A DNA stretch of 64,000 bases from Gammaproteobacteria bacterium (GTDB lineage Bacteria; Pseudomonadota; Gammaproteobacteria; SZUA-229), in contig JAOULC010000013.1 in assembly GCA_029882215.1 (NCBI GenBank), positions 1 to 64,000 of the forward strand, given 5' to 3'. This document shows, piece by piece, positions 1 through 64,000 of the stretch. The stretch's first letter is position 1. The number at the start of each line of letters is the position of its first letter. The position numbers and the translations under genes were made by a program. The notes beneath the pieces are model-generated. The model searched no databases and was not told the DNA's origin. It worked only from the letters and a program-made list of their open reading frames with translations.

Positions 1-1100
1 CCAAAGAGATGCTTGGCATTGCGATTTCCTTCACCGCAAGAACACGTTTACAAAGCGACCAGCTACCCAGGGTACACTTTGAAAACACAGAAGTCGATTA
101 CCGCGATGACAACCGGCACATGTGGGTTTTCATTGAGGAAGCGGATGAACCCGAAGACGACACCAGCAAACCACAAAGCAAGGAAACCGTTGAGCCCGAT
201 GGTTTACCGCCGCGTCACTATCATGAATGGGACTACAACACATCCAGCTACAAGCCAGACTGGGTGACTCTGTACGAATCACTTTATGCGCCGGGCAATG
301 CTTCTGAGATCGATAAAATTTTAGAAAAGCATTCGGCACTGGCCAGTTATTTAAAGCGCATTCTGGATCTATTAAAACCCCAGCATTACGTGCGCCAGCG
401 TTATCAGGAAGAAGGCAGCGAATTAGACCTTGATGTCGCGATTCGCTCTTTAATTGATTTTAAAAGCGGCTCACAACCCGACCCGCGCATTAACATGAGC
501 CACAAACACGATGGCCGTGATTTTGCAGTACTGTTATTAATGGATTTGTCAGCATCACTGGATGAAATTCCTGATGGCTGCACACAATCTATTCTGCAAT
601 TAAGCCAAGAAGCGGTCACCTTACTTGGCTGGTCGATAGAGCAACTCGGTGATAAGTTTGCAATTGCCGGTTTCCACTCTGATACCCGTCACAATGTACG
701 CTACCATCACATCAAAGGTTTCACGGAACACTGGGATGACGCAGTAAAAGCACGCCTGGCAAATATAGAGGCCGGCTTCTCTACCCGCATGGGCGCAGCT
801 GTTCGTCATGCATCGCATTATCTGGAAAACCAGAATGCCGATAAGAAACTGCTGCTGATCTTAACCGACGGTGAACCGGCTGACATCGATGTCAGCGATG
901 ACAAACTACTCATCGATGACACACATAAAGCCGTAGAAGAATTATCAGCAAAGGGCATCTACACTCACTGTATTAGTCTGGATAAAAAAGCCGATGACTA
1001 TATTGAAGATATCTTTGGAAATAATGGCTATACAGTTATCGACAAAGTTGAAAGCCTGCCTGAAAAACTACCGAAGCTGTTTATGTCATTAACAGCATAA
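1..1100 (+). CDS. CbbO/NorD-type VWA-domain protein, C-terminal part (5' truncated by window edge)
   Basis: The reading frame is open from base 3 at the window edge, so the gene begins upstream and the ATG at 9 is probably internal. The visible part has a charged linker and then a von Willebrand A domain (roughly residues 170-355 of the visible protein). The metal-site motif DLSAS (DxSxS) is intact, and LTDGEP matches the second conserved VWA block. Proteins of this build include CbbO, the VWA partner of the AAA+ RuBisCO activase CbbQ, and NorD, the matching partner for nitric oxide reductase. Both families end in this domain and are usually 600-800 residues long. The AAA+ partner would lie to the left and is not visible, so I cannot decide between them. 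Confidence 0.75.
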   Translation, partial: KEMLGIAISFTARTRLQSDQLPRVHFENTEVDYRDDNRHMWVFIEEADEPEDDTSKPQSKETVEPDGLPPRHYHEWDYNTSSYKPDWVTLYESLYAPGNASEIDKILEKHSALASYLKRILDLLKPQHYVRQRYQEEGSELDLDVAIRSLIDFKSGSQPDPRINMSHKHDGRDFAVLLLMDLSASLDEIPDGCTQSILQLSQEAVTLLGWSIEQLGDKFAIAGFHSDTRHNVRYHHIKGFTEHWDDAVKARLANIEAGFSTRMGAAVRHASHYLENQNADKKLLLILTDGEPADIDVSDDKLLIDDTHKAVEELSAKGIYTHCISLDKKADDYIEDIFGNNGYTVIDKVESLPEKLPKLFMSLTA

Positions 1101-1167
1101 AAAATCTTTGCATAGAATCTCAGGCGAGCTGTGATTTTTTAATATCAACTGACAAAGTATCAACATT

Positions 1168-1578
1168 ATGAAGAGTATTGTTACCGTTTCTATTCATTTT
1201 TCTTTTAAAGGCGAAAGACATACACCGTCTCTGACGCTGGAATTTGACGATCACATTTTATTAAAAGCTGACCTGACTCATTTGTATCAGGCTCTTGCCA
1301 GAGAAAATAACTATGACCTCTATTCATATGAATACGAAATGATGCAGGCAGAGCCTCTGGTGTTCAGCGATGCCAAGGGACTGGTTGCAGATCACATTGA
1401 AAACGGTTCACTTAATTTTGATACATTTAAAGCAGCATTTCACAATAGCAAAGCACTTTCTGAGCTTCAAAACATTGCCAAATCAAAGCTGAAAATTGAT
1501 GACCTGCAACAACACCCGGATTTAATGGATGCCTTACTTGAAGCCTACTGTCTTGGACAAAAACAATCAGCAAAGTAA
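1168..1578 (+). CDS. hypothetical protein, 136 aa
   Basis: I do not recognise a family. The ORF starts with ATG 67 bases after the VWA gene and on the same strand, so it may be cotranscribed. The protein is soluble, acidic to neutral, and has no signal peptide or membrane segment. Its N-terminal third reads as beta strands (alternating hydrophobics in IVTVSIHFSF and SLTLEFDDHI), and the rest looks helical. Codon use resembles its neighbours. Its position behind a CbbO/NorD-type gene could mean an accessory role there, but this is inference from position alone. Confidence 0.7.
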   Translation: MKSIVTVSIHFSFKGERHTPSLTLEFDDHILLKADLTHLYQALARENNYDLYSYEYEMMQAEPLVFSDAKGLVADHIENGSLNFDTFKAAFHNSKALSELQNIAKSKLKIDDLQQHPDLMDALLEAYCLGQKQSAK

Positions 1579-1585
1579 ATTTTGC

Positions 1586-1810
1586 TCAGTCCAGTGCAGG
1601 CCCTAACAGAAAATCCACGATTTCAAAACCATGATCTTCCAGCACCGCTGAAAGGTCATCCCATGTATAATTCGCATTATCTTCTTCTACCGCCGAAATA
1701 ATGCCGGTCACATGGCGGAACAGTTCATGTTCTTCATAATCATCCGGTATTTTAATCAGACGTACCGACTGATAGTTTTTTGCCGGTAAAATCATTAATT
1801 TATTACTCAT
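1586..1810 (-). CDS. hypothetical small acidic protein, 74 aa
   Basis: Family not recognised. A good Shine-Dalgarno-like AAGGCGG precedes the ATG at 1810, which supports real translation. The protein is acidic, with runs such as DDYEEHE and VEEDNA, and has a hydrophobic C-terminal half (FEIVDFLLGPALD). There is no signal peptide or metal-binding motif. It converges on the 136-residue gene with only 7 bases between them, so the two end back to back. A 6-bp palindrome (1831-1847) lies just upstream of its start and may be an operator. Confidence 0.6.
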   Translation of the reverse strand: MSNKLMILPAKNYQSVRLIKIPDDYEEHELFRHVTGIISAVEEDNANYTWDDLSAVLEDHGFEIVDFLLGPALD

Positions 1811-1830
1811 AATAACCGCCTTCTCTTTAT

Positions 1831-1847
1831 ATGACCTGTCTGGTCAT
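1831..1847. promoter_or_regulatory. palindrome ATGACC-5-GGTCAT upstream of the 74-aa gene
   Basis: Perfect 6-bp arms, ATGACC at 1831-1836 and GGTCAT at 1842-1847, are separated by 5 bases. The site lies 21-37 bases upstream of the start codon at 1810. The symmetry and size fit a dimeric repressor site, but no regulator gene is adjacent. A six-base palindrome can arise by chance, so this is only a candidate. Confidence 0.25.
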
Positions 1848-1938
1848 TCACTTTAAAAGAAACAAACTTGCCTGCCAAATGAAATATCTATAAATTGACG
1901 GTTTATTTACTGCCAATCAACCTGAGGCTCTGCGTGAT

Positions 1939-2532
1939 ATGACTGACACCATTATAGATCTGATTCGCCACGGCGAACCTGTCGGTGGCCGCGCCTTCCG
2001 TGGCCACAATATCGATGACCCGCTCAGCGAAAATGGCTGGCAGCAAATGTGGAATGCCGTCGGCGAGCACTGCCCATGGGATCAGATTATCAGCTCACCA
2101 TTAACACGCTGCCTTGCATTTGCCAGAGCACTGGCAGAAGACAATAAACTGGATTTAATCGTCGAGGAAAACTTCAAAGAAGTCGGGTTTGGCAGCTGGG
2201 AAGGTTTAACGCCAGAACAGGTCAAATCGGATAACCTGCAAGAATATGAAGATTTTTATAAAGACCCGGTAAATAAGCGCCCGCCCGGTGCCGAGCCGCT
2301 GGATGATTTCTGCTCACGAGTGATCAGCACTTATCAAAAGGTAACAGCAGACAAGCCAGGCAAACAGTTGCTCATTGTGGCTCACGCCGGGGTTATTCGC
2401 GCCATCATTGCGCACACGCTGCATGCAAACGAGCTTGGCATGTATAAAATAAAAGTCGCAAATGCCGGAATCACAAGAATACGCTTAACGAATAGCGCTG
2501 CCAGTATTGAATTTATTAACGGTACCTTATGA
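1939..2532 (+). CDS. histidine phosphatase family protein (phosphoglycerate mutase-like)
   Basis: The N-terminal LIRHGEP is the RHG catalytic motif of the branch 1 histidine phosphatase superfamily; its His is phosphorylated during turnover. The second catalytic His is in VAHAGVIRA near residue 150, and SSPLTRC supplies the conserved phosphate-pocket Arg. At 197 residues it has the size of CobC-type alpha-ribazole phosphatases and of general small phosphatases. No cobalamin genes are nearby, so the substrate cannot be assigned. A GAGG at 1923-1926 is a somewhat distant ribosome site. The gene converges on the amidotransferase at 2542, with 9 bases between the stops. Confidence 0.85.
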   Translation: MTDTIIDLIRHGEPVGGRAFRGHNIDDPLSENGWQQMWNAVGEHCPWDQIISSPLTRCLAFARALAEDNKLDLIVEENFKEVGFGSWEGLTPEQVKSDNLQEYEDFYKDPVNKRPPGAEPLDDFCSRVISTYQKVTADKPGKQLLIVAHAGVIRAIIAHTLHANELGMYKIKVANAGITRIRLTNSAASIEFINGTL

Positions 2533-2541
2533 GACACCAAA

Positions 2542-3252
2542 TCACTTAACATCTGCCTGTGAGTCCAGCCAGTTTGCCATCATGCTAGTGCTTTGTTTTG
2601 CTAACAGCGGGCCATATTTTTCGGCCCCGGCGCGTAATTCATACAGACAGCGTGGCTCAGACAGCTGAATCTCGTTTGCATGCCCAAGCACCCATTGCTC
2701 AAATTTTGTAACATCAACCTCGGCATGAAACTGCAGGGCCATGCTTTTTTCCCAGCTAAAGGCCTGCACAACGCATTTTGCTGTTGAAGCGAGTAATTGC
2801 GCACCGACGGGCAATGAAAAACCGTTGCTATGCCAGTGCAACACATGCATGGCACTTAGTGGTTTTATCACATCACTATCCGTATGAATCTGCACCGGAG
2901 CCCAGCCATATTCCTGTTCTGACATCGGGTACACAGATGCACCCAGGGCTTTAGCCATGATTTGCGCGCCCAGCCCGATACCCAGCACCGGCAAATGATT
3001 TTTTAGCCGGTTTTCCACCAGCTTCAATTCATCCACCAGATACGGAAACCTGACCATATCATTGATACTGACCGGCCCACCTAGGACTATTAATATATCG
3101 GCTTGAGTTGTGATTGCCCTGCTTAAATCGGCTACCCCGGCATCCATATAGATAATATCGTAGCCTTTTAATTCCAATACCCGGGTAAATAGCCCAAGCC
3201 CCTCGTAGGCGACATGGCGAACAATTACGGCTGTTTTCACACTGAATTCCAT
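2542..3252 (-). CDS. class I glutamine amidotransferase-like protein lacking the catalytic Cys
   Basis: The protein has the fold signature of stand-alone class I glutamine amidotransferases (GuaA N-terminal domain type): an oxyanion block with VLGGP, the nucleophile elbow, and the His-Glu pair in QFHAEVD near residue 176. In active members the elbow reads G-I-C-x-G-x-Q. Here it reads GIGLGAQ, with a GGG codon at 2974-2976 (residue 93) in place of Cys, so hydrolysis of glutamine by the usual mechanism should be impossible. The start is uncertain. The ATG at 3252 has no ribosome site, while the GTG at 3240 has GGA five bases upstream. It lies divergent to purC, 88 bases away if purC starts at 3341. 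The real role may be binding or regulation. Confidence 0.8.
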   Translation of the reverse strand: MEFSVKTAVIVRHVAYEGLGLFTRVLELKGYDIIYMDAGVADLSRAITTQADILIVLGGPVSINDMVRFPYLVDELKLVENRLKNHLPVLGIGLGAQIMAKALGASVYPMSEQEYGWAPVQIHTDSDVIKPLSAMHVLHWHSNGFSLPVGAQLLASTAKCVVQAFSWEKSMALQFHAEVDVTKFEQWVLGHANEIQLSEPRCLYELRAGAEKYGPLLAKQSTSMMANWLDSQADVK

Positions 3253-3340
3253 TTATTTTTTTTGCAATATAGCAGATTATCTCTGCGTTTTTTCCCTTCT
3301 TAACGTAAAATAGGATTTTTTCAATGACAGAATGATCAGC

Positions 3341-4228
3341 ATGAGTAACCCACCAACTGCTACACCAGTGCTTAAATCTCTCGAACTGGTTCATCAGGGC
3401 AAAGTCCGCGACAACTATAATATCGATGCAGACCACATGTTGATTGTGGCGACTGACCGTATTTCAGCCTTTGATGTGATCATGCCGACACCTATCCCGG
3501 GAAAAGGCAAGATCCTCACTGCAGTGACGCATTTCTGGCTAAATAAACTCAGGCATATCATCCCTAATCATGAAAGTGAGATGTCACTTGAACAGGCCAT
3601 CACTGACCCTAGCGAACTGGCTGCCGTTAAAGATCAGGCGATGGTAGTCAAGAAACTCCGTCCACTGCCAATCGAGGCGATTGTACGGGGTTACATTATT
3701 GGCTCTGGCTGGAAGGATTATCAAAAAAACGGCGCTATCTGTGGTATCGAGCTGCCAGCGGATCTTAAAATGGCGGACAAACTGCCTGCTGCCATTTATA
3801 CCCCGTCGACCAAAGCTGATGTAGGCGGTCATGATGAAAACATCAATTACCAGTCAACCGTAAAGCTGATTGGTGAAGAGCTCGCTGCACAGGTACGCGA
3901 TACCAGTATCCGCCTGTATCAGGAAGCGGCTGATTATGCGCTGCAACGCGGCATTATTATCGCCGACACCAAGTTTGAATTTGGCCTGGATGATAACGAT
4001 CAGCTGGTACTTATTGACGAAGTACTAACCCCTGACTCTTCCCGCTTCTGGCCGGTGGACAGCTATCAGCCCGGCAGCAGCCCGGAAAGTTTTGACAAAC
4101 AGTTCGTACGTGATTATCTTGAAACACTGGACTGGGACAAAAACCCTCCCGGCCCTGAGCTACCTGTGGAAATTATTGAAAAAACTACAGAAAAATATAA
4201 TGAAGCATTACAAAGGCTGATCCGTTAA
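3341..4228 (+). CDS. purC: phosphoribosylaminoimidazole-succinocarboxamide synthase (SAICAR synthetase)
   Basis: This enzyme ligates aspartate to CAIR with ATP in step 8 of purine synthesis, in the cytosol. The N-terminal HQGKVRDNY and the following ATDRISAFDV are the hallmark ATP-binding and substrate blocks. PIEAIVRGYIIGSGWKDY and the LIDEVLTPDSSRFW segment (near residue 225) complete the family pattern. The protein is about 295 residues, the longer form also found in yeast and many proteobacteria. Two in-frame ATGs, 3332 and 3341, are possible; neither has a convincing ribosome site, and I prefer 3341 because homologues rarely carry the extra three residues. bioD starts directly after its stop, so the two are cotranscribed. 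Confidence 0.95.
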   Translation: MSNPPTATPVLKSLELVHQGKVRDNYNIDADHMLIVATDRISAFDVIMPTPIPGKGKILTAVTHFWLNKLRHIIPNHESEMSLEQAITDPSELAAVKDQAMVVKKLRPLPIEAIVRGYIIGSGWKDYQKNGAICGIELPADLKMADKLPAAIYTPSTKADVGGHDENINYQSTVKLIGEELAAQVRDTSIRLYQEAADYALQRGIIIADTKFEFGLDDNDQLVLIDEVLTPDSSRFWPVDSYQPGSSPESFDKQFVRDYLETLDWDKNPPGPELPVEIIEKTTEKYNEALQRLIR

Positions 4229-4906
4229 ATGTCATTAAAAGGTCTGTTTATCACCGGCTCCAGCACGGATGTCGGCAAAACCCATACCGGTGTTGTATTA
4301 GCTAAATCACTCACCTCAAAGGGCATAAAAGTCATCCCTCGCAAACCTGTCGAGTCAGGTTGCAGCCCTGAAAACGACCAGCTCATTCCCGCTGATGCGA
4401 CGGCTTTAAAACGCGCAGCCGCTTATGATGGTCTGTTGTCAGATGTCTGCCCTTACCGTTTTCGTGAAGCCATTTCACCCCGTACCGCTGCTTATCTTTC
4501 CCATCAAGTGCTGACCACCAAACAACTGACCGATGTCTGTCAGTTTGGCGCTGAAGAAGGCTTCTTATTAGTCGAAGGTGCAGGTGGTTTTTATTCGCCA
4601 TTGAGCGAAGACGGCCTGAACGCTGATCTTGCCCAGTCACTTGGACTACCGGTGCTGCTGGTGGCAGAAGACACTCTGGGAGCAATTAATCAGGTGTTAT
4701 TAACAGCAGAGGCCATCAAAAGTCGGGGCCTTGAATTGCGTGCGGTGATACTGAATCAGGCTAAAGATTATGCTTCACCCGAAGGCCTGAACAACCTGGA
4801 AGAACTTCACCCGATGCTCGATTGCCCGATCTATACCCAGCCATACCAGGAAGTGACTGGCGATTGTGACATGCCGGATGATTTGATTGCGCTACTGACG
4901 CGATAA
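4229..4906 (+). CDS. bioD: dethiobiotin synthetase
   Basis: BioD closes the ureido ring of dethiobiotin from 7,8-diaminopelargonate, CO2 and ATP, the penultimate step of biotin synthesis. The N-terminal P-loop FITGSSTDVGKT is the BioD-specific form of Walker A, followed by the substrate-binding KPVESG. VEGAGGFYSPL near residue 115 is the second conserved block. The length (225 residues) is normal. The ATG directly abuts the purC stop codon with no spacer, which implies translational coupling. No other bio genes are in the window, so this is a detached biotin gene riding with purC. Confidence 0.95.
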   Translation: MSLKGLFITGSSTDVGKTHTGVVLAKSLTSKGIKVIPRKPVESGCSPENDQLIPADATALKRAAAYDGLLSDVCPYRFREAISPRTAAYLSHQVLTTKQLTDVCQFGAEEGFLLVEGAGGFYSPLSEDGLNADLAQSLGLPVLLVAEDTLGAINQVLLTAEAIKSRGLELRAVILNQAKDYASPEGLNNLEELHPMLDCPIYTQPYQEVTGDCDMPDDLIALLTR

Positions 4907-4913
4907 TGACTAT

Positions 4914-4953
4914 GTGTGCAGTGTGCAGTGTGCAGTGTGCAGTGTGCAGTGTG
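4914..4953. repeat. 7-bp tandem repeat (GTGTGCA)5 plus partial copy
   Basis: Five perfect GTGTGCA units run from 4914 to 4948, followed by a partial GTGTG up to 4953. The array starts 8 bases after the bioD stop and lies between convergent bioD and the FKBP gene. A 7-bp unit outside any coding frame can change copy number by slippage with no protein effect. The last unit also forms the left arm of a wider inverted repeat (4947-5002). Confidence 0.9.
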
Positions 4954-5002
4954 AAAAGCCTTATTTAGGTAGCTTTTACTGACAACCGCTCACCACACAC
5001 TG
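4947..5002. repeat. intergenic palindromic element, copy A
   Basis: CAGTGTG (4947-4953) pairs with CACACTG (4996-5002) across 42 bases. The interior carries AAAAGCCTTA, then TAGCTTTT, then ACTGACAACCG. The same order of short blocks, also bounded by CAGTGTG-type arms, recurs at 48086-48175. This suggests a dispersed repeat family rather than a simple terminator. It lies between the convergent bioD and FKBP genes. Confidence 0.5.
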
Positions 5003-5012
5003 ATAACCGTGT

Positions 5013-5339
5013 TTAATTAACGGCCAGCAACTCCACTTCAAAGATCAGCGTTGCATTTGGCGGAATGACACCACCCGCGCCGGCTGCACCATAACCCATT
5101 TCTGGTGGAATCGTCAGTTTACGTTTACCACCCACTCTCATACCCGCAAAACCCTGATCCCAGCCCTGAATAACCTGACCGGCACCCAGATTAAAGCCAA
5201 AAGGCTGACTACGATCTAAACTGGAATCAAATTTAGTACCGTCTTCCAGAGTACCAGTGTAATGCACCATAATTTGCTTACCGGCAACGGCTTCATCGCC
5301 TTCACCTAGTTGTAAATCATCTATAATTAATTCAGCCAT
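5013..5339 (-). CDS. FKBP-type peptidyl-prolyl cis-trans isomerase, short cytosolic form
   Basis: A single FKBP domain of 108 residues: [33 protein letters not shown] and the C-terminal [14 protein letters not shown] are all family hallmarks. It speeds cis-trans isomerisation of Xaa-Pro bonds in folding proteins. There is no signal peptide, so it is cytosolic. The open frame extends upstream to 5447, but the ATG at 5339 is preceded by a strong GAGGAAA ribosome site, and the extra 36 residues do not resemble FKBP proteins, so I place the start at 5339. A second, periplasmic FKBP with a dimerisation domain lies at 60204. Confidence 0.92.
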
Positions 5340-5443
5340 TGTATTTCCTCTATATTTAAATTTATTTGTTACTGGCAATACTAAGCAGTCTGCTCGTCGC
5401 TTATTCACTAACACGGTTAACAGCCGCACGACCGAGTTTACAC

Positions 5444-5680
5444 TCATCTCATTTTAGCGCCGATAATATCTGAAATATGCCAGCACGCTTCAGTGTAGTC
5501 GTCGGCTTTCGCACAAGCAAAGCTGTATAACACAGCGATATGCCAAGTGTGTTTATCAGCAAAACATAATTCTACTCCACCAGGTGCATAATAAGACCAT
5601 ACGATAATAGTGGAGACGTAAGTTGTAATAAGCAGTATCAACTGTACGGCTGCTAGCCTTACATTACCCCATATAAGCAT
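5444..5680 (-). CDS. possible small membrane-anchored protein, 78 aa
   Basis: The 485 bases between the FKBP start and the next gene hold only this frame. It begins with ATG at 5680 (a TTG lies just before). It would encode one hydrophobic helix near the N-terminus, [17 protein letters not shown], and then a Cys-containing soluble tail with no recognised motif. There is no clear ribosome site. I do not recognise it, and it may be a chance ORF. Confidence 0.25.
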
Positions 5681-5824
5681 CAACAGCCAGTCGTAGCGGG
5701 CGTTTAATGCTCAACTCAAACTTCCTTCATTATTATTGTTAAAACATAAGCAGGCGTAATATAACGCAACAGGTTAAAATACTGTCTTCTAATATTTTTA
5801 ACGATGTGACTTGAGCCCTCAATA

Positions 5825-6349
5825 ATGAAAAAGATCGAACAATATTTTGAAAGCTTTCTATGGAGCAGTCGCCTGTCAGTCATGGCCGCTGTTATCGCCA
5901 GTCTGGTATCCAGTCTGGCGATGTTTTATCTGATCACAATCGACACCATCTCAATGATCAGCCATATTTTACATTACGCTTCTCTTGATCAGACTGACCG
6001 TTTAATTATGCGCTCAGAAACCATTACCCATGTAGTTGAGTTAATTGACGGATATTTACTGGCAACGGTATTGCTGATCTTCTCTTTTGGCCTTTATGAA
6101 TTGTTTATCAGTAAAATCGATGCCGCTGAATCCTGTGACAATTCCTCAAAGGTTTTGTTTATCTCCAGTTTAGATGATTTAAAAGCCAGACTTGCCAAAG
6201 TCGTCCTGATGATCTTAATTGTCAAATTTTTTGAACATGCTCTGACAATGAGTTTCACAACGCCGCTCGACTTACTCGCCTTCGCAGGCGGCATTGCCTT
6301 AATCGGCCTGGCCTTATATCTTTCTCATGCCGCTGAAACCCGGCATTAA
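5825..6349 (+). CDS. YqhA/UPF0114 family inner-membrane protein
   Basis: The 174-residue protein has the size and layout of UPF0114 (YqhA): an N-terminal amphipathic stretch beginning MKKIEQYFESFLWSSR, then about four membrane helices. The second conserved block is ELIDGYLLATVLLIFSFGLY, and the segment after it, SLDDLKARLAKVVLMILIV, also matches the family. The molecular function of the family is unknown. It stands alone: FKBP is upstream on the other strand and a separate promoter serves the downstream lipoprotein gene. Confidence 0.85.
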   Translation: MKKIEQYFESFLWSSRLSVMAAVIASLVSSLAMFYLITIDTISMISHILHYASLDQTDRLIMRSETITHVVELIDGYLLATVLLIFSFGLYELFISKIDAAESCDNSSKVLFISSLDDLKARLAKVVLMILIVKFFEHALTMSFTTPLDLLAFAGGIALIGLALYLSHAAETRH

Positions 6350-6363
6350 ATATCCAGCACACT

Positions 6364-6405
6364 AACAGTGCATTAGAAGACTTAAACAGTGCATTAGAAG
6401 ACTTA
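6364..6405. repeat. perfect 21-bp tandem duplication
   Basis: The 21-bp unit at 6364-6384 is repeated exactly at 6385-6405, directly downstream of the YqhA-type gene. There are two copies and no mismatch, so the duplication is recent. It lies outside coding sequence and 45 bases upstream of the predicted promoter at 6450. Confidence 0.9.
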
Positions 6406-6449
6406 TATTAACCACAAGGCCTTAAAGTAAGCATAAAACATTTTTTACA

Positions 6450-6478
6450 TTGACTATCTTCGGGCTATCTACTAAAAC
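6450..6478 (+). promoter_or_regulatory. sigma-70-type promoter of the lipoprotein/hybrid-kinase operon
   Basis: A -35 box TTGACT (6450-6455) and a -10 box TAAAAC (6473-6478) are separated by exactly 17 bases. Transcription would start near 6485. That rules out the TTG at 6479 as the start of the next gene and supports the ATG at 6530. Confidence 0.5.
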
Positions 6479-6529
6479 TTGAAATGTGTAATTATCATGG
6501 AAAGTCTCCCAAACCGGAGCGCCTTTACA

Positions 6530-7483
6530 ATGAAGTCAAATACAGGTTTTAGTTTTCTGCTGCTGCTTATAGTGCTGCTTGGCACAGGCTGTACTGAAAA
6601 ACCTCAAACACCACTAAGAATTGGCGCCGTCCTCTGGCCTGGCTATGAGCCACTTTATTTAGCCAGTAAGCTGGGCTATTTTAAAGACCAGCCCGTTAAA
6701 ATAATCGATTATTTATCTAATACTGATGCGATTCAGGCCTTTAAAAACAATAACCTTAACGCCGCAGCCGTTACTCTGGACGAGACCCTGCAAATTCTCT
6801 CCGATGGCATAGAGGTTGATATCATTCTGATTATGGACACGTCGAATGGCGGTGATGTCATTCTTGCGAACCCCGATATCCATAGCATGCAAGAGCTGAA
6901 AGGGAAATCTGTGGCCGTTGAAAGCAGTGCAGTCGGAGCCTTTGTTTTAAGCAGGGCTCTTGAAATCAACAACATGACACTCGATCAGATACAGGTAGTT
7001 TCAACCAGCGCGATGGAACAACTCAGTAACTTTAACAACGGAAAAATAGTCGCTGCTGTTAGTTTCGACCCTTACCGTACCGCTTTGTTAAAAGCCGGTA
7101 AAAAAGAAATCTTTAACTCTACTCAAATTCCTGATGAAATTGTTGATGTGCTGGTTGTTCGTAAAAATTACCGCCAAGAAAACCCCCAGATCATCAAAAC
7201 CGTTATCAGTGCCTGGTTTGATGCACTTGCCTATCAGCGTGAAAAACCTGCAGCAAGCGCCGCCTATTCTCTAAAGCGGTTTAATAACACAACAGAAGAA
7301 TATATCAACAACTTAAAGCTACTAAAGTTTACAACAAAAGAAGAAAACCGACGTTTACTGGATAACAACAATAGCCCGCTACTACTACTACAAACAAAAA
7401 TACTGAGCATATTGAAGGAGCTTGGACTGATAGATAAACCAGCATCATTAGAGGGACGGCTGAACAAAGACTTCATCCCATAA
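6530..7483 (+). CDS. ABC-type substrate-binding lipoprotein, NMT1/SsuA-like, partner of the adjacent kinase
   Basis: The ATG at 6530 follows GGAG (11-base spacing) and gives a 317-residue precursor. Its lipoprotein signal is a hydrophobic core with GTGC at residues 18-21 (Gly rather than Leu at -3, so slightly atypical). The mature part has the NMT1/SsuA-like periplasmic fold: RIGAVLWPGYEPLYLASKLG, then KGKSVAVESSAVGAFVLSRA, typical of nitrate/sulfonate/thiamine-precursor binding proteins. No permease or ATPase gene is near. The next gene, one base away, is a hybrid histidine kinase with a periplasmic domain, so the protein probably acts as the ligand-sensing partner of the kinase. The ligand is unknown. 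Confidence 0.85.
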   Translation: MKSNTGFSFLLLLIVLLGTGCTEKPQTPLRIGAVLWPGYEPLYLASKLGYFKDQPVKIIDYLSNTDAIQAFKNNNLNAAAVTLDETLQILSDGIEVDIILIMDTSNGGDVILANPDIHSMQELKGKSVAVESSAVGAFVLSRALEINNMTLDQIQVVSTSAMEQLSNFNNGKIVAAVSFDPYRTALLKAGKKEIFNSTQIPDEIVDVLVVRKNYRQENPQIIKTVISAWFDALAYQREKPAASAAYSLKRFNNTTEEYINNLKLLKFTTKEENRRLLDNNNSPLLLLQTKILSILKELGLIDKPASLEGRLNKDFIP

Positions 7484-7484
7484 A

Positions 7485-10160
7485 ATGAACTTATTTTCCC
7501 GTTTTCCCATAATCGTCTCTTTCTTATTCATCGCTTTATTAACCAGCGCCAGTATATCCCTGTACACCTACACAAACATTTTTCACAAAGAAATCGAAGA
7601 GGCAATAAACCATGAGCTACGTAGAATAAACCAGCGTATGATAGAGCTACAGGGAACATTTAATGACTTCAATACAAGACAAGACCCTAATGCTATACAC
7701 CGCGAAGTTTCCCGTTTAAGTGGCGACAAAACCATGCAACTTATTGCCATCATCGATGAGCATTATGTCATTAAATATTCTTCGCTTATTGAGTATAGAA
7801 ACACCGCTATAATCAAGCTGCCTGAAATCAGCAGGCTAATTATGCAGCACAAGAACTTGCAAATTTCCGGTGTTATTGCGGTATCAGACAATAAAAAACA
7901 TATCACAGGTCTTTATCCTGTTAATGCCATTTCACACCCTGATAAACATCTGCCATCTCAGCACGCCTACCTTTATGGACGTTTTGATCTGCAGCACACC
8001 CTGCAAACGGTTAAATATAAACAGCAGCAGGAAATCATTCAGATATCACTGTTTCACTTCAGTTTTTTAATCAGCGGCTTCCTGTTGCTTTATATCAGTA
8101 TGCGCCACCGGATTAAATCAATCGTTCAGGCAATCAATGAGTTTTCAGATGGCCATTATGACTCAAGAGCACAACTGACAGGACGAGATGAGTTTAGCAA
8201 AATAGCCAGCGGCTTCAACACAATGGCCAAACAGGTCAGTTTGCAAAGTCAGCGCCTCAGAGAGCAGGAGCAGGACCTCAGCACGACATTAAACAGTATC
8301 GGTGATGCGGTGCTGGCGACTGATTCCAAAGGGCTGATAACACGAATGAATCCTGTGGCACAGAAACTAACCGGCTGGAACCTGCACGATGCCATTGGTA
8401 AATCAATCAATGATGTCCTGAACATGAAAGATGTCAACACCAACGAAGCTGTTACTGTGCCTATCAAACAGGTTATTACCTCAGGCGAGACCGTTTACCT
8501 GGGTTCTCACACTCTCCTGACATCAAGGCAAGGCAGCGTACATCATATCTCAGATTCAGCTGCGCCGATCAGGGACACCAACAACAAGATTCAGGGTATG
8601 GTTATCATTTTTAATGATGTCACCGAGCAGTATCGCTTACGTAAAGCAGCCTCTAAAAGCGAACGACTTTTAACATCGATCATGGATAATTCGCCCGCTG
8701 TTATTTATGTAAAAGACACTAACGGAAGGTTCACTTATATCAACAGGGAATTTGAAAAAATATTCAATCTTAAGCAGGAAAATGTCATCGGTCTTACACT
8801 GTTCGATATCTTCCCTGAAAGTGTCGCAGATGAGATGCACAAAAATGACCAAACAGTGTTTGATTCTGTTTCGATGTTACAAACCGAAGAAATAGTCCCG
8901 CAGCATGATGGTAGCCGTATTTATTCTACGATTAAATTTCCATTATTTGATGAACAGGGAAAGCCTGATGCTGTTTGCGGTATATCTACAGATATTACTA
9001 CACGCAAAAAGCAGGAGCAGCAACTTTATCAAAGTCAAAAAATGGAATCTCTCGGCAAGCTTACCGGAGGTATCGCACACGACTACAATAATATGCTGGG
9101 CATTATTCAGGGTTATTGCGAACTGCTCAAGATTGGCTTACCTGAAGACGCAAGTCTGCATGATTATACCAATGAAATTTACCATGCCTGTGAACGTGGC
9201 ACTCAGCTGAGCAAGAAGCTACTGTCCTTTTCCACCAGCAAACAGGCAGATCTGGACAGCATCAACATAAATCACTTATTAACCGAGCGCTCCGACATGC
9301 TCGAAAAGACACTGACACCACGCATTAAACTCAATTTTAATTTAGCGACAGAGCTCTGGCCTGTTAAATTAAACCTTGGCGACCTGGAAGATGCGATTAT
9401 AAATATTTGCATTAACTCAATGCATGCCATGCCAAATGGTGGCGAGCTCACTATCTGTACATCTAATGAACATTTGCCGGCAGCCACTCAGTTACAGTTG
9501 GCTGAAGGTGACTATGTAGAACTAAGTATTGCCGATAGCGGAATCGGCATGAGCAAAGAAACTCAGGAAAAAATGTTCGACCCTTTTTATACATCAAAAG
9601 GCACTAAAGGCACCGGTCTGGGTTTAAGTCAGGTCTATGGTTTTATAAAAAGCAGCAACGGCTCAATCAAAGTTGACTCCGAACAATATGCCGGCACACG
9701 CTTATCGCTCTACTTCCCCAGAGACACATCTATTGAGCAGGCACCGAGTGACTCTCTAGAAGCATCACCAGAACTGATAACAAACTTACTGGGAGCTGAA
9801 ACCATTCTTGTTGTCGATGATGAGACCGCTTTGAAAGAATTCGTCTGCACATTACTAAGAAATTACGGCTATACCGTACTCTGTGCAGACAATGGAGAAC
9901 AAGCGCTTGAAATATTAAGCCGTGAGACTGTCAATCTATTGTTCAGTGATGTCATCATGCCGGGTATGAATGGCTACCAGCTAGCAAGCACAACCCAGCA
10001 GCTTTATCCTGAGGTAAAAATCCAGTTAGCCAGTGGCTTCACTGATAAGCACCATATCGATCTGGCCGATACTAAATTACATAAGAATTTACTCTACAAA
10101 CCCTTCAAATCGGTTGAATTATTAACCCGCTTGCGGGAAATACTAGACCAGCGCATTTAA
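7485..10160 (+). CDS. hybrid sensor histidine kinase (HAMP-PAS-PAS-HisKA-HATPase-REC)
   Basis: The 891-residue membrane kinase starts one base after the lipoprotein stop. Order of parts: TM helix about 8-28, periplasmic region about 30-180, TM helix about 185-206, HAMP about 206-258, two PAS domains (about 265-380 and 390-510), HisKA with H532 in GGIAHDYNN, and the HATPase domain with DSGIGMS and TGLGLS. It ends in a receiver domain with acidic pair D778-D779, phospho-acceptor D822 (SDVIMPG) and K872. The C-terminal receiver lets phosphate pass to an unlinked regulator or modulates the kinase. No output regulator is adjacent. It likely reads the state of the upstream binding protein. Confidence 0.93.
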   Translation: MNLFSRFPIIVSFLFIALLTSASISLYTYTNIFHKEIEEAINHELRRINQRMIELQGTFNDFNTRQDPNAIHREVSRLSGDKTMQLIAIIDEHYVIKYSSLIEYRNTAIIKLPEISRLIMQHKNLQISGVIAVSDNKKHITGLYPVNAISHPDKHLPSQHAYLYGRFDLQHTLQTVKYKQQQEIIQISLFHFSFLISGFLLLYISMRHRIKSIVQAINEFSDGHYDSRAQLTGRDEFSKIASGFNTMAKQVSLQSQRLREQEQDLSTTLNSIGDAVLATDSKGLITRMNPVAQKLTGWNLHDAIGKSINDVLNMKDVNTNEAVTVPIKQVITSGETVYLGSHTLLTSRQGSVHHISDSAAPIRDTNNKIQGMVIIFNDVTEQYRLRKAASKSERLLTSIMDNSPAVIYVKDTNGRFTYINREFEKIFNLKQENVIGLTLFDIFPESVADEMHKNDQTVFDSVSMLQTEEIVPQHDGSRIYSTIKFPLFDEQGKPDAVCGISTDITTRKKQEQQLYQSQKMESLGKLTGGIAHDYNNMLGIIQGYCELLKIGLPEDASLHDYTNEIYHACERGTQLSKKLLSFSTSKQADLDSININHLLTERSDMLEKTLTPRIKLNFNLATELWPVKLNLGDLEDAIINICINSMHAMPNGGELTICTSNEHLPAATQLQLAEGDYVELSIADSGIGMSKETQEKMFDPFYTSKGTKGTGLGLSQVYGFIKSSNGSIKVDSEQYAGTRLSLYFPRDTSIEQAPSDSLEASPELITNLLGAETILVVDDETALKEFVCTLLRNYGYTVLCADNGEQALEILSRETVNLLFSDVIMPGMNGYQLASTTQQLYPEVKIQLASGFTDKHHIDLADTKLHKNLLYKPFKSVELLTRLREILDQRI

Positions 10161-10161
10161 C

Positions 10162-10191
10162 GCCAGTAGCTATTTTTCCAGCTACTCTGGC
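10162..10191 (+). terminator. stem-loop after the hybrid kinase
   Basis: GCCAG-TAGCT pairs with AGCTA-CTGGC, with a two-base bulge and an eight-base loop containing ATTTTT. It lies directly after the kinase stop. There is no T-run downstream, so intrinsic termination is uncertain. Confidence 0.35.
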
Positions 10192-10329
10192 AGGTCAACT
10201 TTGCCGTCACCATACTCTGCTGTAGCGACTCATTATCACAATACCCCTATTATTTTAACGTATCGAAATCATTTTCGAAGTGCTAAACTTAGGCTAAGAG
10301 ACTTTATTTTATTTAAGCGGAGAACGACA

Positions 10330-10707
10330 ATGTCTGCACAATTCAAGACCGAATTAACACCGGCAGAAGTGAATATTTCACCCAGCGCACAAGAGCAGTT
10401 ACTTGAAATCATCAAAGGTGAAGCCAGTGCTGAAGGTATCCGTATATTTGTTTCTGGCGGTGGCTGCAGTGGTATGACTTATGGCATGACTTATGCCGAG
10501 GGTGCCTCGCCATTTGACAGTATTCTGCAAATGGATGACCTTAAAATATTTGTTGATTCTGTGGCACTGTCTTATTTAAGCGGTGTGGAAATTGATTATA
10601 AAACAGAAGGCTTAAACAGCAGTTTTGTGTTCAAAAATGTCTTCGCAGCCACTGGTGGCTCGGGCTCATGCGGCGGCTGTGGTAGCGGCGGCGGTGGTTG
10701 CGCTTAA
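10330..10707 (+). CDS. IscA/ErpA-type iron-sulfur cluster assembly protein
   Basis: The 125-residue protein has the A-type carrier pattern: conserved Cys46 in SGGGCSGMTYG and a Cys-rich C-terminus, SCGGCGSGGGGCA. These cysteines bind and hand over an Fe-S cluster or iron to apo-proteins. The C-terminal pair is spaced C-G-G-C rather than the usual C-G-C and is followed by a glycine run with one more Cys. The frame is open to 10201, but GGAG just before the ATG at 10330 and the family alignment fix the start there. No isc or suf operon is nearby. It precedes an ATP-grasp gene by 9 bases and is probably cotranscribed with it. Confidence 0.88.
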   Translation: MSAQFKTELTPAEVNISPSAQEQLLEIIKGEASAEGIRIFVSGGGCSGMTYGMTYAEGASPFDSILQMDDLKIFVDSVALSYLSGVEIDYKTEGLNSSFVFKNVFAATGGSGSCGGCGSGGGGCA

Positions 10708-10716
10708 TACCCCGTC

Positions 10717-11976
10717 TTGAACGCATCACCCACTGCCCGGCGGCTGCTGATTATTGCACCACCGGGCAGTTACCGGCTTGCACCATACCTCACAGCAGCA
10801 AAGCATTTTAAGCTGACAGCGGTTATTGCTTCGACCAGCAGCTTTGGCATGTTGCCAGCTGGCTGCGACGGCATTCATATTGACCTCAACCGGCCCGATC
10901 TTGCACTACTTAAACTCATTGAATTAGCTGACAAAACGCCTTTCATCGGTGTTCTGGGCACAGAAGACAACACCATTGAACTGGCTGCCAAAATCGCTGC
11001 TCATTTAAACTTACCCCACAACCCCAGCGCAGCCACTCGCCTGACTCAGCGTAAAGATCTGGCAAGGGCCTTTTTATCGCACGCCGGCATTAATGTTCCC
11101 TGGCATAAAAAAATTCATATCGATGATGATATCAACGGCTTCAATGATATTCCTTATCCGGTCGTCATCAAGCCGCTCAACCTGTCTGCCAGCCGCGGAG
11201 TCATCCGCGCTGACAATGCTGTTGAATTACAGCAGGCAATCAATACGGTACGGCCAATCATTCAGGACACCTACGAGCCGGAAGCAAAAACACATGTTTT
11301 AATCGAGCAGTACATTGCCGGCGCTGAAATCGCACTGGAGTGTTTATTAGATGGTAACGATCTCACTGCGCTGGCCATTTTCGATAAACCGGATCCGCTG
11401 GAAGGCCCGTATTTTGAAGAAACCTATTACATTACACCATCACGTATACCACAAGCGGTGCTGAATGACTGCCAGCAAGAAGTGCTTCGCTGTTGCCAGG
11501 CGTATGGCTTAACAACCGGACCAATCCATGCGGAGTGCCGTATTGATGAGAATAATAAACCCTGGATACTGGAAGTAGCGGCGCGAACCATTGGCGGTGA
11601 CTGTGGCCAGAGCCTGAAGCCTTCTGCCAGTCATAGTCTGGAGCAGCTGGTCATTAGCTATGCCATTGGCGAGCCGGTCAGCATCGAGCCACAAAACTAT
11701 AGCTCCGGTGTACTGATGATACCCACACCTAAAGCCGGTATTCTGAAACGGGTAGAAGGCATACTCGAGGCGCAAAAAGTTGAACACATTACTTCACTGA
11801 CCATCGATATTCCGCTGGGTAATGAAGTCAATTGTTTACCCGCCTCATCAAGTTACCTTGGTTTTATCTTTGCCGAGGCAGAGACAGCCGAAGAAGTTGA
11901 AGGAGCATTACGCAACGCGCATGCAAAGCTTAAATTTACCATTTCACCGGTCTGGCACATTAATAACTCACATTAA
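10717..11976 (+). CDS. ATP-grasp domain protein of unknown substrate
   Basis: The 419-residue protein starts with TTG nine bases after the IscA-type gene, and no ATG fits the N-terminal domain. It has an N-terminal Rossmann-like segment (LLIIAPPGSYRLAPYLTAA), the ATP-grasp lid (YPVVIKPLNLSASRGVIRA) and the catalytic region with EQYIAGAEIALE and ILEVAARTIGGDC. The latter resembles carnosine-synthase, BL00235 and PurK/biotin-carboxylase-type ligases. It should couple ATP cleavage to an acyl-phosphate and amide or thioester bond. The substrate is not apparent from the context. Pairing with an Fe-S carrier may be incidental. Confidence 0.82.
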   Translation: MNASPTARRLLIIAPPGSYRLAPYLTAAKHFKLTAVIASTSSFGMLPAGCDGIHIDLNRPDLALLKLIELADKTPFIGVLGTEDNTIELAAKIAAHLNLPHNPSAATRLTQRKDLARAFLSHAGINVPWHKKIHIDDDINGFNDIPYPVVIKPLNLSASRGVIRADNAVELQQAINTVRPIIQDTYEPEAKTHVLIEQYIAGAEIALECLLDGNDLTALAIFDKPDPLEGPYFEETYYITPSRIPQAVLNDCQQEVLRCCQAYGLTTGPIHAECRIDENNKPWILEVAARTIGGDCGQSLKPSASHSLEQLVISYAIGEPVSIEPQNYSSGVLMIPTPKAGILKRVEGILEAQKVEHITSLTIDIPLGNEVNCLPASSSYLGFIFAEAETAEEVEGALRNAHAKLKFTISPVWHINNSH

Positions 11977-12086
11977 ACAATTAACCATCTGCAAATGTTA
12001 TTTCAACGCTCACATTTTTCTGATGCTCTTGAGTTAAAAATACCATAGACTCTTAGCCATTATTTAAAAAAAACCAGAACGGCATC

Positions 12087-13013
12087 ATGCTCAAAAAACT
12101 TCAACGATTTCTCGGCGTCGAACGCTCAAGCACCAGCAACAGTGACAAAACAATTGCCACGATCGGCGGCATGATTGGCATCTCAGCAACCTATCTCATC
12201 AGTTATTTAACACTTGATGCAGAATCTGCTGCTCTTATCGTACCGTCGATGGGAGCCTCGGCTGTGCTTTTATTTGCCGTTCCACACGGCCCGTTATCCC
12301 AGCCCTGGTCATTATTTATGGGCCATCTTATATCGGCGTTTGTCGGTGTTTGTTGCTATCTTCTGGTACCTGATATCATTCTGGCTGCCGGTCTGGCGGT
12401 TGGTTTATCAATCGGCGCGATGCACGCGTTAAACTGTATTCACCCGCCCGGTGGTGCCACCGCACTTGCTGCCGTCATTGGCGGACCAGTCATTCATGAA
12501 CTTGGCTTTATGTACATTCTGTCGCCTATCTATATCAATGTACTGGTGATCTTCATCGTCGCCATTATCTTTAACAGCGCTTTTGCCTGGCGTCGCTACC
12601 CTGTCTGCATGATGCGCTTTATCGACAACAAGGATGATATTGTTCCGGCAAAACAGCGTTCACCATTAAAAGATCAGCATATCGAGCAGGCCATTAAGGA
12701 TATGAACCTGATTGTCGATGTCACTACTGCCGATTTACAGCGACTGTTTTTATTATCACTGAAACACAGCGAATCTGACCGGCTTCAGCCTAAAGATATT
12801 TTGCTTGGTCACTATTACAGCAATGGCAAGCACGGTAAGTCCTGGTCGGTTAGGCAGGTGATTGATGAGTCACCAAATCCGGAGCCCGACAATGACCTGA
12901 TCATTTACCGTTGCTCTGAAGGCGCGCATTACGGCCGCAGCAATAGTTGTACACGCGAGCAGTTTGCCCGCTGGGCAGCAAAGGAAGTGATTAAGAACTC
13001 GAGCGAACACTAA
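12087..13013 (+). CDS. HPP family integral membrane protein
   Basis: The first 175 residues hold about four membrane helices with the HPP family signature HPPGGATAL (near residue 127) and SMGASAVLLFAVP, which pack in related proteins into a small transporter-like unit. HPP proteins have been linked to nitrite transport in plastids and cyanobacteria, but the bacterial function is not general knowledge. The C-terminal 130 residues are soluble and lack the CBS pair found in some HPP proteins; I see no known domain there. The gene ends at a bidirectional terminator. Confidence 0.88.
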   Translation: MLKKLQRFLGVERSSTSNSDKTIATIGGMIGISATYLISYLTLDAESAALIVPSMGASAVLLFAVPHGPLSQPWSLFMGHLISAFVGVCCYLLVPDIILAAGLAVGLSIGAMHALNCIHPPGGATALAAVIGGPVIHELGFMYILSPIYINVLVIFIVAIIFNSAFAWRRYPVCMMRFIDNKDDIVPAKQRSPLKDQHIEQAIKDMNLIVDVTTADLQRLFLLSLKHSESDRLQPKDILLGHYYSNGKHGKSWSVRQVIDESPNPEPDNDLIIYRCSEGAHYGRSNSCTREQFARWAAKEVIKNSSEH

Positions 13014-13024
13014 ATTGCAGGTAC

Positions 13025-13054
13025 AAAAAAGCCGGCTAAATAGCCGGCTTTTTT
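13025..13054. terminator. bidirectional intrinsic terminator
   Basis: AAAAAAGCCGGCTA pairs perfectly with TAGCCGGCTTTTTT around a two-base loop. There is an A-run before and a T-run after the GC-rich stem, so it can stop both the HPP gene (+) and the YggX paralogue (-). Confidence 0.9.
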
Positions 13055-13069
13055 GTTTTTAAAGCGATT

Positions 13070-13354
13070 TTATTTTTTCTTCTTGGCCTGCTGGAAACCT
13101 TCCGGCTCACCGCCTTTATCGCCTTCAGCAAAAAAGAAGCCCTGCATATGCTCTTCAATTAACTGCAGGGTGCGCGGGTCAGCCGTGTTTAAGCTGTTTT
13201 CATTAATAATGGTAGTTAAACGATCCAGCCATTGTTTCCAGCCTTCTGCAGAAACATTCTCATAAATTCGTATACCCAGTTCACCCGGGTGAGGTACAGA
13301 TTCCATACCCTCTGCTTGTGTTTTTAAAACAACACATTCAACTATTCTAGCCAT
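13070..13354 (-). CDS. YggX family Fe(II)-trafficking protein, second paralogue
   Basis: A small soluble protein with the YggX pattern: an N-terminal Cys in MARIVECVVL, then PGELGIRIYENVS, WKQWLDR and NENSLN. YggX proteins protect labile Fe-S clusters and are thought to buffer iron. The ATG at 13354 has GAGG seven bases upstream. The C-terminus ends in a lysine run (KKKK), unlike the canonical copy at 52049, which sits beside mutY. This copy follows the radical SAM gene at 13419 by 64 bases and may share its transcript. Confidence 0.9.
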   Translation of the reverse strand: MARIVECVVLKTQAEGMESVPHPGELGIRIYENVSAEGWKQWLDRLTTIINENSLNTADPRTLQLIEEHMQGFFFAEGDKGGEPEGFQQAKKKK

Positions 13355-13418
13355 TCTCAAACCTCAATTTATTCCGGGGATACATTCTTAATCGCGATTT
13401 TACCCGATTTTTAACAGA

Positions 13419-14480
13419 TTATTCATACTTTTTCAGTAATACACCGTCATCACCGCAGCAACTGGCCGCACATTTTTTTACCGCATGTACCTCTTGCGCT
13501 GTACCGGTCAGAAACACCTCAAGCGGCATGTTTTCTGCTGCACAGTCGCAGCCTTTATCATCATAAACATAAATATTCTTTAAACCTGCCCGCTCTGCCG
13601 CAGCGTGACCGGCCCACAGAGACTCAGAAGGTGTTGCCGGTATATGGCTGAGTTTATACGCCGGAAAAAAACGCGTGATGTGCCAGGGGCTATCAGCACC
13701 CAGGTTATCTCTGATCCAGCAGGCTATCTCAAACAGTTCTTCTTCACTGTCATTTTTACCGGGGATCACATTTGTGCGTGTTTCTACATGAATACCTAAA
13801 CCCTGAGATTTTTTAATCGACTTTAATACCTGATCAACCGATGAGGTGGCGCATATATCCTTATAAAAATCATCGTTCATGCTCTTGATATCAGAACATA
13901 ACACATCAATATGCGGAGCAACGACCTCAAGCGCCTCATCAGTAATAAAACTGTTTGAAACATAGACGGTGTACAAGCCGGCGGCATGCGCAGCTTTGGC
14001 CACATCAATAATATATTCCAGCCACACAGCAGGCTCTGAATAAGTAAAGGCAATACCCTGCACTTGCTGCCGGATCGCGGCATCAACCAGCTCGGCAGGC
14101 GTTGCATAAGCGGCGGTCGACTCACCTTTTGCCAGCTGATCCAGTGTCGCCGTGCCCCAGGAAATTTCGAGGTTATGACAGCCGTCACAGCGAAAACTAC
14201 AGCCATAGCTACCCACCGACAGGACTTTAGTACCGGGACGATAATGCTTAACCGGCTTATCTTCAATCGGCGTCACATCCATCGATGAAATAATGCCATA
14301 ACTGAGGTTGTACAGGGTGCCATTGCGATTCACATGCGCCTGACAGAACCCCCGCTGAGCATGACTAATTTTGCAGCGCCACGGGCATAAATGGCAACGT
14401 GTCGTGCCATTGTCCAGTTGTTCCTGTAGCAGGGTTTCAACCAGCTGATAATGTGAGGGGGCTTGATCGGGTGAGTTCAT
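13419..14480 (-). CDS. AmrS-type radical SAM enzyme, paralogue remote from amrB/amrA
   Basis: The 353-residue protein has an N-terminal zinc-ribbon-like CHLCPWRC, the radical SAM motif C94-x3-C98-x2-C101 (CSFRCDGC), and the layout of the AmmeMemoRadiSam radical SAM family, which is related to pyruvate-formate-lyase activases. It binds a 4Fe-4S cluster and S-adenosylmethionine. A Cys-rich tail (CAASCCGDD) follows the barrel and could bind a second cluster or metal. A better match to standard AmrS lies at 32467 beside amrB and amrA. This copy instead sits between a formyltransferase and a YggX gene. The substrate is unknown. Confidence 0.85.
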   Translation of the reverse strand: MNSPDQAPSHYQLVETLLQEQLDNGTTRCHLCPWRCKISHAQRGFCQAHVNRNGTLYNLSYGIISSMDVTPIEDKPVKHYRPGTKVLSVGSYGCSFRCDGCHNLEISWGTATLDQLAKGESTAAYATPAELVDAAIRQQVQGIAFTYSEPAVWLEYIIDVAKAAHAAGLYTVYVSNSFITDEALEVVAPHIDVLCSDIKSMNDDFYKDICATSSVDQVLKSIKKSQGLGIHVETRTNVIPGKNDSEEELFEIACWIRDNLGADSPWHITRFFPAYKLSHIPATPSESLWAGHAAAERAGLKNIYVYDDKGCDCAAENMPLEVFLTGTAQEVHAVKKCAASCCGDDGVLLKKYE

Positions 14481-14577
14481 AGCATGCTGTCTTTGGTAAA
14501 TGTCACACTATTATAGAAGATTAATGGCCAATAAAAGCACGACTCTGACAAGGGTTGTATTTATCCGCTCAGTAACA

Positions 14578-15243
14578 CTAATCAGGAAAGCCATAATAAC
14601 TGGCTGCAGATTCTGCCTGAGGCAGCAATTCAAGCGTATTATTTTCAATTTGCTGCAGTAACTCAACAAACGCCTCGCCGCCTAGCAGAGCCAGCTTGTA
14701 ACCCAGCTCGACTTTATTCACACAGTAGCGCATTTTGACTTTTTTTTGAATGGCGATATCACCCTCATCAAATCCGGCATTCACTTGATGAATCGTCACA
14801 CCACTTTCAGTGACATTATGTGCACACTGCCAGTGCACGGGGCTGGGCCCGCGATAGGCGGGTAAAACAGAGGGGTGTAAATTAAAACAGCCAAATTTGG
14901 GCAGCTCAAAAATTTCCGCCGGTAAACGTCTGGAAAAACATGACATCAGGATCAAATCCGTACCGATTGACTGCAATGCACCGACTGACTGCTCGAGTTT
15001 TTTGGCCAGTTCAATGACCGGGATTTGATATTTGTCAGCAATATCCAGCAATGATTCAGAACTGCTAAGGGCTTCTTCATCACCCACTTTAATATCCGCA
15101 ATCACCGCCGGCCTTGCCTCTATTGCGCAGCGCGTTTCAGCTAATACAGCAATCGCTTTAATGGCAACACCGGCCTGCAGCAACACACGCAGCGGAATAA
15201 CCGACAACACGCCCTGTGAGCCGATATAAACAATATTCTTCAT
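14578..15243 (-). CDS. formyltransferase family protein (Fmt/PurN-like fold)
   Basis: The core FGCFNLHPSVLPAYRGPSPV, followed by GVTIHQVNAGFDEGDIA, is the folate-binding and catalytic region (Asn/His/Asp) of 10-formyltetrahydrofolate-dependent formyltransferases. At 221 residues it lacks the C-terminal tRNA-binding domain of methionyl-tRNA formyltransferase, and the N-terminus is not PurN-like. It probably formylates a small molecule or sugar; the substrate is unknown. Its ATG is 3 bases after the djlA stop, so the two are in one transcript. Confidence 0.82.
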   Translation of the reverse strand: MKNIVYIGSQGVLSVIPLRVLLQAGVAIKAIAVLAETRCAIEARPAVIADIKVGDEEALSSSESLLDIADKYQIPVIELAKKLEQSVGALQSIGTDLILMSCFSRRLPAEIFELPKFGCFNLHPSVLPAYRGPSPVHWQCAHNVTESGVTIHQVNAGFDEGDIAIQKKVKMRYCVNKVELGYKLALLGGEAFVELLQQIENNTLELLPQAESAASYYGFPD

Positions 15244-15246
15244 GCG

Positions 15247-16032
15247 TTATTTTCGACTTTCTTTGATATGCTCGTAAGCCTGTTTGATTTCCTGGGTTTT
15301 TTCCGTCGCTATCTTCATCATCTCTTCCGGCAGCCCTTTAGCCACCAGTTTATCCGGATGATGCTGATTCATTAAACGGCGATAGGCTTTTTTCAGCTCG
15401 GCATCACTGACATCCTGCTCAACCCCCAGAATATCATAGGCCTCTTTTATCCGGATTTGCGGGGAGTGTCCTTGCTGGTGATAAGCCTGCTGCGCGCCTA
15501 CCATGCGCAACAGTTGCTCAAAAGCACCGGCCGAAATCCCCATAACGGCACTGACGTGCAGCAGTAATTCGTGCTCCGCAGAATCGACTTTGCCGTCGGC
15601 AATGGCTGTTGAAATCAAAATTTCAAGAAACATATGAATCAGGTTATGCCGGCGGTGACATTCTCGCCTGAACTGCTCGAGCGTAGCGTCCAGCTGAAAT
15701 TCAGGCTGCTTACCCTGATTGAACAGATTAATAGCGACTTTTCTCTGCTCTTCATTCAGCTGCATCTGCGCCATCACATGACTGGCCACAGCAATCTCAT
15801 CACTGGTTACTCGCCCGTCGGCTTTGGCAAGGTGCCCCATAACAGAAAACGTCGCGGTAAAGAACGCCTGCTGCACACGCTCGACTTTGCCACTGCCAAA
15901 TTCAGGGTCGAGCATGATATTAGCAAATGCTTTATCCAGCTGATGGCCTAACACCACACCCAGAACTGCGCCCAATGGCCCGCCCAGCATATAACCAAAC
16001 GCACCACCTATTAACTTACCCCACCATCTCAT
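15247..16032 (-). CDS. djlA: co-chaperone DjlA (TerB and J domains)
   Basis: Residues about 5-30 form the glycine-rich membrane segment typical of DjlA (GGAFGYMLGGPLGAVLGVVL). A TerB-like helical domain covers about 45-165. The C-terminal J domain (about 193-261) carries HHPD, the motif that stimulates DnaK ATPase. DjlA is an inner-membrane-anchored DnaK partner, linked in E. coli to envelope signalling. Its length (261) is normal. It is transcribed with an unknown gene upstream (40-base gap) and the formyltransferase downstream (3-base gap). Confidence 0.95.
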   Translation of the reverse strand: MRWWGKLIGGAFGYMLGGPLGAVLGVVLGHQLDKAFANIMLDPEFGSGKVERVQQAFFTATFSVMGHLAKADGRVTSDEIAVASHVMAQMQLNEEQRKVAINLFNQGKQPEFQLDATLEQFRRECHRRHNLIHMFLEILISTAIADGKVDSAEHELLLHVSAVMGISAGAFEQLLRMVGAQQAYHQQGHSPQIRIKEAYDILGVEQDVSDAELKKAYRRLMNQHHPDKLVAKGLPEEMMKIATEKTQEIKQAYEHIKESRK

Positions 16033-16072
16033 TATATTTTCTCTGTATGTATTTTAATTTTGTCTTGCTGTT

Positions 16073-16528
16073 CTAACTGCGCATGGCGTATTGAAACGCT
16101 ATCATGTCTACTTTTTCACCATCTGCCAGTACTTCCGTAGCAGCAAAGCGCAATCCCATGGTGGCTTCAATAAATATGCCGTCGATTGCTGAATATTCAA
16201 CAATATTATTTCGCAGTTCTTCAAAAACCTGACTGTCGATCTGCATCTCACCTTTAAGAGACTGCTTTCCTGCATCATAAATCAGGCTGGCCAGTACCAG
16301 ATGGCCGTCATGTAATTTTCGATATTGCGGATACTGACTCACATTGACCATCGTCAGTTCAAAACTCAGCTTCTGACTGGCTAAGAAGTCAACAGCAGGA
16401 CAACTTCCCCCGATCAGCAGATGACGACCAGTGTCTTCACTGGCGTGTAAAATCGCCTGCTCTAGTGAATACAGATGCTTCCAGCGATTAATTGGAAATT
16501 TTAAATAACGATAATGTGGCTCAGCCAT
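16073..16528 (-). CDS. hypothetical protein, 151 aa
   Basis: Family not recognised. It is a soluble protein without signal peptide or membrane helix. Its N-terminus reads HYRYLKFPINRWKHLYSLEQ, and the middle carries GGSCPAVDFLASQKL. It is the first gene of the minus-strand run that includes djlA, 40 bases upstream of that start. Codon use looks like its neighbours, so I see no sign of recent transfer. Confidence 0.65.
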   Translation of the reverse strand: MAEPHYRYLKFPINRWKHLYSLEQAILHASEDTGRHLLIGGSCPAVDFLASQKLSFELTMVNVSQYPQYRKLHDGHLVLASLIYDAGKQSLKGEMQIDSQVFEELRNNIVEYSAIDGIFIEATMGLRFAATEVLADGEKVDMIAFQYAMRS

Positions 16529-16615
16529 TCAGCTTCTCCTCTTCAGGGTGCCAAGCATAACGAATATTGCCTGTCGATATAAGGCCACTATCATTAATTA
16601 TTGCCCGCCTAAGCC

Positions 16616-16644
16616 TTGACACAAAACCCGTGAGCTTTAATACT
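16616..16644 (+). promoter_or_regulatory. sigma-70-type promoter of the cyclophilin gene
   Basis: A perfect -35 box TTGACA (16616-16621) is followed after 17 bases by AATACT (16639-16644), a four-of-six match to the -10 box. The start codon of the cyclophilin gene is 26 bases downstream. Confidence 0.55.
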
Positions 16645-16670
16645 GCCTGCAACTTTACAGGAATAACAAA

Positions 16671-17300
16671 ATGACATTACTCAAAATGATTGCACCAGCG
16701 CTGATCCTTAGCCTGCTCAGCGCCTGCTCTGGCAGCAACAACAGCGGACCGGACAAGCGTTCTGCTGCACTGACTCAGTTTACAAACACCGCGGACTTAA
16801 CTACTGTTGTCATCAGCACTTCAGCCGGTGATATTGAAATCGCACTCGATTCTGCGCGCGCACCGGAAACGGTAAAGAATTTTCTGAGCTATGTTGATAA
16901 CGGTTTTTATAGCGGCACTATTTTTCACCGCGTGATCAAAGACTTCATGATTCAGGGCGGCGGATTCACCACGGATTACGAGAAAAAAGTCAACCAGCCG
17001 GCTGTTAAAAATGAAGCCGACAACGGCCTGAGAAACGAAAAATATACGATCGCAATGGCACGCACAGCCGCTCCGCATTCGGCTACTTCGCAGTTTTTTA
17101 TTAATACAAAAAACAATGGTTTTTTAAATCACAGCAGTAAATCAACGCAAGGCTGGGGTTATGCCGTGTTTGGTATTGTGACCAGTGGTAAAGATATAGT
17201 TGATCAGATTAACACCGTTAGCACTGGCCCGGATGGTCCTTTCCAAAGCGATGCACCGCAAAAACAGGTGGTTATAAAATCTGTTACGCGCAAGCTATAA
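16671..17300 (+). CDS. lipoprotein cyclophilin-type peptidyl-prolyl isomerase
   Basis: The signal peptide ends in a lipobox LSAC (Cys19), so the mature protein is a lipoprotein facing the periplasm. The cyclophilin domain (about 40-205) shows FHRVIKDFMIQGGGF, with the catalytic Arg in FHRV, and the TSQFFIN active-site segment. It matches the short bacterial PpiA/PpiB type. A serine- and asparagine-rich linker follows the lipid Cys. It is a single gene with its own promoter, converging on ubiC. Confidence 0.93.
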   Translation: MTLLKMIAPALILSLLSACSGSNNSGPDKRSAALTQFTNTADLTTVVISTSAGDIEIALDSARAPETVKNFLSYVDNGFYSGTIFHRVIKDFMIQGGGFTTDYEKKVNQPAVKNEADNGLRNEKYTIAMARTAAPHSATSQFFINTKNNGFLNHSSKSTQGWGYAVFGIVTSGKDIVDQINTVSTGPDGPFQSDAPQKQVVIKSVTRKL

Positions 17301-17316
17301 AAGCAGCGATTTTAAT

Positions 17317-17344
17317 CCACTATCGCCAGTAATGGCGCTAGTGG
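17317..17344. terminator. stem-loop between convergent cyclophilin gene and ubiC
   Basis: CCACTA-T-CGCCA pairs with TGGCG-C-TAGTGG around a GTAA loop, giving eleven pairs with one mismatch. It lies between the two convergent stops. There is no long T-run on either strand, so it may also be a plain hairpin barrier. Confidence 0.45.
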
Positions 17345-17377
17345 CCTGTTCAAAAAAATGCTGTCACTTTCGTTAGC

Positions 17378-17905
17378 TCAGATCAATTGCGGTAAAAAAA
17401 ACTCACTCACCAGCAGTGGTTTATTATTTAATTTAAAAACAGAGCGTCTGCCCCAGATTTCAGATTCTTCCTTAGTCTTAAACTTTAGCTGAGCCGGTTT
17501 AAGGCGGGCAATTTGCACTTCGCCTCTTTGCATACTTTTGTCTGAAAACAAAACCGCACCAAGCGGTTTATTACCCAGGTGTGCGAGTCTTCTTTGCGAC
17601 CCCACAAGGGTTGAAACAGGAATGATGGTGCGTGCATAAACCAGTGGCCGGCCATCACATAATAAATACACTTCACGTATCAATGCGGTTTCACGATTCG
17701 CCATGCCTAATAACCGGTGCTCGCCCAGATGCGGACAGGCATAGCTCTCAGATAACACCCGCACACTGAACTGACCCGCACAATGCTTTACCAGCCGGGC
17801 TGTTAGTGATGACGGATCGAATAACCAGCCGGCAATCTCGGGGGATAAATCAGTATAAAAACTTTGCGCACGGTTTCGCCAGTGCTGTATTCGATAACGG
17901 GTCAT
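17378..17905 (-). CDS. ubiC: chorismate lyase
   Basis: UbiC splits chorismate into 4-hydroxybenzoate and pyruvate, the first committed step of ubiquinone synthesis. The 175-residue protein shows the family blocks REVYLLCDGRPLVYARTIIP and IWGRRSVF, the latter being part of the product-binding pocket. The length is normal. It is the last gene of a minus-strand run after arsS and a DUF4389 gene (20-base gap). ubiA, its usual partner, is not in the window. Confidence 0.92.
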   Translation of the reverse strand: MTRYRIQHWRNRAQSFYTDLSPEIAGWLFDPSSLTARLVKHCAGQFSVRVLSESYACPHLGEHRLLGMANRETALIREVYLLCDGRPLVYARTIIPVSTLVGSQRRLAHLGNKPLGAVLFSDKSMQRGEVQIARLKPAQLKFKTKEESEIWGRRSVFKLNNKPLLVSEFFLPQLI

Positions 17906-17925
17906 TAATATTTATTACGCTTATA

Positions 17926-18246
17926 TCAGTCTTTATCATTATCAACTAGTGCTTTATCGTGGCCGACTTTTGGCTCGCCTTTGGGCCATGCACCCAGAGG
18001 ATACGGCTGGTAGTCACTGTTAAAAGTCAGATAGGACAATACCTGATAAATGTACGTGCTAATCGCCTGACCTAATTTTAGTAGCCGTGCATTTTTGCTG
18101 CCTGTGAACAGCACAAGCAATAACTGCAGCACCACCACAGCGGTCAGCACCACTTCAGCCAGACTGTACAAAATCGTAAACAGCAACATATAAAGCACAC
18201 GAGTCCAGGTATCAGTACTTTTTAAATTTTCTTTAATATCATCCAT
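17926..18246 (-). CDS. DUF4389 family membrane protein
   Basis: The protein has one long hydrophobic region (about residues 17-50, probably two close helices), then the conserved stretch LGQAISTYIYQVLSYLTF and the proline-rich YPLGAWP of DUF4389. The function of the family is unknown. The ATG at 18246 has a GAGG-containing ribosome site. An upstream GTG at 18285 would overlap the arsS stop and is less likely. It lies between arsS and ubiC. Confidence 0.85.
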   Translation of the reverse strand: MDDIKENLKSTDTWTRVLYMLLFTILYSLAEVVLTAVVVLQLLLVLFTGSKNARLLKLGQAISTYIYQVLSYLTFNSDYQPYPLGAWPKGEPKVGHDKALVDNDKD

Positions 18247-18274
18247 TTTCTCAGCCTCTTTTTTATTATTTACA

Positions 18275-19240
18275 TTAACCGGCACTTAAAGCGCCGCCAC
18301 AACTTGAACCCTGCCCGGCAGTGCAACCATAACAGTGATCCGCTATTACAATTTCATTATTATCCAGCTGTTCTACAGATATTTCGCTGATATGTTTTTT
18401 TTCACCGTTTATTAATAACGGCAGATCAAGCAGCTGATTAAAATCACAGTCAAACACATTCCCCTGCCAGTCCACACTGATTAACTCACGGCACATTACC
18501 GTCTTAATATTTTCAGCCGAGCAGGAGGATTTCAGCAGTTGCATATAACTTTCAAATTCACCTTTTGAAATTAATGTGCTGCCAAAGCGTTTAATTGGCA
18601 TATTAGTAATGGTAAACAGGTGATTAAATGCGATATCAAACTCTTCGGCAAGCTTCTGCTTATAGTCGCTTTCCAGCTGATCCTGAGCCGGCGGTAAAAA
18701 TGCACCGCCCGGGTTATAAACCAGATTTAATAACAGATCACTGTGTGGCTGTGCATATCCCAGTTCATTGAGTTTTTTAATGCCGGCTATACTGGCTGAA
18801 AAAACGCCCTTACCACGCTGACCATCGACATTTTCTGCCGTGTAACATGGCAGAGAGGCGACAACCTCTACCTGATGAGACGCTAAAAAAACGGCTAAAT
18901 CCTGCTGCCCCGGTTCGCTTAATATGGTCAGATTACAGCGGTCGATGACATGAACGCCCAGCGCACGCGCATGTTCAACAAGATTCCTGAACTGCGGGTG
19001 CAGCTCTGGCGCACCACCGGTCAGATCGAGTTTTTCAATAGCTCCTGATGACAATAGTTTAATCACGGCCTCAATATTATCGGCCGACATCTCTTCGGTC
19101 CGTCGCGGGCTGGCATCCACATGACAATGCAGGCACTGCTGGTTGCAGCGGTAACCCAGGTTAACCTGTAGTGTCTTCAGCGGTGCCCGCTTAAGCGGCG
19201 GGAAATCTGTATTGATCAGTAACGGCAATGTCGCGTGCAT
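18275..19240 (-). CDS. arsS: arsenosugar biosynthesis radical SAM protein ArsS
   Basis: The radical SAM motif C32-x3-C36-x2-C39 (CNQQCLHC) sits in the context typical of ArsS, followed by LDLTGGAPELHP. The C-terminal DUF3641 half carries YNPGGAFLPP and a Cys-rich end (CYGCTAGQGSSCGG), probably for a second cluster. ArsS is proposed to join an adenosyl group to methylated arsenic in arsenosugar synthesis. I chose the ATG at 19240: the longer frame to 19312 would overlap the divergent gene region and adds residues not seen in the family. No arsM gene is adjacent. Confidence 0.9.
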   Translation of the reverse strand: MHATLPLLINTDFPPLKRAPLKTLQVNLGYRCNQQCLHCHVDASPRRTEEMSADNIEAVIKLLSSGAIEKLDLTGGAPELHPQFRNLVEHARALGVHVIDRCNLTILSEPGQQDLAVFLASHQVEVVASLPCYTAENVDGQRGKGVFSASIAGIKKLNELGYAQPHSDLLLNLVYNPGGAFLPPAQDQLESDYKQKLAEEFDIAFNHLFTITNMPIKRFGSTLISKGEFESYMQLLKSSCSAENIKTVMCRELISVDWQGNVFDCDFNQLLDLPLLINGEKKHISEISVEQLDNNEIVIADHCYGCTAGQGSSCGGALSAG

Positions 19241-19339
19241 TAAATTGAACCTGTTGATACAACTGTTTTGAGTCCTGATTATACACGTGTTAGATTGGGC
19301 ATAACCAGCCAATGCAGTTTAAATACTAACGGATACAGC

Positions 19340-20056
19340 ATGTCACAACCAGCCGACACCTCCATTCAAAACATACCACTCGATTTACTTGCACTGGCAT
19401 TCATTCCGGTTTTTGCCGTTGTTATCATTTTATTTAAATGGTCGCATCACTATAAATATTCTGTCTATGCAGTAAGCCGGATGTTAGCTCAGCTCATGCT
19501 GATTGGTTACGTACTTAACTATATCTTCGCCTCGAACAGCTCACTGCTAATGCTAAGCATCATTTTACTGATGATCACCGTATCCAGTTCAATTGCACTC
19601 AACCATATAAAACATAAAACCCCGTCACATTATAAAATCACCTTTCTTTCTATTTTACTTCCGGGCGGACTGACATTCTTCCTCATCACCCAGCTTGTTT
19701 TGCAACTGGATCCCTGGTATCTGCCAAATTATTTTATTCCAATCGCCGGCATGATATTCGCCAATGCAATGACCAGTGTCAGCCTGGCGGCCGAGCGTTT
19801 TGATTCAGAGTACGGCAGAAGTCAGGTTTACCTTGAAGCACGCAACACCGCGTTTAAAGCCGCGATGATTCCTCAGCATAATGCATTGCTTGCGGTAGGG
19901 CTGGTTTCACTGCCGGGCATGATGACCGGACAAATACTTTCCGGCGTCTCTCCGCTGATTGCGGCGCGCTATCAAATTATGGTGATGTGTATGATTTATG
20001 GCTCGGCCGGTCTTGCAGCGGCGATGTATTTGTACCTGAATAGAAAACATTACTGA
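19340..20056 (+). CDS. fetB: FetB/UPF0014 family ABC permease
   Basis: The 238-residue protein has about six to seven membrane helices and the hallmark blocks IPIAGMIFANAMTS and GLVSLPGMMTGQILSG, seen in FetB of E. coli, the permease of an iron exporter that aids peroxide resistance. The ATG at 19340 is chosen over 19268 because the N-terminal extension would be hydrophilic and would overlap the arsS promoter region. The ATPase partner gene fetA is not next to it, so the partner must be elsewhere or missing. Confidence 0.88.
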   Translation: MSQPADTSIQNIPLDLLALAFIPVFAVVIILFKWSHHYKYSVYAVSRMLAQLMLIGYVLNYIFASNSSLLMLSIILLMITVSSSIALNHIKHKTPSHYKITFLSILLPGGLTFFLITQLVLQLDPWYLPNYFIPIAGMIFANAMTSVSLAAERFDSEYGRSQVYLEARNTAFKAAMIPQHNALLAVGLVSLPGMMTGQILSGVSPLIAARYQIMVMCMIYGSAGLAAAMYLYLNRKHY

Positions 20057-20277
20057 ATTCGACAAAGCATTTTCGCCAATGCAGTCTAACAGATAATACT
20101 GCCACGTATTCTTCTGTCCTTTATCATTTTTACCTATTGATATATGAACAATGACTTTCCAGTTTCAGGTACAGCTAACACATAGCGACTGGATTAACTA
20201 CGAAACTGCAATAAAAAAGAAGGGCCCTGATTTTTTAACCCGACGACATTTCCATGAACAAATTTAAGTGAAAAAAC

Positions 20278-20583
20278 TTAAAGGTATTTAATACGCTGGC
20301 GCAGCTCATCAACCCCGATCGTCACATCTTTAAATGCAGCACCGTCATCCACTGTGCCAACGATGATGCCTGTACCTGATACCGGAATCATTGTATCAAT
20401 TTGAAAGCGCCCTTTGCTGCCGCGCAGGAAACACTCCTCGTCAAAATACAGGTAATTGCCATCACTGCCAATCTGATCTGATTCAATGGTGTCATAACCA
20501 ATCAGTTTTTTAATATCAGCCATCGTCACGATCTCAACAGCTTCGATTGTTTGCGTTTCAGCGGTAATTAAAAGTGCTTTCAT
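20278..20583 (-). CDS. hypothetical protein, 101 aa
   Basis: I do not recognise the family with confidence; the start MKALLITAETQTIEAVEIV and a central GSDGNYLYFDEE remind me of small DUF3846-like proteins. It is soluble, beta-rich and without signal peptide. An AGGAAA-type ribosome site precedes the ATG. The gene is alone, ending 221 bases from the stop of the convergent fetB and starting 231 bases from the divergent oxyR. Confidence 0.65.
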   Translation of the reverse strand: MKALLITAETQTIEAVEIVTMADIKKLIGYDTIESDQIGSDGNYLYFDEECFLRGSKGRFQIDTMIPVSGTGIIVGTVDDGAAFKDVTIGVDELRQRIKYL

Positions 20584-20814
20584 TTTATTTTCCTTTCAAA
20601 TTTTTCACGTAGCGATTTTTAACTTCTATAATCTCATCATGAACGCCCTTCTCTGAGCGTATCAGGTCTGGGCGCATCAGGCCGTTATGCAAGCACTCAC
20701 ATATGCTTTAACTTAAGCATAGCTGCTTTCAGCGAAAGCATAATACAGAGCGGGCATTGATATCTGAAATCGTTTATTTATACTAAAGTCATTGATTCGA
20801 CCTATGATAAGAAT

Positions 20815-21768
20815 ATGAATTTACGTGACCTGAAATATATTATTGCTGTCGCAGACACTCGGCATTTCGGAAAAGCCGCTGAACGTTGTTTTGTCAGCCA
20901 GCCGACCTTAAGTGGCCAGATAAAAAAACTGGAAGAAGATTTAGGGGTGACGATTTTTGAACGCACCAACCGTTCGGTTGAAGTCACCCCGATTGGTGAA
21001 GCGATTCTGACACATGCGCATCAAATCATGGAACAGGCTGATGCCATTCGCCAGTTGTCCCTTGCGCATCAGGACCCACTGGCCGGCCCACTGCGCATAG
21101 GCGCCATTCCGACACTCAGCCCTTATTTAATGCCGCTGATTCTGATGCCACTTAAAAATCAATATCCGCAAATGCGAATGGTATTATCTGAAGAGATGAC
21201 CGATACCTTATTGCAACGACTGCGTAATCATGAAATTGATGCCGCATTGCTGGCAACAGATGTCAATGAACAGGATTTTGAGGTGATGCCATTATTCAAT
21301 GAACCATTCTGGCTCGTCTACCCCACCGATCATGAGTTTTATACCAAGGATGAGATCACTCAAAAGGATTTAGATAAAACCGATTTATTACTGCTGTCGG
21401 AAGGCCACTGTCTGGCACAACAGGCGATGGACGTCTGCCGCCTGAAAGAGCGTAAAGATCAGGGAGAGATGGCCGACCTGCGCGCATCGAGCCTTGAAAC
21501 CTTATTACAACTGGTCAGCGCCGGTTTCGGCACCACACTGGTTCCGGCACTGGCAATGCGCGGCTCATGGACCAGTGGCAGTGGTATTGTTGCGCGTAAA
21601 CTGGAATTTAAAAATGCCTACCGCTGTGTCTCTCTGGTGTTCAGAAAGAGCTACCCACGCCAGCAGGCACTACAGGCATTTGCACAAATCATACTGGATA
21701 GTTTGCCGGATACCGTTTCTCCGCTAATGAATAAGCAGCCCGGCAAAGCAAAGAAACACAAGACTTAA
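20815..21768 (+). CDS. oxyR: hydrogen-peroxide-inducible transcriptional activator OxyR
   Basis: A LysR-type regulator with an N-terminal winged helix-turn-helix (LKYIIAVADTRHFGKAAERC to LEEDLGVTIFER) and a C-terminal sensing domain. The redox cysteines fall exactly at C199 (EGHCL) and C208 (DVCRL), the same numbers and spacing as in E. coli OxyR, where peroxide joins them into a disulfide that activates the protein. This sets it apart from other LysR proteins. It is convergent with a DyP peroxidase gene, and a peroxiredoxin-glutaredoxin gene is next, so the trio forms a peroxide-defence locus. Confidence 0.95.
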   Translation: MNLRDLKYIIAVADTRHFGKAAERCFVSQPTLSGQIKKLEEDLGVTIFERTNRSVEVTPIGEAILTHAHQIMEQADAIRQLSLAHQDPLAGPLRIGAIPTLSPYLMPLILMPLKNQYPQMRMVLSEEMTDTLLQRLRNHEIDAALLATDVNEQDFEVMPLFNEPFWLVYPTDHEFYTKDEITQKDLDKTDLLLLSEGHCLAQQAMDVCRLKERKDQGEMADLRASSLETLLQLVSAGFGTTLVPALAMRGSWTSGSGIVARKLEFKNAYRCVSLVFRKSYPRQQALQAFAQIILDSLPDTVSPLMNKQPGKAKKHKT

Positions 21769-21774
21769 AACGAT

Positions 21775-22656
21775 TTAAAGCCCGACCGCGCTCAGATCCA
21801 GCTTACCGTTACTGATTGGTGGACACCAGTAATACGCTCCGCTGACCGGCCGGGTAAACGTAAATAATGCATCACTGATTTTATCTTCATGCCCGAGCAT
21901 GCGATTGAGCACTGCCTCAAACGCATCAAATGATTTACCAAAAGCCACAAACACCAGACCTGCCTGCATGCCTTCCGACCACGGCATTGAACGGCGTAGC
22001 ATAAACGCCTCCGGCTCAAAGCTTTCCTGCGCAGCGCGTTTAACATGAGCCGAAAGCGGTGCTTCTTCAAACTCATCGTTATCACTGATATGCCGGCCAA
22101 TTACATCATCACGCTGAGCGGTTGTCATTGACTTGAGTATGTCAAAGTCATGCAACCACTGCTGCACCGCGACGAAACTGCCGCCATCTAAACCGCCGCC
22201 CTGGCCCTGCACAATCGCCGCCTCAATGGCTTCTTTTCCCTGCGGATTCTCGCTACCGTCTTCATAACCACTGAGATCACGGTTCTGATCATAGGCAAAC
22301 GAATCAATCACATCATTTAATGTAAAAGCCGGCGCCAGCCATTCTTCTATTTGCAGTGAACGATGAAAAATTTCACCGCGATCATCGCCATGCAACCAGC
22401 ACCAGACAGCCGCCGGCGTCGAGGGTATTCCGATACCGCAGCCCGTTTGTGCCGGCATAATGGATAAGCCAGTAACTGCTTTACCCAGAACATCAACCAG
22501 CGACTGGCCTAAACCGACCACCGTATTAGCGCTATCAATATTAGCTGCCAGTAGCGTCAGGGACGCTGCAATTTCCGTTTCAGAATCGATAGAGAATGAT
22601 AAGTAACGCGCCAGCCGGGGATTGTCGGCAAGGATGCCAGTTTGAGTCAGTTGCAT
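21775..22656 (-). CDS. DyP-type haem peroxidase (YfeX-like)
   Basis: The 293-residue protein shows the DyP motif as SGYEDGSENP (GxxDG form), whose Asp is the distal acid, and the proximal haem His in SAHVKRAAQE, followed by RRSMPW. There is no Tat signal, so it is a cytosolic YfeX-like member. Such enzymes reduce peroxide at haem. It converges on oxyR with 6 bases between the stops, and its 5' end faces the peroxiredoxin-glutaredoxin gene, so the two may be driven from one divergent region (22657-22939). Confidence 0.92.
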   Translation of the reverse strand: MQLTQTGILADNPRLARYLSFSIDSETEIAASLTLLAANIDSANTVVGLGQSLVDVLGKAVTGLSIMPAQTGCGIGIPSTPAAVWCWLHGDDRGEIFHRSLQIEEWLAPAFTLNDVIDSFAYDQNRDLSGYEDGSENPQGKEAIEAAIVQGQGGGLDGGSFVAVQQWLHDFDILKSMTTAQRDDVIGRHISDNDEFEEAPLSAHVKRAAQESFEPEAFMLRRSMPWSEGMQAGLVFVAFGKSFDAFEAVLNRMLGHEDKISDALFTFTRPVSGAYYWCPPISNGKLDLSAVGL

Positions 22657-22939
22657 GATGATTCCTGTTAATCGTTTCTTAAAGACTAGCGCTAATACAT
22701 CACTTTGTAAAAGAGTTATCTGTTAGCACGGCTGATATTACGGCACCTCAGCTACATAGAGGCCAGCAATATCATTTATTTGTAAAACCAATCGTTCTGA
22801 TAACAACAAACAATTTTATCTATTACAAACCAAACACCATAATTCTCCCAACTTAAGCAACAAGTGCAACCGAGTCTAGCTATCAATGAGTACTCGGTCA
22901 GTTTAATAGTTTATTTAACTTAAATATCGGAGATATAAA

Positions 22940-23683
22940 ATGTTTGAAAATCGTCAAGGTCAAAATATTCCACAAGTCACTTTTCGTACGCGTCAGGATC
23001 ATCAATGGGTCGATGTCACATCAGATGAGCTGTTCAAAGGCAAAACAGTGGTTGTGTTTTCACTACCGGGTGCTTTTACCCCGACTTGCTCATCTACTCA
23101 TGTGCCCCGCTACAATCAGTTAACACCGGTACTTAAGCAAAACGGTGTTGATGACGTGATTTGTATGTCGGTTAATGACGCCTTCGTTATGAATGAATGG
23201 AAAGCAGAACAGCATGCTGACAATGTCACTTTTATCGCTGATGGTAACGGACACTTTACCGATGGCATGGGCCTACTGGTAGACAAGCAAGACCTCGGCT
23301 TTGGCAATCGCTCATGGCGCTATTCAATGCTGGTTAAAGATGGCGTGATTGAAAAAATGTTCATCGAGCCTAACAAGCCGGGCGACCCGTTTGAAGTATC
23401 GGATGCCGATACCATGCTGCAATACATCGCGCCGAATGCGACAAAGCCAAGCAGCATCACCCTCTTCACTCGTGAAGGTTGTGAATACTGTGTTCGTGCC
23501 AAAGGCTTGCTACGCGATGCCGGCCTGCCATTTGAAGAACTGGTACTGAACCGCGACTATACAGAAGCGACCATCCGCGCTGTATCGGGCATGTCAACCG
23601 TGCCGCAGGTGTTCATTGACGGCGATCACATTGGCGGATCGGAAGATCTCGAACAGTTTTTAAACAAGCAGCAAGCTGCTTAA
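22940..23683 (+). CDS. peroxiredoxin-glutaredoxin fusion protein (Prx5/Grx hybrid)
   Basis: Residues 1-160 form a Prx5-type peroxiredoxin with the peroxidatic Cys50 in [11 protein letters not shown]. Residues about 170-245 form a glutaredoxin with the redox pair C181-x2-C184 (CEYC). The fusion, known from Haemophilus and other bacteria, lets glutathione recycle the peroxidase directly. The ATG follows GGAG. It is divergent from the DyP gene and near oxyR, which suggests OxyR control, although I could not find a convincing OxyR site in the intergenic stretch. A strong terminator follows at 23716. Confidence 0.95.
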
Positions 23684-23715
23684 ATTCTTCCGCCCTTCCC
23701 TCTGTGTAAGTCTTT

Positions 23716-23744
23716 GGTGGCTCACCTCCTGAGCCACCTTTTTT
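23716..23744 (+). terminator. intrinsic terminator after the peroxiredoxin-glutaredoxin gene
   Basis: GGTGGCTCA (23716-23724) pairs perfectly with TGAGCCACC (23730-23738) around a five-base loop and is followed by six T. Confidence 0.92.
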
Positions 23745-23837
23745 AAAATTTGAATCGGCTTAAATCAAACATAGATAAAATGATTCGTGTATAAATAGAA
23801 AGCCGTTAAAGCAATCCGAATGACAGGAGGTAATGAT

Positions 23838-24320
23838 ATGTCCGCATCAGGCATTACACTTCGTTCAGCCCGAACCACAGATCTCGATAATATTAACCGC
23901 GTCGTTAGCTCCGCCGTGATGTGCTGGAATTTACCGGATCGAGTGAAACGACTGTCTTTGCCAAGCTACCATTACAACGAACTGGATCTCGATCACTTCC
24001 AGCTTATCATTGCCGAAGACCAGCAGAAAAATATCACCGGTGTTGCCGCATGGGCAGCCGCCGATACTAAAGACACGCCGGCAAACTGCAAAGCGCTGTT
24101 ATTACATGGCCTTTATATCGAGCCATTATTTCAACATAAGGGCATTGGCCGGCAACTGCTGCTAGCCGCAGAAAGGGCCGCTCATGCGGCACATTATGAC
24201 GGACTTTTAGTTAAAGCTCAGGATGATGCTACAGGTTTTTTCCTGGCACAGGGAATGCAAAAGCTGGCCATAGAAAACAGCTCACGAGATTATGCCAACC
24301 GATTCTGGAAAAGCATATAG
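23838..24320 (+). CDS. GNAT family N-acetyltransferase
   Basis: The GNAT acetyl-CoA loop appears as FQHKGIGRQLLLAAE (motif A, Q/R-x-x-G-x-G), with the usual beta4 before it (LLLHGLYIEP). The 160-residue size is normal for a single GNAT domain. The ATG at 23838 is preceded at ideal distance by a full AGGAGG (23825-23830), which excludes the in-frame ATG at 23820. The substrate is unknown. It is convergent with recG. Confidence 0.88.
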   Translation: MSASGITLRSARTTDLDNINRVVSSAVMCWNLPDRVKRLSLPSYHYNELDLDHFQLIIAEDQQKNITGVAAWAAADTKDTPANCKALLLHGLYIEPLFQHKGIGRQLLLAAERAAHAAHYDGLLVKAQDDATGFFLAQGMQKLAIENSSRDYANRFWKSI

Positions 24321-24355
24321 TTTACTGCCCAGACAGATTCACCTTAACGGCATGT

Positions 24356-26464
24356 CTATACTTCACCATACTGCTCGGCACCCGATAACCAGCGACGGAT
24401 GAGTGGCTCAATAATTTGCGGATGACTTGCCGTTATCACTTCAGCTTCTTTTTTAACCTGAACCAGCAGCGCCTCGTCACGTAAAATATCGGCAATTCTA
24501 AACTGCATTAGTCCGGTCTGACGCGTCCCCAACACTTCACCCGGGCCGCGGATCTTTAAATCTTCTTCCGCTATATCAAAACCGCTGTTGGTTTCCCGCA
24601 TAATCGCCAGCCGCTTCTTTGCCGTTTTTGATAAAGGGTTGCTATACATCAGCACACAACTACTGGCTGTAGAACCACGGCCAACCCGGCCACGCAACTG
24701 ATGTAACTGAGACAGCCCGAGGCGTTCTGCATTTTCAATAATCATTAATGATGAATTGGGTACATCCACACCCACTTCGATAACAGTCGTCGCGACTAAG
24801 AGGTCGATGTCTTTATTTTTAAACTCACTCATCACGGTTTCTTTTTCAAGCGGCTTCATTCGCCCGTGCACCAGCCCTATTTTAAATTCCGCCATGACCT
24901 CCTGTAGCAGAGCCTGAGTATCTTCTGCTGCCTGACACTGCAAGACTTCTGACTCTTCGACCAACGTGCAGACCCAGTATACCTGTCTGCCCTCGCTAAT
25001 CGCCGCCCGTACCCGCTGGGTGATCTCTGGTCGTCTTGACTCATGCAGCACCACGGTTTTTACCGGTGTCCTGCCCGGCGGCAGTTCATCAATCACCGAC
25101 ACATCAAGATCACCATACGCCGTCATTGCCAGTGTTCTGGGGATCGGTGTTGCTGTCATTATTAACTGATGCGCTGAGACGCCTTTATTTTTTAGTGCCA
25201 GTCTTTGATGCACACCGAAGCGGTGCTGTTCATCAATCACTACTAATGACAAGTGAGAAAACACCACATCTTGCTGAAACAATGCGTGGGTACCGACAAC
25301 AATATTCGCCTCACCATTGCTGATAATTTCCAGCATTTCGCGACGTTGTTTAACTTTTGTTTTACCTGACAACCAGGCCACTTTTAATCCCAGCTCATTT
25401 GCCCAGCTTGTGAAATTTGCGTAATGTTGTTCGGCCAGAATTTCGGTAGGTGCCATAATCGCCGCTTGCCGCCCCGAGTTCACCGCCATTAAACAGGCAG
25501 CAAAAGCCACCACGGTTTTACCCGAGCCGACATCGCCCTGCACCAGTCTTAACATCGGTTTTGGCTGTAAAATATCTGCCTTAATCACCGCCATCACTTT
25601 ATCCTGCGCGGAGGTCAACTCAAACGGCAATTGTTTTATAAAGCGCGTCAGTAATTCACCGCCATCAGATAATTTTTCAGCGCCCTGCGCCTGTATTTTA
25701 TCTCTTAACTGCTGCAAACTGAGTTGGTGTGTCAGCAACTCTTCAAACGCCAGTCGCTGCTGCGCCGGATGTACGCCTTCTTCAAGCGCCGCCAGCGAAA
25801 CATCCGGCGGTGGTCTGTGAATAAAGTTAATCGCTGCTTTCAAATTAATCGGCCGCTGACCTGACAGGGTTGTTGTTTCCGGCAAATAATCCGTTAGCAA
25901 GGCACTATTTTCCTGATTCAGTATTTCAAGAACCTGATCCGTCAAACGCTTTAATGTCAGCTGGTGCACACCATCTGTTGTCGGGTAAACCGCTGTCAGG
26001 GTTTGATCCGCCGGTGACAGTTCAGCTGTCAATACTTCACTGAACTCCGGGTGAATCATTTCAAGGTGATTGGTGACTCTGCGCGCTTCGCCATAGCAGC
26101 GTATGCGTTTCCCCTTTGCCAGCTTCTCCTGCTGAGCACTGCTAAAATTGAAAAATCGCAGTTTGATTGAACCTGTGCCGTCCGCCATATGCACCATCAG
26201 TATACGCCGCCGCTGCCGGCCACTGCGACTAAAACTAATAGCGCTATGCTCAACCACACCCTCAATCACAGCACGGTTTGAATGATGTAGCGAGCCAATC
26301 GCGACGATGCGTGTTCGGTCTTCATAACGCAGTGGCAGATGAAACAGTACATCCTGCAGACAGAAAAGATTAAGCCGCGCCAGCTTATCGGCCATGCGCG
26401 GCCCGACACCTTTTAATGATGTCAGTGAGTTTAAATCAATGGATTTTTGATTTGAAGAGGACAA
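24356..26464 (-). CDS. recG: ATP-dependent DNA helicase RecG
   Basis: RecG reverses stalled replication forks and moves branched DNA. The 702-residue protein has the N-terminal OB wedge domain (LHHSNRAVIEGVVE onward) and two helicase lobes with Walker A GDVGSGKT, DEQHRFG (motif II as DExH) and TATPIPRT. The start is TTG at 26464. An in-frame stop, which is the ridA stop itself, lies five codons upstream, and no ATG is available before the conserved LNSLTSLKGVGP. It is the last gene of the gmk-rpoZ-spoT-ridA-recG run. Confidence 0.97.
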   Translation of the reverse strand: MSSSNQKSIDLNSLTSLKGVGPRMADKLARLNLFCLQDVLFHLPLRYEDRTRIVAIGSLHHSNRAVIEGVVEHSAISFSRSGRQRRRILMVHMADGTGSIKLRFFNFSSAQQEKLAKGKRIRCYGEARRVTNHLEMIHPEFSEVLTAELSPADQTLTAVYPTTDGVHQLTLKRLTDQVLEILNQENSALLTDYLPETTTLSGQRPINLKAAINFIHRPPPDVSLAALEEGVHPAQQRLAFEELLTHQLSLQQLRDKIQAQGAEKLSDGGELLTRFIKQLPFELTSAQDKVMAVIKADILQPKPMLRLVQGDVGSGKTVVAFAACLMAVNSGRQAAIMAPTEILAEQHYANFTSWANELGLKVAWLSGKTKVKQRREMLEIISNGEANIVVGTHALFQQDVVFSHLSLVVIDEQHRFGVHQRLALKNKGVSAHQLIMTATPIPRTLAMTAYGDLDVSVIDELPPGRTPVKTVVLHESRRPEITQRVRAAISEGRQVYWVCTLVEESEVLQCQAAEDTQALLQEVMAEFKIGLVHGRMKPLEKETVMSEFKNKDIDLLVATTVIEVGVDVPNSSLMIIENAERLGLSQLHQLRGRVGRGSTASSCVLMYSNPLSKTAKKRLAIMRETNSGFDIAEEDLKIRGPGEVLGTRQTGLMQFRIADILRDEALLVQVKKEAEVITASHPQIIEPLIRRWLSGAEQYGEV

Positions 26465-26476
26465 GGAATTATGAGG

Positions 26477-26863
26477 TTAACTGTCGAGCTCCAGTATTGC
26501 ATCCATCTCAACACCGGCATCCTTTGGTAACTGAGCCACACCGATAGCTGCACGCGCAGGGTATGGTTGCTGAAAATAATCGGCCATAACTTCATTCACT
26601 ATAGGGAAGTGACTCAGGTCAGTTAAAAAAACATTCAGTTTGGCCACGTCTTTTAAGCTGCCACCGGCCGCCTCAGCCACTGCGGTCAGATTATCAAATA
26701 CCCGGCGAATTTCCGCTTCAATATTACCTTCAACCATTTCCATTGTTTGCGGAATTAACGGAATCTGACCGGACATATACACGGTACTGCCCACTTTAAC
26801 AGCCTGTGAGTAAGTACCGATTGCCTGCGGTGCTTTGTCTGTTGAAATAATTTCGCGTGCCAT
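26477..26863 (-). CDS. ridA: RidA family enamine/imine deaminase
   Basis: RidA hydrolyses reactive 2-aminoacrylate and related enamines released by pyridoxal enzymes. The 128-residue protein shows the family pattern: [19 protein letters not shown], the catalytic Arg in PARAAIGV, and the C-terminal acidic EMDAI. It lies between spoT and recG, which is the usual place in gammaproteobacteria, 12 bases upstream of recG. Confidence 0.95.
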
Positions 26864-27041
26864 TATTTTTCTCTTATTATTTAAGATCTTTGCATTAATA
26901 GCTTACAAAGGTTTCTTGTTGAAATTACAGGTCTGGCCTGACTTGAATCAAAACAAGCCATATGATTTTAAAAGACCCGATGATTATTTTGTATCAGCGT
27001 TTTCTGAGCCTGTAATAATAATTACTGGCAAGTTTTATAAT

Positions 27042-29234
27042 TTAACGCATTCGCCAAATTTTTAAAACCGGCTGCATGATACGCAGACGCCGCATTATTC
27101 TTGCAAGATGCTTTCTGTTTTTAATACTGATATTAAATGTGATGTGACTGATCACACCGTCCCGGTCTTCTATGTCAACCAGATCTATATTGGCATCTTC
27201 TTCTGAAATACCGGTAGCCAGTCTGGCCAGCATGCCCGGCTGGTTTCTCACCTCGGCACAAATCCGCGCGGTGAAATCTCCATCGAGCTCATCCATCCAG
27301 GTCACATCCACTATCTGATCCGGCCTGTGCCGCAGCGACTCTATGTTTTTGCAGCCTTCGCGATGCACAACAATGCCGCGACCTTTATTAAACACCGCCA
27401 CAATATGATCATTAGGAATAGGGTTACAGCATTTTGCATAGGACACCACCATGCCCTCGGTACCGCTAATGGCTAACGGGGCCAGTGACTGTACGCTCTG
27501 AGCTTCAAACACCTCGCCATTCTCATCATACATGGCCGGTAATAAACGTCGTGCGACAAGACTTGGCGGACGATTTCCCAGTCCGATATCAACCAGCAAT
27601 TCATCCAGTCGTTCAAAGTGAAACTCTTCAAGTACCTGCTTCACATGCTCATTGTCAAGATCTTCCAGACTGGTTGAATAGACTTTTAAACAGCGGTTCA
27701 TCAAGCGTGTCCCCTGTGCCAGAGCCTCACCGGTTTTCATATTCTTCAGGTAGTTACGAATATTGGTTCTGGCACGCACACTAACAACATAATTGAGCCA
27801 GACAGGGTTGGGACGCGCCATCGGTGAGGTCACGATATCAACGGTCTGACCGCTATATAACGGGGTGTTCAGTGGCGCGAACTGATGATCCAGTTTAGCC
27901 GCCACACAGGTATTGCCAACTCCGGTGTGCACCGCATAAGCAAAGTCTACCGGTGTTGAACCTTTCGGCAGCTTTATGATATCGCCTTCCGGGGTATACA
28001 CATAAATCTCATCCGGAAACAAATCAACTTTTACATTATCTAAAAACTCAACCGGGTTGCCGGCATGCTGCTGCATTTCGAGCAGACCGGTCAGCCAGTC
28101 TCGCGCTCTTGCCTGCGCCCCCTGATGACCGTGAGAGTCTTCACTGGTTTTATAAAGCCAGTGCGCGGCAATTCCCGCTTCAGCAAATTCTTCCATCTCT
28201 TTAGTTCTGACCTGCAGCTCCATAGGGATCGCATGCGGGCCGTACATAGCGGAGTGCAGACTCTGATAACCATTACCTTTGGGGATGGCAATATAGTCTT
28301 TAAATCGCCCAGGAATCGGTTTAAATAAATTATGCGCCACGCCCAGAACACGATAACAATTATCCACTGTCTGCACGATCACGCGAATCGCATACACATC
28401 GAATACTTTCTTAAATGGCAGCCGCTTGGTTTTCATTTTTCGGTAAAGGCTATACAGGTGTTTCTTACGCGCAAACACTTCAGCATCAATACCAATTTCT
28501 TCAAGCCGGGTCTTTATTGCCATATCGACTTTCTGCACAACTTCTTTACGATGCCCGCTGACGTGCTGCACTGCGTTCATTAAAACCGCGTACCGGTACG
28601 GGTACATCGCCTGGAAGCCCAGGTTTTCAAGCTCGACTCTTAAGGCATTAATACCAAGGCGCTGTGCAATAGGTGCATAGATCTCGAGTGTTTCTTTCGC
28701 GATACGTCGTTTCTTATCCGGCCGCATGACGCCGAGCGTACGCATATTATGTAAGCGGTCTGCCAGCTTGATCATGATTACCCGGATATCACGTGCCATT
28801 GCCAGCAAAACTTTCTGAATGTTTTCAGCCTGCTGTTCCTGCTTATCTTTATTTTCTATTTTTGTGAGTTTTGAAACGCCATCGACCAGTTCGGCAACAT
28901 CTTCACCGAATTCATTTGAAATCTGTTCTTTGGAACTGGGGGTGTCTTCGATCACATCGTGCAGGATGGCAGCGACAATGGTGCGGGAATCAACGTGCAT
29001 TTCTGCAAGAATACGTGCCACCGCAATAGGGTGGTAAATATAGGGCTCACCGGTCATTCGATACTGACCTTCGTGTGCATTAGCCCCGAAAAGATAGGCC
29101 TGATAAACGTCCTTTATCTGAGCTTCATCCATATAGGGCTCAAGTTCAAGACACAAATCACTGATTAAAAACCGCTCTTCATCGGCAATCATTTCCGATT
29201 CATCAACGATATCTAACTGACTGTGTTCTGACAT
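27042..29234 (-). CDS. spoT: bifunctional (p)ppGpp synthetase/hydrolase SpoT
   Basis: The 730-residue protein has all RSH parts: HD hydrolase (about 45-195) with intact ILHDVIEDT, so hydrolysis is likely active; the synthetase domain (about 235-370) with GRFKDYIAIPKGNGYQSLH; the TGS domain (YVYTPEGDIIKLP, about 405-465); and a C-terminal ACT domain. This is the only RSH enzyme in the window. Its place between rpoZ and ridA-recG marks it as SpoT rather than RelA. The frame extends to 29279, just after the rpoZ stop; I use the ATG at 29234 (MSEHSQLD), although its ribosome site is weak. Confidence 0.96.
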   Translation of the reverse strand: MSEHSQLDIVDESEMIADEERFLISDLCLELEPYMDEAQIKDVYQAYLFGANAHEGQYRMTGEPYIYHPIAVARILAEMHVDSRTIVAAILHDVIEDTPSSKEQISNEFGEDVAELVDGVSKLTKIENKDKQEQQAENIQKVLLAMARDIRVIMIKLADRLHNMRTLGVMRPDKKRRIAKETLEIYAPIAQRLGINALRVELENLGFQAMYPYRYAVLMNAVQHVSGHRKEVVQKVDMAIKTRLEEIGIDAEVFARKKHLYSLYRKMKTKRLPFKKVFDVYAIRVIVQTVDNCYRVLGVAHNLFKPIPGRFKDYIAIPKGNGYQSLHSAMYGPHAIPMELQVRTKEMEEFAEAGIAAHWLYKTSEDSHGHQGAQARARDWLTGLLEMQQHAGNPVEFLDNVKVDLFPDEIYVYTPEGDIIKLPKGSTPVDFAYAVHTGVGNTCVAAKLDHQFAPLNTPLYSGQTVDIVTSPMARPNPVWLNYVVSVRARTNIRNYLKNMKTGEALAQGTRLMNRCLKVYSTSLEDLDNEHVKQVLEEFHFERLDELLVDIGLGNRPPSLVARRLLPAMYDENGEVFEAQSVQSLAPLAISGTEGMVVSYAKCCNPIPNDHIVAVFNKGRGIVVHREGCKNIESLRHRPDQIVDVTWMDELDGDFTARICAEVRNQPGMLARLATGISEEDANIDLVDIEDRDGVISHITFNISIKNRKHLARIMRRLRIMQPVLKIWRMR

Positions 29235-29283
29235 GTTTCTACCAGGTCGTTTTGCGCCAGCCTGAGTTGGCAGGCGCATGAGC

Positions 29284-29544
29284 CTATTCTGCTGCCAGTT
29301 CGTCTTCAGCAGCGACTACGGCTTCCATCGCGTGCTCTTTGGCTGAGACAGCATCAAGAATTGAATTTGTTACCAGACCTTCTGATATTTCACGCAGCGC
29401 CAGAACAGTCGGTTTATCATTATCAACAGGTACCATAGATTCACCACCCATTGCGATTTGACGCGCACGCTTTGCGGCAACCAGTACTAACTGAAAGCGA
29501 TTTTCAACATTGTCCAGACAATCTTCTACTGTTAAACGAGCCAT
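29284..29544 (-). CDS. rpoZ: RNA polymerase omega subunit
   Basis: The 86-residue protein starts [20 protein letters not shown], the omega signature, with AAKRARQIA after it. Omega supports assembly of the beta' subunit and forms part of the ppGpp site on RNA polymerase. That fits its place between gmk, which makes GDP, and spoT, which handles ppGpp. The gaps are 31 bases to gmk and 49 to spoT, which indicates one transcript. Confidence 0.97.
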
Positions 29545-29575
29545 ATTATTCCTACCCTATTAATTCTTTATAAAA

Positions 29576-30190
29576 CTAATTTAATAAATCTAACAACAGC
29601 GCTTTAATACGCTTATCCTGTTTTGATAGCCTGACGCGGTTACTGATTAATATAGCTGACATTTCCTCCAGAGCCATATTAAAGTCATCATTCACTATCA
29701 AATAATCAAACTCGCCATAATGTGACATTTCACTTTCTGCATCACGCATACGACGATCAATAATTTCTTCACTGTCTGTACCTCGGTTTGAAAGGCGCAA
29801 ACGCAGTTCTTTTTTCGATGGAGGCAGGATAAAAACAGACAGGGTCTCCGGAATCTGTTTTCTGATTTGAGCGGCGCCCTGCCAGTCTATTTCCAGAATC
29901 ACATCTTTGCCACTTTGCAGCAATTCCTCTACATGCTTTTGTGATGTGCCGTAATAGTTATCAAATACTTTAGCATGCTCAAGAAACTCGGCATTTTCTA
30001 CCATCGAAGTAAACGTATCGGTATCGATAAAATGATAATGCACCCCGTCAACCTCACCTTCGCGTTTTGCTCGCGTGGTGTGAGAAACAGAAATAACCAC
30101 CTCGTTAGAAGTGTTCATTAGTTCTCGCAGTAAACTAGTTTTCCCCGCTCCAGAAGGCGCAGAAATGATATAAAGCGTGCCTGTACTCAA
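29576..30190 (-). CDS. gmk: guanylate kinase
   Basis: Gmk turns GMP into GDP with ATP. The P-loop IISAPSGAGKTSL lies at residues 8-20, and the GMP-binding block is SVSHTTRAKREGEVDGVHYHF. At 204 residues the enzyme is complete. Translation must start at the TTG at 30190: the upstream frame meets a stop (TAA) within five codons, and the first internal ATG would remove the P-loop. No ribosome site is obvious. It heads the rpoZ-spoT-ridA-recG run. The 190 bases upstream hold no gene I can see. Confidence 0.95.
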   Translation of the reverse strand: MSTGTLYIISAPSGAGKTSLLRELMNTSNEVVISVSHTTRAKREGEVDGVHYHFIDTDTFTSMVENAEFLEHAKVFDNYYGTSQKHVEELLQSGKDVILEIDWQGAAQIRKQIPETLSVFILPPSKKELRLRLSNRGTDSEEIIDRRMRDAESEMSHYGEFDYLIVNDDFNMALEEMSAILISNRVRLSKQDKRIKALLLDLLN

Positions 30191-30380
30191 GTGACTATCT
30201 ATTTATGAACTCGGATTAGTAAGGATACTCGATTTTGAGCTTTAAAGGGAGATCAAAAGCGCCATTAGGGCTTAAAAAATGCAAATTTAAGCCCAATCTT
30301 CTAATAAATGATACAAAATTATCGTAGCGCCCGGCATTCAATATTTTACCGTTGCCATCTACTGATAGCGGCCAGCAGCA

Positions 30381-32303
30381 CTACTTTAAGCGGTAGCTCG
30401 ATTCCAGATAGCTACGCAATGACCATATCGAATGCGCCAGTGCTTTTTTCATTAATTCGGGGTCCTGCTGCTCGGCTTTGCTCAGGTGCGGCTTTTTATA
30501 CACATACTGCACCGGCTCTTTATGCTTTTGCATAATCGCGACATTGCCATCTTCCTGCATATAAGCCTGCGTGGTATCAAACTGCATAATAGCCCGCCCC
30601 GGCATCGTCGAGCGTGTCAGGTCGCGGCCAATCGCAGGATAAGTCGCATCAACCCCCATAATCGATAACAATGTGGGCAATAAATCTATCTGACTTGCCA
30701 AGCGACTATAGGTCTGCGGCTTAACATCAGCACCCAGAATTAAAGCCGGGATATGAAAGCGCTCAATAGGAACAATCTCAGCCCCGTAAACTCTTGAATT
30801 GTGATCGGCAACGATCAGGAACACGGTATTTTCCCAGTACTTTGATTTTTTTGCCTTACGAATAAACTCACCCAGCGCATAATCGGCATATTTCACCGCA
30901 TTATTGACAGTCTGTTTCTCCTCGTCATACAACTCGATGCGGCCATCCGGGAACTCAAAGGGCGAGTGATTGGTAGAAGTGAAGACCAGGCTGAAGAAAG
31001 GCTGGCCATCTTCATAAGATGAGAATGACTCATGTGCTTTGGAGAACAGATCTTCATCGGACGCGCCCCATGAACCGGTGAATACCGGATTTTTAAAATC
31101 CGGCTCTTCAATGATTTTATCAAAACCATTGCTGGCAAAGAATCGCTTCATATTATCAAAATGCGCTTCACCACCGTAAATAAAGCTGGTGTCATAACCT
31201 TTTTCTTTCAGCAGCTGCGCGATGGTAAAAAAGTTGGTTTGTGATTTTGTGAGCTTAACCACACTGCGCAGCGGGGTGGGGGTGAAACCGGTCACCACTG
31301 CCTCGATACCGCGAACAGAACGCGTGCCGGTAGCGTATAGGTTATTCAGCCACATGCCTTCTTTGGTCAATTTATCCAGCTCCGGGGTAAGTGGCAAGCC
31401 ACCCAGCGAACCCACAAATTCAGCCCCCAGACTTTCTTCCAGCACGATGACCAGGTTCAGTGGCTTTTCACGCTTATGTGTCGCCTCATGAAAGTGCAGC
31501 GTCGACTGTTGACCGGCAGTGAAATATTGCTCATCAATCCCCATTTCCTGTTTAACCAGACGGCTCACTTCATCATCAGGAAGTTTTCCATATTGCACAT
31601 TAGACTGACTCTCGTTCATCATTTCACGCAGTGCATATAACACGGAATAAGCCGAGCTCAACGGCAAAGTATTGACCATAGGATCACTTGAAAATGCCAC
31701 AGTGCTTGGATTAACACCACGGTGGCCCAGAGTGGAGCGGGCCATCATCACAGCCAGTAACAGTAACAGCGGACTTAACAGGATTGCCTTCCACCAGCGC
31801 ACTGCCTGCACCTGAATCGCTGCAGTTTTTAGCCGGCCATACAGCCATTTGAAAGACAACGCGGAAAATATAATGGTGAAGATCAGTTGTAGTTTATAGG
31901 CCTCCCATAGCGTTGAAATGACCTCTTTAGGGTATTTAAGGTATTCCACATATAGCACATTAGGCCGCAGATCAAACTGGTTAATAAATGACGGTGTCGA
32001 TAACTCAACAAATACGACAGCAACAAACAACAGTGCCAGATAGAGCGTAACAACAATACGCCAGACCGGCAGCGATTGTTTAAAAATAAGAATCAGTGGC
32101 GTAAGGGATAACGGGATGAATAACACCATACCAATCAAGACCAGATCAAAGCGCAAACCCTGAGCAAAGATAAAAAACAAATTATCTGTCGCCGTGACGC
32201 GCTCACCCTGCCAGATGACTAATCCGGCTCGTGACAAAGATAAAAAGACAATGATACTGACAGCAAACCATACAAAGGGCTTTAAAAAACGAAGATCTGA
32301 CAT
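30381..32303 (-). CDS. LTA-synthase/OpgB family membrane sulfatase-fold enzyme (phosphoglycerol-transferase type)
   Basis: Five membrane helices fill residues 1-190, followed by a periplasmic alkaline-phosphatase-fold domain. Catalytic residues match the LtaS family: Glu in IVLEESLGAE, the nucleophile Thr in TGTRSVRG, and the metal pair in VADHNS. In Gram-negative bacteria such enzymes transfer phosphoglycerol or phosphoethanolamine from lipids to periplasmic glucans or other acceptors. The acceptor here is unknown. Length (640) and topology are typical. The gene stands alone between gmk and amrS. A second, EptA-like member of the superfamily lies at 48197. Confidence 0.9.
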   Translation of the reverse strand: MSDLRFLKPFVWFAVSIIVFLSLSRAGLVIWQGERVTATDNLFFIFAQGLRFDLVLIGMVLFIPLSLTPLILIFKQSLPVWRIVVTLYLALLFVAVVFVELSTPSFINQFDLRPNVLYVEYLKYPKEVISTLWEAYKLQLIFTIIFSALSFKWLYGRLKTAAIQVQAVRWWKAILLSPLLLLLAVMMARSTLGHRGVNPSTVAFSSDPMVNTLPLSSAYSVLYALREMMNESQSNVQYGKLPDDEVSRLVKQEMGIDEQYFTAGQQSTLHFHEATHKREKPLNLVIVLEESLGAEFVGSLGGLPLTPELDKLTKEGMWLNNLYATGTRSVRGIEAVVTGFTPTPLRSVVKLTKSQTNFFTIAQLLKEKGYDTSFIYGGEAHFDNMKRFFASNGFDKIIEEPDFKNPVFTGSWGASDEDLFSKAHESFSSYEDGQPFFSLVFTSTNHSPFEFPDGRIELYDEEKQTVNNAVKYADYALGEFIRKAKKSKYWENTVFLIVADHNSRVYGAEIVPIERFHIPALILGADVKPQTYSRLASQIDLLPTLLSIMGVDATYPAIGRDLTRSTMPGRAIMQFDTTQAYMQEDGNVAIMQKHKEPVQYVYKKPHLSKAEQQDPELMKKALAHSIWSLRSYLESSYRLK

Positions 32304-32466
32304 AATGGAAATAACTCTACAAGAAAATACATGACTATATTTTATTAATTCTCCCGCGGTTCAAAACCAGACGGGCCAGTTGGGTACATAATAACAACGA
32401 TTGCATGAAACAAATAGTTTCATTATCTTAAAAACACGACAGATTAGGCCATTAAATATGGCCAGC

Positions 32467-33540
32467 CTACATTCTCACCGGTTGTCTTTTAGCTCCCCAG
32501 TTACCGGGCTTTGCTTCAAATACACCGGCCATTTTTGTGCCGCAGGACTGACAACACCCCTCTGCTGTCAGGTTCCAGCGACCCAGTTCATACCAGTCCC
32601 GTTCTATCAGCAAAGCACCGCACTGATGACACCAGCTACTGTCCGCGGCTTTATCATGCACATTACCGACATAGGCATAGCGCACACCGGCTTTCATCGC
32701 GATGTCTCTGGCCATAATCAGGCTGGCATGCGATGTAGACGGCACATCCATCATTTTAAAATCCGGATGAAAGGCACTGAAGTGCATAGGCATATCCGGC
32801 CCCAGATTTTCTACCACCCATTTACACATTTCTGTGAGCTCTTTCTCAGAGTCATTTTCACCGGGAATAATGAGTGTGGTAGTTTCCAGCCAGCAATCGG
32901 TTTCATGCTGAATATACTTCAGTGTCTCCAGCACCGGCTCAAGGTGACCGCCGGTAATTTTGTGATAAAAGCGCTCAGTAAAGGCTTTTAAATCCACATT
33001 TGCCGCATCCATCCAATGGTAAAACTCAGTCCGTGGTTCCGGGCTGACATAGCCTGCCGTCACGGCTACGGATTTAATATTTTTTTCGCGACAGGCTTTG
33101 GCCACATCAATCGCGTATTCATGAAAAATCACCGGATCGTTATAGGTATAGGCCACACTCCGGCAGCCTAACTCAGCTGCCGTATTAGCGATCATTGAGG
33201 GTGTTGCCGCATCCGCCAGTGTATCCATCTCGCGTGATTTACTGATATCCCAGTTCTGGCAAAACTTACAGGCCAAATTACAACCCGCCGTGCCAAACGA
33301 GAACACCGGCGTACCGGGTAAAAAATGATTAAGCGGTTTTTTTTCAACAGGATCTATACAAAAACCACTGGAGCGACCATAAGTCGTCAGTACAATCTCA
33401 TTGTCCTGACGAGCACGGACAAAGCACAAGCCCTGCTGCCCGTCATGTAGTTTGCACTCGCGCGGGCACAGATCACACTGCACGCGGCCGTCATCCAGCA
33501 AGTGCCAGTATTTGGTTTTAACCACACAAGGATCAGGCAT
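32467..33540 (-). CDS. amrS: AmmeMemoRadiSam system radical SAM enzyme (AmrS)
   Basis: The 357-residue protein has the N-terminal CDLCPREC zinc-ribbon-like pair, the radical SAM motif C87-x3-C91-x2-C94 (CNLACKFC) and a C-terminal CxxC pair set (CHQCGA and CQSCGT). This is the standard AmrS form. It is divergent from amrB and amrA, which completes the three-gene AmmeMemoRadiSam set. The system spans bacteria and archaea and has human relatives MEMO1 and AMMECR1; the reaction was not settled as far as I know. The ATG at 33540 is chosen over the GTG just before it because AGGTGT lies at better distance. Confidence 0.94.
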   Translation of the reverse strand: MPDPCVVKTKYWHLLDDGRVQCDLCPRECKLHDGQQGLCFVRARQDNEIVLTTYGRSSGFCIDPVEKKPLNHFLPGTPVFSFGTAGCNLACKFCQNWDISKSREMDTLADAATPSMIANTAAELGCRSVAYTYNDPVIFHEYAIDVAKACREKNIKSVAVTAGYVSPEPRTEFYHWMDAANVDLKAFTERFYHKITGGHLEPVLETLKYIQHETDCWLETTTLIIPGENDSEKELTEMCKWVVENLGPDMPMHFSAFHPDFKMMDVPSTSHASLIMARDIAMKAGVRYAYVGNVHDKAADSSWCHQCGALLIERDWYELGRWNLTAEGCCQSCGTKMAGVFEAKPGNWGAKRQPVRM

Positions 33541-33692
33541 CACACACCTCTTACTTTGACTTATATAAATAAATCTTCATGTTATATGATGGTGACACAG
33601 TATCACTATTGCAAGCAGGGTATTTGTCACTATGATAGAAACAGAACTATCTTGCTTTTTTAGTCTACCCTTTGTTTTGCAGGAGCGTCATC

Positions 33693-34502
33693 ATGAACGA
33701 AACCGTGCATCAAATCAGACTCCCCGCTGTTGCCGGTATGTTTTACCCGGCAGACAGAAAAACCTTAAACCATGATATTCAGCATTACCTTAAGCTGGCT
33801 CAGGCTTCACACCCCGCTTTAGATATCAAACCTAAAGCCATTATTGTGCCACATGCCGGTTATATATTTTCTGCCGCTATTGCCGCCTCCGCCTACCAGT
33901 ACCTTATCCCGCATAAGCACAAAATTAACCGCGTTGTATTGCTCGGCCCGTGTCATAGAACCTTTTTCAAAGGCCTTGCCTTACCGGCATCCGACGCCTT
34001 CAATACGCCACTGGGCAATATCCCGGTTGATCAGGCAGCTGGCCAGCTATTATCCGGCCTTGATCAGGTCATTATCTCTGAGCAGGCACACACAGACGAA
34101 CACAGCCTTGAGGTACAGCTGCCGTTTTTACAGTCCATATTAGATCATTTTTCTCTTATTCCGCTGGTAGTCGGAGATGCCAGCCAGCAGGAAGTTGCCG
34201 AAGTGCTTGAGCGCTTATGGGGCGACGAACAGACGCTGATTGTTCTCAGCACCGACCTCAGTCACTATCACGATTATCATCACGCCAAGCAATTAGACCG
34301 TTCGACCAGCGATGCCATTGCTAATTTAAAACCTGAACTTATCGGTTATGAAGATGCTTGCGGCCGCAATGGATTGAAAGGCGTATTATCAATTGCCAGG
34401 CAAAAGCAGCTGTCTGTCGACATACTCGACATCAGAAACTCCGGTGACACTGCAGGCGACAAAAACCGCGTTGTGGGCTATGGTGCTTATGCCATCCATT
34501 AA
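33693..34502 (+). CDS. amrB: AmmeMemoRadiSam system protein B (MEMO1 homologue)
   Basis: A MEMO-family protein of 269 residues. The likely metal-binding residues are all present: His in VPHAGYIFSAA, His in LGPCHRTFF, and Cys in DACGRNGL near the C-terminus, with TDEHSLEVQLPF and STDLSHY as further family blocks. Human MEMO1 binds iron or copper at the matching site. The ATG at 33693 follows AGGAG; the frame before it is open but lacks a ribosome site. amrA overlaps the end of this gene, so the two proteins are made in a coupled way. Confidence 0.94.
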   Translation: MNETVHQIRLPAVAGMFYPADRKTLNHDIQHYLKLAQASHPALDIKPKAIIVPHAGYIFSAAIAASAYQYLIPHKHKINRVVLLGPCHRTFFKGLALPASDAFNTPLGNIPVDQAAGQLLSGLDQVIISEQAHTDEHSLEVQLPFLQSILDHFSLIPLVVGDASQQEVAEVLERLWGDEQTLIVLSTDLSHYHDYHHAKQLDRSTSDAIANLKPELIGYEDACGRNGLKGVLSIARQKQLSVDILDIRNSGDTAGDKNRVVGYGAYAIH

Positions 34503-35067
34503 GCTGTCGCCGGAGGATCAGGCAACGGCACTGAGGATAGCCAGAGCATCAGTTCAGCACGGGCTATCATATGGTGCTGCGCTCAAGCTAGCTACCGGTG
34601 ACTACTCTCTGCCGCTGCAACAAACACTCGCCAGTTTTGTCACCTTAGACAAAAACTCACAGCTTCGCGGCTGCATAGGTGCACTCGAAGCCTACCAGCC
34701 ACTGATCAATGACATCGCAGAACATGCTTATGCTGCCGCCTTTCAGGACCCGAGGTTTGCCCCGCTGGCACAATCCGAATTTGAAAACATAACTATCGCG
34801 ATTTCAGTACTCAGCAAACCCGTACCGATGACTTTTTCAAGTGAAGACGATTTACTAAATCAGATTCGCGCAGGCAGCGATGGCCTGATTCTGCAACACG
34901 GACACAACCGTAGCACATTTTTACCTAGCGTATGGCAGCAGCTACCCGCTAAAAAAGCGTTTTTAAATCAGCTGAAAATAAAAGCGGGTTTACCGGCTGA
35001 GTGGTGGGATAACACGGTGCAAATCAGTCGCTATAACACTTTTTTATTTGCCGAGAATACAACATAA
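34489..35067 (+). CDS. amrA: AmmeMemoRadiSam system protein A (AMMECR1 domain)
   Basis: The protein is a single AMMECR1 domain of about 190 residues with the invariant LRGCIG motif (near residue 60), flanked by SFVTLDKNSQ and DIAEHAYAAAFQDPRF. The function of the domain is not established, though the strict conservation of LRGCIG suggests an active or binding site around its Cys. The start could be the ATG at 34480 or 34489; both lie inside amrB, giving an overlap of 14-23 bases. It is the last gene of the set; 241 bases follow before the next start. Confidence 0.93.
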   Translation: MPSIKLSPEDQATALRIARASVQHGLSYGAALKLATGDYSLPLQQTLASFVTLDKNSQLRGCIGALEAYQPLINDIAEHAYAAAFQDPRFAPLAQSEFENITIAISVLSKPVPMTFSSEDDLLNQIRAGSDGLILQHGHNRSTFLPSVWQQLPAKKAFLNQLKIKAGLPAEWWDNTVQISRYNTFLFAENTT

Positions 35068-35262
35068 GTTGATTACAGCAACACCAGCTTCTGTGTTATC
35101 TGCTATTGCCCTGCTCACTCCTAAAACTAACACATTAATTAACACATAAAATAACAGAACCGTTCTATTCCTTCATGGGATGACACTGCCTATTCAGCTG
35201 AGTGATTTGAACTATACAGACCGATCACACTCAAACAGCAACAGCATTTAAAAAGATGCTTT

Positions 35263-35280
35263 TTGTGATCGAATTGTGAT
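35263..35280 (+). promoter_or_regulatory. direct repeat TTGTGAT with 11-bp period upstream of the response regulator
   Basis: TTGTGAT occurs at 35263-35269 and again at 35274-35280, exactly one helical turn apart. This is the layout bound by OmpR/PhoB-type regulators. An inverted copy CGATCACA lies at 35222-35229. The site is 28 bases upstream of the regulator start, so it could serve autoregulation. The link is inferred from layout only. Confidence 0.45.
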
Positions 35281-35308
35281 GTTTTCATTCTATAGTGGCC
35301 GGATGCTT

Positions 35309-36004
35309 ATGAAAAACGTACTCATTGTTGAAGATAATAAGGACATTGCCAGACTGATACAGATGCACCTGACTGACGCGGGTTGTCGTTCCGTGATTTC
35401 AGAAGACGGACTTGCTGGCGTTGCGCAAACAGAGAAAACGCAGTTTGATCTGATTATTCTTGACCTTATGCTACCTAAACTTGACGGCCTTGATGTCTGC
35501 CGCTGCATACGCAAACAGTCACGTTATACCCCTATTCTGATGCTGACCTCCAAGTCATCAGAAATAGACCGCGTTATTGGTCTTGAAGTCGGTGCAGATG
35601 ATTATGTTACCAAACCATTCAGCATTCGCGAGTTACTGGCCAGAGTAAAGTCACAGTTTCGCCGGGCAGAAGCCACCAGCCATCCTGAATCAACCAGCCA
35701 CGAGCTCAGCTATGGTGAGCTGAGCATCAATCCCGAAAACCGCAGGGTAACACTGTCTGAAAGAAACATTGATTTAACAGCAAAAGAGTTCGACTTATTA
35801 TATAAATTTGCGCAAAACCCTGGTCATGTTTATACACGCGCACAACTGCTTGATAGTGTCTGGGGTTATGGCCACGAAGGCTATGAACACACCGTTAACT
35901 CTCATATAAACAGGCTGCGCAGTAAAATAGAACAAACACCGGCCCAGCCCGATTACATAAAAACGGTGTGGGGCGTCGGCTATAAATTTAACGACAATTA
36001 TTAG
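35309..36004 (+). CDS. OmpR/PhoB-family response regulator
   Basis: A receiver domain (about 1-120) carries phospho-acceptor D52 in IILDLMLPKLDG, the acidic pair in VEDNKD, and K102 in VTKPFS. It is followed by the winged-helix DNA-binding domain (about 133-230) with LTAKEFDLLYKFAQNPG and the typical RLRSKIE recognition helix. The start is ATG at 35309 or 35303; the shorter gives MKNVLIVEDN. The kinase gene follows after 17 bases, and a secreted spondin-domain gene after that. The 11-bp direct repeat upstream fits this regulator class. The stimulus is unknown. Confidence 0.95.
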   Translation: MKNVLIVEDNKDIARLIQMHLTDAGCRSVISEDGLAGVAQTEKTQFDLIILDLMLPKLDGLDVCRCIRKQSRYTPILMLTSKSSEIDRVIGLEVGADDYVTKPFSIRELLARVKSQFRRAEATSHPESTSHELSYGELSINPENRRVTLSERNIDLTAKEFDLLYKFAQNPGHVYTRAQLLDSVWGYGHEGYEHTVNSHINRLRSKIEQTPAQPDYIKTVWGVGYKFNDNY

Positions 36005-36021
36005 GCCAGACTGATCAGCTA

Positions 36022-37506
36022 ATGAATCAAATACTCAATAAATTATCCAACAAACTCATCATCACCTTACTGGGTTTGCTGCTTGCACTGTCAACCATTT
36101 TCATCAGCTTTACGATTAAATCTCTCCCCGCTTTAATACAGGAAGTAAATCAGCAATTAAATATTGACCTTGCTAATAATATCGTCAATGAAAAAAAGTT
36201 ACTGATTAACAATCATATCAACAAGGAAGCGCTTCAATCTGTATTCATGGGACTGATGCTAGTAAATCCCATGATTGAAGTTTATCTGCTCGATCCACAC
36301 GGAAAAATTCTGGCTTACTCTGCTCCCGAGAATACCGTACTCAGACAACAAATCAATTTGACGCCGGTTATAAAGTTAATGAGTGGTAAAGCCACGCTGC
36401 CGGTTACAGGCAATGACCCAAGGCACCTGGATAAAGACAAGGCTTTCTCTGTAGCAGCCATCACCCAGAACAACTCCCTGCAGGGTTATCTTTATATCAT
36501 CCTCAGCAGCCAGGCCTACGACTCGGTTTTTCAGCTGCTTGAAAGCAGTTACATTTTCAGACTGCTGTTATTATCAACCCTGATCAGTCTTTTTTTCACC
36601 TCTGTTGCCGGCATTATTATACTTAAACACATTATAAAAAGACTGCACTTACTGAATCACGCCATCGAATCTTTCAAACAGCATAACTTCAAAAAACTAC
36701 AGCAGCTGCCGGCTCGCTTTGACGGTTCGCCGGGTGATGAAATTGATCAGCTTGGCAGCTCATTTCGTGAAATGTCTGAACGCATTAGTCAGCAGGTGAA
36801 ATTACTGGAACATAACGATGCTTCCAGACGCGAACTGATCGCCAATGTATCGCATGATTTGCGTACACCGCTCGCCTCCATGCAAGGCTACCTTGAAACC
36901 CTACTTTTAAAGCACAATACACTCAGTACAGATGAAAACAAAAGTTATTTAAATACAGCCTTACAACACAGCAATCATTTAAAAAAATTAATATCCGAGT
37001 TATTCGAACTTTCAACACTGGAAAACAACACAGCCGAACTCCACTTTGAGCCCTTCTCAATGAGCGAGCTGGTACAGGATGTGACACAACAGTTCAATTT
37101 AAAAGCCCGCCAGAAACAAATTGAGATTACTGCGTGTATTCCCGAGCAGGCTGCTTTTGTATCCGCAGATATCAGCCTTATTCAGCGTCTGCTGGAAAAC
37201 CTGATTGAGAATGCCATTAAATACACGCCAGCAGGCGGAAAAATTGATATCAGTTTAATTAATAATAATGACCAGGTAACCACCAGCATTTCAGACAGTG
37301 GTGATGGCATTTCAGAAGCAGATCTGCCTTTTATTTTCGACCGCTTTTACCGCGCTGACAAACAAAGACAGACCGAGGGCACGGGACTTGGACTGGCGAT
37401 AGTAAAAAGAATTATTCAGTTACATAACAGTAAAATTGATATCCACTCTGCTCCAAAACATGGAACAACATTATCTTTTCATTTACCGTTTGCCCGAGCG
37501 GCTTAA
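36022..37506 (+). CDS. sensor histidine kinase, partner of the OmpR/PhoB-type regulator
   Basis: The 494-residue kinase has a TM helix at about 12-32, a periplasmic region to about 170, a second TM helix at about 175-200, HAMP at about 200-255, and HisKA with H278 in ANVSHDLRTPLASM. The HATPase domain carries ENLIENAIKYTP, SDSGDGIS and EGTGLGLAI. All catalytic boxes are intact. The periplasmic part shows no family I recognise. It is translated from the same transcript as the regulator and probably senses an envelope signal. No close resemblance to PhoR, EnvZ or KdpD can be claimed from reading alone. Confidence 0.94.
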   Translation: MNQILNKLSNKLIITLLGLLLALSTIFISFTIKSLPALIQEVNQQLNIDLANNIVNEKKLLINNHINKEALQSVFMGLMLVNPMIEVYLLDPHGKILAYSAPENTVLRQQINLTPVIKLMSGKATLPVTGNDPRHLDKDKAFSVAAITQNNSLQGYLYIILSSQAYDSVFQLLESSYIFRLLLLSTLISLFFTSVAGIIILKHIIKRLHLLNHAIESFKQHNFKKLQQLPARFDGSPGDEIDQLGSSFREMSERISQQVKLLEHNDASRRELIANVSHDLRTPLASMQGYLETLLLKHNTLSTDENKSYLNTALQHSNHLKKLISELFELSTLENNTAELHFEPFSMSELVQDVTQQFNLKARQKQIEITACIPEQAAFVSADISLIQRLLENLIENAIKYTPAGGKIDISLINNNDQVTTSISDSGDGISEADLPFIFDRFYRADKQRQTEGTGLGLAIVKRIIQLHNSKIDIHSAPKHGTTLSFHLPFARAA

Positions 37507-37592
37507 TAATGTGATAAAAAAGTTAGCTATTTGTGACTCTCCGGTGAATTAATTTAAGCACACTGAGCATTCCAACAACATAAGGAATTGTC

Positions 37593-38234
37593 ATGAAAAA
37601 AATAATCACCGTTTTATTAAGTCTGTTATTTACTGTGAACGCAAAAGCCACTGACATCAGTCAGTATCAGGTCAGTATTACTAATGCCACCACGCATCAC
37701 GTTTTTACACCTGCCTTAATTGTAACCCACCGCAGTAGTACCTCCTTATTCACAACCGGCCAGCCTGCCAGTGACGGACTCATTTTACAGGCCGAAACCG
37801 GTGACCCGTCGTTATTACTAGCCGAGACTCAGGCACGACACGGGACTTATGATACTTTGATTGGTTCTTTTATTGCCTATGGCCAGCAGGCAAGTTATAT
37901 CATAAGCGCAGCTAAAAAATCTCACCTTAGCTTAACGGCTATGCTGGCAACCAGTAACGATGCTTTTGTAGCACTTAATAATGTTGCGCTTCCTGACAAA
38001 TCAGTCACTTACTATGCGCATGTTTATGATGCCGGTTCTGAAACTAACAACGAAGACTGCGCTTTTATTCCGGGGCCACCCTGTGCAGAAGCATCGGGCA
38101 ATGCGCGCAGCACAGATAACGAAGGATTCATTAGCCTTCATAACGGTATCCATGGCATCGCTAGTTTAAACGCACATGAACTTGACTGGCGTGGTCCGGT
38201 AGCGATTGTTACTATCAAAAGATTAAAGCACTGA
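37593..38234 (+). CDS. secreted spondin-domain protein
   Basis: A Sec signal peptide of about 19 residues (MKKIITVLLSLLFTVNAKA) precedes a spondin-N-type domain. The blocks HVFTPALIVTHRSSTSLFTTG and GQPASDGLILQAETGD, in shortened form, are characteristic of bacterial spondin proteins, as is the closing DWRGPVAIVTIKR. The two Cys in CAFIPGPPC may form a loop disulfide. The mature protein should be periplasmic or released. It follows the kinase gene by 86 bases on the same strand, so it may be the target or input of this two-component system. Its function is unknown. Confidence 0.85.
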   Translation: MKKIITVLLSLLFTVNAKATDISQYQVSITNATTHHVFTPALIVTHRSSTSLFTTGQPASDGLILQAETGDPSLLLAETQARHGTYDTLIGSFIAYGQQASYIISAAKKSHLSLTAMLATSNDAFVALNNVALPDKSVTYYAHVYDAGSETNNEDCAFIPGPPCAEASGNARSTDNEGFISLHNGIHGIASLNAHELDWRGPVAIVTIKRLKH

Positions 38235-38296
38235 GCTGATTTTTGTACTGGTCAGGGTCTATGATTAAGCCTGCTCATTTGCGGTTTTTTCTCAGC

Positions 38297-38321
38297 TCCT
38301 GACTCTTTGTCAGGAATTTTT
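38297..38321 (+). terminator. intrinsic terminator after the spondin gene
   Basis: TCCTGAC pairs with GTCAGGA around a TCTTT loop and is followed by ATTTTT. It would end the regulator-kinase-spondin transcript. Confidence 0.75.
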
Positions 38322-38453
38322 AAGCCGAACAACCTCGATATATTATTCGCTTGTAACTGCTGCCTAGCTTGATTTGAAAACCGCAATACAGCTGCGACAA
38401 GCCGTTAAAAATAGCTTACCGATAGATTCTTACTTGTGAAAAGAATAGTAATC

Positions 38454-38490
38454 AAAAAACCTGTGCCGGCTATTAACGCCACAGGTTTTT
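38454..38490 (-). terminator. intrinsic terminator after gpmI
   Basis: AAAAACCTGTG pairs with CACAGGTTTTT around a 14-base loop, 14 bases past the gpmI stop. Read on the minus strand, the stem is followed by a T-run. Confidence 0.75.
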
Positions 38491-38503
38491 ATAGCAAGAG
38501 AAT

Positions 38504-40057
38504 TTACTGACGCTTACGGGCCACCGGGTGCGGCTCCAGCAATAAACTTTTACCCGTCATAGCTGCCGGTTGCTGCAAACCCATTATTTCTAATACCGTC
38601 GGGGCGATATTGCTAAGACCTGCGCCGGTGCGTAAATGCCAGCTGATCTCATCCATAATCACACAGGGCACAGGATAAAGCGTATGTTGTGTGTGCGGTT
38701 CCCAGGTAACCGGGTCAACCATTTCATCACAGTTACCATGGTCTGCTGTCAGAATAACGGAGAAATTTTCCTCATTCGCAACATCCAGTACACGACCGAC
38801 TTCTTTGTCGAGTGCTTCAACGGCTTTGATCACCGCTTCACGTTTAGCCGTATGTCCGACCATGTCTCCGTTAGGGAAATTAACCACAATAAAGCCATAC
38901 TCTTTCGACCGTATTGCATTAATCACTTCATCAGCGACTTGTGGTGCACTCATTTCCGGCTGCAAATCATAAGTCGATACATCGGGTGATGGCACCATCA
39001 CCCGGTCTTCACCCGCAAAGGCTTCTTCTCGTCCGCCGTTAAAGAAGAACGTGACATGTGCATACTTTTCGGTTTCGGAGCAGTGAAACTGTTTGATACC
39101 AGCCTGACTGATAATCTGTGACAAGGTCACCATCGGTCGTTCGGGTGCAAAACCAATTGGCAGTAACAACTGCGGATCATATTCGGTTAAACAGGTAACA
39201 GCAGCCGACTCAAAACCACCGCGATCAAAGTGAGAGAAGCCGGCTTGCGTTAACGCCTCTGTTATCTGTCTGGGGCGGTCATTACGGAAGTTAAAGAAAA
39301 TCACGTTGTCATCTTCCTGAATCAAATCTCCGCCATCAATCCATGTGGGCTGTATAAATTCATCGCCTTCGCCATCTTCATAAGCCGCATCAACCGCCTC
39401 TTCTGCTGAAGCCGCCTTAAGACCTGCGCCATTGACTAATAAGTCCCAGGCAACTTTAATTCTGTCCCAGCGATTATCACGGTCCATTGCATAATATCTG
39501 CCGCACACTGTGGCAATACAGCCACCGGCATCTTCCAGTGCGTCTGAAATTTCTTCTATATACTGATGTGCAGCGCGCGGCGCTGTGTCACGGCCATCGG
39601 CAATCATATGCACAACGGGTTTGATTTCACTGCGCTTACACATTTCGATCAGCGCCAGCAAGTGACTGGTATGACTGTGCACGCCGCCGTTAGAAACCAG
39701 GCCCAGTAAGTGCATCGGCCGCTTGGCTTTCTTAGCACCTTCAATGGCAGAACACAGTGCGGAGTTTTTATAAAACTCACCACTTTCGATGGCGTCATCA
39801 ATTCGTACCAGGTCCTGGCGATTGATTGAGCCACAACCTAATGTCAAATGACCTACTTCGGAGTTACCCATTTGCCCTTCAGGCAAACCAACGGCTTTGC
39901 CACAGGCATCGAGTACGGTATGAGGATAAAGAGAAAAGTATTCATCTAGTCTCGGGGTATCGGCCTCTGCCACTGCGTTGTTAATTTTGCTTGGATTGAC
40001 ACCAAAGCCATCCAGAATAATCAGAATTGTATTGCGGCGCGGAGCACTTCGTTGCAT
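38504..40057 (-). CDS. gpmI: 2,3-bisphosphoglycerate-independent phosphoglycerate mutase
   Basis: GpmI swaps 3- and 2-phosphoglycerate in glycolysis and gluconeogenesis using two Mn ions. The N-terminal ILIILDGFGV holds the metal Asp, and PEGQMGNSEVGHL holds the Ser nucleophile. RDNRWDR and the C-terminal DHGNCDEM metal site complete the alkaline-phosphatase fold. The length is 517 residues. The frame continues to a TTG at 40078, but the ATG at 40057 with GGGAAG upstream matches the family start. It is a single gene closed by its own terminator. Confidence 0.96.
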   Translation of the reverse strand: MQRSAPRRNTILIILDGFGVNPSKINNAVAEADTPRLDEYFSLYPHTVLDACGKAVGLPEGQMGNSEVGHLTLGCGSINRQDLVRIDDAIESGEFYKNSALCSAIEGAKKAKRPMHLLGLVSNGGVHSHTSHLLALIEMCKRSEIKPVVHMIADGRDTAPRAAHQYIEEISDALEDAGGCIATVCGRYYAMDRDNRWDRIKVAWDLLVNGAGLKAASAEEAVDAAYEDGEGDEFIQPTWIDGGDLIQEDDNVIFFNFRNDRPRQITEALTQAGFSHFDRGGFESAAVTCLTEYDPQLLLPIGFAPERPMVTLSQIISQAGIKQFHCSETEKYAHVTFFFNGGREEAFAGEDRVMVPSPDVSTYDLQPEMSAPQVADEVINAIRSKEYGFIVVNFPNGDMVGHTAKREAVIKAVEALDKEVGRVLDVANEENFSVILTADHGNCDEMVDPVTWEPHTQHTLYPVPCVIMDEISWHLRTGAGLSNIAPTVLEIMGLQQPAAMTGKSLLLEPHPVARKRQ

Positions 40058-40197
40058 TTGATAAGCTTCCCAGTTCAATTAACAGCAAATTTAAGGCGTC
40101 CAAATTTTACCGCTTATCTACATCAGAATCCATTAATACTCAAGAAAAAGCGACTTCTGCTACAAAATCAGCTCTTTTTGTCCAGTTCTGGTCATGA

Positions 40198-41334
40198 TCA
40201 GTCCACTTCTGGCAAATCATCCATTGAGCTAGGGAACTCCATTTCATCGGAATCAGTCCCTTTATCTATTTCTTTGTCGCCACCAAAGTTAATTCGCCAT
40301 TCCAGATTACTGCGAGAATCCGCATTATTAAGTGCTGATTTAAGATCAATTTTACCGCTTTTGAATAACTCGTAAAGCGACTGATCAAAGGTCTGCATTC
40401 CTTCAGAGGAGCCTTTTTCCATCATTTCTTTAATTTCATTAAACTCGCCTTTGCGGATGAGCTCTGAAATATAAGGCGTATTAATTAGAATTTCGATGGC
40501 CGCAACCCGCTTTCCATCACGTGACTGAATCAGTCGCTGGGAGATAATCGCTCTCAGGTTTAACGACATATCCATTAACACCTGGTTTGATGAGTCTTGC
40601 GAAAAGAAGCTCAATACCCGGTCCAGTGTCTGGTTGGCATTAACAGCATGCAGGGTCGTCAGACACAAGTGCCCGGTATCAGCATAACTGAGCGCCGCTT
40701 TCATGGTTTCTTCATCCCGCGCCTCACCAATCATAATAACATCGGGGGCTTCACGCATGGCTTCACGCAGAGCGTTTTCATAGGACCTTGTATCCAGACC
40801 CACTTCTCGCTGACCGACAATCGAACGCGAATGATTAAAGGCAAACTCAATCGGATCTTCAATAGTCAGAATGTGTCCACTCACCGTTTCATTGCGGTAA
40901 TTTATCATTGATGCCAGTGTTGTCGACTTACCCGAGCCAGTAGAACCAACCACAAGAATCAGGCCTTTTTTCAGCAAAATCAGTTCTTTCAGCTTATCTG
41001 GCAGACTCAGTTCCCGCATCGACGGAATTTTTGCTTTGATATAGCGAATGACCATCGACACTTCGCCACGCTGCAGGTAAATATTGATACGAAAGCGTCC
41101 AATATCTTTCAGGCTCATACCCAGATTCATTTCCAGCTCATGATTAAATTCTGTTTTCTGATCTTCCGTCATGATGCTGTAAGCGATCTGTTTTGTAACC
41201 CCTGCCTCAAGCGGTGATTTACCAACGGCCTTTGTTTCTCCTTCTATTTTCATGCTCACGGGAGCACCGGTAGTAAAGAACAGATCTGACGCGCCTTTAT
41301 CCGCCATCAGTTTCAAATAAGGGGTAATATTCAT
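40198..41334 (-). CDS. PilT/PilU-family type IV pilus retraction ATPase, third copy
   Basis: A secretion-type ATPase of 378 residues with Walker A GSTGSGKST, Asp box TIEDPIEFAF, Walker B VIMIGEARD and the His box LTTLHAVN. The N-terminus MNITPYLKLMADKGASDLFF is of PilU type. It has a C-terminal acidic tail (DKGTDSDEMEFPSSMDD). It is the last of three consecutive PilT-like genes, 28 bases after the canonical pilU. It probably works with PilT on the inner face of the pilus machine; the extra copy may tune retraction force or act in other conditions. Confidence 0.92.
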   Translation of the reverse strand: MNITPYLKLMADKGASDLFFTTGAPVSMKIEGETKAVGKSPLEAGVTKQIAYSIMTEDQKTEFNHELEMNLGMSLKDIGRFRINIYLQRGEVSMVIRYIKAKIPSMRELSLPDKLKELILLKKGLILVVGSTGSGKSTTLASMINYRNETVSGHILTIEDPIEFAFNHSRSIVGQREVGLDTRSYENALREAMREAPDVIMIGEARDEETMKAALSYADTGHLCLTTLHAVNANQTLDRVLSFFSQDSSNQVLMDMSLNLRAIISQRLIQSRDGKRVAAIEILINTPYISELIRKGEFNEIKEMMEKGSSEGMQTFDQSLYELFKSGKIDLKSALNNADSRSNLEWRINFGGDKEIDKGTDSDEMEFPSSMDDLPEVD

Positions 41335-41362
41335 AAAATGTGCTCAGTACCGCTCAGTACTT

Positions 41363-42532
41363 CTATATCAGTCTATTATTATCATCATCGGGGTCTTGTG
41401 CCATTGTTAAGCCACCGAGGTCATTAACCATACCTTTCTTTTTCGACTCCGCACTTTCCAGCTTAATTCGCAGCCTCAAATCATTCACAGAATCTGCATT
41501 TCGTAATGCATCCTCATAGCTGATAAGTTTATCCTCAAACAATTTAAACAACGCCTGATCAAATGTCTGCATGCCATACTCATTAGACTTACTGATTAAT
41601 TCTTTCATGCTGTGAATATTACCCTTGAAAATAAGGTCAGCCATTAACGGTGTATTCAGCATGACTTCAACCGCCGGCACACGGCCTTTACCGTCAATAC
41701 GGGCAATCAGCCGTTGTGACACCATGCCTCTTAAGTTCAGCGACAGGTCCATGAGCAGCTGCTGTCTTCTCTCTTCCGGGAAAAAGTTAACAATACGATC
41801 GATGGCCTGATTGGTATTATTTGAGTGCAGGGTTGAAAGACACAAATGCCCGGTTTCGGCAAACTGGATGGCATACTCCATTGTGTCACGGTCACGAATC
41901 TCACCAATCAGAATAACATCGGGAGCCTGCCGCAGGGTATTCTTCAGTGCCACTTCATAACTGGCTGTATCCACACCGACTTCACGCTGGGTGACAATAC
42001 AGTTTTCATGCTGATGCACAAATTCGATAGGGTCTTCGATGGTAATAATATGGCCATAGCTTTTTTTGTTTCGGTAACCAATCATTGATGCAAGAGAAGT
42101 GGATTTACCGGAACCGGTCGAACCGACAAAAATAACAAGACCGCGCTTGGTCATGGCGATATCTTTCAGAATATCCGGTAATAACAGCTCTTTAAAGTCT
42201 GGAATGGTGGACTGGATGACGCGGATAACCAGCCCGGTAGAACCGCGCTGGGTGAAAGCATTGACACGAAAGCGTGATATACCCGGCAGACTGATGGCAA
42301 AATTAACTTCCTGACTGGCATCAAACTCAGACAGTTGCCGGTCATTCATAATTGAACGTACCAGCACCTGTGTATGAGCCGGGCTCATTGCCTGATTGGA
42401 TAGCGGTGTCATTTTGCCGTCAATTTTCATCGATGGCGGTGCACCTACCGTAATAAATAAATCCGAACCTCCCTTTTGCACCAGCTTATGCAGCAACTCA
42501 TGCATGTATCGTATCGCCTTATCACGATCCAT
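41363..42532 (-). CDS. pilU: type IV pilus retraction ATPase PilU
   Basis: The protein resembles PilU of Pseudomonas closely in layout: KGGSDLFITVGAPPSMKIDG near the N-terminus, Walker A GSTGSGKSTS, Walker B VILIGEIRD and the end block GMQTFDQALFKLFED. PilU supports PilT in pilus disassembly under load. The ATG at 42532 is preceded by GAGG; the TTG just before it is not needed. The gene lies 44 bases after pilT, the standard order. The C-terminal tail past residue 365 is acidic and disordered-looking. Confidence 0.93.
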   Translation of the reverse strand: MDRDKAIRYMHELLHKLVQKGGSDLFITVGAPPSMKIDGKMTPLSNQAMSPAHTQVLVRSIMNDRQLSEFDASQEVNFAISLPGISRFRVNAFTQRGSTGLVIRVIQSTIPDFKELLLPDILKDIAMTKRGLVIFVGSTGSGKSTSLASMIGYRNKKSYGHIITIEDPIEFVHQHENCIVTQREVGVDTASYEVALKNTLRQAPDVILIGEIRDRDTMEYAIQFAETGHLCLSTLHSNNTNQAIDRIVNFFPEERRQQLLMDLSLNLRGMVSQRLIARIDGKGRVPAVEVMLNTPLMADLIFKGNIHSMKELISKSNEYGMQTFDQALFKLFEDKLISYEDALRNADSVNDLRLRIKLESAESKKKGMVNDLGGLTMAQDPDDDNNRLI

Positions 42533-42576
42533 CAAATCATCCTCTGTTTGTTTTCATTATTTTTTTAATAACGTGC

Positions 42577-43611
42577 CTACATATTCTCTTTAATAACCGC
42601 TTTTTTCATTGCTTCATCTTTACTGATCACACCGGCAGCGAGCAAATCCTGTAAGTTTTTATCCAGCGTCTGCATACCGACCGTGCCGCCTGTCTGTATT
42701 GCAGAGTACATTTGAGCAATCTTATTTTCACGTATCAGGTTACGTATCGCCGGCGTACCGATCATAATCTCATGCGCCGCCACCCGGCCGCCGCCAATTC
42801 GTTTCAATAGTGTTTGCGAGATTACCGCACGTAATGACTCTGACATCATCGCCCGCACCATGTCTTTTTCTGCTGCCGGGAACACGTCCACAATACGGTC
42901 AACGGTTTTTGCCGCGGAGCTGGTATGTAAGGTTCCAAATACTAAGTGCCCGGTTTCTGCCGCTGACAATGCCAGACGAATGGTTTCCAGATCACGCATC
43001 TCACCAACTAATATAACATCGGGATCTTCACGCAATGCAGAACGCAATGCTTCACTAAAGCCCAGTGTATCACGATGCACTTCACGCTGATTGATCAGGC
43101 ATTTTTTTGATTCGTGCACAAATTCGATCGGGTCTTCGATAGTCAGAATATGGCCATAATGATTTTCATTGACGTAATTCACCATGGCCGCAAGCGTGGT
43201 TGATTTACCCGAACCGGTAGGTCCGGTTACCAGACAGATGCCACGCGGCGTATTCGCGATGTCTTCAAAAATTTTGGGGCAATTGAGTTCTTCAAGGCTC
43301 ATGATTTTAGAAGGGATGGTACGAAATACAGCACCTGAGCCACGGTTATGGTTGAAAGCATTCACACGAAAGCGAGCCAGGCCGGGAATTTCAAATGAGA
43401 AATCGCACTCGAAAAACTCTTCAAATGATTTGCGTTGTTTATCATTCATAATGTCATAGACCATGCCATGAACAGCCTCATGATCCATGGCAGGAACATT
43501 CACTCGCCGCACATCGCCATCGACACGAATCATGGGTGGCAAACCGGCGGATAAATGTAAATCTGAAGCGCCATTTTTAACGCTAAAGGCCAGTAGTTGT
43601 GCAATATCCAT
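42577..43611 (-). CDS. pilT: type IV pilus twitching motility ATPase PilT
   Basis: PilT is the hexameric ATPase that retracts type IV pili. At 344 residues it has the canonical size. It carries GASDLHLSAGLPPMIRVDG, Walker A TGPTGSGKST, the Asp box LTIEDPIEFVHES, Walker B VILVGEMRD, and AIRNLIRENKIAQM, the PilT retraction signature. It is first in a run of three related ATPases. It is divergent from yggS, whose linkage to pilT is classic in Pseudomonas and relatives. Confidence 0.97.
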   Translation of the reverse strand: MDIAQLLAFSVKNGASDLHLSAGLPPMIRVDGDVRRVNVPAMDHEAVHGMVYDIMNDKQRKSFEEFFECDFSFEIPGLARFRVNAFNHNRGSGAVFRTIPSKIMSLEELNCPKIFEDIANTPRGICLVTGPTGSGKSTTLAAMVNYVNENHYGHILTIEDPIEFVHESKKCLINQREVHRDTLGFSEALRSALREDPDVILVGEMRDLETIRLALSAAETGHLVFGTLHTSSAAKTVDRIVDVFPAAEKDMVRAMMSESLRAVISQTLLKRIGGGRVAAHEIMIGTPAIRNLIRENKIAQMYSAIQTGGTVGMQTLDKNLQDLLAAGVISKDEAMKKAVIKENM

Positions 43612-43834
43612 TCAATTCCCCTAATACTTGGTTTTATAATGCTCGGTTAATCTAGAAAGATCAGTTGAAATGATTTACGAGGTGGTTGCCATACTCAAGC
43701 TAATCTCCAGAATTTACAGACAACATCTACTAATTTGTGAAAAACAATACGCTAAGTCACAATTTACTAGAGCTGCCATGTCTTCTTATAGTTAAAATAA
43801 TGCCTTACATCTACCTATCAGGACAAGCTTAAAT

Positions 43835-44527
43835 ATGATTTTGCCGTCTAAACACTTAAAAAAGGTACTTCAACGGATACAACAGGCTACTAAACAAGCA
43901 AACCGTGAGACCGAAGACATCCGCCTTATCGCTGTCAGCAAAACCAAGCCCGCGGCCGATGTTGAACAGGTGTATCTGGCAGGACAGCGTGAATTTGGCG
44001 AGAATTATTTGCAGGAAGCCCTCGATAAAATTGCAGCCTTACACCATTTAACAGATATCAAGTGGCATTTTATCGGTGCTATCCAGTCAAACAAAACCCG
44101 CCCCATTGCAGAGCATTTTGACTGGGTACACAGTGTCGACCGCTTAAAAATTGCGCGACGACTCGCCGAGCAAAGACCGCCTGAACTCCCACCCCTTAAT
44201 ATCTGCCTGCAGGTTAATCTCAGCAATGAAGACAGCAAGTCCGGGGTTTCTATCACCGAAGTACCGGCACTGGCTAAACAAGTTAGCCAGCTTAAGCATT
44301 TGAGCTTGCGCGGTTTGATGGCCATTCCATTAAAAACAGATGACCCGGCGCAGCAGCACTTTTATTTTCACCAGCTCAAACACTGCCTCGACGAACTGAA
44401 CTCACAGGGCATGCAGTTGGATACCTTATCAATGGGCATGAGCAACGACATGGAAGTGGCCATTGCTGAAGGTGCGACCATGATTCGTATTGGTACTGCA
44501 ATTTTTGGCGAGCGCTCTGCAAAATAA
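43835..44527 (+). CDS. yggS: YggS/PLPBP family pyridoxal phosphate homeostasis protein
   Basis: The 230-residue TIM-barrel protein has the PLP-binding Lys in IAVSKTKPA and further family blocks FGENYLQEALDK, WHFIGAIQSNK and LSMGMSNDMEVAIAEGATMIRIG. It carries PLP without known catalysis and keeps the vitamer pool balanced. It is divergent from pilT and is followed by proC, yggT and a DUF167 gene, the arrangement common in gammaproteobacteria. The spacing to proC is 47 bases. Confidence 0.96.
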   Translation: MILPSKHLKKVLQRIQQATKQANRETEDIRLIAVSKTKPAADVEQVYLAGQREFGENYLQEALDKIAALHHLTDIKWHFIGAIQSNKTRPIAEHFDWVHSVDRLKIARRLAEQRPPELPPLNICLQVNLSNEDSKSGVSITEVPALAKQVSQLKHLSLRGLMAIPLKTDDPAQQHFYFHQLKHCLDELNSQGMQLDTLSMGMSNDMEVAIAEGATMIRIGTAIFGERSAK

Positions 44528-44574
44528 GTTAATATAGTGAAATATTTCAACCTGCTACCTGACAGAAACCCACT

Positions 44575-45402
44575 ATGAGTACAAAAATTACTTTTATCGG
44601 CGGCGGCAATATGGCCACCAGTTTGATCGCTGGCCTGATCTGCAATGATTACATAGCCAGTGATATTACTGTTGCTGAACCCGATCAGAAAAAGTGTGAC
44701 AAGCTGCACCAGCTTTATGCGGTAAATGCATTCACTGACAATCAACAAGCCATTGCGGATGCCGAGATTATTGTGCTGGCGGTTAAACCACAAGTTATGC
44801 AACCTGTCTGCAAAGCACTGGCAAGCACTGTACAAAAGACCCGACCGCTGGTTATCTCGATAGCCGCCGGACTATTGAGTAAAGACATCAGTCGCTGGCT
44901 TGGTGACAATATCAGCATGGTTCGCTGCATGCCCAACACACCGTCATTACTCAATGCCGGTGCAACCGGGTTATTTGCAAACGAGAATGTCAGCGCGTCA
45001 CAAAAACAACAGGCCGAGCAAATTTTATCCACTGCCGGTATAACCGTCTGGGTGGAGCAGGAAACCTTACTTGATGCGGTCACCGCTGTCTCTGGCTCTG
45101 GCCCGGCTTATTACTTCCTGTTTATGGAGGCCATGCAAAACGCCGCTGAAAAACTCGGCCTGAATCAGCAACAGGCAAAACAACTCACCTTGCAAACCGC
45201 TCTGGGCGCAGCTCGCATGGCCATTGAATCTGACGATGATGTCGCTATATTAAGAAACAGAGTCACTTCTAAAGGCGGCACAACGGAACAGGCCATCAAA
45301 ACATTTGAAGAACGTCAGCTGCAGGATATCGTCATGCAGGCAATGCAGGCAGCGAACGACAAAGCCATTGATCTGGCTGCAATTCTGGGAAAAGATGAAT
45401 GA
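44575..45402 (+). CDS. proC: pyrroline-5-carboxylate reductase
   Basis: ProC makes proline from pyrroline-5-carboxylate with NAD(P)H. The Rossmann start TFIGGGNMATSLI binds the cofactor. AVSGSGPAYYFLF and RVTSKGGTTEQAI belong to the C-terminal helical dimer domain with the substrate site. The length (275) is normal. Its stop overlaps the yggT start (ATGA), which indicates translational coupling. Confidence 0.97.
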   Translation: MSTKITFIGGGNMATSLIAGLICNDYIASDITVAEPDQKKCDKLHQLYAVNAFTDNQQAIADAEIIVLAVKPQVMQPVCKALASTVQKTRPLVISIAAGLLSKDISRWLGDNISMVRCMPNTPSLLNAGATGLFANENVSASQKQQAEQILSTAGITVWVEQETLLDAVTAVSGSGPAYYFLFMEAMQNAAEKLGLNQQQAKQLTLQTALGAARMAIESDDDVAILRNRVTSKGGTTEQAIKTFEERQLQDIVMQAMQAANDKAIDLAAILGKDE

Positions 45403-45965
45403 ACGGCAACTATATGAGTAACCCTCTGATTTTTATAATTTCGACCTTATTTCACTTGTATGCATTTGCACTGGCATTGCGTTTTATCTTGCAGTGGGTC
45501 AGAGCGGACTTTTATAACCCGCTGTCACAATTCGTGGTTAAAGTCACAACGCCCGTGGTCAGGCCCGCCAGAAACCTTATCCCCGGCTACAAGGGACTCG
45601 ATCTGGCAACCTTAATCGTTTGTTATCTGATACTGGCTTTATCACAGGCCATTGTACAAAGTATCGGTGGCTACCCGCTGACAGTCGCCAGTGTCGTCAT
45701 TATGGCGATTACAGATACGGTGTCGCTGTTTATTGACGTGTTCTTTTACGCCATCCTGATTCAGGCATTAATCAGCTGGGTTAATCCTCACGGAGGCAAC
45801 CCGATAAGTTACGTCCTAGCCAGCGTTACCGCACCGGTATTACGTCCGGTACAAAAATTTATTCCGCCCATAGGTGGCATGGACATTTCACCTGTTTTTG
45901 CCATGATCGGACTGAAAGTCATTGAGATGCTGATCAACCCGATTTTTTATGCCCTCTTAAAATAG
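45399..45965 (+). CDS. yggT: YggT family membrane protein
   Basis: The protein holds the YggT domain twice: two repeats of about 85 residues, each with two helices and a conserved FYNPLSQFV or NPISYVL stretch ahead of PVxRPxxxxIP. Its role is not firmly known; in other bacteria YggT-like proteins relate to cell division and osmotic response. The ATG at 45399 overlaps the proC stop; an alternative ATG at 45414 would start MSNPLIF. The DUF167 gene follows 8 bases later. Confidence 0.92.
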   Translation: MNGNYMSNPLIFIISTLFHLYAFALALRFILQWVRADFYNPLSQFVVKVTTPVVRPARNLIPGYKGLDLATLIVCYLILALSQAIVQSIGGYPLTVASVVIMAITDTVSLFIDVFFYAILIQALISWVNPHGGNPISYVLASVTAPVLRPVQKFIPPIGGMDISPVFAMIGLKVIEMLINPIFYALLK

Positions 45966-45973
45966 AGCATCGC

Positions 45974-46279
45974 ATGAGCTTCTATCACTGGCAGCAGGAT
46001 GATTTGATCTTATACGTGAAAACCCAGCCCGGTGCATCAAAGGACGGGTTCGGTGAAATCATCTGTAATGAAAATCAGGCTGATCAGATTAAAATACGCA
46101 TCACCGCTTTACCGCTGGATGGAAAAGCCAATAAACATTTGATCGGCTACCTGGGTAAGCTGTTTAAAGTGGCTAAATCACAAGTCACTTTATTAAACGG
46201 GGAAACCAGCCGTAACAAAAAGCTGCAGATTCATGCTCCCGCACAGCTGCCAGATGCTATAAAAGCTGAAAAATATTAG
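45974..46279 (+). CDS. yggU: DUF167 family protein (YggU)
   Basis: The 101-residue protein matches DUF167/Ygg[15 protein letters not shown] near the start, then the invariant [14 protein letters not shown] and [16 protein letters not shown]. The fold is a small alpha/beta sandwich with no known reaction. It ends the yggS-proC-yggT-yggU run, which is conserved enough to support the call strongly. Confidence 0.94.
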
Positions 46280-46323
46280 CCGGACTGATAAACTTTGCTA
46301 CTGATTTTTATAAAAACACACAG

Positions 46324-47484
46324 ATGCCTAAGACCATAGCTGAAAACTCCATTGGAATTGTTATCCCGGAACTTCATCACTTTGATGAACCGCTCTTACT
46401 CGACTGCGGCAAAACTCTGGACGAGTATGACCTGGTCGTTGAAACCTATGGCACACTCAATGCCGACAAAAGCAATGCCATTCTGATTTGTCATGCTTTA
46501 TCGGGTGACCATCATGCGGCCGGCTACCACTCGATGGATGATAAAAAGTCAGGCTGGTGGGAAAGTGCAATCGGCCCCGGCAAGCCCATCGACACCAATA
46601 AATTTTTTGTGGTCTCATCCAACAATCTGGGCGGCTGCAAGGGTTCAACCGGCCCTACCACCAAAATCCCCGGCACCGATACCTATTATGGCCCGGACTT
46701 CCCCATCGTCACGGTTAAAGACTGGGTACGCAGCCAGCAGCGATTAATGATCAAACTGGACATTCCGAAATGGTCATCTGTCATAGGTGGCAGCCTTGGT
46801 GGCATGCAGGTACTGCAATGGTCAATTGATTTTCCGGATTTAATCGATCACGCCATCGTCATTGCAGCCGCACCCAAACTCTCGGCGCAAAATATCGCCT
46901 TTAATGAAGTTGCCCGTCAGGCCATTATGAGCGACCCGGAATTTCATGAAGGTCATTACCTGGCAAACAACAGCAAGCCCACTGGCGGTGTCATGCTGGC
47001 CCGTATGCTCGGTCACATCACCTATTTATCTGATGATGCAATGCGCGAAAAATTTGGCCGGGAATTACGTGAAGGCAAACTCAACTTTGGCTTTGACGTT
47101 GATTTTCAGGTCGAGTCTTATCTGCGCTATCAGGGCAAATCATTTGTCGACCGCTTTGATGCCAACACTTATCTGCTGATGACCAAGGCGCTGGATTATT
47201 TTGACCCGGCCAGTGATTACGACCACAACCTGGTCAATGCACTGCAACTGGCTAAAGCAAAATTTCTGGTAATATCGTTCACCAGTGACTGGCGCTTTGC
47301 ACCCGAACGATCGCGCGAAATATGCCGTGCCCTGGTCGCCGCCAATCGCGATGTCAGTTATGTTGAAATAACAGCACATCAGGGGCACGATGCCTTCTTA
47401 ATTCCCATCCCGGAATACATGGCCGCTTTTGCAGCTTATATGAATAAAATTACTGATGGCTTTAGCGAGAGCAAATCATCATGA
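46324..47484 (+). CDS. metX: homoserine O-acyltransferase MetX
   Basis: MetX acylates homoserine as the first committed step of methionine synthesis. The alpha/beta-hydrolase nucleophile Ser lies in GGSLGGMQ, with Asp in TSDWRFAPE and His in [18 protein letters not shown] and [14 protein letters not shown] are further family blocks. Proteobacterial MetX next to MetW often uses succinyl-CoA rather than acetyl-CoA, so the acyl donor is left open. It overlaps metW by four bases. The length (386) is normal. Confidence 0.95.
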
Positions 47485-48083
47485 ACTTACGCGCAGATCT
47501 GGCACTCATCAGCGACTGGATAAAACCCGGCGCACGCATACTCGATTTAGGTTGTGGTGACGGCACACTATTAAAGCACCTGCGAGACACCATGAATGTC
47601 AGCGGTTACGGCATTGAGATCGAGCAGTCAAATATCGTCAAATGCATTGAGTCCGGCATCAATGTCATTCACAACGACCTGGACGAAGGTATCAATAACT
47701 TTTTTGATGCCGACTCTTTCGATTATGTGGTTATGACACAGGCCCTGCAGGCGATACGTCACCCGGAACAATTACTGGATGAAGTACTGCGTGTAAGCAG
47801 CGATGCCATTATCACTTTCCCTAACATGGGATACTGGACCAACCGGGTGCAGTTAGCCCTTGGCGGCCATATGCCGGTAACCAAAAGCCTGCCAAACTAC
47901 TGGTATAACACTCCGAACATTCATCTTTGCACTTTGTATGATTTTGAGAACCTGTGCAAACAGCTTGATATTCGCATCATAAAACGACACGTTGTTGACA
48001 GCCAGCACAAACATAACTGGCTAGCAAAACTGTTTCCAAATTTATTTGGTGAAATCGCTATTTATCATATTACTAAAAAATAA
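47481..48083 (+). CDS. metW: methionine biosynthesis protein MetW
   Basis: A 200-residue SAM-methyltransferase fold with the motif I sequence [12 protein letters not shown]. MetW is almost always encoded next to metX, as here (ATGA overlap), and appears to be needed for MetX activity in several proteobacteria. The acceptor of any methyl group is unknown. The segment [13 protein letters not shown] is typical of the family. A palindromic repeat follows just after its stop. Confidence 0.95.
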
Positions 48084-48085
48084 GT

Positions 48086-48175
48086 GGGCAGTGTGCAAAA
48101 ACCTTAGCTCAAAATAATTAATTATCAATGACTATTGTTTAGCTTTTTCACTTCACTGAAAACCGAACACTGCCC
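48086..48175. repeat. intergenic palindromic element, copy B
   Basis: GGGCAGTGT (48086-48094) pairs perfectly with ACACTGCCC (48167-48175) over a 72-base interior. The interior shares the block order AAAAACCTTA, TAGCTTTT, ACTGAAAACCG with the element at 4947-5002. It begins two bases after the metW stop, between metW and the convergent transferase gene. Confidence 0.55.
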
Positions 48176-48196
48176 GCCGCAAACTTTTTGAAAAAC

Positions 48197-49801
48197 TCAA
48201 TTTTCCCCATCATGCTCTATAATATCCATCGATTTATTATAAACAGAGGTTTTTACTTCCATCAAGCCAAGAATAGTATGAAATAAATTATCATGTGAGA
48301 ACTTCTCAGCGCTCTTCTGTTTCAATTTTTCATAATTGATTTCATCACGATCAAAACTATCACTAAACCACATTATCATTGGTACGTGTCTTTGTTCATC
48401 AGGTGCAAAGAGGTTTGGTAATCCATGCAGATAAAGCCCATTCTCCCCTAACGATTCGCCGTGATCACTAATGTAAAGCATACTGGCCTCGAACTTCGCA
48501 TTATTTTTCTTTAGCAATGCAATTGTCTTAGACAGGAAATAATCTGTATACAAAATAGCATTATCATAGGCGTTGTTAATTTCTTCAGCCGAACAGCTTT
48601 CAAGCTGATTAGTTTTACAAGCCGGCACAAACTTTTCAAATGCTGCAGGGTAGCGCTTAAAGTAAGCCGGCCCGTGGTTACCCATTTGGTGAAGCACAAT
48701 GAATATATCACCCTTAGGATGCGAATCTATATAAGACTGCAGATTCGACAGCATACCCTCGTCCCTGCATTCAACATCACAGACAGGATTTGTATCGGAT
48801 GATTTATAACTTTCATGCGGCACTCTGTCAGCTACACCTTTCGAGGAAGAGTTGTTATCCAGCCAAAGAACATTCACCCCCACACGACTCAGTATATCTA
48901 AAGCGTTTTCTGTCGTTCTCGACTTTTCTCTACTGTGCTCATCTACGCCATGAAGAGAAAACATACAGGGCACAGAAGTTGCCGTTGAAGTACCACAGGC
49001 CCATACATTTTTAAAACTGACTAAACTTTCTTTTTTAAGCAAAGGGTTGGTTGATTTCGCATAGCCATTCAATTCAAAACGATCAGCTCTTGCTGTTTCA
49101 CCCAGCACTAAAACAATTAATTCTCTGTGAACATCAGATGCCGGAATAAGTGCATCCACCCCGATCTTGTTGAATGATTCAGACCCTGGTTTAAAGAAAC
49201 TCTTAATAAAACGAGCAGAAGAATAAACATAGTAGGTCGGGTTCGCATAATACCTCAGTACCTTATGCTCACGAAAAAATGACGCATAAAAACCATTCTG
49301 TATAGCAATCAGAACGACGATTATGATGACAGTCGCACCAATCAGCTTTAACCGGGCTATCGCTTCCCGCCTGAAACTATCAACATTGATTTTAACTTTA
49401 TAGATATAAATCGAAGGCAGTATACCCAGCAATAGAATATATAAAATCAGCTTAATACTCAAAAGATCCAGACTTTCAGCCATATCCGTTTTCATGATGT
49501 TATCTAACATTGTATCGTCAATTACAATATTGTAAGTATCCATGAAATAACTGAAGCTTGCCGACATCATCAGAATCAGAATTAATACAGGCTTTATCGT
49601 ATACTTAAAGCACACCACAGAAAACATCAGGGCAGTAAAACAGAAGAACACCACAAAAAGTGATATAAGGAATAAAGCGTTTGCCGTGGTGACAGGATAA
49701 CTGTCTAAAACATTCGTTATGAACCTGAAATTTCCAAATATCATGAGAAAGGTTGTTACGAAAATAATTAACCGGTTGCTACTTACTACATTAAAACTCA
49801 T
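48197..49801 (-). CDS. phosphoethanolamine transferase, EptA-like
   Basis: Five N-terminal membrane helices (to about residue 180) precede a periplasmic sulfatase-fold domain. Catalytic residues match EptA: Glu in VLGETARADRF, the nucleophile Thr in ACGTSTATSVPC, and the Asp-His pair in ISDHGESLGE. The Cys residues around the active site (ACG, VPC, CDVEC) fit the disulfides of the family. It should move phosphoethanolamine from lipid to lipid A or another surface glycan, which can lower binding of cationic peptides. The 534-residue length is normal. No regulator gene is linked. Confidence 0.92.
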   Translation of the reverse strand: MSFNVVSSNRLIIFVTTFLMIFGNFRFITNVLDSYPVTTANALFLISLFVVFFCFTALMFSVVCFKYTIKPVLILILMMSASFSYFMDTYNIVIDDTMLDNIMKTDMAESLDLLSIKLILYILLLGILPSIYIYKVKINVDSFRREAIARLKLIGATVIIIVVLIAIQNGFYASFFREHKVLRYYANPTYYVYSSARFIKSFFKPGSESFNKIGVDALIPASDVHRELIVLVLGETARADRFELNGYAKSTNPLLKKESLVSFKNVWACGTSTATSVPCMFSLHGVDEHSREKSRTTENALDILSRVGVNVLWLDNNSSSKGVADRVPHESYKSSDTNPVCDVECRDEGMLSNLQSYIDSHPKGDIFIVLHQMGNHGPAYFKRYPAAFEKFVPACKTNQLESCSAEEINNAYDNAILYTDYFLSKTIALLKKNNAKFEASMLYISDHGESLGENGLYLHGLPNLFAPDEQRHVPMIMWFSDSFDRDEINYEKLKQKSAEKFSHDNLFHTILGLMEVKTSVYNKSMDIIEHDGEN

Positions 49802-49854
49802 TACACTTTATCTCATAACATATACTAGAGGTCTGACGGGAATCAGATAGCAGA

Positions 49855-50547
49855 TTATACTCCTTGCCTGATCACTTTAACGGCCATTACCATCAAATAA
49901 ACCGAAAATAATATAATTGTAGCACCACTGATTTTTTTAACTATTTTATTCTGAAAATATTTCAGTAAACTGCCTGCAAATAAACCCATCAATAACAGAT
50001 TAGGCAAAGTACCCAGACCAAAGCTGGCCATCATCAAGGCCCCTTCATAAAAACTGCCTGCTGACATCGTCCAGATCAGCACGCTATATACCAGCCCGCA
50101 TGGTAACCACCCCCATATCAAACCCAGTACAAACGCCTGCCCGCTGTTTCTTACAGGCATTAACTGTCGTCCCAGCGGTTCGATTTGTTTCCATACCACG
50201 GAGCCTAAACGCTCTACATTATTTAAGCCAAACCACCACCCCCCTAAGTACAGGCCAAGTGCCAGCATAAACAAGGCGGCAAATAATTGCAGTATGCCCT
50301 GAGCAAAATGAATCTCCAGCCAGTTGGTTGCAAACCAGCCAAAGCTGCCCATTAATCCACCGGCTATCGCATAGCTCAGAATACGCGCAAGGTTATATGA
50401 CAGCAATGTTGACAACTTTTGCAGCTGATTATCAGACGGCTGACTTAAACTTAATGCACCGATAATTCCACCACACATACCGGCACAATGGACAACTCCC
50501 AAAAAACCCACTAAAAAAGCCGAAAAATAGCTAAATTGTTCCTGCAT
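49855..50547 (-). CDS. TauE/SafE-type (CcoH/DsbD-like) membrane protein with HCAGMCGG motif
   Basis: About six membrane helices in 230 residues. The motif HCAGMCGGIIGAL in the first helix is the metal- or redox-binding signature of the sulfite exporter TauE/SafE-like group often found near cytochrome oxidase maturation genes. A second block, WGWLPCGLVYSVL, places another Cys-Pro in helix four, giving the two-cysteine arrangement of DsbD-type transporters. Heavy-metal or thiol-redox transport is likely. No cco genes are in the window. The divergent neighbour is the HU-like gene. Confidence 0.85.
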   Translation of the reverse strand: MQEQFSYFSAFLVGFLGVVHCAGMCGGIIGALSLSQPSDNQLQKLSTLLSYNLARILSYAIAGGLMGSFGWFATNWLEIHFAQGILQLFAALFMLALGLYLGGWWFGLNNVERLGSVVWKQIEPLGRQLMPVRNSGQAFVLGLIWGWLPCGLVYSVLIWTMSAGSFYEGALMMASFGLGTLPNLLLMGLFAGSLLKYFQNKIVKKISGATIILFSVYLMVMAVKVIRQGV

Positions 50548-50640
50548 ATGCTTGCAATCACCTTAAAAAAGTTTGAGAATTTACCTCACTAGATTACCGA
50601 CATTTATCCAATCCAGCAAACATCACTCAGGAGACAGTTC

Positions 50641-51039
50641 ATGGCTGTTAAAAAGAAAGCGGCACCAAAAAAGAAAGCTACTAAAAAAGCTGCACCAGCA
50701 CCTGCAAAGAAGTTACCTGCCATCAAAGACCGATATTCTAAAACAGCCATTCTTAACGAAATCGCTGAAAACACCGAATTAACTCGTAAGCAAGTTGCCG
50801 CTGTACTGGATGAGTTATCTGACCTTACAGAACGTCATATCAAAAAACGCGCTTGCGGTGAATTTGTTATTCCGGGTCTGTTAAAAGTCCTTACCGTTCG
50901 CAAGCCAGCAACTAAAGCGCGTAAAAACGTTCCTAACCCATTCAAGCCTGGTGAAGTAATGGATGTTGCAGCTAAACCTGCACGCACTATTGTTAAAGTC
51001 AGACCACTGAAAAAATTAAAAGAAATGGCAGAGAAATAA
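50641..51039 (+). CDS. HU/IHF-family DNA-binding protein with lysine-rich N-terminal tail
   Basis: Residues 1-30 form a tail of Lys, Ala and Pro (MAVKKKAAPKKKATKKAAPA), like histone H1 tails. The rest is an HU-like domain: SKTAILNEIAENTELTRKQVA, then LKVLTVRKPATKARKNVPNPF, which is the beta-arm with its conserved Pro region. The protein should bind and compact DNA without sequence preference. Tails of this type are known in some HU proteins, for example in Deinococcus. Its ATG follows CAGGAGA, and it is closed by a strong terminator, which suggests high expression as a single gene. Confidence 0.9.
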   Translation: MAVKKKAAPKKKATKKAAPAPAKKLPAIKDRYSKTAILNEIAENTELTRKQVAAVLDELSDLTERHIKKRACGEFVIPGLLKVLTVRKPATKARKNVPNPFKPGEVMDVAAKPARTIVKVRPLKKLKEMAEK

Positions 51040-51055
51040 ACACCATTTTCTTCTA

Positions 51056-51087
51056 AATAAAAAAGCCCCTTTTGGGGCTTTTTTATT
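51056..51087. terminator. intrinsic terminator after the HU-like gene
   Basis: AATAAAAAAGCCCC pairs with GGGGCTTTTTTATT around a four-T loop, a complete 14-bp stem with a T-run. Because it is flanked by A- and T-runs it can work in both directions. Confidence 0.92.
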
Positions 51088-52048
51088 GTCTTGAATATAT
51101 TCAAATTTATAGCGCTTTACACTAGCATTACCTGCGTTCTCTTCGACCACTAAGAGCATTCTATAAATCAAAGCCAAAGGCGCTGGTAGTTGACCGACAA
51201 CACGCAACCATTCTTGCTCGTACAAACAAGAACACCTATAAAAATACGCCCTACACTATTTCTCATGTGAGCTTTCAGGCTGTCATTAAATATTTTTAAT
51301 CATGTAGACTGGAATGAAGAATAAACTCCAACAGTTCTTAAAGCTAAAGATAAACATATAAATCAAAGGCGTCGGTAGTCGACCGACAGCGAGTCACTTT
51401 TCTGTCTACAGCAACAGAAAAGTAACCAAAAGAGTGCCGCCCCGTTAAACAAACCCTCATAAAAAGCATGAGGGTTCCCTCATCAGTCGAAATATTTACG
51501 GCTGCTGCGGAACTCGCGAGAAAAGCACTCGCTCAAACATCCTCGCAGAAAGCCCCGTAAATATTACTCCTTCCTCAGCTTGCTTAAATGGGGGGGGGTA
51601 AGTCAAATCCGGATAACCAAAAGCTAAAACAAAAATCTAGCAGTCTGTATCGGTTTAGACTTACTCTTCCCGTCTCACTGTTTGCCGTGCATTGTTTCTA
51701 CAAAGGGATAATTTGCCATGGATGGCAAATTAAGTTTTCTTGAGCAGGGATGCGAATGAAAACGACCCGGGAGCGAAGCCATGTCTATTTATATATTTAA
51801 GGACGAAAATGGTTTGCGTTTACAATGCACAGGAACCCGCTAGGGCAAACAGTGTTAGGGCGGCTTTTTTGGTACTTTTTCAGCTGTAGGAAAAAGTGCC
51901 TCGCCCGCCGGTGCGAATACCGGCAATATTTATACGAAGCAAAAAAACTACACCTTGCCAAAAAAACATAATCATTGGAAGTGGAGACTCGCTGTTGGTC
52001 AATCACCGACGACCTTGACTTTAATCTTAAAAAACCACAATTAACAAA
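51088..52048. other. 961-bp non-coding island with hairpins and repeat copies
   Basis: No convincing gene lies here. A related sequence of about 45 bases occurs three times: 51162-51209 (+), 51357-51404 (+) and 51981-52024 (-), each with a form of GGTAGT-GACCGACA. A perfect 10-bp hairpin is at 51396/51414-51423, a 9-bp one at 51452-51460/51468-51476 and an 11-bp one at 51491-51501/51555-51565. A run of nine G lies at 51590-51598. The composition differs from the coding neighbours. It may be a relic of a mobile element. Confidence 0.7.
51357..52024. repeat. segment bounded by imperfect long inverted repeats
   Basis: The left end (51357-51442) holds GACCGACAGCGAGTC, then CACTTTTCTG, ACAGC and AAAGTAACCAAAAG. 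The right end, read on the minus strand from 52024, holds GACCAACAGCGAGTC, then after an insert of about 70 bases CACTTTTTCC, ACAGC and AAAGTACCAAAA. Blocks match in order, so the two ends are related inverted copies. No transposase frame lies between them. Confidence 0.5.
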
Positions 52049-52324
52049 CTATTCCGTTGGCGCAACATAGCCTTCAATCTCTGCGCCTTCTTCACCGGTA
52101 AACAAAAACTTTTCCATTTCATCTTTCAGAAACTGTTTGGCTTTGGGATCAATAGGGGATAAACGATTCTCATTCATCAGCATGGTCTGCCGCTCGATCC
52201 ACATTTGCCAGGCTTCTTTAGATACCGACTCAAAAACCTTCTGCCCCGACTCACCCGGGTACGGTGCTTTTTCAAGACCTTCTGCTTCTTTACCTAACTT
52301 CACACACTGAACCATTCGGGTCAT
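52049..52324 (-). CDS. yggX: YggX family Fe(II)-trafficking protein, canonical copy
   Basis: The 91-residue protein shows the YggX blocks MTRMVQCVKL with the conserved Cys, YPGESGQKVFESVS, WQMWIERQ and NENRLSPIDP. It follows mutY by 24 bases on the same strand, the standard mutY-yggX pair, which links Fe-S cluster protection to the Fe-S enzyme MutY. The ATG at 52324 sits seven bases after GGAG; the ATG at 52330 is too close to it. A second copy lies at 13070. Confidence 0.95.
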   Translation of the reverse strand: MTRMVQCVKLGKEAEGLEKAPYPGESGQKVFESVSKEAWQMWIERQTMLMNENRLSPIDPKAKQFLKDEMEKFLFTGEEGAEIEGYVAPTE

Positions 52325-52348
52325 TTTCATTCTCCAGCTATTTAATTC

Positions 52349-53395
52349 TTAAATTAATCTTTCTATTATTGCACTAACAGGTGTGGCTAATCCCAGAGCA
52401 TCCGGCTGGTCTTTGTGATACCACTGACGCTCATTGTGCTCCATTATTTTATCCGCTGTTGCGGCATACTCAACCAGCGTGGGGGTAATAAATAAATGAT
52501 AGTGACTGAATGTGTGTTTCACAAGTTCACACTCTTTTATTACGATAACACTAATACCCAGTTGCTGCCGGCAATATTCCTCCACATCCTGTTCCATATC
52601 AAGTTCGGGAAGGCTCCACAAACCGCCCCATATCCCAGCTGGCGGCCGCTTTTCCAGTAACACTTGCTGATTATTATTTCTGATAATTAAGAATCGTTTC
52701 GATTTCTCTGGCATCCGCTTTTTCTTTTTCGGTGTTGGCAGTTCATGCACACAGTCATTTTTTAAGGCAACACAATCCTCTGCAACAGGGCATTCATGAC
52801 AAGCCGGCTTTGCACGCTTACACACGGTCGCACCCAAATCCATTATGGCCTGGGTGTAATCAGCCACTCTTTGATCAGGTGTTAACGCCTCAGCCAGAGG
52901 CCATAGCTGCTTTAAAACAGTACTGCTACCGCTCCAGCCACTGATACACTGATGGCGAGTCAGTACGCGCTTAACATTGCCATCTAAAATAGCTTCCTGT
53001 TTGTTCCACACCTGCGCCATAATAGCGGCCGCAGTTGAGCGACCGATACCCGGCAATGCCTGCAAGCTTTCACGATCACCCGGTAAGTCTGTGAGCCCTT
53101 GCTCAATCAACTGCCGGGCTGTTTTATGCAGATTGCGACAACGCGCGTAATAACCCAGCCCTGACCAGTAATGCAGCACCTCATCTTCACTGGCCGCCGC
53201 CAGACTTTGTAGTGAATCAAAACGCTGCATAAAACGTTCAAAGTAAGCAATTACGGTAACCACCTGTGTTTGCTGTAACATGATTTCAGATACCCAGACA
53301 CGGTAAGCACTGCGTGGTGACTGCCACGGCAGGTCTTTACGGCCATATTGGTCAAACCATCTCAGTAATCGGCTAGAAAATGCGCTATCAGACAT
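52349..53395 (-). CDS. mutY: adenine DNA glycosylase MutY
   Basis: MutY removes adenine paired with 8-oxoguanine. The N-terminal domain has SEIMLQQTQV with the catalytic Glu, the helix-hairpin-helix LQALPGIGRSTAAAIMAQVW, Asp in MDLGATVC, and the 4Fe-4S ligands Cx6Cx2Cx5C (CKRAKPACHECPVAEDC). The C-terminal MutT-like domain (about 225-348) reads the oxidised base. The length (348) is normal. It is divergent from the DUF2333 gene. Confidence 0.96.
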   Translation of the reverse strand: MSDSAFSSRLLRWFDQYGRKDLPWQSPRSAYRVWVSEIMLQQTQVVTVIAYFERFMQRFDSLQSLAAASEDEVLHYWSGLGYYARCRNLHKTARQLIEQGLTDLPGDRESLQALPGIGRSTAAAIMAQVWNKQEAILDGNVKRVLTRHQCISGWSGSSTVLKQLWPLAEALTPDQRVADYTQAIMDLGATVCKRAKPACHECPVAEDCVALKNDCVHELPTPKKKKRMPEKSKRFLIIRNNNQQVLLEKRPPAGIWGGLWSLPELDMEQDVEEYCRQQLGISVIVIKECELVKHTFSHYHLFITPTLVEYAATADKIMEHNERQWYHKDQPDALGLATPVSAIIERLI

Positions 53396-53480
53396 CAGTA
53401 ATCATTTTTATCATTAGTGGAAATGCGGTAGCATACACTAATCAATGGATAATATGACCTGCAAAGACACAGGTAAAACT

Positions 53481-54569
53481 ATGAATGTTAGCAATCTCTT
53501 TTTTAAAATCTTCGATCTCTTTAAATTCCTCGGCCATCAACTCAGCCGCCCTTTCGCTCTGCTAAAAGGCACTGCAAATGGCCAGCAATTTAATTATAAA
53601 CTGGGTTTTATTCCAGCGTTTGTTGTCGTATTGATGATCACCTTTGGCATTACAGGTTTTATCTGGGATAACGAGCCGGAAGCCTTCGACGTACACGCCA
53701 ACGCACTGCAGCAGGCCAATGGCGATGGCAGTAAAATCGTTACCGGATACAGTACTTCCGCCGCACTGATTCGCATCATGCAGACCCTGCTCGATAAACC
53801 CGGCGGCTACCTCAGTAACGATCGCTTCCCACCCGGTGTGTTCATGGATAACGTGCCTAACTGGGAATTTGGCGCACTGGTACAGGTGCGGGACATGGCT
53901 CGCGCACTCAGAAACGACATCAGTCGCTCACAATCCCAGTCAACGGAAGACAAAGATTTAATCATCGCTGAACCTCAGTTTAATTACAGCAATGACTCCT
54001 GGTGGCTGCCGGCATCCGAGACCGAATACCGCACCGGACTTAAAGCCATGAAAAAATACATCTTCCGCTTATCTGACCCTGAAGGCGCGCAGTTTTATGC
54101 ACGGGCAGACAATCTCAGCGACTGGTTAGCGTTAATTGAGAAACGCTTAGGCAGCTTATCTCAGCGTTTAAGTGCCAGCGTGGGTCAGGACCGGTTAAAC
54201 ACTGATCTGGCCGGTGACAGTGCAGCTCAGCAATCAACACCCGGTTTACATGAACTGCAACTTAAAACAGAGTGGGATGAAATCGACGATATTTTTTACG
54301 AAGCCCGCGGTGCTGCCTGGGCACTGAGCCATTTATTAAAAGCGGTAGAAGTTGATTTTTCTGAAATTTTAAAAAAGAAAAACGCACTGGTTAGCTTACG
54401 ACAAATCATTCGTGAACTTGATGCCACTCAGGAAGAAGTCTGGAGCCCGATTATTTTAAACGGCAGCGGTTTTGGTTTCTTTGCCAATCATTCACTGGTG
54501 ATGGCAAATTATATTTCCAGAGCCAATGCCGCTGTTATTGATTTACGAACTCTGTTGTCACAAGGCTAG
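53481..54569 (+). CDS. DUF2333 family membrane-anchored protein
   Basis: The 362-residue protein has one membrane helix at about 40-62 (AFVVVLMITFGITGFIW) and a large periplasmic or cytosolic domain. Blocks typical of DUF2333 are GYLSNDRFPPGVFMDN, FGALVQVRDMARALRNDISRSQ and a near-C-terminal GFGFFANHSLVMANYISRANAA. The function is unknown. The ATG at 53481 has AGG at good distance; the ATG at 53445 lacks one. It precedes an MBL-fold gene by 20 bases, so the two may be one transcript. Confidence 0.88.
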   Translation: MNVSNLFFKIFDLFKFLGHQLSRPFALLKGTANGQQFNYKLGFIPAFVVVLMITFGITGFIWDNEPEAFDVHANALQQANGDGSKIVTGYSTSAALIRIMQTLLDKPGGYLSNDRFPPGVFMDNVPNWEFGALVQVRDMARALRNDISRSQSQSTEDKDLIIAEPQFNYSNDSWWLPASETEYRTGLKAMKKYIFRLSDPEGAQFYARADNLSDWLALIEKRLGSLSQRLSASVGQDRLNTDLAGDSAAQQSTPGLHELQLKTEWDEIDDIFYEARGAAWALSHLLKAVEVDFSEILKKKNALVSLRQIIRELDATQEEVWSPIILNGSGFGFFANHSLVMANYISRANAAVIDLRTLLSQG

Positions 54570-54589
54570 TCACCTGAGCAGAAATAAAT

Positions 54590-55534
54590 ATGAATTTAAC
54601 CTTTAGCTTTTTCAGTATTTCAAAAACTATCCTGTTAGCTGGCTGTCTTTTCTGCGTTCAGGCAATGGCTCAAAACAACGCGTTATCATTAAAAAAAATC
54701 GACCAGAATGTCTACGCAATTTTTGGACAGCTTGGTGACAGAAGCGCTGAGAATCTCGGCAATAATGCCAACTTTGGCTTTATTATTACCGCTGATGGCA
54801 TTGTATTAATTGATAGCGGTGCAAGTTTTCAGGGCGCTCAGGCCATCCACTCGCTGATTAAAACCGTCAGCGAGCAGCCTGTTATTTACGTCATAAACAC
54901 AGGCGGACAGGATCACCGCTGGCTGGGCAATGATTATTTCAGTCGCCTGGGCGCAAAAATCATTGCCAGTAAAGCGGCTACAAAGGACCACACCACAAGA
55001 GCAAACTCTCAAATTGAACGCCTGACATCGGCTATAGGTGAAGCCAATATAAAAGATACTAAGCCAAAGTTTGCCGATATTCAGTTTGACCGCTCTTACT
55101 CTCTGCAAGTGGCAGCTACACAAATTGAAATCATTCATGCTGGCAGTGCACACACACCAGGAGACAGCATCGTCTGGCTGCCGCAGTCCAAAACAGCCTT
55201 TAGTGGTGACATTGTTTATACACAGCGCCTGCTTGGTATTATCTCTGTTTCTAACAGCAAAAGCTGGGTAAACGCTTTTGAAGCACTAAAAAATCTAGAA
55301 CCCGGTATTGTGATTCCGGGCCATGGAAAAACCACCGACCTGGCATCGGCAATTAAGGACACCTACCGCTACTTAACAACACTGCGCGAAAAAACCAGAG
55401 ACTTTATGGATGCGGGTAACGGTATTGAAAGTATCTCTGCTATTTCGCAGGATGAGTTCAGTTACCTGAAAAATTACGACATACTCAAAGGCCGCAATGC
55501 ACAAAAGGTTTTTGAGGAGCTTGAATGGGAATAA
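54590..55534 (+). CDS. periplasmic MBL-fold protein with altered metal motif
   Basis: A Sec signal (cleaved after AMA, near residue 26) precedes a metallo-beta-lactamase fold: NFGFIITADGIVLIDSGASF, then the metal loop, HTPGDSIVW, FSGDIVYT and IPGHGKT. In standard members the loop reads NTHxHxDH; here it reads NTGGQDH at residues 103-109, so the first two zinc ligands are Gly105 and Gln107 while D108 and H109 remain. The other ligands (His in AHTPGD, Asp in SGDIV, His in PGHG) are present. It may bind one metal only. It follows a DUF2333 gene. Catalysis is uncertain. Confidence 0.85.
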   Translation: MNLTFSFFSISKTILLAGCLFCVQAMAQNNALSLKKIDQNVYAIFGQLGDRSAENLGNNANFGFIITADGIVLIDSGASFQGAQAIHSLIKTVSEQPVIYVINTGGQDHRWLGNDYFSRLGAKIIASKAATKDHTTRANSQIERLTSAIGEANIKDTKPKFADIQFDRSYSLQVAATQIEIIHAGSAHTPGDSIVWLPQSKTAFSGDIVYTQRLLGIISVSNSKSWVNAFEALKNLEPGIVIPGHGKTTDLASAIKDTYRYLTTLREKTRDFMDAGNGIESISAISQDEFSYLKNYDILKGRNAQKVFEELEWE

Positions 55535-55704
55535 GCATCACCTTACATCCATTGCATCCTGTCATACAGCTGTCACAGACCTGACATATCATTAATGCAT
55601 ATTATTACTTGTTAGCAGATAAGTAATATTTCATGTATTTTTATAAGGGCAAACTTTATTGGTTTTGTTTTACCGGTAAGCTGCTCATATTTGGGGCAAC
55701 ATAT

Positions 55705-56451
55705 ATGTCAAAAACGAATCACTGCTTTAACCTCGTCAATGGTGTCAGCCATGACCTAAAGTCACCTCTGCATGCTATTCTCGGCTTCACCGAGCTGGTA
55801 AAAACTGAACTGCTGACATTAAATAAACTGCCTGAAAAATCGCTTAAGCATCTTGATATCGTCTCGAGCATTGGCCATGACATGCTCGATTTAATCAACA
55901 ACATGCTCACAGCTGCACGTTTACAGTCAGGCCAGCAGAATATCGAGCCATTGTTTATCACACATGATGTTTGCCTCTCACTGATGAGCGACCTTGAAGA
56001 AACGTTTAAGGCCGAAATGATCAGCAGAAACATTGAATTTTCCATTTCATACGGCAAGCTTCCTGAGCTGATCTACTGGGATGTAAAAAGCCTGCGTTAT
56101 TTTGTCATGAACAACCTCATTTCAAATGCGCTCAAGTTTGTCAATAAGGATGGAACGGTGCATGTACACATGGAGAGTGACGAAAATAATATGGTTTCTG
56201 TTTCAGTGGCAGACAATGGCCCGGGTATACCGCTGGCAGACAGAGAAAAGATATTTGAGCGATTCGCTCAGGCCAGCAACAATATGCAATCGAACAATGG
56301 TAGCGGCTTTGGTTTGTTTAATGCAAATGAAACGGTAAAAACACACAGAGGAAGAATCACTATCAGCGATGGCCTGAACAACAAAGGTGTCACATTCACG
56401 GTGACAATACCGGCCATACCTTTTGATAATGATATCGCCTTAAACGGTTAA
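55705..56451 (+). CDS. soluble sensor-less histidine kinase
   Basis: The protein starts directly with a HisKA domain: FNLVNGVSHDLKSPLHAIL holds the phospho-His. The HATPase domain shows MNNLISNALKFVNKDG, VADNGPGIP and GSGFGLFNANE, so all boxes are there although the last is of variant form. No sensor, PAS or TM region lies before HisKA. The frame is open to 55633 and would add 24 mostly hydrophobic and aromatic residues (YWFCFTGKLLIFG), which might be a short membrane anchor; the ribosome site is poor for both starts. No response regulator is adjacent. Confidence 0.85.
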   Translation: MSKTNHCFNLVNGVSHDLKSPLHAILGFTELVKTELLTLNKLPEKSLKHLDIVSSIGHDMLDLINNMLTAARLQSGQQNIEPLFITHDVCLSLMSDLEETFKAEMISRNIEFSISYGKLPELIYWDVKSLRYFVMNNLISNALKFVNKDGTVHVHMESDENNMVSVSVADNGPGIPLADREKIFERFAQASNNMQSNNGSGFGLFNANETVKTHRGRITISDGLNNKGVTFTVTIPAIPFDNDIALNG

Positions 56452-56500
56452 TTCAGCCGATGCAGCCCGCTAACAATACAGTAAAGTCGACAGCCGTGAG

Positions 56501-56977
56501 TTATTTGCTCGCCTGCCAGTCACCGGATTTACCACCCGATTTTTTGAGTAATCTCACAGCGCCCATTTCCATGCCACGATCAACCGCTTTGCACATATCG
56601 TAAATGGTCAGTAACGCAACCTGCACTGCTGTCAGTGCCTCCATTTCAACACCGGTTACACCGACGGTTTCCGTTGTGACTTCACAGTGCACACGGTCAA
56701 CACCATTGCTTTCTAATTTCACATCAACATGCGTTAATGCGATCGGGTGACACAGCGGGATCAGATCAGGCGTCCTCTTTGATGCCATAATGGCTGCGAT
56801 TCTGGCGATACCCAATACATCACCTTTTTTATGTTCGCCCTTATCAATCAAAGCCAGTGTTGCAGGCAGCATAGTGATAACACCTTCAGCGACGGCTATA
56901 CGGCGCGTGCTGTTTTTTTCGCCGACATTCACCATATGTGCGTCGCCACTGGCATTGAAATGGGTTAAATCACTCAT
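56501..56977 (-). CDS. moaC: cyclic pyranopterin monophosphate synthase MoaC
   Basis: MoaC acts after MoaA to form cyclic pyranopterin for the molybdenum cofactor. The 158-residue protein carries [31 protein letters not shown] and the catalytic [11 protein letters not shown]. It is divergent from moaD-moaE across 124 bases. moaA and moaB are not in the window. The presence of these genes implies that the cell uses molybdoenzymes. Confidence 0.96.
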
Positions 56978-57059
56978 AATGGTTAAATCCTGATCGCTTA
57001 AAGCTAAAAATCTATTTTATCCTACTCATATCTCAAATCACACCACAAGCCGGTTCTAT

Positions 57060-57068
57060 TGTTATAAT
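57060..57068 (+). promoter_or_regulatory. extended -10 promoter of moaD-moaE
   Basis: TGTTATAAT is a perfect extended -10 element (TGn followed by TATAAT). No good -35 box is visible, as is common for this promoter type. The moaD start codon is 33 bases downstream. I see no molybdenum-cofactor riboswitch in the divergent region. Confidence 0.55.
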
Positions 57069-57101
57069 ATCAGTAACCCATTTTTCTAAAGACCAACTCA
57101 A

Positions 57102-57335
57102 ATGAATATTACGGTTAAATTTTTCGCCAGCTTACGTGAGCAAACCGGTAAGTCTGATGCCAGCATTAGCTATGCTGAGCCAATCAGCGTATTAGATGCA
57201 TGGAAACAGGCAAGCGGCATGCAATCCATGCCCGAGAACACATTGTGTGCGATTAATATGGAATACGTTAATCACAGCACATTACTCAGTGACGGGGACG
57301 AAGTGGCCTTCTTTCCGCCGGTAACAGGTGGTTAA
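57102..57335 (+). CDS. moaD: molybdopterin synthase small subunit MoaD
   Basis: The 77-residue ubiquitin-fold protein ends in PVTGG; the terminal Gly-Gly is the part that becomes a thiocarboxylate and donates sulfur. VKFFASLREQTG is the typical N-terminal strand. It precedes moaE, with its stop one base before that start codon, so the two synthase subunits are made together. Confidence 0.95.
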   Translation: MNITVKFFASLREQTGKSDASISYAEPISVLDAWKQASGMQSMPENTLCAINMEYVNHSTLLSDGDEVAFFPPVTGG

Positions 57336-57336
57336 T

Positions 57337-57771
57337 ATGATTGAACTGCGCACCACTGAATTTGACCCGTTAGATGAGCTTGCCATTTATCAAAAAAGAT
57401 TAGCGGCCGGCAAATACGGCGCCTGCTGTAATTTTATCGGCAGTATGCGTGACTTTAATGAGGGAGATGAAGTGTCTAAAATGACGCTTGAACATTACCC
57501 CGGCATGACTGAAAAATTTCTGCAGACAATCTGTGATGAAGCAAATGAAAAATGGCCATTACTGGATTGTTTAATCATTCACCGCACTGGCGACATTAAC
57601 CCCAATGACAGTATTGTTCTGACAGCAGCCTGGTCTGCACACCGGGATGCCTCGTTTGCGGCGTGTCGTTATCTGATTGAAGAATTAAAACACCGCGCGC
57701 CTTTCTGGAAAAAAGAAAATACCGGTCAGGGTGAGCGCTGGGTCAGTGAAAACACAAAAGCTGAAGACTAA
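57337..57771 (+). CDS. moaE: molybdopterin synthase catalytic subunit MoaE
   Basis: MoaE joins two sulfurs from MoaD to cyclic pyranopterin. The 144-residue protein has YGACCNFIGSMRDFNEGDEV, then LEHYPGMTEK, and the end APFWKKE with the catalytic Lys. The ATG at 57337 is preceded at 7 bases by AGGTGG, which lies in the moaD end; the GTG at 57328 is excluded by this spacing. It is convergent with the degQ-type gene. Confidence 0.95.
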   Translation: MIELRTTEFDPLDELAIYQKRLAAGKYGACCNFIGSMRDFNEGDEVSKMTLEHYPGMTEKFLQTICDEANEKWPLLDCLIIHRTGDINPNDSIVLTAAWSAHRDASFAACRYLIEELKHRAPFWKKENTGQGERWVSENTKAED

Positions 57772-57804
57772 CAGGCACGTGTACTGCTACACAACGCCTG
57801 TTAG
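57768..57804. terminator. nested stem-loop between moaE and the HtrA-type gene
   Basis: CTAACAGGC (57768-57776) pairs perfectly with GCCTGTTAG (57796-57804), and an inner GTGTA pairs with TACAC. The stem includes the moaE stop codon. It separates two convergent genes. No T-run is present, so termination is likely but not certain. Confidence 0.5.
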
Positions 57805-57813
57805 TGAGACCCA

Positions 57814-59178
57814 TTATTTCATTAACACAAAGAATGACTCTCTGCCGCGCTGAATACTCAGTAGCAAGGGCTCTTCTTTGCTGCTGATTACCCCGGCTAA
57901 CTCATCAAGATTGCGAACCTTACGCTTGTTCACCGATAAAATCAGGTCACCTTTTCTCAAACGACCATACCATGCCGCACTGCCAGGCTTTACATCATAG
58001 ACAAAAAGATAGGTCTGTTTAGATCTGGCATCATCTTCAACCGTTCCGAGCAAAGCCCCTGACAGTCGCTTACTAAAGCGCTGACCGTCTACTTTCTGTT
58101 GTCGGCTTTCCTTAATCGTCGCGGTTAGTCGCTTTTTACTGCCATCGCGAACAACGGTTAATTCAACATCAACACCGACCCGGAGCATGCCAATAATATT
58201 TTTTAACTCCGATGCATTACCCACTTTCCGGCCATCGACTGCCACCAGCACATCGCCGACTTTAATACCCGCCTTATCTGCCGGTGATCCGTCATCAACA
58301 TTGGCAATCACAACGCCTTTGTTTTGCGGAATATTAAATGCCTGCGCCAGTTCACGGCTCATATTCTGAATTGAAATACCAAGCAATCCTCGCTTAACCT
58401 CGCCAAACTCAACCAGCTGATCGACAATCTGCCTGATCATATTGATCGGGATTGCAAAGCCAATACCGACATTACCACCCGAGCCACCCGGTGCTAATAT
58501 GGCGGTATTCATACCGATCAGATGGCCATTTAAATCCACCAGAGCCCCACCGGAATTACCGGGATTGATTGAGGCATCGGTCTGTATAAAGTTTTCAAAG
58601 TCTTCAATGCCCAGCCCGCTTCTGCCAAGCGCACTGACAATACCGGATGTTACCGTCTGATTCAGTCCATAGGGATTACCAACAGCAACTACAAAATCAC
58701 CGACTCTGACCTTGTCGGAGTCGGCCATATCAAGCGCCGTCAGATTATCAGCCTTAATTTTTAACACAGCAACGTCAGCCTTGGCATCCGAGCCGATCAG
58801 TTCAGCCATTACCTCACGCCCATCGTTCAGTGTAATGTGAATTTTATCTGCACCGTTGATGACATGATGGTTGGTGATAATTAAACCTTTGTCAGCATTC
58901 ACGATCACACCGGTTCCAAGACTCTGCGGCCGTGACTCCTGCTGCTGTTGCTCAGGCACACCAAAGAAATATCTGAAGAACGGATCATTTAACAGCGGGT
59001 TAGATTGCACACTCCTGCTCCGGCTGCTGGTAGCGATATTCACAACACCCGGTTTTACTTTATCCACCATCGGTGCAAGTGACGGTACCGGCTGGCCGGA
59101 AACAATAGCCGGTAAAGCGGCCTGTGCTAACGGTGATACCGTTAACAACAAAATTATTAATCTAACGGTTTTATACAT
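57814..59178 (-). CDS. degQ: DegQ/HtrA-type periplasmic serine protease
   Basis: A Sec signal (about 20 residues, ending in LAQA) precedes a trypsin-like domain with triad H105 (TNHHVI), D135 (KADVAVL) and S209 (NPGNSGG). Two PDZ domains follow (about 240-335 and 360-450), with a regulated loop rich in Gln near residue 77. DegQ-type proteins degrade or fold misfolded envelope proteins. The ATG at 59178 has CAGGAT at seven bases; the longer frame to 59202 is not needed. Its length (454) is normal for DegQ/MucD. Confidence 0.94.
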   Translation of the reverse strand: MYKTVRLIILLLTVSPLAQAALPAIVSGQPVPSLAPMVDKVKPGVVNIATSSRSRSVQSNPLLNDPFFRYFFGVPEQQQQESRPQSLGTGVIVNADKGLIITNHHVINGADKIHITLNDGREVMAELIGSDAKADVAVLKIKADNLTALDMADSDKVRVGDFVVAVGNPYGLNQTVTSGIVSALGRSGLGIEDFENFIQTDASINPGNSGGALVDLNGHLIGMNTAILAPGGSGGNVGIGFAIPINMIRQIVDQLVEFGEVKRGLLGISIQNMSRELAQAFNIPQNKGVVIANVDDGSPADKAGIKVGDVLVAVDGRKVGNASELKNIIGMLRVGVDVELTVVRDGSKKRLTATIKESRQQKVDGQRFSKRLSGALLGTVEDDARSKQTYLFVYDVKPGSAAWYGRLRKGDLILSVNKRKVRNLDELAGVISSKEEPLLLSIQRGRESFFVLMK

Positions 59179-59267
59179 AGTTTTATCCTGCAATATTGAC
59201 ATCTAGTCCGACAAATTTTTCTATATTATGTTCCGGAAGAATCTCTGAATTTAACACCTTGCTGTTT

Positions 59268-59273
59268 TATAAT
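59268..59273 (+). promoter_or_regulatory. -10 box TATAAT of the rlmA-like gene
   Basis: A perfect TATAAT lies 26 bases before the start codon at 59300. Seventeen bases upstream is CTGAAT, a weak -35 match. It is in the 121-base region between the divergent protease gene and this one. Confidence 0.4.
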
Positions 59274-59299
59274 GTGGCTTCTGTGACGCAAATCAAGTT

Positions 59300-60157
59300 A
59301 TGAGTCCATCCAATATGAATTCTATTGTCCGCTGCCCGGTGTGCCAGCAAAGCCTGAGCGAACAGGGTAAAGCATGGCATTGTGAAAACAATCATCATTA
59401 TGATGTGGCTAAACAGGGTTACTGCAATCTGTTGCTGGCCAATCAGAAAGGCTCAGCCACTCCCGGTGATGATGCCAATATGCTGCAATCCCGCCATGTT
59501 TTTTTAAGTGCCGGGCATTACCAGCCAGTCTCTGGTGCCATCAACCGGTTGATTACAAAACACTGCAGCACACTCAGGCAGATTCTGGATTTAGGCTGCG
59601 GTGAAGGATATTATCTTTCTGCTCTGAAACAGCAGTTAAACAATCCTGATGCACATTATTACGGCACCGATATCTCCAAACAGGCTTTGAAGCTGGCAGC
59701 ACGGCATCACAAATCCATCAACTGGTTTGTCGCAGCGGCTAAAAACCAGCCTTTTTTAGACCACCAGCTCGATCTGATATTAAATATATTCGCTCCGGCC
59801 GACTGGCATGAAATTCAGCGCATTCTGAAACCTGAGGGTCATGTTCTGCTTGCGGTGGCCGGCAGCAACCACCTGCAGAGTCTGAGAGAACTGATATATG
59901 AGTCGGTAAACGCGCACCAGCCTGAGCGTTTTATAGAAAAATTTGCCGCTGCATTTGAACTAATTGAGAGCACAGACTGTCAATTTACACTGCAGTTAGC
60001 AGATAATGAATCGATCCGCTCACTATTGCATATGACACCATACTTCTGGCAAGCCGGCGAACAATGCCGTCAGTCAATTGAAGATTTGCAGAGCTTCTCA
60101 ACTCCTGTTAACGTTCGCCTTTATTTATTAAAACTGACCAATTCACAGAGTGACTGA
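59300..60157 (+). CDS. rlmA: 23S rRNA (guanine-N1)-methyltransferase, RlmA-like
   Basis: An N-terminal zinc ribbon (RCPVCQQSL and WHCENNHHYD, with the Cys-Cys-Cys-His set) is followed by a SAM-methyltransferase domain with ILDLGCGEGYYL. DVAKQGYCNLLLANQKG is a block specific to the RlmA/RrmA group that methylates G745 in helix 35 of 23S rRNA. The length (285) is near that of E. coli RlmA. A second ATG at 59315 (MNSIV) is equally possible as start. Confidence 0.9.
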   Translation: MSPSNMNSIVRCPVCQQSLSEQGKAWHCENNHHYDVAKQGYCNLLLANQKGSATPGDDANMLQSRHVFLSAGHYQPVSGAINRLITKHCSTLRQILDLGCGEGYYLSALKQQLNNPDAHYYGTDISKQALKLAARHHKSINWFVAAAKNQPFLDHQLDLILNIFAPADWHEIQRILKPEGHVLLAVAGSNHLQSLRELIYESVNAHQPERFIEKFAAAFELIESTDCQFTLQLADNESIRSLLHMTPYFWQAGEQCRQSIEDLQSFSTPVNVRLYLLKLTNSQSD

Positions 60158-60203
60158 TGCGAAAATGTCTTTCGTAAGCCGTCGTCTCTAACAAGGATTA
60201 ACC

Positions 60204-60893
60204 ATGATGAAACATTGCTGTGCTGTGCTGATGCTTGCAGCCTTCTCAACCACTACTCTGGCTGATTCAGCTAAAATGGATGACACTCAAAAACTGAGTT
60301 ACATTCTTGGCCAAAATACCGCTCAAAATCTTGCCCAGCAGGACATCAAAATCAATTCAACTGCGTTCTTGCAAGGACTTAATGATGCACTGGGTAATAA
60401 GCCTTCAAAACTTAGCGATACTGAAAAGCAGGCTGTGATAGCCAAATTTCAACAGACACTGCAAGCCAATGCACAGAAAAAGCTTGAGGCCGAATCGGCT
60501 GCCAACATCGCTGCCGGTAAAGACTTCATCACACAGTACCGCAGCAAGAAAGGCGTAGTATCGCTGGACAACGGCATTAGCTACACAGTATTAAAAGCCG
60601 GCTCTGGCGCTCAGCCAACTCTGGAAGATTCTGTTACTGCACATTACACCGGCAAACTGGTTTCAGGCCAGGTATTTGACAGCTCGGTTCCACGCGGCGA
60701 GCCTAGCACTTTCCCGTTAAATGGCGTGATCAAAGGCTGGCAGGAAGTACTTCCGCTGATGAAAGTCGGCGCAAAATGGGAAGTAGTTATTCCGCCCCAA
60801 CTGGCTTACCAGGAAACAGGTGCCGGAAAAGTCATTGGCCCGATGTCAACTTTAGTATTTGAAATAGAGCTGCTGGAAGTTAACAAAAAATAA
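60204..60893 (+). CDS. periplasmic FKBP-type isomerase with N-terminal dimerisation domain (FkpA/Mip-like)
   Basis: A signal peptide (about 20 residues, ending in LAD) precedes a helical region (about 25-120) with KLSYILGQNTAQNLAQQ, the dimer domain of FkpA and Mip proteins. The FKBP domain (about 125-228) has VTAHYTGKLVSGQVFDSS, FPLNGVIKGWQE and VFEIELLEV. It acts as chaperone and isomerase in the periplasm. The ATG follows AAGGA. The gene converges on yicC with a hairpin between them. Confidence 0.93.
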   Translation: MMKHCCAVLMLAAFSTTTLADSAKMDDTQKLSYILGQNTAQNLAQQDIKINSTAFLQGLNDALGNKPSKLSDTEKQAVIAKFQQTLQANAQKKLEAESAANIAAGKDFITQYRSKKGVVSLDNGISYTVLKAGSGAQPTLEDSVTAHYTGKLVSGQVFDSSVPRGEPSTFPLNGVIKGWQEVLPLMKVGAKWEVVIPPQLAYQETGAGKVIGPMSTLVFEIELLEVNKK

Positions 60894-60905
60894 CATCCGG
60901 TCTTT

Positions 60906-60945
60906 AGCCTTTAGTCCTCAGATTTTAATCTCTGGACTAAAGGCT
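60906..60945. terminator. stem-loop between convergent FkpA-like gene and yicC
   Basis: AGCCTTTAGTCC pairs perfectly with GGACTAAAGGCT over 12 bp; an inner AGATT/AATCT adds five pairs. The stem is strong but lacks a T-run, so its role as terminator is probable rather than certain. Confidence 0.55.
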
Positions 60946-60956
60946 TACAGCTATCA

Positions 60957-61823
60957 TCACTCTATATTCTGTACCTGCTCTCTCATTTGCTCGATCAGTA
61001 CTTTCAGCTCCACAGCAGCTTGTGTTGTTGCCAGATCGGCTGACTTGGCGCCCAACGTATTCGCTTCGCGATTAAACTCCTGCATCAGAAAATCCAGCCT
61101 TCTGCCTTTTGGCTCATTGCGCCCCAAAGTCTGCATTAATTCCTCAACATGGCTATCCAGTCTGTCCAGCTCTTCGTCTACATCCATTTTCTGTGCGATC
61201 ATGACCAGTTCCTGCTCCAGCCGCTCCTGATCCGGGCTCTGCGTCAGCTCCAGCACTCGCTGTTTAAGTTTAGCCTGCACCGCGGCCACCACCTCCGGCC
61301 ACCGTGCTCTGACGTCAGCCACAATCTCGGTCAGTTTTTGTGCGCGCTGAGCAATCAAAGCTTTTAAACGCAGCCCCTCTGCCTGACGACTTTTTTGTAA
61401 TTCGTCGATACAATCAGCCAGGCTAGTTAACACCTGCTCTTCGCAGCCGGGCAAATCATTGTTTTTCTCCCCAGTCACACCCGGAAATTTTAATATATCA
61501 ATCGCATTAAGCGCCTGCCCCATCCCCATTTGCAGTTCAATTTCATTACAGGCTGCTATCACCGCACTGACTTTATCATTATCCAAATAAAAATCTGATG
61601 CCTGCCCCGACAACAGCTTATAGCGACACATAGCATCAACTTTACCGCGCCCCAGCTGTTGCTGGATACTGTCCCGCGCCTTCATTTCAAGCTGGCGCAA
61701 TGCCTCCGGCATTCGCATGCTGATATCTAAATAGCGGTGGTTCACCGTTTTCAGTTCCCAGACTATCTCAAGCTCATCACTCTTTGCGGCTACCCGAGCA
61801 AAAGCGGTCATGCTTTTAACCAT
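60957..61823 (-). CDS. yicC: YicC family protein (putative endoribonuclease)
   Basis: The protein starts MVKSMTAFARV, the typical YicC beginning, and carries ELKTVNHRYLDISMRMPE. The C-terminal half (DUF1732) ends in GRRLDFLMQEFNREANTLGAKS, the most conserved block. YicC proteins are reported to cut RNA and affect small-RNA turnover. The ATG at 61823 is favoured over 61829 because AGGA lies at the right distance only from the former. It is divergent from rph, the usual arrangement. Confidence 0.95.
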   Translation of the reverse strand: MVKSMTAFARVAAKSDELEIVWELKTVNHRYLDISMRMPEALRQLEMKARDSIQQQLGRGKVDAMCRYKLLSGQASDFYLDNDKVSAVIAACNEIELQMGMGQALNAIDILKFPGVTGEKNNDLPGCEEQVLTSLADCIDELQKSRQAEGLRLKALIAQRAQKLTEIVADVRARWPEVVAAVQAKLKQRVLELTQSPDQERLEQELVMIAQKMDVDEELDRLDSHVEELMQTLGRNEPKGRRLDFLMQEFNREANTLGAKSADLATTQAAVELKVLIEQMREQVQNIE

Positions 61824-61893
61824 ATACATTTTCCTAATTTTTGTTTCTGCTAATTCTTACCCTGCAACTGCACCTGATTAAACCGTTAAAAAT

Positions 61894-61923
61894 TTCTCAA
61901 GTCCAGCCTCACTGCCTTATAAT
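61894..61923 (+). promoter_or_regulatory. sigma-70-type promoter of rph-rdgB
   Basis: A perfect -10 box TATAAT (61918-61923) lies 18 bases after TTCTCA (61894-61899), a four-of-six -35 match. The rph start codon is 36 bases downstream. Confidence 0.5.
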
Positions 61924-61958
61924 GCGATGCTAACTAAAAATACACAACGGATAGACTC

Positions 61959-62675
61959 ATGAGACCAAGTGGCCGTCAAGCCGATGAAAAGCGCAAGGTA
62001 AGCATCACTCGCAACTACACCAAACATGCCGAAGGCTCCGTTCTGATCGAATTCGGCCACACCAAGGTCATCTGTACTGCCTCCATTGAAGAGCGCGTTC
62101 CCGGTTTTTTACGAGGCAAGGGTCAGGGCTGGGTCACAGCCGAATATGGCATGCTGCCACGTTCCACCGGCGCACGCATGGGCCGTGAGGCAGCGCGTGG
62201 CAAACAAGGTGGCCGCACACTTGAAATACAACGCTTAATCGGTCGTTCGCTGCGTGCTGCCATTGATATGGAAGCGCTCGGCGAACGCACTCTGACACTG
62301 GACTGTGATGTGATTCAGGCTGATGGCGGCACCCGCACCGCCTCCATCACCGGGGCTTTTGTCGCGCTGAATGATGCCATTAATTATTTACTGAAGAAAA
62401 AACGCATCAAAAAGAGTCCGCTTATCGGTATGGTGGCTTCCGTTTCTGTCGGTATCTACAACGGCACACCGGTACTTGATCTGGATTACGATGAAGACTC
62501 ATCAGCCGAAACGGATATGAATGTTATTATGAATGATGCCGGTGCTTTCATCGAAGTTCAGGGTACAGCCGAAGGTCATGCTTTTCACCGCGATGAGCTC
62601 AACCAGATGCTGGATCTGGCAGACAAAGGCATCAGGGAATTATTCGAATTACAACGTCAGGCAATGGATGTTTAA
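61959..62675 (+). CDS. rph: ribonuclease PH
   Basis: Rph is a phosphate-dependent exoribonuclease that trims tRNA 3' ends. The 238-residue protein shows [20 protein letters not shown], the phosphate-site [16 protein letters not shown], and DADGGTR-like [14 protein letters not shown]. All are intact, so the enzyme should be active (unlike the frameshifted rph of some E. coli K-12 strains). rdgB follows after two bases. Confidence 0.97.
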
Positions 62676-62677
62676 AC

Positions 62678-63277
62678 ATGGATAAAATCGTACTCGCCAG
62701 TAATAACGCCGGTAAGGTTCGGGAAATTAACGAGCTGCTTAAAGCCTACGATATAAACGTCGTGCCACAGAGCGATTACCATGTTGATAGCGTGGCAGAA
62801 ACTGGTCTCAGCTTTGTCGAAAACGCCATTATTAAAGCCCGTTATGCGGCACTTAAAACCGGACTGCCAGCGATTGCAGATGACTCGGGGATTGAAGTGG
62901 ATGCACTGCATGGCGCTCCTGGCATATACTCTGCCCGCTTTGCTGGTGAAAACGCGACTGATAAAGACAATAATAAAAAGCTACTCGAACAGTTAAAAGG
63001 CATAGAAACAGCAGAACGCAGCGCACGCTACCAGTGCGTGATGGTGTTTATGCGCCACGCAACCGATCCGACGCCTGTCATTGCCAGCGGCTCATGGGAA
63101 GGCGTTATTCTTGAGTCTGCCAGAGGTAAAGGTGGCTTTGGTTATGACCCTTTATTTTATGTCCCCACCCACCAGTGTAGCGCGGCCGAACTCGGTGCTG
63201 AATTAAAAAACAAACTCAGCCACCGTTCAAAAGCACTGATCAGCCTGCTGCACAAACTTCAGGAAACCACACTGTAA
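62678..63277 (+). CDS. rdgB: XTP/dITP diphosphatase (RdgB/HAM1)
   Basis: RdgB clears XTP, ITP and dITP from the nucleotide pool. The N-terminal VLASNNAGKVREI is the Ham1 signature, followed by ADDSGIEVDALHGAPGIYSA and GKGGFGYDPLF. The length (199) is normal. It is coupled to rph, and its stop codon directly abuts the next start codon. Confidence 0.97.
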   Translation: MDKIVLASNNAGKVREINELLKAYDINVVPQSDYHVDSVAETGLSFVENAIIKARYAALKTGLPAIADDSGIEVDALHGAPGIYSARFAGENATDKDNNKKLLEQLKGIETAERSARYQCVMVFMRHATDPTPVIASGSWEGVILESARGKGGFGYDPLFYVPTHQCSAAELGAELKNKLSHRSKALISLLHKLQETTL

Positions 63278-63766
63278 ATGACGGTACTACGTTACGCTGA
63301 CATCAACAGAGACGAATTCAGAACACTGCTTGGCCGTTATCAGATAGACATTATTGACAGTGATAATGACAAGGACATACCCGGTAGTTTCTGGGGTGAC
63401 GAAGAAGCCGGACTGATCGGCAACAAACTGTACTGTCGTGATGACACACCGTTGCATTCTGCATTACACGAAGCATGTCATTATATTTGTATGGACGAGC
63501 AGCGCCGCCGTGGTTTACACACCGATGCCGGCGGTGGTTATGATGAAGAAAATGCTGTCTGCTATCTGCAAATACTGCTGGCAGATTATATAGCCGAGAT
63601 GGGCCTGGCAAGAATGTTCAGCGACATGGATGAATGGGGCTATTCATTCCGCCTTGGTTCTGCCAGACGCTGGTACGAAGAAGATGCTCAGGATGCTCTG
63701 GACTGGCTGACGCGATACCGGCTTTTAGATGAAAACCAGCAGCCAAACTGGCAGTGCCGTCTCTAA
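63278..63766 (+). CDS. hypothetical protein with HExxH motif, 162 aa
   Basis: Family not recognised by name. The motif HEACH at residues 64-68 fits the zinc-metallopeptidase form HExxH, in a hydrophobic helix context (SALHEACHYICMDE). An acidic stretch, GGGYDEENAVCYLQ, about 20 residues later could supply the third ligand (as in gluzincins or minigluzincins). There is no signal peptide, so it acts in the cytosol. Its ATG directly follows the rdgB stop with no gap, so it is translated in coupling with rph-rdgB. Peptidase activity is inference from the motif. Confidence 0.8.
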   Translation: MTVLRYADINRDEFRTLLGRYQIDIIDSDNDKDIPGSFWGDEEAGLIGNKLYCRDDTPLHSALHEACHYICMDEQRRRGLHTDAGGGYDEENAVCYLQILLADYIAEMGLARMFSDMDEWGYSFRLGSARRWYEEDAQDALDWLTRYRLLDENQQPNWQCRL

Positions 63767-63851
63767 TTTAAAATACCTGCTACACTATTTCTATATTTTA
63801 AATTTAGTTTATCCATACTAACAACAAGAAAGGTCTGACCGGCAAATTTCT

Positions 63852-64000
63852 ATGGGATTTCCCTCTTCAATAAACACGGAGTTTCTCTTAAATTCACTTT
63901 CCGATGCTTATATATTGCTTGATTCTGACGGTTTCGTTCAGTTTAACAATAAAGCTTGTGAAACGCTTTTTGCTTACCAGCAGAATGAGCTGCTTCACAA
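63852..64000 (+). CDS. PAS-domain protein, N-terminal part (3' cut by window end)
   Basis: From the ATG at 63852 the frame stays open to the end of the window. The 49 visible residues read as the start of a PAS domain: FLLNSLSDAYILLDSDGFVQ, then FNNKACETLFAYQQNELL. This is the common first half of PAS folds in sensor kinases and diguanylate cyclases. The output domain is outside the window. The start is about 86 bases after the HExxH gene; the ribosome site is weak. Confidence 0.75.
   Translation, partial: MGFPSSINTEFLLNSLSDAYILLDSDGFVQFNNKACETLFAYQQNELLH

Follow-up and report, generated by a model that had tools for sequence, protein, structure and literature searches.

The window analysed here, a stretch of 64,000 nucleotides from a gammaproteobacterium, carries two adjoining genes for a solute-binding lipoprotein and a hybrid sensor histidine kinase (Table 1), whose reading frames both open with ATG and are separated by the single base 7484. 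The lipoprotein matches Pfam families PF09084 (E 6.7e-18) and PF13379 (E 5.1e-17), and its top NCBIfam model is SsuA_fam, under that model's cut-off (115 vs 163.5 bits). Its AF2 model (pLDDT 96.6) is closest in Foldseek to TauA (6ssy, TM 0.87) and next to SsuA (2x26), and its N-terminus has a signal peptide with the lipobox LGTGC. In the kinase, two hydrophobic stretches around residues 1-28 and 183-206 (hydropathy) enclose an extracytoplasmic Cache-type domain that has no Pfam family, and whose AF2 model (pLDDT 93.7, pTM 0.86) is best matched by the extracellular domain of WalK (E 2.2e-5, TM 0.50), with KinD and CitA also found. HAMP, two PAS, HisKA, HATPase_c and Response_reg domains follow (Pfam), and the residues of a hybrid histidine kinase are all there, with the H-box GGIAHDYNN (His532), the N and G boxes, and the receiver aspartate and lysine. 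A preliminary description of this DNA had reported an NMT1/SsuA-like lipoprotein one base ahead of a hybrid kinase with a periplasmic domain and a receiver of its own at the end, a layout that the searches and models bear out.

Table 1. Features of the lipoprotein-kinase locus (positions in the window; residues in each protein)
Feature	Position	Strand	Evidence
NMT1/SsuA-type solute-binding lipoprotein, 317 aa, lipid-anchor Cys21	6530..7483	+	Pfam PF09084/PF13379, AF2 model, lipobox
Lipobox cysteine codon, residue 21	6590..6592	+	Sequence; aligned column in homologues
Hybrid sensor histidine kinase, 891 aa	7485..10160	+	Pfam; catalytic motifs present
Periplasmic single-Cache sensor domain, about residues 27-185	7563..8039	+	AF2, Foldseek
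HAMP domain, residues 206-250	8100..8234	+	PF00672
PAS domain 1, residues 264-379	8274..8621	+	PF00989
PAS domain 2, residues 401-508	8685..9008	+	PF08448
HisKA + HATPase_c, residues 523-747	9051..9725	+	PF00512, PF02518; H/N/G boxes
C-terminal receiver domain, residues 774-883	9804..10133	+	PF00072; Asp822 and Lys872

Two absences noted in the same description also hold. A search with a profile of three importer permeases of the same genome gave no match in the window's frames, and no separate response regulator is encoded among the scanned neighbours from 5013 to 13013 (FKBP, UPF0114, IscA-like, ATP-grasp and HPP proteins). The adjacent permease and ATPase genes of a NitT/TauT ABC importer are not present in the neighbourhood; an ATPase profile gave three very weak matches in the window, at 40-43.6 kb. 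Promoter-like matches are at the level of shuffles (9 vs 9.3 expected), and terminator-like sites exceed expectation (10 vs 3.6), yet lie mostly within genes.

Gene neighborhoods of homologues

Homologues were taken from a class sample of 370 genomes, with the window's own genome excluded, and counted as close at 190 bits or more (n=44). Directly after 41 of these 44 lies a gene for a membrane signalling protein (kinase, GGDEF, SpoIIE or HAMP protein), after the other three no recognised partner, and after none a permease. The 41 partners comprise 12 kinases, 26 GGDEF proteins (19 of these with EAL), one SpoIIE protein and two without a recognised output. More distant homologues of the lipoprotein are mostly importer parts, and among 37 fetched homologues below 190 bits a permease follows in 20 and an ABC ATPase in one. 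It is from these counts that we take close homologues to stand away from permeases and their pairing to be conserved. In a GTDB set that spans many phyla, a kinase, GGDEF or HAMP protein follows 72 of 81 binding-protein ORFs, and a permease none. Spacing is tight: of 104 distinct classified pairs, 98 are separated by -50 to +30 bp, and 44 show the 4-bp overlap. The preliminary description had proposed that the lipoprotein serves as a sensor co-receptor and not as a transporter part, and had suggested this comparison of neighborhoods; the outcome supports the proposal, in which contact between the two proteins is still a supposition. Six long lipoprotein ORFs (L057, L058, L072, L079, L080, L165) that might have served as Rosetta-stone evidence of lipoprotein-sensor fusion were rejected as apparent spurious upstream extensions, since their frames are G+C-rich and a lipoprotein signal lies inside each.

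The binding-protein fold is homologous to that of NitT/TauT-type importers (SsuA, TauA and the urea-carboxylase-associated TIGR03427), and the lipoprotein could be an ordinary importer component for an ABC permease encoded elsewhere, placed before the kinase for co-regulation only. The own genome does encode four permeases related to the C142 importer permease (this one counted), of which three already adjoin a binding protein of their own, in a check that covered all but the C30 permease. Matches to the ATPase profile occur at 12 of the 128 homologue loci that score 190 bits or more, and five such loci were checked (L146, L172, L013, L071, L178): the ATPases at L146 and L172 resemble soluble ABC-F types, that at L013 is accompanied by FtsX proteins, that at L071 is untyped, and immediately upstream of L178, a close homologue that lacks a sensor, lies an importer ATPase of TOBE type, which favors an importer role. 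The permease profile, however, has no match anywhere in the 128 loci, and the best-scoring permease-neighboured proteins reach 187 bits (L189) and 175 bits (L191). The 22 importer-neighboured binding proteins fall on one side of a branch, apart from the sensor-paired ones (SH-aLRT 93; 100 for the 11 urea-carboxylase-associated proteins alone), and a strict lipobox is present in none of the 22 vs 79 of 105 sensor-paired proteins. Likewise, 94 of the 106 sensor-paired homologues, and none of the 11 urea-carboxylase-associated ones compared, have a cysteine in the aligned lipobox column; those 11 have an adjoining permease. Together with the lack of a following permease in both samples, this makes the importer reading highly improbable.

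Shared input and changing outputs

Among the pairs the output is a histidine kinase, a diguanylate cyclase, a cyclase-phosphodiesterase or, once, a SpoIIE phosphatase, so that the preliminary description's pairing with a kinase stands as regards a signalling partner, the kinase being one of several outputs. One common Cache-type periplasmic domain, outside any Pfam family, is found in 93 of 107 classified partners; in 10 it is replaced by a fused PhnD-type domain (PF12974) of another binding-protein family. This replacement occurs in 10 of the 41 class-sample partners, 28 of which have HAMP. Once sensors with fused-domain or atypical inputs are set aside, Cache regions from 39 kinases and 53 cyclases belong to a single family (hhalign probability 100, E 1e-39): a kinase-derived profile recovers all 53 cyclases, a cyclase-derived profile all 39 kinases, and each recovers none of 10 PhnD-type sensors. 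Binding-protein distances correlate with Cache distances (Spearman 0.50 for kinases and 0.47 for cyclases; values not reached in any of 500 permutations) and hardly with catalytic-domain distances (0.04 and 0.13, respectively). The correlation with Cache could come in part from DNA proximity, because the Cache-encoding end of the sensor gene adjoins the lipoprotein gene. Earlier runs that included some PhnD-type sensors agreed with these results (hhalign E 1.5e-29; correlations 0.47 and 0.52). Modularity is less clean in cyclases than in kinases, since Cache and catalytic-domain distances correlate at 0.43 within the former and 0.01 within the latter. The binding-protein tree shows at least 19 changes of output, and the window's sister, L038, has a GGDEF-EAL output. 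Because related pairs keep the lipoprotein, and usually the Cache domain, but swap the output, they point to a reusable two-piece sensor and not a transporter; judged by these sequence comparisons, lipoprotein and Cache look like a bipartite sensing module that is coupled to one output or another in many bacterial phyla.

The window's lipoprotein and kinase thus very probably form a bipartite extracytoplasmic receptor. The lipoprotein, an importer binding-protein relative anchored in a membrane, would capture a small molecule in the periplasm and, ligand-bound or empty, dock on the kinase's single Cache domain. Docking would alter the Cache-TM-HAMP geometry and so set kinase activity, and the phosphoryl group would pass to the kinase's own receiver and from there, via an Hpt protein and a regulator whose genes lie elsewhere, to the output. 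Other bacteria reuse this lipoprotein-Cache input with diguanylate cyclase, cyclase-phosphodiesterase or phosphatase outputs. In this scheme we infer the lipoprotein-kinase contact, the direction of the signal, the ligand, and the partner Hpt protein and regulator.

Direct ligand binding is common among Cache domains, and this one can occur alone, since for 4 of 33 strong Cache-profile matches (E<=1e-20, class sample) the upstream 1.3 kb or so contains no lipoprotein of this type. The kinase might sense its own ligand via Cache, with the lipoprotein a modulator or scavenger that tunes ligand supply without touching it; adjoining binding-protein and kinase genes need not interact, as with AgtS and AruS, where adjacency came without detected interaction (PMC11113362). 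Frequent pairing, tight spacing and correlated divergence over many phyla nevertheless argue against sensing by Cache alone, which we consider improbable.

Relation to described receptors

In LuxP-LuxQ and TorT-TorS, a separate binding protein gates a hybrid kinase via its periplasmic domain. Compared by description, these couples belong to different families in both binding protein and sensor domain, and their ligands are known. Binding protein-kinase couples of this kind are mentioned in the introduction of PMC11113362. In NspS-MbaA of Vibrio cholerae and Sinorhizobium meliloti, the binding-protein gene lies directly before, and overlaps, a gene for a TM-periplasmic-TM-HAMP sensor, and the system signals to c-di-GMP enzymes (PMC9993111). 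The window pair shares this order, and several of its relatives also have a GGDEF-EAL output, among them locus L084 of Marinobacterium stanieri DSM 7027. NspS is PotD-like, whereas the window's lipoprotein is NMT1/SsuA-like, with no PotD-type family among its listed matches; the periplasmic part of S. meliloti MbaA is longer (residues 24-256) than the single Cache, and MbaA has a GGDEF-EAL output, whereas the outputs here vary and the window's is a kinase. The RsbQ-RsbP PAS module is likewise a two-gene sensing system coupled to several output types (45 pairs, with phosphatase, kinase or diguanylate cyclase outputs; PMC3183031), built from an alpha/beta-hydrolase and PAS in place of a periplasmic lipoprotein and Cache. 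By gene adjacency and by a kinase domain that lies outside the cytoplasm between two TM segments, the window pair is a candidate for the binding-protein-activated sensor kinases, with putative contact between two parts whose divergence is correlated, and it probably works like NspS-MbaA or LuxP-LuxQ. Bipartite binding-protein sensing is itself already known, and the present module differs from these systems in its parts.

Only a minority of bacterial membrane receptors have a known signal, one reason being that some recognise it via a separate binding protein (PMC11113362). Receptor interaction has been found for 13 of 22 binding-protein families (PMC9602780), and a review of c-di-GMP sensing gives SBP_bac_3 as the only family of the periplasmic-binding-protein clan that had been studied in that context (PMC8846402). 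In a literature search mostly without subscription papers, which does not establish absence from print, no description of the NMT1-type family as sensor co-receptors was found. For 106 kinases and c-di-GMP enzymes in many phyla, the module supplies a candidate co-receptor of the binding-protein type. It also constitutes a natural input-swap series, in which the ligand of a single soluble lipoprotein could reveal what several different outputs respond to.

Ligand and distribution in the genus

Our best guess for the lipoprotein's ligand is a small cationic nitrogen compound. A narrower proposal, compatible with a bipartite receptor, names guanidine or some other small compound of the guanidinium or amidine type, the sensor having come from a guanidine importer's binding protein. 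Guanidine-I or -II riboswitches occur at 4 of the 11 urea-carboxylase-associated importer-type loci compared, the own-genome one encodes two DUF1989 proteins, and sensor and importer types have in common W36, G38, an aromatic residue at 39, T82, D103, S105, G107, D109, E131 and D206. The types differ, however, at residues 40-42 and 83-84, so the pocket may have changed, and the own paralogue on C34 is without some of the common residues. No guanidine riboswitch was found at 27 sensor loci of other genomes (gathering threshold), at the low-scoring cyclase loci L193, L200, L203 and L209, or at the window, C28, C34 and C39 loci of the own genome, nor a riboswitch of any kind at the own-genome sensor loci or the 27 others. 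We regard guanidine as possible but unlikely. The same low probability goes to the fuller idea of a guanidine-importer-type binding protein that gained a lipid anchor and a Cache partner, lost its permease, and was replugged into kinases, c-di-GMP enzymes and a phosphatase to report a guanidinium-like or small-cationic-nitrogen signal; if true, this would make a receptor class, present in many phyla, that has not been described before.

Conservation of the pair in relatives, as expected in the preliminary description, holds for the kind of pairing; searches of genus-mates did not recover the copy in the window, though they did recover other pairs of the same kind. A plasmid search returned two partial tblastn matches only. 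The own genome has three lipoprotein-sensor pairs, two of them also in genus-mates, and a lipoprotein paralogue on C28 with no adjoining sensor. One genus-mate has the same flanking genes as the window, with the pair missing from the syntenic site, and a genus-mate kinase is 53% identical to residues 257-887 of the window's kinase, but has a different input region.

The NMT1/SsuA-type binding lipoprotein and the hybrid kinase are encoded on the same strand with 1 base between their genes, and the kinase consists, in order, of a TM segment, a periplasmic domain, a second TM segment, HAMP, PAS, PAS, HisKA, HATPase_c and receiver domains with the catalytic residues in place, confirming the arrangement in the preliminary description. 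Among NCBIfam models, SsuA_fam, the urea-carboxylase-associated model (TIGR03427) and taurine models all match the lipoprotein below their own cut-offs. In line with the claim that no transporter lies nearby, profiles from three own-genome importers found no permease match in the window, and for the ATPase gave only very weak matches, at 40-43.6 kb.

Coordinates of the window pair and of individual loci discussed in the text
Feature	Sequence	Position	Strand	Basis
Binding lipoprotein	window	6530-7483	+	PF09084, PF13379
Hybrid sensor kinase	window	7485-10160	+	Pfam, catalytic residues present
Orphan lipoprotein	L012 (own-genome C28)	6818-7765
Locus of the C34 pair and its divergent neighbours	L013 (own-genome C34)	820-4755
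HAMP-SpoIIE output locus	L153	2786-4468
Locus of sensorless binding protein and TOBE-type ATPase	L178	3208-5406
Importer-type locus	L014 (own-genome C142)	4216-9088
Guanidine-II riboswitch	L014	9040-9088

Seven places in the genome match the lipoprotein, itself counted. Three are paralogues with 34-39% identity: those on contigs C39 and C34 have zero gap to a sensor kinase gene, and the one on C28 has no adjoining kinase. At the C39 locus the lipoprotein gene comes after one for a helix-turn-helix receiver protein, and downstream of the kinase lie genes for a further receiver protein and for a receiver-PAS-kinase. The three weaker matches (C142, C14, C94) neighbour permease and ATPase genes. 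The sensorless C28 orphan has its closest relatives in family members from genomes G005 and G017 (46-51% identical); there a large ORF directly follows the relative, and in G005 this ORF encodes a GGDEF protein. Genes for a LolA-like protein, for FtsX-type permeases and for an ABC ATPase run divergently from the C34 pair, and same-sized genes are present at this site in genus-mate G003. On contig C47 of genus-mate G001 (L271), two pairs of binding protein and kinase stand in tandem, and the binding protein of the second pair is a distant NMT1 type.

A profile of the four own lipoproteins matched 77 of 370 genomes in the class sample at E≤1e-30 (own genome counted), and neighbourhoods were covered for 81 of the 95 matches outside the own genome, the remaining 14 all scoring about 116 bits or less. 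At or above 190 bits, a line chosen post hoc once the table had been seen, the next gene of the 44 matches (own genome excluded) encodes a kinase (12), GGDEF-EAL (19), GGDEF (7), HAMP-SpoIIE (1), HAMP-PAS without a recognised output (1) or a HAMP protein cut at the contig end (1); three (L155, L170, L178) have no recognised partner. That homologues normally sit with permease and ATPase genes, a possibility raised in the preliminary description, does not hold for these close homologues: 41/44 precede a signalling protein and 0/44 have a permease next. Below 190 bits (n=37), the next gene is a permease in 20, an ATPase in 1, a sensor in 6 and other or none in 10. Pfam agrees on the 41 partners (HATPase_c 12, GGDEF 26, EAL 19, SpoIIE 1), finding HAMP in 28 and a fused PhnD-type domain in 10; within the first 500 residues no partner lacks a hydrophobic segment, and 36 have at least two. 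The HAMP-SpoIIE phosphatase at L153 is a fourth kind of output. Three of the 10 lower-scoring matches with other or no genes next, all importer-like binding proteins (L192, L199, L202), have a fatty-acid desaturase gene in the place of a permease.

A pattern-based GTDB scan, less neutral than the class sample because its patterns derive from the four own paralogues, yielded 80 loci from Pseudomonadota, Nitrospirota, Nitrospinota, Planctomycetota, Aquificota, Spirochaetota, Verrucomicrobiota, Thermodesulfobacteriota and others. For the 81 lipoprotein ORFs in this set, the next gene encodes a kinase or GGDEF protein in 66 cases, a HAMP protein with output unrecognised or cut off in 6, and a permease in none. 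Another 8 have no recognised partner, four of them (L045, L064, L069, L111) at or near the end of a contig, and the last ORF is the leading member of a tandem of two binding proteins. Removal of 4 loci common to both sets left 126 at ≥176 bits, of which 106 are paired with a kinase or GGDEF protein. Pfam searches of 77 downstream proteins (39 in A3, 38 in A4; three own-genome) gave GGDEF 39, HATPase_c 30, EAL 28 and HAMP 63, with no permease or ABC ATPase family among the families listed (25 of 29 for A3, all 20 for A4). For the 128 rows that reach 190 bits (both sets and own genome), importer-permease profiles match nowhere in the loci and the ATPase profile matches in 12; five checked comprise two ABC-F-like, one with FtsX proteins (C34), one untyped and one TOBE-type (L178). 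Since the 232-bit L178 protein lacks a sensor and has this TOBE-type importer ABC ATPase just upstream, it may belong to an importer despite falling within the sensor branch.

Among 107 classified partners, window included, 10 with PhnD-type and 5 with atypical inputs were put aside, and the periplasmic single-Cache domains of the remaining 39 kinases and 53 cyclases form one family (hhalign probability 100, E 1e-39). Kinase- and cyclase-derived profiles each recover all of the other group, 0/10 PhnD-type and 1/5 atypical sensors. Modelled confidently by AF2 (pLDDT 93.7), the window domain is most like WalK's extracellular Cache, followed by KinD and CitA; no Pfam family was recognised for it, and 9/97 aligned members have weak dCache_1 matches. 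In a reciprocal search of the class sample, own genome counted, with alignment A5, which still contained some PhnD-type rows, 29 of 33 Cache matches (E≤1e-20) adjoin places matched by the lipoprotein profile, and four (G064, G124, G137:C363, G304:C28) have no such lipoprotein within about 1.3 kb upstream. A fused PhnD-type domain replaces the Cache in ten sensors adjoining an NMT1-type lipoprotein (L168, L169, L172, L173, L177, L181, L183, L185, L186, L187), so that a single sensor may take input from two distinct binding modules.

The lipoprotein-kinase pair very probably has a sensory role. The class sample, GTDB set and Cache family support the earlier proposal, which we hold with high confidence, that the lipoprotein is a sensor co-receptor rather than a transporter part; cleaning the Cache set of PhnD-type and atypical inputs sharpened the Cache evidence, and the partner Pfam and ATPase checks added exceptions, which together left that confidence as it was. 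The pair would work like NspS-MbaA and LuxP-LuxQ; it falls outside the NspS-MbaA family, from which it differs in both binding-protein family and output. Its design parallels RsbQ-RsbP, a bipartite module with diverse outputs (PMC3183031).

Distances in the 39 kinases correlate at 0.50 between lipoprotein and Cache, 0.04 between lipoprotein and catalytic domain and 0.01 between Cache and catalytic domain, despite the single polypeptide. In the 53 cyclases the values are 0.47, 0.13 and 0.43, the last indicating that there the Cache tracks the catalytic domain too. In a quick maximum-likelihood tree built from 111 binding proteins, with ten loci of odd inputs excluded, the 11 urea-carboxylase-associated importer proteins occupy one side of a branch (SH-aLRT 100), and 19 changes between kinase and c-di-GMP output are needed; starred branches alone require no fewer than 7 changes of the kinase label. 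A 139-row tree that includes all 22 importer-neighboured rows and most of the previously excluded ones again has the importers together on one side of a branch (SH-aLRT 93) and needs 22 output changes; in it L016, an importer protein with a kinase as its neighbour, is wrongly labelled sensor. Both trees give the window lipoprotein, with full support, a sister from Thiomicrospira sp. WB1 (55% identical); this sister's partner is a HAMP-GGDEF-EAL protein and carries the Cache nearest to the window's (29%; all others 20% at most).

Conservation among related genomes, which bears on the preliminary description, is partial: G001 and G003 both have the C34 and C39 pairs, next to similar kinds of genes, and the window pair is missing from genus-mate G002, where the BioD, FKBP, UPF0114, IscA-like and ATP-grasp genes are ordered as in the window and the UPF0114-IscA gap is 223 bp (G002 is 68% complete; the site itself is whole). 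A kinase on G002 contig C85 is 53% identical to residues 257-887 of the window kinase and differs in its N-terminal region, which has a weak 4HB_MCP_1 match below cut-off. The window pair thus looks like a gain, a lineage-native kinase body joined to the mobile input, with the direction of change inferred.

The lipoprotein model resembles TauA and SsuA. Residues strongly conserved in common between 106 sensor-type and 11 importer-type proteins include W36, T82, D103, S105, G107, D109, E131 and D206; in TauA/SsuA profile alignments, non-acidic residues lie opposite D103 and E131, and Glu opposite D109. Guanidine riboswitches occur at 4/11 importer-type loci. These features suggest a small cationic ligand, but the two types differ at residues 40-42 and 83-84, and none of the sensor loci scanned has a riboswitch; that the ligand is guanidine-like we consider unlikely. 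Locus L014 encodes an importer-type binding protein with its permease and ATPase as well as two DUF1989 proteins, and a Guanidine-II riboswitch lies after them; it is probably a locus for guanidine uptake and breakdown.
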